A stretch of 10,696 nucleotides of DNA, from assembly GCA_025351985.1 (NCBI GenBank), contig JANXUW010000532.1, positions 1-10,696 of the forward strand, in the 5' to 3' direction. This document shows, piece by piece, positions 1-10,696 of the stretch. The notes beneath the pieces are model-generated. The model was not told the origin of the DNA and made no database searches. It saw nothing but the letters and a program-made list of their open reading frames with translations. Position 1 is the first letter of the stretch. Each line of letters starts with the position of its first letter. The translations under genes were made by a program, and so were the position numbers. The DNA is from Pseudolysobacter sp. Lineage in GTDB: Bacteria > Pseudomonadota > Gammaproteobacteria > Xanthomonadales > Rhodanobacteraceae.

Positions 1-2361
1 TTCTCGGTGGCCACCGAGGGCAAGGCCTATCACTACGGCTCCATCGGATTGCCGGTCAAAGACTGGGGTCCGTGGCATCAGGAGGGCAACGGCGAAGACG
101 GCCAGCATCATCCGCTGAAGTCGCTCAAGCTGTCGGCCGAGAGCATGTTACGGCCGCATGTGGTGCTGGACATTCTTGGCAGCCTCACCCTGTTTGCCAC
201 GGACAAGAAGAAGCGCCGCAGCAAGGTCATCTGCCGTTATCAGCAATACGAGGCCGCCAACAGGATTGTCGAGCGGGTGCTGGCGGGTTACCCAAGGAAA
301 GGCCTGATCTGGCACTTTCAGGGCTCCGGCAAATCACTGTTGATGGTGTTTGCCGCGCAGAAGCTGCGTATGCACGCCGGGCTGAAGAATCCCACGGTGC
401 TGATCGTGGTGGACCGGATCGATCTGGACACCCAGATCACCGGCACCTTCACTGGGGCGGACATTCCCAACCTGGAAAAGGCCGACACCCGCGAAAAGCT
501 AAAGCAGCTGCTGGCGCAGGACGTGCGCAAGATCATCATCACTACGATCTTCAAGTTCGGCGAGGCCACCGGTTGTCTCAACGACCGCAGCAACATCATT
601 GTGCTGGTGGACGAAGCCCACCGCACGCAGGAAGGCGACCTGGGCCGCAAGATGCGCGAGGCACTCCCCAATGCGTTTCTGTTCGGCCTGACCGGCACAC
701 CGATCAACCGTGCCGACCGCAACACCTTCTACGCCTTTGGTGCGGACGAAGACCACAAGGGTTACATGAGCCGCTACGGCTTTGAGGAATCGATCCGCGA
801 CGGCGCCACGCTGAAGCTGCACTTCGAGCCGCGCCTGATCGACCTGCATATCGACAAGGTCGCCCTTGATGCCGCCTACAAGGATCTGACTGGCGGCCTG
901 TCGGATCTGGACAAGGACAACCTCGCCAAGACCGCGGCCAAGATGGCCGTACTGGTGAAGACGCCCGAGCGCGTGCGCAAGGTTTGCGAGGACATCGCCG
1001 AGCACTTCCAGACCAAGGTGGAACCCAACGGGTTCAAGGGCCAGGTCGTTACCTTCGATCGCGAGTCGTGCGTGTTGTTCAAGACCGAACTCGACAAGCT
1101 GCTGCCGCCGGAGGCCACCGACATCGTGATGTCGGTGCAGGCATCGGACAAGAAGGAGCACCCCGAGTACGCGGCCTACGACCGTTCGCGCGACGAGGAA
1201 GAACGGCTGCTGGTCCGCTTCCGTGATCCGGCTGACCCGCTTAAGCTGATTATCGTGACTGCCAAGCTACTGACTGGCTTCGACGCGCCGATTCTTCAGG
1301 CCCTGTACCTGGACAAGCCGCTGCGCGACCACACGCTGCTGCAAGCGATCTGCCGGGTGAACCGCACCTATTCCGAACAGAAGACACACGGATTGATCGT
1401 GGATTATCTCGGCATCTTCGATGACGTGGCGGCGGCGCTGGAGTTCGACGACGAGAGCGTCAGGCAAGTCGTCAGCAACATCCAGGAGCTGAAAGACAAA
1501 CTGCCCGAAGCAATGCAGAAATGCCTCGCCTTCTTTGCCGGATGTGACCGGGCCTTGCAGGGCTACGAGGGCCTGATCGCCGCGCAGCAGTGTCTGCCCA
1601 ACAACACCGTGCGCGACAACTTCGCCGCCGAATTCAGCGTGCTCAACAAGATCTGGGAGGCACTGTCACCCGACACGGTGCTGGGCCCGTTCGAGAAGGA
1701 CTACAAGTGGCTGTCGCAGGTGTACCAGTCGGTGCAGCCGTCCAGCGGACACGGCAAACTCATCTGGCACTCACTGGGCGCCAAGACGATTGAGTTGATC
1801 CATCAGAACGTGCACGTGGATGCAGTACGCGATGATCTGGACACCCTGGTGCTTGATGCGGACCTGTTGGAGGCGGTGCTTTCGAACCCTGACCCGAAGA
1901 AGGCCAGAGAGATCGAAATCAAGCTCAAGCGCCGGCTACGGGGACACGGTGGAAATCCAAAGTTCAAAGAACTTTCGGAGCGTCTTGATGCGTTGAAAGA
2001 AAGGTTTGAGTGCGGACAGATCAACAGCGTGGAATTCCTCAAGCAGTTGCTGGAGATCGCCAAGGAAACCTTGCAAGCCGAGAAGGACGTGTTCCCGGAA
2101 GAGGACGAGGATCGCGGCAAAGCGGCGCTTAGCGAACTGTTCAACGAGGTAAAGACGGCCGAGACACCCATCCTGGTGGAGCGAGTGGTGGCAGATATCG
2201 ACGAGATCGTGCGCCTCGTCCGCTTTCCGGGATGGCAGGGTACACAAGCAGGAGAGCGTGAGGTAAAAAAGGCACTGCGCAAGGCGCTCTTCAAGTACAA
2301 GCTTCACGCTGAAGATGAGCTGTTCGAGAAGGCGTTTGGCTATGTCCGGCAGTATTACTGA
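1..2361 (+). CDS. hsdR: Type I restriction enzyme R subunit (HsdR), 5'-truncated by window edge
   Basis: ATP-dependent translocase/endonuclease subunit of a type I restriction-modification complex; it pumps DNA past the HsdMS core and cuts unmodified DNA. The frame is open from base 1, so the true start and the N-terminal PD-(D/E)XK nuclease domain lie to the left; the GTG at 7 is not a convincing start. Superfamily 2 helicase motifs appear in order: Walker A GSGKS at 322-336 within a WHFQGSGKS context typical of HsdR, DEAH box at 610-621, LTGTP (motif III) at 688-702, the KLLTGFDAP segment near 1264-1290, and QAICRVNR (motif VI) at 1342-1365. A long, charged helical C-terminal region follows, ending AFGYVRQYY. 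The 786 visible codons fit an HsdR of about 1,000 residues lacking its N-terminus. hsdM and hsdS are not in the window and probably lie upstream. The gene ends close to the 3' end of a tRNA-Arg, consistent with an integrated island. Identity is confident; whether the system is intact cannot be seen. Confidence 0.95.
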   Translation, partial: FSVATEGKAYHYGSIGLPVKDWGPWHQEGNGEDGQHHPLKSLKLSAESMLRPHVVLDILGSLTLFATDKKKRRSKVICRYQQYEAANRIVERVLAGYPRKGLIWHFQGSGKSLLMVFAAQKLRMHAGLKNPTVLIVVDRIDLDTQITGTFTGADIPNLEKADTREKLKQLLAQDVRKIIITTIFKFGEATGCLNDRSNIIVLVDEAHRTQEGDLGRKMREALPNAFLFGLTGTPINRADRNTFYAFGADEDHKGYMSRYGFEESIRDGATLKLHFEPRLIDLHIDKVALDAAYKDLTGGLSDLDKDNLAKTAAKMAVLVKTPERVRKVCEDIAEHFQTKVEPNGFKGQVVTFDRESCVLFKTELDKLLPPEATDIVMSVQASDKKEHPEYAAYDRSRDEEERLLVRFRDPADPLKLIIVTAKLLTGFDAPILQALYLDKPLRDHTLLQAICRVNRTYSEQKTHGLIVDYLGIFDDVAAALEFDDESVRQVVSNIQELKDKLPEAMQKCLAFFAGCDRALQGYEGLIAAQQCLPNNTVRDNFAAEFSVLNKIWEALSPDTVLGPFEKDYKWLSQVYQSVQPSSGHGKLIWHSLGAKTIELIHQNVHVDAVRDDLDTLVLDADLLEAVLSNPDPKKAREIEIKLKRRLRGHGGNPKFKELSERLDALKERFECGQINSVEFLKQLLEIAKETLQAEKDVFPEEDEDRGKAALSELFNEVKTAETPILVERVVADIDEIVRLVRFPGWQGTQAGEREVKKALRKALFKYKLHAEDELFEKAFGYVRQYY

Positions 2362-2568
2362 GCTGAAATATCGACGTCGGGGTCGAAAGCGTTGCCGCCA
2401 CGCTGATTGCCCAAATTCGTCGAAAGGCATGCGAATCGAGCTGTAAGAAATAAGAAAATTGATGCGCGAGCTTGGTTTGCAAATCAGGCACAGAGCCTTT
2501 ACTCATTTCCGTGATGCCGCGGTACCCGTAAGGCACAAGCTAAGGCACAGATAAGGCACAGAGGCTTA
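2362..2568. other. Intergenic stretch between hsdR and tRNA-Arg with short direct repeats
   Basis: No convincing gene. The stretch holds three near-tandem copies of TAAGGCACA at 2529-2537, 2541-2549 and 2552-2560, and a related AGGCACAGA at 2486-2494. A GCCTTTACTC decamer at 2495-2504 recurs inverted on the far side of the tRNA. The placement, immediately outside a tRNA 3' end, is where integrase arm sites or recombination scars are found in tRNA-targeted islands. That reading is inference, since no integrase gene is visible. Confidence 0.5.
2529..2560. repeat. Three near-tandem TAAGGCACA repeats
   Basis: Exact nonamers at 2529-2537, 2541-2549 and 2552-2560 with start-to-start spacing of 12 and 11 bp, close to one helical turn. 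Helical phasing of identical short sites suggests protein binding, for example integrase arm-type sites beside the tRNA attachment position, but no function is shown. A degenerate fourth copy (AGGCACAGA) is at 2486-2494. Confidence 0.6.
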
Positions 2569-2645
2569 TGGCGCGCCCGGAGGGAGTCGAACCCCCGACC
2601 ACCGCCTTCGGAGGGCGGTACTCTATCCAGCTGAGCTACGGGCGC
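2569..2645 (-). tRNA. tRNA-Arg, anticodon CCG
   Basis: The reverse complement folds as a complete 77-nt cloverleaf. The acceptor stem GCGCCCG/CGGGCGC is followed by discriminator G and an encoded CCA (ending at 2569). The D arm is GCTC/GAGT, the anticodon stem CCGCC/GGCGG, and the loop CTCCGAA gives anticodon CCG (plus-strand positions 2609-2611), decoding CGG. The variable loop is TGGTC and the T arm GGGGG-TTCGACT-CCCTC. The 3' end faces hsdR, so an element integrated into the tRNA 3' end would lie to the left. An AT-rich stretch (TTTAAATAC) directly precedes the 5' end, but no clear -35 is seen. The partial copy at 2734-2775 shares a 22-bp identical block with it. Confidence 0.97.
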
Positions 2646-2733
2646 GTATTTAAAGCACTTTTTTGCGGTGGACCACGAGGTTTGAGTAAAGGCCTCGTGC
2701 CGAGAAAACGAGTATATCTCAAGCGCGAGTAAA

Positions 2734-2775
2734 GGCTTCGGAAGCCACTACTCTATCCAGCTGAGCTACGAGCGC
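2734..2775 (-). pseudogene. 5'-half tRNA-Arg remnant
   Basis: On the minus strand this copies the first half of the intact neighbour: an acceptor 5' strand GCGCTCG (one change), an identical D arm, and an anticodon loop TTCCGAA still presenting CCG. The block at 2749-2770 is identical to 2619-2640. The anticodon stem keeps only three good pairs (GGC/GCC). After it the sequence becomes unrelated, with no T arm and no 3' acceptor strand, so it cannot form a tRNA. It is most simply the stump of an original tRNA-Arg broken at the anticodon stem, with the functional copy now 130 bp further downstream. A tandem duplication followed by deletion would look the same. Confidence 0.8.
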
Positions 2776-2833
2776 GTGGCGCGCATGATAACGTCCGCGG
2801 GCGAAGGCTTCCAGTAAAACCATAGCGCTGCGC

Positions 2834-2862
2834 TTCCTAGCTGCGCGCAGGCTCGCTATAAT
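2834..2862 (+). promoter_or_regulatory. Probable sigma70 promoter of the cytochrome c gene
   Basis: A perfect -10 hexamer TATAAT lies at 2857-2862. At 17-bp spacing the -35 position is TTCCTA (2834-2839), a weak match. The predicted start near 2869 leaves a leader of about 55 nt before the GTG start codon. Confidence 0.6.
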
Positions 2863-2924
2863 CAGCAGTCTTTGTGTGCAATGAATGGCCGACCCGGCCC
2901 CGATGCAACAGCCAAGGTATCTCC

Positions 2925-3455
2925 GTGAGCAACCCCGTAAGCAAGACCGACCTGCAATTCCTCAAGCATTTCTCAATGATCATCGGCTTTCTCGTGCTGG
3001 TCACCGCCGCACTGATGGCGGTGGCGGCGTATCTCTACACCTTGCATCCGCCGCCGCAGAATCCGCTGCACGCGCAGCAGGTGGAATCGCGCATCACACC
3101 GATCGGCGACGCTTACGCCGGCGATACCGGTCGCGCCGCGAAACTCGCCGCCGAGCAGGCCGCGCAGAAAGCCGCTGCGGCACAAGTGGCGTACGGCGGT
3201 ACGACCGATGGCAAGACCATCTTCGGCAACCTGTGCCACAGCTGCCACGAAACCGGTGTCGCCGGCGCTCCGATGTTGACCGACAAGGCCAACTGGGCGC
3301 CGCGTGTGGCGCAGGGTCTCGATACCTTGGTCTCGCATGCGATCAACGGTTACAACGGCAAGGCCGGTGCGATGCCTGCGCGCGGTGGCAATCCGTCGTT
3401 GAACGATGCGCAGGTGAAAGCTACCGTCGAGTGGATGTTGACCCAGGTCAAATGA
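2925..3455 (+). CDS. Membrane-anchored cytochrome c5-family protein
   Basis: Monohaem electron carrier, probably tethered to the periplasmic face of the inner membrane. In the 176-residue product, residues 15-38 form an uncleaved-looking transmembrane anchor. An alanine-rich linker (about 65-88) follows, then a C-terminal c-type domain with the haem attachment motif C104-H-S-C107-H108; M150 in GAMPARGG is the likely sixth ligand. The domain resembles cytochrome c5 (short class I, ending in VEWMLTQVK). The GTG at 2925 is chosen because AAGG (2914-2917) sits 7 nt upstream and translation then begins just before the membrane segment. The same frame is open to 2874 but lacks a ribosome site there. 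The gene has its own promoter and a hairpin terminator and converges on acpH. The electron-transfer partner is not evident from context. Confidence 0.9.
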   Translation: MSNPVSKTDLQFLKHFSMIIGFLVLVTAALMAVAAYLYTLHPPPQNPLHAQQVESRITPIGDAYAGDTGRAAKLAAEQAAQKAAAAQVAYGGTTDGKTIFGNLCHSCHETGVAGAPMLTDKANWAPRVAQGLDTLVSHAINGYNGKAGAMPARGGNPSLNDAQVKATVEWMLTQVK

Positions 3456-3492
3456 CACGCTCGGCCGCGATCTGAATTGCTATCGACAACTG

Positions 3493-3519
3493 CGCCGCCT
3501 TCGGGCGGCGTAGTTATTT
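3493..3519 (+). terminator. Hairpin terminator after the cytochrome c gene
   Basis: A 7-bp GC stem CGCCGCC/GGCGGCG (3493-3499 and 3504-3510) closes a TTCG tetraloop and is followed by TAGTTATTTC, a moderately T-rich tail. It lies between two convergent genes. The opposite strand lacks a good U tract, so it mainly serves the plus-strand cytochrome gene. Confidence 0.75.
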
Positions 3520-4133
3520 CAGGACTGCGGATTCGCCGATTCTAGTTGCAACAGACGCACTCGCTCGCCCGCGGCGAACTGCATCAGGATCGGAAAAAAT
3601 ACGGCGAACAATTCGCTCAGCGGCGTGGCGAGGGCAAACAGCGGCGCGGCACTTTCAGCGAGCGGATTGGCATGCTTCAGCCGATATCCGATACCGCGCA
3701 GCACATCGACGATCACTTGCGGATCGGCGTACGCGGCGAATCCATCATGCGTATCGATGTAGCGAACAAAGCGCCGCATCGGCAACGGCATCTGCGCTTG
3801 CGACTCGCGCAACAGTGACATCATCCGCGCCGAAAATGTTGCAAGCGGCTGATCGCTGTAACGCGAAAAATCGCGCGCCAGCAGATGATCGAAATACACG
3901 TCGAGCAGGATGCCGGCATAACGCCGCTGCGGCGGCACGAACAACGCGCGCGCTTTGACCAGCAGCGCATGCGCATCGGTAAATGTATCGATATGCCGAT
4001 GCAGCATCACACCCGCGCGCAAGCCCGGCGACCATGCTGCGTCCGGCGCGCCGCGCCAGAAATCTCCGAGCACGCCACCGAGTTGCAGCTGCGGATCGGG
4101 GCCGGCCAGTAGCGTGTGAGCGAGATAATTCAT
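3519..4133 (-). CDS. acpH: Acyl carrier protein phosphodiesterase (AcpH)
   Basis: Cytosolic hydrolase that removes the 4'-phosphopantetheine arm from holo-acyl carrier protein, giving apo-ACP. The 204-residue product matches the family in length (E. coli AcpH is about 193 residues) and in its motifs: MNYLAH at the N-terminus, GxxLGDFxRG at about 20-28 (D24), LHRHIDxFTD at 44-53 and LDVYFDHLLARDF at 77-89. These His/Asp clusters are typical of the family's metal-binding, HD-like fold. The ATG at 4133 gives the canonical N-terminus; no clear Shine-Dalgarno precedes it. The gene is divergent from the alpha/beta hydrolase with only 56 bp between starts, and convergent with the cytochrome gene. 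It is probably a single-gene transcript. Confidence 0.92.
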   Translation of the reverse strand: MNYLAHTLLAGPDPQLQLGGVLGDFWRGAPDAAWSPGLRAGVMLHRHIDTFTDAHALLVKARALFVPPQRRYAGILLDVYFDHLLARDFSRYSDQPLATFSARMMSLLRESQAQMPLPMRRFVRYIDTHDGFAAYADPQVIVDVLRGIGYRLKHANPLAESAAPLFALATPLSELFAVFFPILMQFAAGERVRLLQLESANPQS

Positions 4134-4174
4134 GTTCGGAATCGCGATCGGTGCGCGGGAAGTGTCGGCCCGGT

Positions 4175-4180
4175 TATTAT
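4175..4180 (+). promoter_or_regulatory. Possible -10 element for the hydrolase-zapE pair
   Basis: TATTAT lies 9 bp before the ATG at 4190. There is no convincing -35 at the usual distance (TGCGCG at 4152-4157). If used, transcription would start at about the start codon, giving a nearly leaderless mRNA. Confidence 0.3.
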
Positions 4181-4189
4181 GCGCGGTCT

Positions 4190-4888
4190 ATGAATATCCC
4201 ATCGAACCCGCTTCCCATGGATTTCCCCGCCACCGCCAGCACCTTGCTGCTGCCCGGGCCAGCCGGTCTGATCGAAATCGCCACCGACATGTCACCCCCG
4301 GAACTCGCGCGCGCCGGCACCGCGCTGATCTGCCATCCACATCCGCTGCAAGGCGGCACGATGCACAACAAGGTCGTGACGACGCTGGAAAAAACCCTGC
4401 GCGAACTCGGCTTGGCGACCGTGCGATTCAATTTTCGCGGCGTCGGCGCATCCACCGGCGAGTTCGATAACGGCATCGGCGAAAGCGATGACGTGCATGC
4501 GATCGCTGCGTGGATTCGCCAGGTGCATGCGGGCGATGCGCTATGGCTCGCGGGGTTTTCGTTCGGCAGTTATGTCGCTTTGCGCACCGCGGCGGCACTC
4601 GATGTCGCGCAGCTGATAACTGTGGCGCCGCCGGCCGGGCGCTGGGATTTTGCCGCGATCACGTTGCCGGAATGTGCGTGGCTGGTGATCCAGGGCGAGG
4701 CGGACGAAGTCGTCGATCCGAACGCGGTGTTCGCGTGGCTCGCATCGTTGCCATCGCCTCCGACTCTTGTGCGCATGCCCGAGACAGGACATTTTTTCCA
4801 TCGCCGCCTGCTCGATCTGCGCACCGCGATCCAGCAGGGCGTGCACGCGCCACTGCCGCCACTGCGTTCTGCCGGCACGGCCGTTTAG
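4190..4888 (+). CDS. Alpha/beta-fold hydrolase, COG2945-like
   Basis: Predicted cytosolic serine hydrolase of unknown substrate, 232 residues. The family hallmark HPHPLQGGTMHNKVV is at 49-63, followed by RFNFRGVGxSTG at 79-90. The nucleophile elbow is G-F-S124-F-G, the likely acid is D172 or D176 in GEADEVVD, and the catalytic His is H201 in TGHFFH. Together these complete a Ser-Asp-His triad. The ATG at 4190 follows a possible -10 directly and has no ribosome site; an in-frame ATG at 4217 is the alternative. It is followed after 10 bp by zapE on the same strand, so the two are likely co-transcribed. The family is widespread and poorly characterised, so no specific reaction is proposed. Confidence 0.88.
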   Translation: MNIPSNPLPMDFPATASTLLLPGPAGLIEIATDMSPPELARAGTALICHPHPLQGGTMHNKVVTTLEKTLRELGLATVRFNFRGVGASTGEFDNGIGESDDVHAIAAWIRQVHAGDALWLAGFSFGSYVALRTAAALDVAQLITVAPPAGRWDFAAITLPECAWLVIQGEADEVVDPNAVFAWLASLPSPPTLVRMPETGHFFHRRLLDLRTAIQQGVHAPLPPLRSAGTAV

Positions 4889-4898
4889 CCGTCCAGAC

Positions 4899-6035
4899 AT
4901 GAGATTGGATCCAGCAAAAAAAACTTCGCCAGCATCCGGCGAATCGAGCGATGCACCGAGCGCGGTCTATCAACGCGGCGTTGCAGAAAAACGTTGGGAC
5001 GACGATCCGGCGCAGCGCGAAATCCTCGCACATTTCGATCGTATTCGGCGCGAACTGATCGCGCGCAGCCAAGCCGGCTGGCTGCAGAAACTTGGCGCGC
5101 GCCTCGGTCGCGACACGCCGGTGCGCGGCCTGTATCTGTGGGGCAGCGTGGGGCGCGGCAAGACATTCCTGATGGATCTGTTTTACGACAGCGTGCCGGG
5201 CGAGCAGAAATTGCGCCTGCATTTCCATCGCTTCATGGCGCGTGTGCAGGATGAATTGCGCCAGCTCGAAGGTCGCCAGGATCCGCTCAAGGATGTCGCC
5301 GCACATTTCGCGTCACAAGCCCGCGTGCTGTGTCTCGACGAATTTTTCGTCAGCGATATCGCCGATGCGATGATCCTCGGTGGCCTGCTGCGATATCTGT
5401 TTGCCGATGGCGTGACCGTGGTCACGACCTCGAATATTCTGCCCGCACAGTTGTACAAGGAAGGCCTGCAGCGCGAACGTTTTCTGCCCGCGATAAAGTT
5501 GATCGAGCAGAACTGCGAAATCGTGCAAACCTTGTCGCCAAACGATTATCGACTGCGTGTGCTGAATCAGGCGCGGGTGTACTACACGCCGCTGAGTGCG
5601 GATGCCGAACGCGCGCTGGCGTTGTGTTTCACGCGGCTCGCCACCGGCGCGCGCAAAGCCGATCACGGGATCACGATTCACGATCGCAGCATCCCGATCC
5701 GGCAACTGGCCGACGAAGTGATCTGGTTCGAGTTCGATGCATTGTGCGACGGTCCGCGTTCGGTCGCCGACTACATCGAGATTGCGCGGAGTTTCCACAG
5801 CGTGCTGATTTCCGGCGTGCCGCAATTCACTCCGATGACGGAAAATCAGGCGCGCCGTTTTGTCGATCTGGTCGACGAATTCTACGACCGCAACGTCAAG
5901 CTGATACTTTCCGCCAGCGTGCCCGTGATCGACCTCTACGAAGGCCAGCGCCTGCGCGCCGAATTCGCGCGCACCGAAAGCCGCCTGATCGAAATGCAAT
6001 CGCAGGATTATCTCGCGCGCGAACACCGCGGTTGA
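4899..6035 (+). CDS. zapE: Cell division ATPase ZapE (AFG1 family)
   Basis: P-loop ATPase that in E. coli associates with the FtsZ ring and affects its stability; eukaryotic relatives are the mitochondrial AFG1/LACE1 proteins. The 378-residue product carries Walker A GSVGRGKT at 82-89, preceded by the family's RGLYLWG segment, and Walker B LCLDEF at 144-149. The sensor-like TTSN is at 176-179 and is followed by LPAQLYKEGLQRERFLPAI, a ZapE signature. The C-terminal ARTESRLIEMQSQDYL is also typical. The ATG at 4899 lies 10 bp after the hydrolase stop with no clear Shine-Dalgarno, so translation may be coupled. It is followed by an AT-richer accessory block on the opposite strand. Confidence 0.95.
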   Translation: MRLDPAKKTSPASGESSDAPSAVYQRGVAEKRWDDDPAQREILAHFDRIRRELIARSQAGWLQKLGARLGRDTPVRGLYLWGSVGRGKTFLMDLFYDSVPGEQKLRLHFHRFMARVQDELRQLEGRQDPLKDVAAHFASQARVLCLDEFFVSDIADAMILGGLLRYLFADGVTVVTTSNILPAQLYKEGLQRERFLPAIKLIEQNCEIVQTLSPNDYRLRVLNQARVYYTPLSADAERALALCFTRLATGARKADHGITIHDRSIPIRQLADEVIWFEFDALCDGPRSVADYIEIARSFHSVLISGVPQFTPMTENQARRFVDLVDEFYDRNVKLILSASVPVIDLYEGQRLRAEFARTESRLIEMQSQDYLAREHRG

Positions 6036-6206
6036 GTTTCGCTTCAACGGACTTCCGAAGGCACATTGTTGGCGTTGCCAATTCTTATGCCAAAACTCTG
6101 GTGGTTCGCCTCGGAATTCGAAAGCTATTCCAGCGCGACGAGTACCTGTCCGCGCTCAAACGAGCATTCTCCGCCAAAAGCAGAAGTCGCATTAAACACA
6201 TATTCC
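6036..6206. other. Junction between zapE and the accessory operon
   Basis: This is the convergent 3'-3' space between zapE and the minus-strand operon and the likely left boundary of the accessory block. No strong terminator, tRNA or flanking direct repeat is recognisable. One minus-strand frame stays open from 6313 to 6125 but is not accepted as a gene. Confidence 0.4.
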
Positions 6207-7019
6207 CTATCGATCTGGTTCGGGCTGAACAAAAGAAACAGGCGCCCCTCCGTAACTGCGGTGGTCGACGCGCCATGATTTCGCACTAAGTGCCAATGCG
6301 TGAGGAAACTCATCTTCTGAAATTTCGTCGCAAGAAAGTAGGTTGATGCGTTCCCAGTTTCCCGTCACTTTGTCGCAAAACGCGTTTTTGAATATCTCGG
6401 AGAGCTCATGGGCAAAGGCTTTAGCCTCGTCATCATCTGTACTCCGAGGATATACGACATATATCGCGAGTTCGTAGGGATCATCGCTATCGCTCCGTTC
6501 GATCATTTGATTGTCATCAAGATCGAAATAGAGCGCTCGTATTCCATGACCGTGCTTATCAGACAGACGATCGATTTTCTCCTGGACTTTTCCACGCATA
6601 CACTCCTCGAATGCGTTTGGAAACGCGGATCGCCCGTAGCGACCAGCTAGCCATCGTTGGAACACTCTCAAACTAGTTCGATCCAACTGATGTGAGTATT
6701 TCTCGGCTTCGCTTAGAAATTTTGGCTTTGTCAATGAATCGCGAGTACGAATGTCGAATTCCACGCTTACGGGGTCATTCCCGTCGATATAAATAGTTGC
6801 GTGCAAGCGCCGAGGGTTCTTGCCCAGAGTCAGACTTCCTTCTTGTGCCCTTACTAAAGACCCCTGTAAAATTTCTACTATCGGCTCGACATCATCTTCC
6901 GCACAAATATCGCAATCGTGAGAGGCAATGACGCCAAGCAGTGCGAGCCGCCCTTCCTTAGCAGGGATTGTGAAAATATCCCCTTGTCGCCAAGTGACAT
7001 TTCTATTCTCGCTTGGCAT
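6207..7019 (-). CDS. Uncharacterised protein with S-H-D-C-D motif, third gene of the cassette
   Basis: Soluble 270-residue protein with no signal peptide or membrane segment. The N-terminal part reads WRQGDIF (10-16) and then a beta-strand running into IASHDCDIC (31-39). The His-Asp-Cys-Asp cluster in a hydrophobic setting could bind metal or be catalytic, but that is inference. The middle holds RWLAGRYGR (122-130) and a long charged helical stretch; the C-terminus has AKSWRVDHRS (246-255). The ATG at 7019 has AGGG about 6 nt upstream and lies 8 bp after the HTH gene's stop, so the two are co-transcribed and probably coupled. I do not recognise a named family with confidence. As the last gene of a regulator-containing cassette it may be the effector, unproven. 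Codon use is less GC-biased than in zapE or nrdA, suggesting transfer. Confidence 0.8.
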   Translation of the reverse strand: MPSENRNVTWRQGDIFTIPAKEGRLALLGVIASHDCDICAEDDVEPIVEILQGSLVRAQEGSLTLGKNPRRLHATIYIDGNDPVSVEFDIRTRDSLTKPKFLSEAEKYSHQLDRTSLRVFQRWLAGRYGRSAFPNAFEECMRGKVQEKIDRLSDKHGHGIRALYFDLDDNQMIERSDSDDPYELAIYVVYPRSTDDDEAKAFAHELSEIFKNAFCDKVTGNWERINLLSCDEISEDEFPHALALSAKSWRVDHRSYGGAPVSFVQPEPDR

Positions 7020-7027
7020 CCGCGCCC

Positions 7028-7594
7028 TTAGCCGATATGGTCCGCGTCAAAATCAGCGAGCGTACCCTTGGCCCGCTTCGTTGCAATGCGGGATGCAACT
7101 AGGGCGCGCTGATCTATTCGCTGACGATAAGTTGAAGCCACTTGCTGCGCAAGAGTCTCAGCATCCTCGCCCTCCTTAACCAGCTGCCAGAAATTTCTCG
7201 ACGAAACCATAGGCTGAATAAGAATAGAGCGCTTAGCCAGATTCTTGGTCGACAGCACAACATATGCACGCGAAAAGGAGTCCAATGCTATTTGGTGTAC
7301 CGCATTAGGAAGGAGCTCACCTTTTAGCCAGTTATAGAGTGTCTGCCGCGAAACTTGCATTGCCTGTGCAAGACCAGCAACTGATACTTCTAAGCCTTCG
7401 AGAATCTTTCGAATCTGCACTCGCACCGACATGTTTCGTGACGATTCTACGATGCGTATACACGGCGGTAGGTAACCGATCTTGTCAGGGTGAGACACGC
7501 CCCCGGTACCAGCCAACACGACGCCCGCCCAAAAGCCTGCCACCATAACGCTCGACGCACTTCGAATTTTAGAATTGAATACTAGCATTGCCAT
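7028..7594 (-). CDS. Helix-turn-helix protein with hydrophobic N-terminus, second gene of the cassette
   Basis: Predicted DNA-binding protein of 188 residues. Residues 1-12 are basic, 13-31 are strongly hydrophobic (VMVAGFWAGVVLAGTGG) and may be a membrane anchor or signal. Residues 69-93 are a clear HTH (SVAGLAQAMQVSRQTLYNWLKGE). The C-terminal half is helical with FWQLVKEGEDAETLAQQV (135-152). The ATG at 7594 is chosen because GGGA at 7604-7601 is 6 nt upstream and it begins 2 bp after the preceding stop. A TTG at 7606 (overlapping) or the internal ATG before SVRVQIRKILEG (about residue 55, removing the hydrophobic part) are alternatives. It probably represses its own operon through the palindrome at 8433-8461. 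Xre/Cro-like antitoxins have similar HTH domains, but no family assignment is firm. Confidence 0.8.
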   Translation of the reverse strand: MAMLVFNSKIRSASSVMVAGFWAGVVLAGTGGVSHPDKIGYLPPCIRIVESSRNMSVRVQIRKILEGLEVSVAGLAQAMQVSRQTLYNWLKGELLPNAVHQIALDSFSRAYVVLSTKNLAKRSILIQPMVSSRNFWQLVKEGEDAETLAQQVASTYRQRIDQRALVASRIATKRAKGTLADFDADHIG

Positions 7595-7596
7595 TT

Positions 7597-8406
7597 TTAT
7601 TCCCAATCCGCAAGAGCGGCTTCAGTTACCACTGCCTTAAATGAATCACTAATATCCTGCTTTAACCTTGACAGTCGGTCAAGAATAGCGTCCATGCGGA
7701 ATTCTTGTGCTTTCTCTTCGCTTACTGCGAACGAAGCATCCGAATCCAATAGAGCATGGATACCTTTGATTTCCGAAAACCGTGCTGGCAGCGACGGAGC
7801 TATTGACGCAAGATCCGGCGGCATCGCAAGTGCAGATGACCGAGTAATGACTCGCACCTTGGTCTGCTGGTCCCCACGACTGAGAAGCGTTTCTGAAAAC
7901 GTATAATTTGCAAGCCAGTCGCCATCCAAAGTATCTTGCAGCCCTAAAAACTGGGTTCGGATATACCGCGATAACTCTCCTTCAGCAGGCGGCTTCACTG
8001 CATCCAGAAACCGCAGACCAATTCGCGTAAAGGAGTCTGGAATCAGAATATCTTGTACAGCGCGAATACATGTCGCGAACATCTCTTTGAAGACGTCAAT
8101 TGTATCGTACTCGACCGTCTGCAAGAAAAAGTTGTCTGGACTGATTACGAATGATTCGGAGTGGTCTCGTTTCGAAAAAAAATGACTGGTGAATTCCATT
8201 TGCTCAATCTTCGAATTGAGCATCGCATCCGTGTCATCTTCTACTCGAAATGATACCCGGTTCTGCTTCTGCGCTCGGTAGCCCGGAAATCCTTCCTTGC
8301 GAAGGCGCTCTTGCAGATCGGGTATGAGACTGTCCAACTTAAGAATAGGACTATGAGTTACTTGCGCGACCACGCAGAAAACTGATGCATTTTTAAGCTT
8401 GCCCAT
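7597..8406 (-). CDS. TIGR04255-family protein, first gene of the cassette
   Basis: Soluble 269-residue protein that I recognise as resembling the sporadically distributed TIGR04255 family of unknown function. Family-like features are MGKLKNASVF at the start, PILKLDSLIPDLQERLRKEGFPGY (20-43), the core IGLRFLDAV (129-137), GIHALLDSD (215-223) and a C-terminal FKAVVTEAALADWE. No catalytic motif is apparent. The ATG at 8406 is preferred over an in-frame ATG at 8424 because a GGGGG run (8416-8412) sits 5 nt upstream and the N-terminus then matches the family's MGKLKNA start. The gene ends 2 bp before the HTH gene and follows the palindrome at 8433-8461. The family is scattered among bacteria, which fits horizontal transfer. 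A defence-related role is a guess from its patchy spread and company. Confidence 0.82.
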   Translation of the reverse strand: MGKLKNASVFCVVAQVTHSPILKLDSLIPDLQERLRKEGFPGYRAQKQNRVSFRVEDDTDAMLNSKIEQMEFTSHFFSKRDHSESFVISPDNFFLQTVEYDTIDVFKEMFATCIRAVQDILIPDSFTRIGLRFLDAVKPPAEGELSRYIRTQFLGLQDTLDGDWLANYTFSETLLSRGDQQTKVRVITRSSALAMPPDLASIAPSLPARFSEIKGIHALLDSDASFAVSEEKAQEFRMDAILDRLSRLKQDISDSFKAVVTEAALADWE

Positions 8407-8432
8407 ACAAACCCCCAAACCCATAACTTAAC

Positions 8433-8461
8433 AGTGTCAACTTTACACTTTAGTTGACACT
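8433..8461. promoter_or_regulatory. Inverted-repeat operator candidate of the three-gene cassette
   Basis: A perfect inverted repeat, AGTGTCAACT (8433-8442) and AGTTGACACT (8452-8461), separated by 9 bp. Each arm contains a consensus -35 hexamer TTGACA, one per strand, pointing outward. It lies 27 bp upstream of the first start codon. The dyad, its size and its place fit a dimeric HTH repressor, most simply the cassette's own. No good -10 is found at 17 bp in either direction, so the promoter itself is unresolved. Confidence 0.65.
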
Positions 8462-8574
8462 TTTGGTAGAGATGAAGTTCCGTATCGATTCAGATGTGAA
8501 GCAGGCTGACCACAATGGTATACGCGGAGCAAGCATCGCTTGTTGGTACCTTGCTCGACAACGACGCTACCAAA
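8462..8574. other. Gene-free spacer between accessory operon and nrdA regulatory region
   Basis: No supported gene, repeat or RNA is seen. It joins the AT-richer cassette to the nrdA control region and presumably contains the right boundary of the inserted block. Confidence 0.4.
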
Positions 8575-8590
8575 ACACAACATATTGTGT
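8575..8590. promoter_or_regulatory. NrdR box
   Basis: ACACAACATATTGTGT is a near-palindrome that agrees closely with the NrdR consensus (acaCwAtATaTwGtgt). NrdR is an ATP-cone/zinc-ribbon repressor of ribonucleotide reductase genes. The box abuts and overlaps the first base of the -35 hexamer at 8590, so bound NrdR would block RNA polymerase. NrdR sites usually come as pairs two or three helical turns apart; I find no convincing second box, only a poor match near 8596-8611. Confidence 0.75.
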
Positions 8591-8618
8591 TGACCCGGCA
8601 ACTAGATCAGTCTATCTT
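8590..8618 (+). promoter_or_regulatory. Sigma70-type promoter of nrdA
   Basis: TTGACC (8590-8595) and TATCTT (8613-8618) are separated by exactly 17 bp. The predicted start, near 8625, coincides with the first strand of the riboswitch P1 helix, which supports this promoter as the source of the riboswitch leader. Confidence 0.7.
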
Positions 8619-8624
8619 GCGTTC

Positions 8625-8804
8625 GTCGGTGTTCGGGCTTGCTCGAACTGAAATGGGAATCCGGTGCGATACCGGAGCTGCCCCGCAGCGGTAAACGGAA
8701 ACGAAACTCGTCATTGGCACTGGCCCTCCGCGGCTGGGAAGCGACGAGCAGTAGGTGGATCGGTACACGCCGGTTCGAGTCCGCAAGCCCGAAGACCTGC
8801 CGAC
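8625..8804 (+). ncRNA. Cobalamin (B12) riboswitch aptamer
   Basis: The conserved parts of the cobalamin riboswitch appear in order. P1 pairs GTCGGT (8625-8630) with GCCGAC (8799-8804). A long helix pairs GGGCTTG and CTCGAAC (8634-8647) with GTTCGAG and CAAGCCC (8773-8790). The core then contains GGGAATCCGGTGCGATACCGG, GCTGCCCCGCAGCGGTAAACGG (about 8653-8700) and the B12 box AAGCCCGAAGACCTGCCGA (8785-8803). The gene downstream is a class I ribonucleotide reductase. That pairing is known in other bacteria (for example nrdABS of Streptomyces coelicolor), where B12 lowers class I expression while a B12-dependent class II enzyme serves. The ligand subtype (adenosyl or aquo/methyl) cannot be told by eye. 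Confidence 0.95.
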
Positions 8805-9027
8805 ACCCGCGCCCACGCACCCGGCGCGGTTTCGGCCCGAAACTTCCGCGGGGAAGTGGCCGCTGATTGCCACGCCCCCTGACGCGTGGTGTTCGGCCGT
8901 CTATTCCGCAGCAGTGAACAACGCCCGAGGGGGCGTGGGCTACGACGTGGCGTGTCCGCCGCGTTGCCCCTCATGGCGTCCGCGCGCGGGAGCGGCGCCA
9001 AGTGCATCCAAACCAGAGGATGAGCAC
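8805..9027 (+). promoter_or_regulatory. Structured nrdA leader / riboswitch expression platform
   Basis: A 223-nt leader separates the aptamer from nrdA. It contains hairpins GTTTCG/CGAAAC (8829-8834, 8838-8843) and CTTCC/GGAAG (8843-8847, 8852-8856). CCACGC at 8870-8875 can pair locally with GCGTGG (8884-8889). As part of an 11-bp arm (8870-8880), it can instead pair with AGGGGGCGTGG (8928-8938). Another hairpin, GGCG-CCGC/GCGG-CGCC with a one-base bulge, lies at 8975-8999 just before the Shine-Dalgarno AGAGG (9015-9019). No U-rich terminator tail is seen, so control by translation or Rho seems likelier than by intrinsic termination. Confidence 0.5.
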
Positions 9028-10696
9028 ATGTCGACTACCGAAATTCTTTCCGCAGCGATCGCACCCGCGGCGGCGACCACCGAATCCAACATGCCGGCGG
9101 CGGCGACCACCGCCAGCAACGCGCACTTACAAACCTTGCTCAGCGAAAATGCCGCGCCGAACTCATCGGCACCAGGCAATATTTCCGTGACTGCGAATCA
9201 CAGCAGCACGACATCGAACAGCGGCGACTTTGCGCTGACGCCGCCGCACTCGCCAACCACAATGCGCGTGACCAAACGCAACGGCCGCGAAGAGCCGGTC
9301 GATCTGAACAAAATCGTGCGCGCAGTGACACGCTGTTGCGAAGGCCTGAACGACGTCGATCCGATGCGCGTCGCACTCAAGACCATCTCGGGTCTGTACG
9401 ATCACGCCAGCACGCGCGAGCTCGATCAACTGTCGATTCGCACGGCAGCAGAATTGACGATGGAAGAACCCGAATACGCGCGACTCGCCGCGCGCCTGCT
9501 CGGCGGCTACATCGACAAGGAAGTGGCCGGACAGGAAATCCATTCGTTCTCGCAGTCGATCAGCAGCGGCCATCGCCTCGGCCTGATCGGCGAGCGTCTG
9601 CTCGGATTCGTGCAGACGCATGCACGCAAACTCAACGATGCGATCGACGTGCGCGAGACGCGCCGTTTCGAATATTTCGGTCTGCGCACGGTGTACGACC
9701 GCTACCTGCTGAAACATCCGGCGCAGCGCACGGTGATCGAGACGCCACAGTATTTTTTCATGCGCATCGCGTGCGCGCTGTCGGAAACCGTGACCGATGC
9801 GCTTGAGCTGTATCGGTTGTTCGCCGCACTGGACTATCTGCCGAGTTCGCCGACCTTGTTCAACGCCGGCACCACGCATGAACAGTTGTCGTCGTGTTTC
9901 CTGCTCGACTCGCCGGAAGATTCTCTCGAGGCGATCTACAAACGCTACGGTGATGTCGCGATGTTGTCGAAATTTTCCGGCGGCATCGGCCTGGCGTATT
10001 CGCGCATCCGCAGTCGCGGCGCCTTGATCCGCTCCACCAACGGCCATTCCAACGGCATCGTGCCGTGGCTCAAAACACTCGATGCGTCGGTCGCCGCGGT
10101 CAACCAGGGCGGCAAGCGCAAGGGGGCATGTTGCGTGTATCTGGAAACCTGGCACGCCGATGTCGAGGAGTTTCTCGAATTGCGCGACAACACCGGCGAC
10201 GATGCGCAACGCACGCACAATCTCAATCTCGCCAACTGGGTGCCGGATCTGTTCATGGCGCGCGTCGAACGTGATGAAGAATGGTCGCTGTTCGATCCGC
10301 ACGACGTGCCGCAATTGGTCGATTTGTGGGGCGAGGATTTCGAGCGCGCGTATATCGCTGCGGAAAACGCCGGACTCGCACGCAAACGCATCAAGGCACG
10401 CGAACTTTATTCGCGCATGATGCGCAGCCTCGCGCAGACCGGCACCGGCTGGATGACGTTCAAGGACAAGTCGAATCGCGCCTGCAATCAGACAGCGCTG
10501 CCCGGCAACGTCGTGCATCTGTCGAATCTCTGCACGGAAATTCTCGAAGTCAGTTCGGCTGGCGAAACCGCGGTGTGCAATCTCGGTTCGATCAATCTTG
10601 CGCAGCACATCAGCGACGGCGCCTTCGATTTCGCCAAGCTCGCGCAGACCGTGCGCGTGGCAGTGCGCCAGCTCGATCGCGTGATCGACCTGAACT
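9028..10696 (+). CDS. nrdA: Class I ribonucleoside-diphosphate reductase large subunit (NrdA), 3'-truncated by window edge
   Basis: Catalytic alpha subunit that reduces ribonucleotides to deoxyribonucleotides in the cytosol, working with a radical-generating NrdB not in the window. The 556 visible residues start at ATG 9028, with AGAGG 8 nt upstream. Residues 1-78 are an unusual Ala/Thr/Ser/Asn-rich extension with a 10-residue repeat. An ATP-cone regulatory domain follows (79 to about 165, MRVTKRNGREEPVDL), then the barrel. Active-site residues are present: C290 in LSSCFL and C517 in AVCNLGS (the redox pair), and N500/C502/E504 in SNLCTEI (substrate and thiyl-radical residues). The C-terminal tail with its cysteines is beyond the edge. 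Regulation is by the upstream NrdR box and B12 riboswitch. Class I rather than class II is inferred from the N-x-C-x-E context and the riboswitch logic. Confidence 0.95.
   Translation, partial: MSTTEILSAAIAPAAATTESNMPAAATTASNAHLQTLLSENAAPNSSAPGNISVTANHSSTTSNSGDFALTPPHSPTTMRVTKRNGREEPVDLNKIVRAVTRCCEGLNDVDPMRVALKTISGLYDHASTRELDQLSIRTAAELTMEEPEYARLAARLLGGYIDKEVAGQEIHSFSQSISSGHRLGLIGERLLGFVQTHARKLNDAIDVRETRRFEYFGLRTVYDRYLLKHPAQRTVIETPQYFFMRIACALSETVTDALELYRLFAALDYLPSSPTLFNAGTTHEQLSSCFLLDSPEDSLEAIYKRYGDVAMLSKFSGGIGLAYSRIRSRGALIRSTNGHSNGIVPWLKTLDASVAAVNQGGKRKGACCVYLETWHADVEEFLELRDNTGDDAQRTHNLNLANWVPDLFMARVERDEEWSLFDPHDVPQLVDLWGEDFERAYIAAENAGLARKRIKARELYSRMMRSLAQTGTGWMTFKDKSNRACNQTALPGNVVHLSNLCTEILEVSSAGETAVCNLGSINLAQHISDGAFDFAKLAQTVRVAVRQLDRVIDLN
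9067..9112 (+). repeat. Direct repeat inside the nrdA N-terminal extension
   Basis: The 16-mer GCGGCGGCGACCACCG occurs at 9067-9082 and again at 9097-9112, a 30-bp period. It encodes the repeated decapeptide-like units AAATTESNMP and AAATTASNAH. The repeat keeps the frame, consistent with slippage expansion in a disordered, weakly constrained extension. Confidence 0.8.

Follow-up and report, generated by a model that had tools for sequence, protein, structure and literature searches.

The window, i.e. the whole 10,696-nt stretch of Pseudolysobacter sp. DNA that was analysed, contains three minus-strand ORFs whose gaps of 2 and 8 bp, as given in the initial annotation, agree with the translation starts taken from family alignments. 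The genes and features of the locus are the following:

7597..8406, minus strand: gene 1, TIGR04255 family protein (the ORF opens at 8424; conserved start MGKLKN at 8406)
7028..7594, minus strand: gene 2, HTH protein (the ORF opens at TTG 7606; conserved ATG, MAMLV, at 7594)
6207..7019, minus strand: gene 3, S-H-D-C-D protein of 270 aa, presumed toxin/effector
8433..8461, minus strand: predicted operator, AGTGTCAACT / AGTTGACACT arms with a 9-nt spacer (identical arms in the Dyella locus L002)
7499..7549, minus strand: hydrophobic N-terminal segment of gene 2, with GTGG at its end
7307..7414, minus strand: HTH region of gene 2, residues 65-100, including VSRQTLYNWLKG (from the family consensus; Pfam HTH_3 below cut-off)
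6627..7004, minus strand: predicted MazF/CcdB-fold domain of gene 3, residues 6-131
6909..6923, minus strand: S-H-D-C-D motif of gene 3, residues 33-37
6031..8573, no strand: inserted block including its edges, missing in a same-genus relative

The block had been described as AT-richer than both flanks, and its GC content is indeed 48.8% (6207-8461) versus 61.5% (2787-6030) and 61.3% (8574-10696). Beyond the trio, a cobalamin riboswitch is detected on the plus strand (8610-8818, 115 bits). The trio sits between an ORF labelled zapE and this riboswitch, which lies ahead of an ORF labelled nrdA (labels of the initial annotation).

Insertion and mobility of the block

When synteny was checked in close relatives, the block proved to be missing from a genome of the same genus (G274, locus L154), in which the window's flanks match at the DNA level with about 90% identity (89.5% for 2787-6030 and 90.3% for 8574-10696). 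The two flank matches are separated by 193 nt in that genome versus 2,543 nt in the window; no target-site duplication was seen at the block edges, which were inspected by eye. Gene 3 is present in 2 of the 31 genomes searched, namely the window's own and G275. In the latter, the ORFs around gene 3 read, by eye, as a second complete trio, and this stretch displays no DNA similarity to the window.

Genes flanking the trio elsewhere hardly recur, the largest cluster among 271 flank ORFs having 3 members, 2 of which come from one locus. Pfam searches of 130 of the 223 larger flank ORFs, run on the flank ORFs alone, identified 5 integrases and 2 each of IS66, TniB, HipA and RES proteins; the ORF caller is greedy, and such neighbour counts therefore include some false ORFs.

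The three genes are inherited as one unit

A scan with the gene-3 alignment, covering one genome per species for 84,980 species, yielded 79 loci, and the same scan retrieved 5 loci from IMG/VR and 7 from plasmids. One of the IMG/VR loci (L081) gives the same match values as L003. Using profiles built for this analysis, all three genes were recovered in 85 of the 91 loci retrieved with gene 3 alone (81 of 87 once four near-duplicates are removed) and on 7 of 7 plasmids, so that the co-occurrence check found the genes adjacent almost everywhere gene 3 occurs. Three of the incomplete loci run into the edge of their contig (L047, L057 and L083); among the other three, L041 and L085 lack both partners and L053 lacks TIGR04255 only. 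Inter-gene gaps are short across loci, with medians of 0 and 9 nt. The view of the trio as a self-contained mobile system is thus well supported, both by this adjacency and by the same-genus genome from which the block is missing.

Hosts of the trio belong to the Pseudomonadota, Acidobacteriota, Deinococcota, Cyanobacteriota, Myxococcota, Bacteroidota, Verrucomicrobiota and Thermodesulfobacteriota, and the trio is additionally found in one actinobacterial bin (L071). Phylum labels scatter on the gene-3 tree (8 changes for Pseudomonadota versus a shuffled mean of 8.6), a pattern that bins or paralogues can also cause. Protein distance matrices of the three genes are correlated with r of 0.905-0.919 over 71 loci (permutation maximum 0.16); L081, L089, L087, L054, L013, L053, L057, L071 and short ORFs were left out of these comparisons. 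In two cases, TIGR04255 and the second protein are fused into one ORF (L013, and L116 with a truncated TIGR04255). Globally, the computed evidence shows a trio that is inherited together under a conserved promoter-operator and is missing from one close relative.

A putative direct-repeat operator overlapping the predicted promoter

The palindrome AGTGTCAACT-9-AGTTGACACT at 8433-8461 has perfect arms, of a length reached in 0 of 40 dinucleotide shuffles of the upstream stretch, and recurs with identical arms in a non-syntenic Dyella locus (L002). The operator-like perfect palindrome of the initial annotation therefore exists, but it is a variant of a putative direct-repeat operator: across loci, the wider unit reads TGTMAA in the coding strand and recurs after 12 and 7 nt, which also yields distances of 19 and 31 nt. 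These four spacings account for 205 of 236 unit pairs (TGT[ACT]AA). Of 79 upstream regions, 65 carry the form GTGT[AC]AA in coding orientation, usually 30-90 nt ahead of the gene, compared with 6 in the opposite orientation, a mean of 2.8 (maximum 9) in mononucleotide shuffles and a mean of 2.6 (maximum 8) in random windows of the same loci; the unit was chosen after viewing the loci, and the excess is still over twentyfold. The 79 regions exclude the near-duplicates L081, L089, L087 and L054, the fusion L013 and loci short of upstream DNA. Of the 14 regions without GTGT[AC]AA, 11 carry the shorter TGT[AC]AA near the start.

Anchoring 67 loci on unit 2 revealed a loose -35 element (first three places T, T and G in 52, 34 and 32 of 67 loci, respectively), a 17-nt spacer, and then TAAACT or TAAAGT inside unit 2. 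In the window, units 1 and 2 lie 12 nt apart in the direction of the genes, the presumed -10 (TAAAGT, at about 8440-8445) falls within unit 2, and the -35 position (TACCAA) is a poor match. Unit 1 thus falls between the -35 and -10 elements and unit 2 covers the latter, a layout suggestive of a repressor site. GTGTMAA was found in 0 of 21 TIGR04255 loci classed as lacking the trio (the shorter TGTMAA in 3 of 21), a class that includes one decayed trio (L117) and some guessed starts. Among trio loci of the same TIGR04255 sample it is present in 3 of 8, the rest being mostly diverged or of uncertain start (L093). An operator search in viral contigs found none.

The three proteins

Gene 1 was rightly assigned to the TIGR04255 family: it scores 120.2 bits against the NCBIfam model (cut-off 30) and covers model positions 1-252 of 252. 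The model description assigns no function to the family, and the names TIGR04255 and DUF6933 were not found in the literature searched, a scope outside which most subscription papers and all bioRxiv preprints fall. The structure model of gene 1 (pLDDT 92.6, pTM 0.89) has weak fold matches only, and SecB is absent from the 50 fold matches listed. Comparison with 19 SecB proteins by hhalign gave a probability of 0.3%, indicating that TIGR04255 is not SecB-like by sequence.

In the 92 loci examined, 89 ORFs homologous to gene 2, counting that of the window, lie upstream of gene 3. The HTH label is clear in the family alignment, in which the core GVSRQ..Y.W..G shows the strong conservation that a conserved operator would lead one to expect; conversely, domain matches of the single sequence are all weak and under cut-offs (best Pfam E 0.002; HTH_3 E 0.0037). 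PADLOC returned three weak matches over the HTH region, the best being mad1 (21.5 bits). Ahead of the HTH lies a hydrophobic stretch that often ends in GTGG (GTGG in 52 of 89). At one common threshold, a hydrophobic N-terminal segment is present in 54 of 81 HTH proteins versus 2 of 79 TIGR04255 and 13 of 82 gene-3 proteins, and it beats its own shuffles at 0.04 in only 21 of 81 HTH proteins. GTGG-like residues persist in several of the 27 HTH proteins below the threshold.

Gene 3, initially described as an unrecognised soluble protein, has no Pfam match at E<=1, nothing above an NCBIfam cut-off and no PADLOC match; the best hint is a PHROG of unknown function (21 bits). The homologue search retrieved 40 proteins, the window's own included. 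The S-H-D-C-D motif that had given the protein its name is confirmed at residues 33-37; across 113 aligned sequences, D35, C36 and D37 do not vary and the conservation of H34 is at least 90%. The family's own invariant set comprises D35, C36, D37, E49, R70, W123, R127, Y128 and R130. A fold search with the gene-3 structure model (pLDDT 87.9, pTM 0.70) points to a predicted MazF/CcdB fold for residues 6-131, while the C-terminal half is hardly covered. Compared by hhalign with 21 PemK proteins (rows L178 and L186 left out), the N-terminal half of gene 3 reached a probability of 0.3%, and there is no PF02452 match. The catalytic residues of MazF/PemK are Arg and Thr; the catalytic Arg of MazF is not conserved in the gene-3/PemK alignment, which is of low confidence.

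Other operons of the TIGR04255 family

Roughly 5-10% of the genomes sampled contain TIGR04255 (28 of 274, 30 of 398 and 19 of 385). Its surroundings were read for 78 fetched loci, third genes being sorted into classes by eye except where a profile is named. HTH and gene-3-family partners accompany it in 14 loci, two of them diverged (L233 and L248; hhalign 97%, E 9.2e-11), and in three more the HTH protein is present and the third gene is either cut or decayed (L117, L219 and L234). Nine loci encode a shorter third protein with QGD, which has a C-D motif in all save L109, where the Cys of the shorter family is lacking; hhalign gave 88% for L120/L239 and 67% for the pooled short group. A true PemK/MazF is the third gene of one locus (L208/L253; 67.9 bits), in a tight TIGR04255-95 aa-MazF operon, and a PIN domain protein that of another (35.8 bits). 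The third genes of L110 and L224 appear HEPN-like by eye, with no Pfam support, and DUF6933 lies 529 nt downstream in L105, which is weak evidence. A different operon type, with WDGY- and NPAH-like partners by eye, accounts for 28 loci, and 19 loci are without assignable partner.

The hydrophobic N-terminus first noticed in the HTH protein recurs in many second proteins of TIGR04255 operons and is absent from others. In the 14 loci that lack the HTH and have a toxin-like or cousin third gene, 8 unfused second proteins lie above the hydrophobicity threshold, those of L207 and of the MazF operon (L208) fall below it, and L222, L224 and L239 display no second protein. The second protein of L116, fused to the truncated TIGR04255, is 79% identical to that of L109. 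Overall, 8 of 10 hand-picked second proteins other than the HTH proteins carry the segment. The second protein of L218 has an AGTFG motif resembling that of HTH proteins such as the L008 one.

Phage and defence context

A tblastn search of 50,697 phage records gave no match. With this result and 5 loci in IMG/VR, an origin of the trio as phage cargo was rejected. With genes 1 and 3, PADLOC searches found no match at E<=1; 8 proteins encoded by cousin operons likewise had no PADLOC match. As to a neighbourhood near known defence genes, 66 PADLOC models were matched at E<=1e-15 in 130 of the 223 flank ORFs versus 6 in 110 control ORFs, an excess that is only suggestive because the models look redundant (in the best 25 of 66, one protein is given per model and many look like alternatives for the same protein) and because the control ORFs, from 20 regions in 10 genomes that share the window's class, were not chosen to match the trio hosts. 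A toxin-antitoxin or defence function had been considered plausible from the outset; the former has gained support from the predicted MazF/CcdB fold and from the MazF and PIN third genes, whereas for the latter, still a candidate role, PADLOC gave no match to genes 1 and 3 and just short HTH matches for gene 2, and the neighbourhood is suggestive at most.

Proposed mechanism and alternative readings

TIGR04255 is constant, the second protein is often hydrophobic, and the third proteins are varied and include two known toxin families; we therefore argue for a toxin-antitoxin-type module. The chances that the block is a horizontally transferred three-gene module of this type appear to us about even. 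As in type II toxin-antitoxin loci, the gene of the HTH protein is adjacent, 8 bp upstream of gene 3, and the putative operator would overlap the promoter. The HTH protein would bind the TGTMAA repeats over the promoter and repress the operon, and might double as antitoxin of the S-H-D-C-D protein, which, given its predicted MazF/CcdB-fold domain, may be the toxic effector, with RNA cleavage as a first guess at its activity. TIGR04255 would be a dedicated chaperone-like helper that must hold the hydrophobic, signal-peptide-like N-terminus of the HTH protein; if it were drawn away or lost, the antitoxin would fail, the operon would be derepressed, the freed effector would act and growth would stop, as in toxin-antitoxin-chaperone systems with the helper being unrelated. 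More tentatively, TIGR04255 could be the hub of an unrecognised, SecB-independent class of tripartite toxin systems, in which it would grip a labile second protein by an N-terminal bait resembling a signal peptide and so silence one of several interchangeable effectors (S-H-D-C-D MazF-fold, true MazF, PIN, perhaps HEPN-like), to be released when hydrophobic or phage proteins compete for the hub.

The constancy of TIGR04255 while second and third genes vary, and the two fusions joining it to the second protein, would also suit a TIGR04255 that is itself the antitoxin, a promiscuous neutralising domain facing varied toxins as in Panacea, with the HTH protein acting as operon repressor only. We find this rather unlikely, as most loci whose third gene is toxin-like retain a second gene, and second proteins without HTH are often hydrophobic at the N-terminus, a trait that a pure repressor would not need. 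The same module could have been selected for phage sensing, as an abortive infection system with TIGR04255 as sensor (compare CmdC in CmdTAC), and the 66 versus 6 PADLOC models, the nearby integrases and transposition genes, and the CmdTAC precedent (in the available part of PMC11618068) point this way; yet the redundancy of the models, the control drawn from the window's class, the lack of PADLOC matches for genes 1 and 3 and the cousin-operon proteins and of tblastn matches in the phage records weigh against it, a plain addiction module would look alike, and we hold this anti-phage role to be unlikely.

There is a slim chance that gene 3 is no toxin and that its MazF fold serves another task, for example as an enzyme with a metal site around H-D-C-D, encoded in a mobile operon for stress or metabolism that the HTH protein controls. 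The family's own invariant residues and the poorly covered C-terminal half would fit such a role; the true MazF and the PIN protein in third place of single other TIGR04255 operons argue against it. It is highly improbable that the HTH protein is a membrane-anchored regulator whose hydrophobic segment is a real transmembrane helix or signal peptide. Small residues do follow the core in 69 of 81 HTH proteins, versus 28 of 79 TIGR04255 and 45 of 82 gene-3 proteins, and the net charge before the core is positive in 42 of 81 and negative in 7, a feature that is not specific (positive in 56 of 79 TIGR04255 proteins). However, the positive-inside rule relates flanking charge to membrane topology, and under it this charge pattern would put the HTH outside the cytoplasm; moreover, a membrane anchor is hard to reconcile with the 27 of 81 members below the hydrophobicity threshold, several of them retaining GTGG-like residues.

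Relation to known systems

The tripartite systems found in the literature searched, as far as the sources were available, include SecB-type ones. In toxin-antitoxin-chaperone systems, the antitoxin has a tail prone to aggregation and is protected by a SecB-like chaperone, and in the ChAD study an N-terminal graft on luciferase or GFP also made solubility chaperone-dependent (available part of PMC5105189); the chaperone of CmdTAC is diverted by a phage capsid protein (likewise in part, PMC11618068). The present trio resembles these systems (HigBA-SecB type; CmdTAC) in its three genes, varied toxin families, antitoxin with a candidate aggregation-prone extension and possible guard protein. It differs in that the candidate extension is N-terminal, whereas the chaperone-addiction extension of TAC antitoxins is C-terminal, and in that the effector would be a new family with a predicted MazF/CcdB fold plus an extra domain. 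The helper, TIGR04255, is not SecB-like by sequence, and we therefore refuse membership of the TAC systems and keep them as a working analogy.

Panacea is a Pfam family, and its systems have two genes versus three here. As a hyperpromiscuous antitoxin domain (available part of PMC8832971), it shares with TIGR04255 the pattern of one constant protein and many effectors; it is not among the Pfam matches of the three proteins. If the proposed mechanism is true, the TIGR04255 family, whose operon context is supplied here, would acquire a function, a new family of effectors with a toxin fold would be named, and the logic of toxin-antitoxin-chaperone systems would have evolved with an unrelated helper. 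The operator common across phyla offers an immediate handle on the regulator. The MazF/PemK and CcdB toxins of type II systems share with gene 3 the predicted fold of residues 6-131; unlike them, gene 3 lacks a PF02452 match and detectable sequence homology, and it has different invariant residues, a further C-terminal region and a place in a three-gene operon. A further point in common is the one TIGR04255 operon that carries a true MazF.

Other operons and partners of TIGR04255

The TIGR04255 family, to which the first gene of the trio belongs, also heads a second, distinct type of operon, encountered in other genomes at loci L101, L104, L111-L115, L203, L212, L213, L215, L217, L225, L226, L228-L230, L235, L236, L238, L240, L241, L243-L245 and L249-L251. 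Sorted by eye, the second proteins of these operons frequently carry a WDGY motif, and NPAH is frequent in the third ones (~150 aa); none of the WDGY/NPAH proteins tested was matched in Pfam. Further arrangements and likely gene 3 relatives are as follows:

L013:8747-9991, apparent one-ORF fusion in which TIGR04255 is joined to the HTH portion of gene 2, lacking the GTGG that often ends the hydrophobic N-terminal stretch
L116, apparent one-ORF fusion (263 aa) joining a truncated TIGR04255 to a second protein that is not of the HTH type
L110:2744-3097, HEPN-like small protein (~120 aa) adjoining TIGR04255
L224:544-921, minus strand, HEPN-like small protein (~120 aa) adjoining TIGR04255
L207:2584-3162, L210, L222 and L252:1122-1820, shorter family with motifs QGD and LSN[ST]CD

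The two HEPN-like proteins are alike in appearance, and Pfam did not support the HEPN-like reading of either. The shorter family is likely related to gene 3; the three members tested matched no NCBIfam family and no Pfam family over the cut-off. At L117, TIGR04255 has decayed, with in-frame stops, and is adjoined by an HTH remnant.

Surroundings of the trio

7-2361, type I restriction HsdR-like ORF
2569-2645, tRNA-Arg
8610-8818, plus strand, cobalamin riboswitch (115 bits)

The match to L154, a same-genus stretch devoid of the trio, starts at 2787, leaving positions 1-2786 of the window unmatched; this segment, comprising the HsdR-like ORF and tRNA-Arg, may be another variable region, located next to a tRNA. 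The riboswitch and the trio promoter lie back to back.
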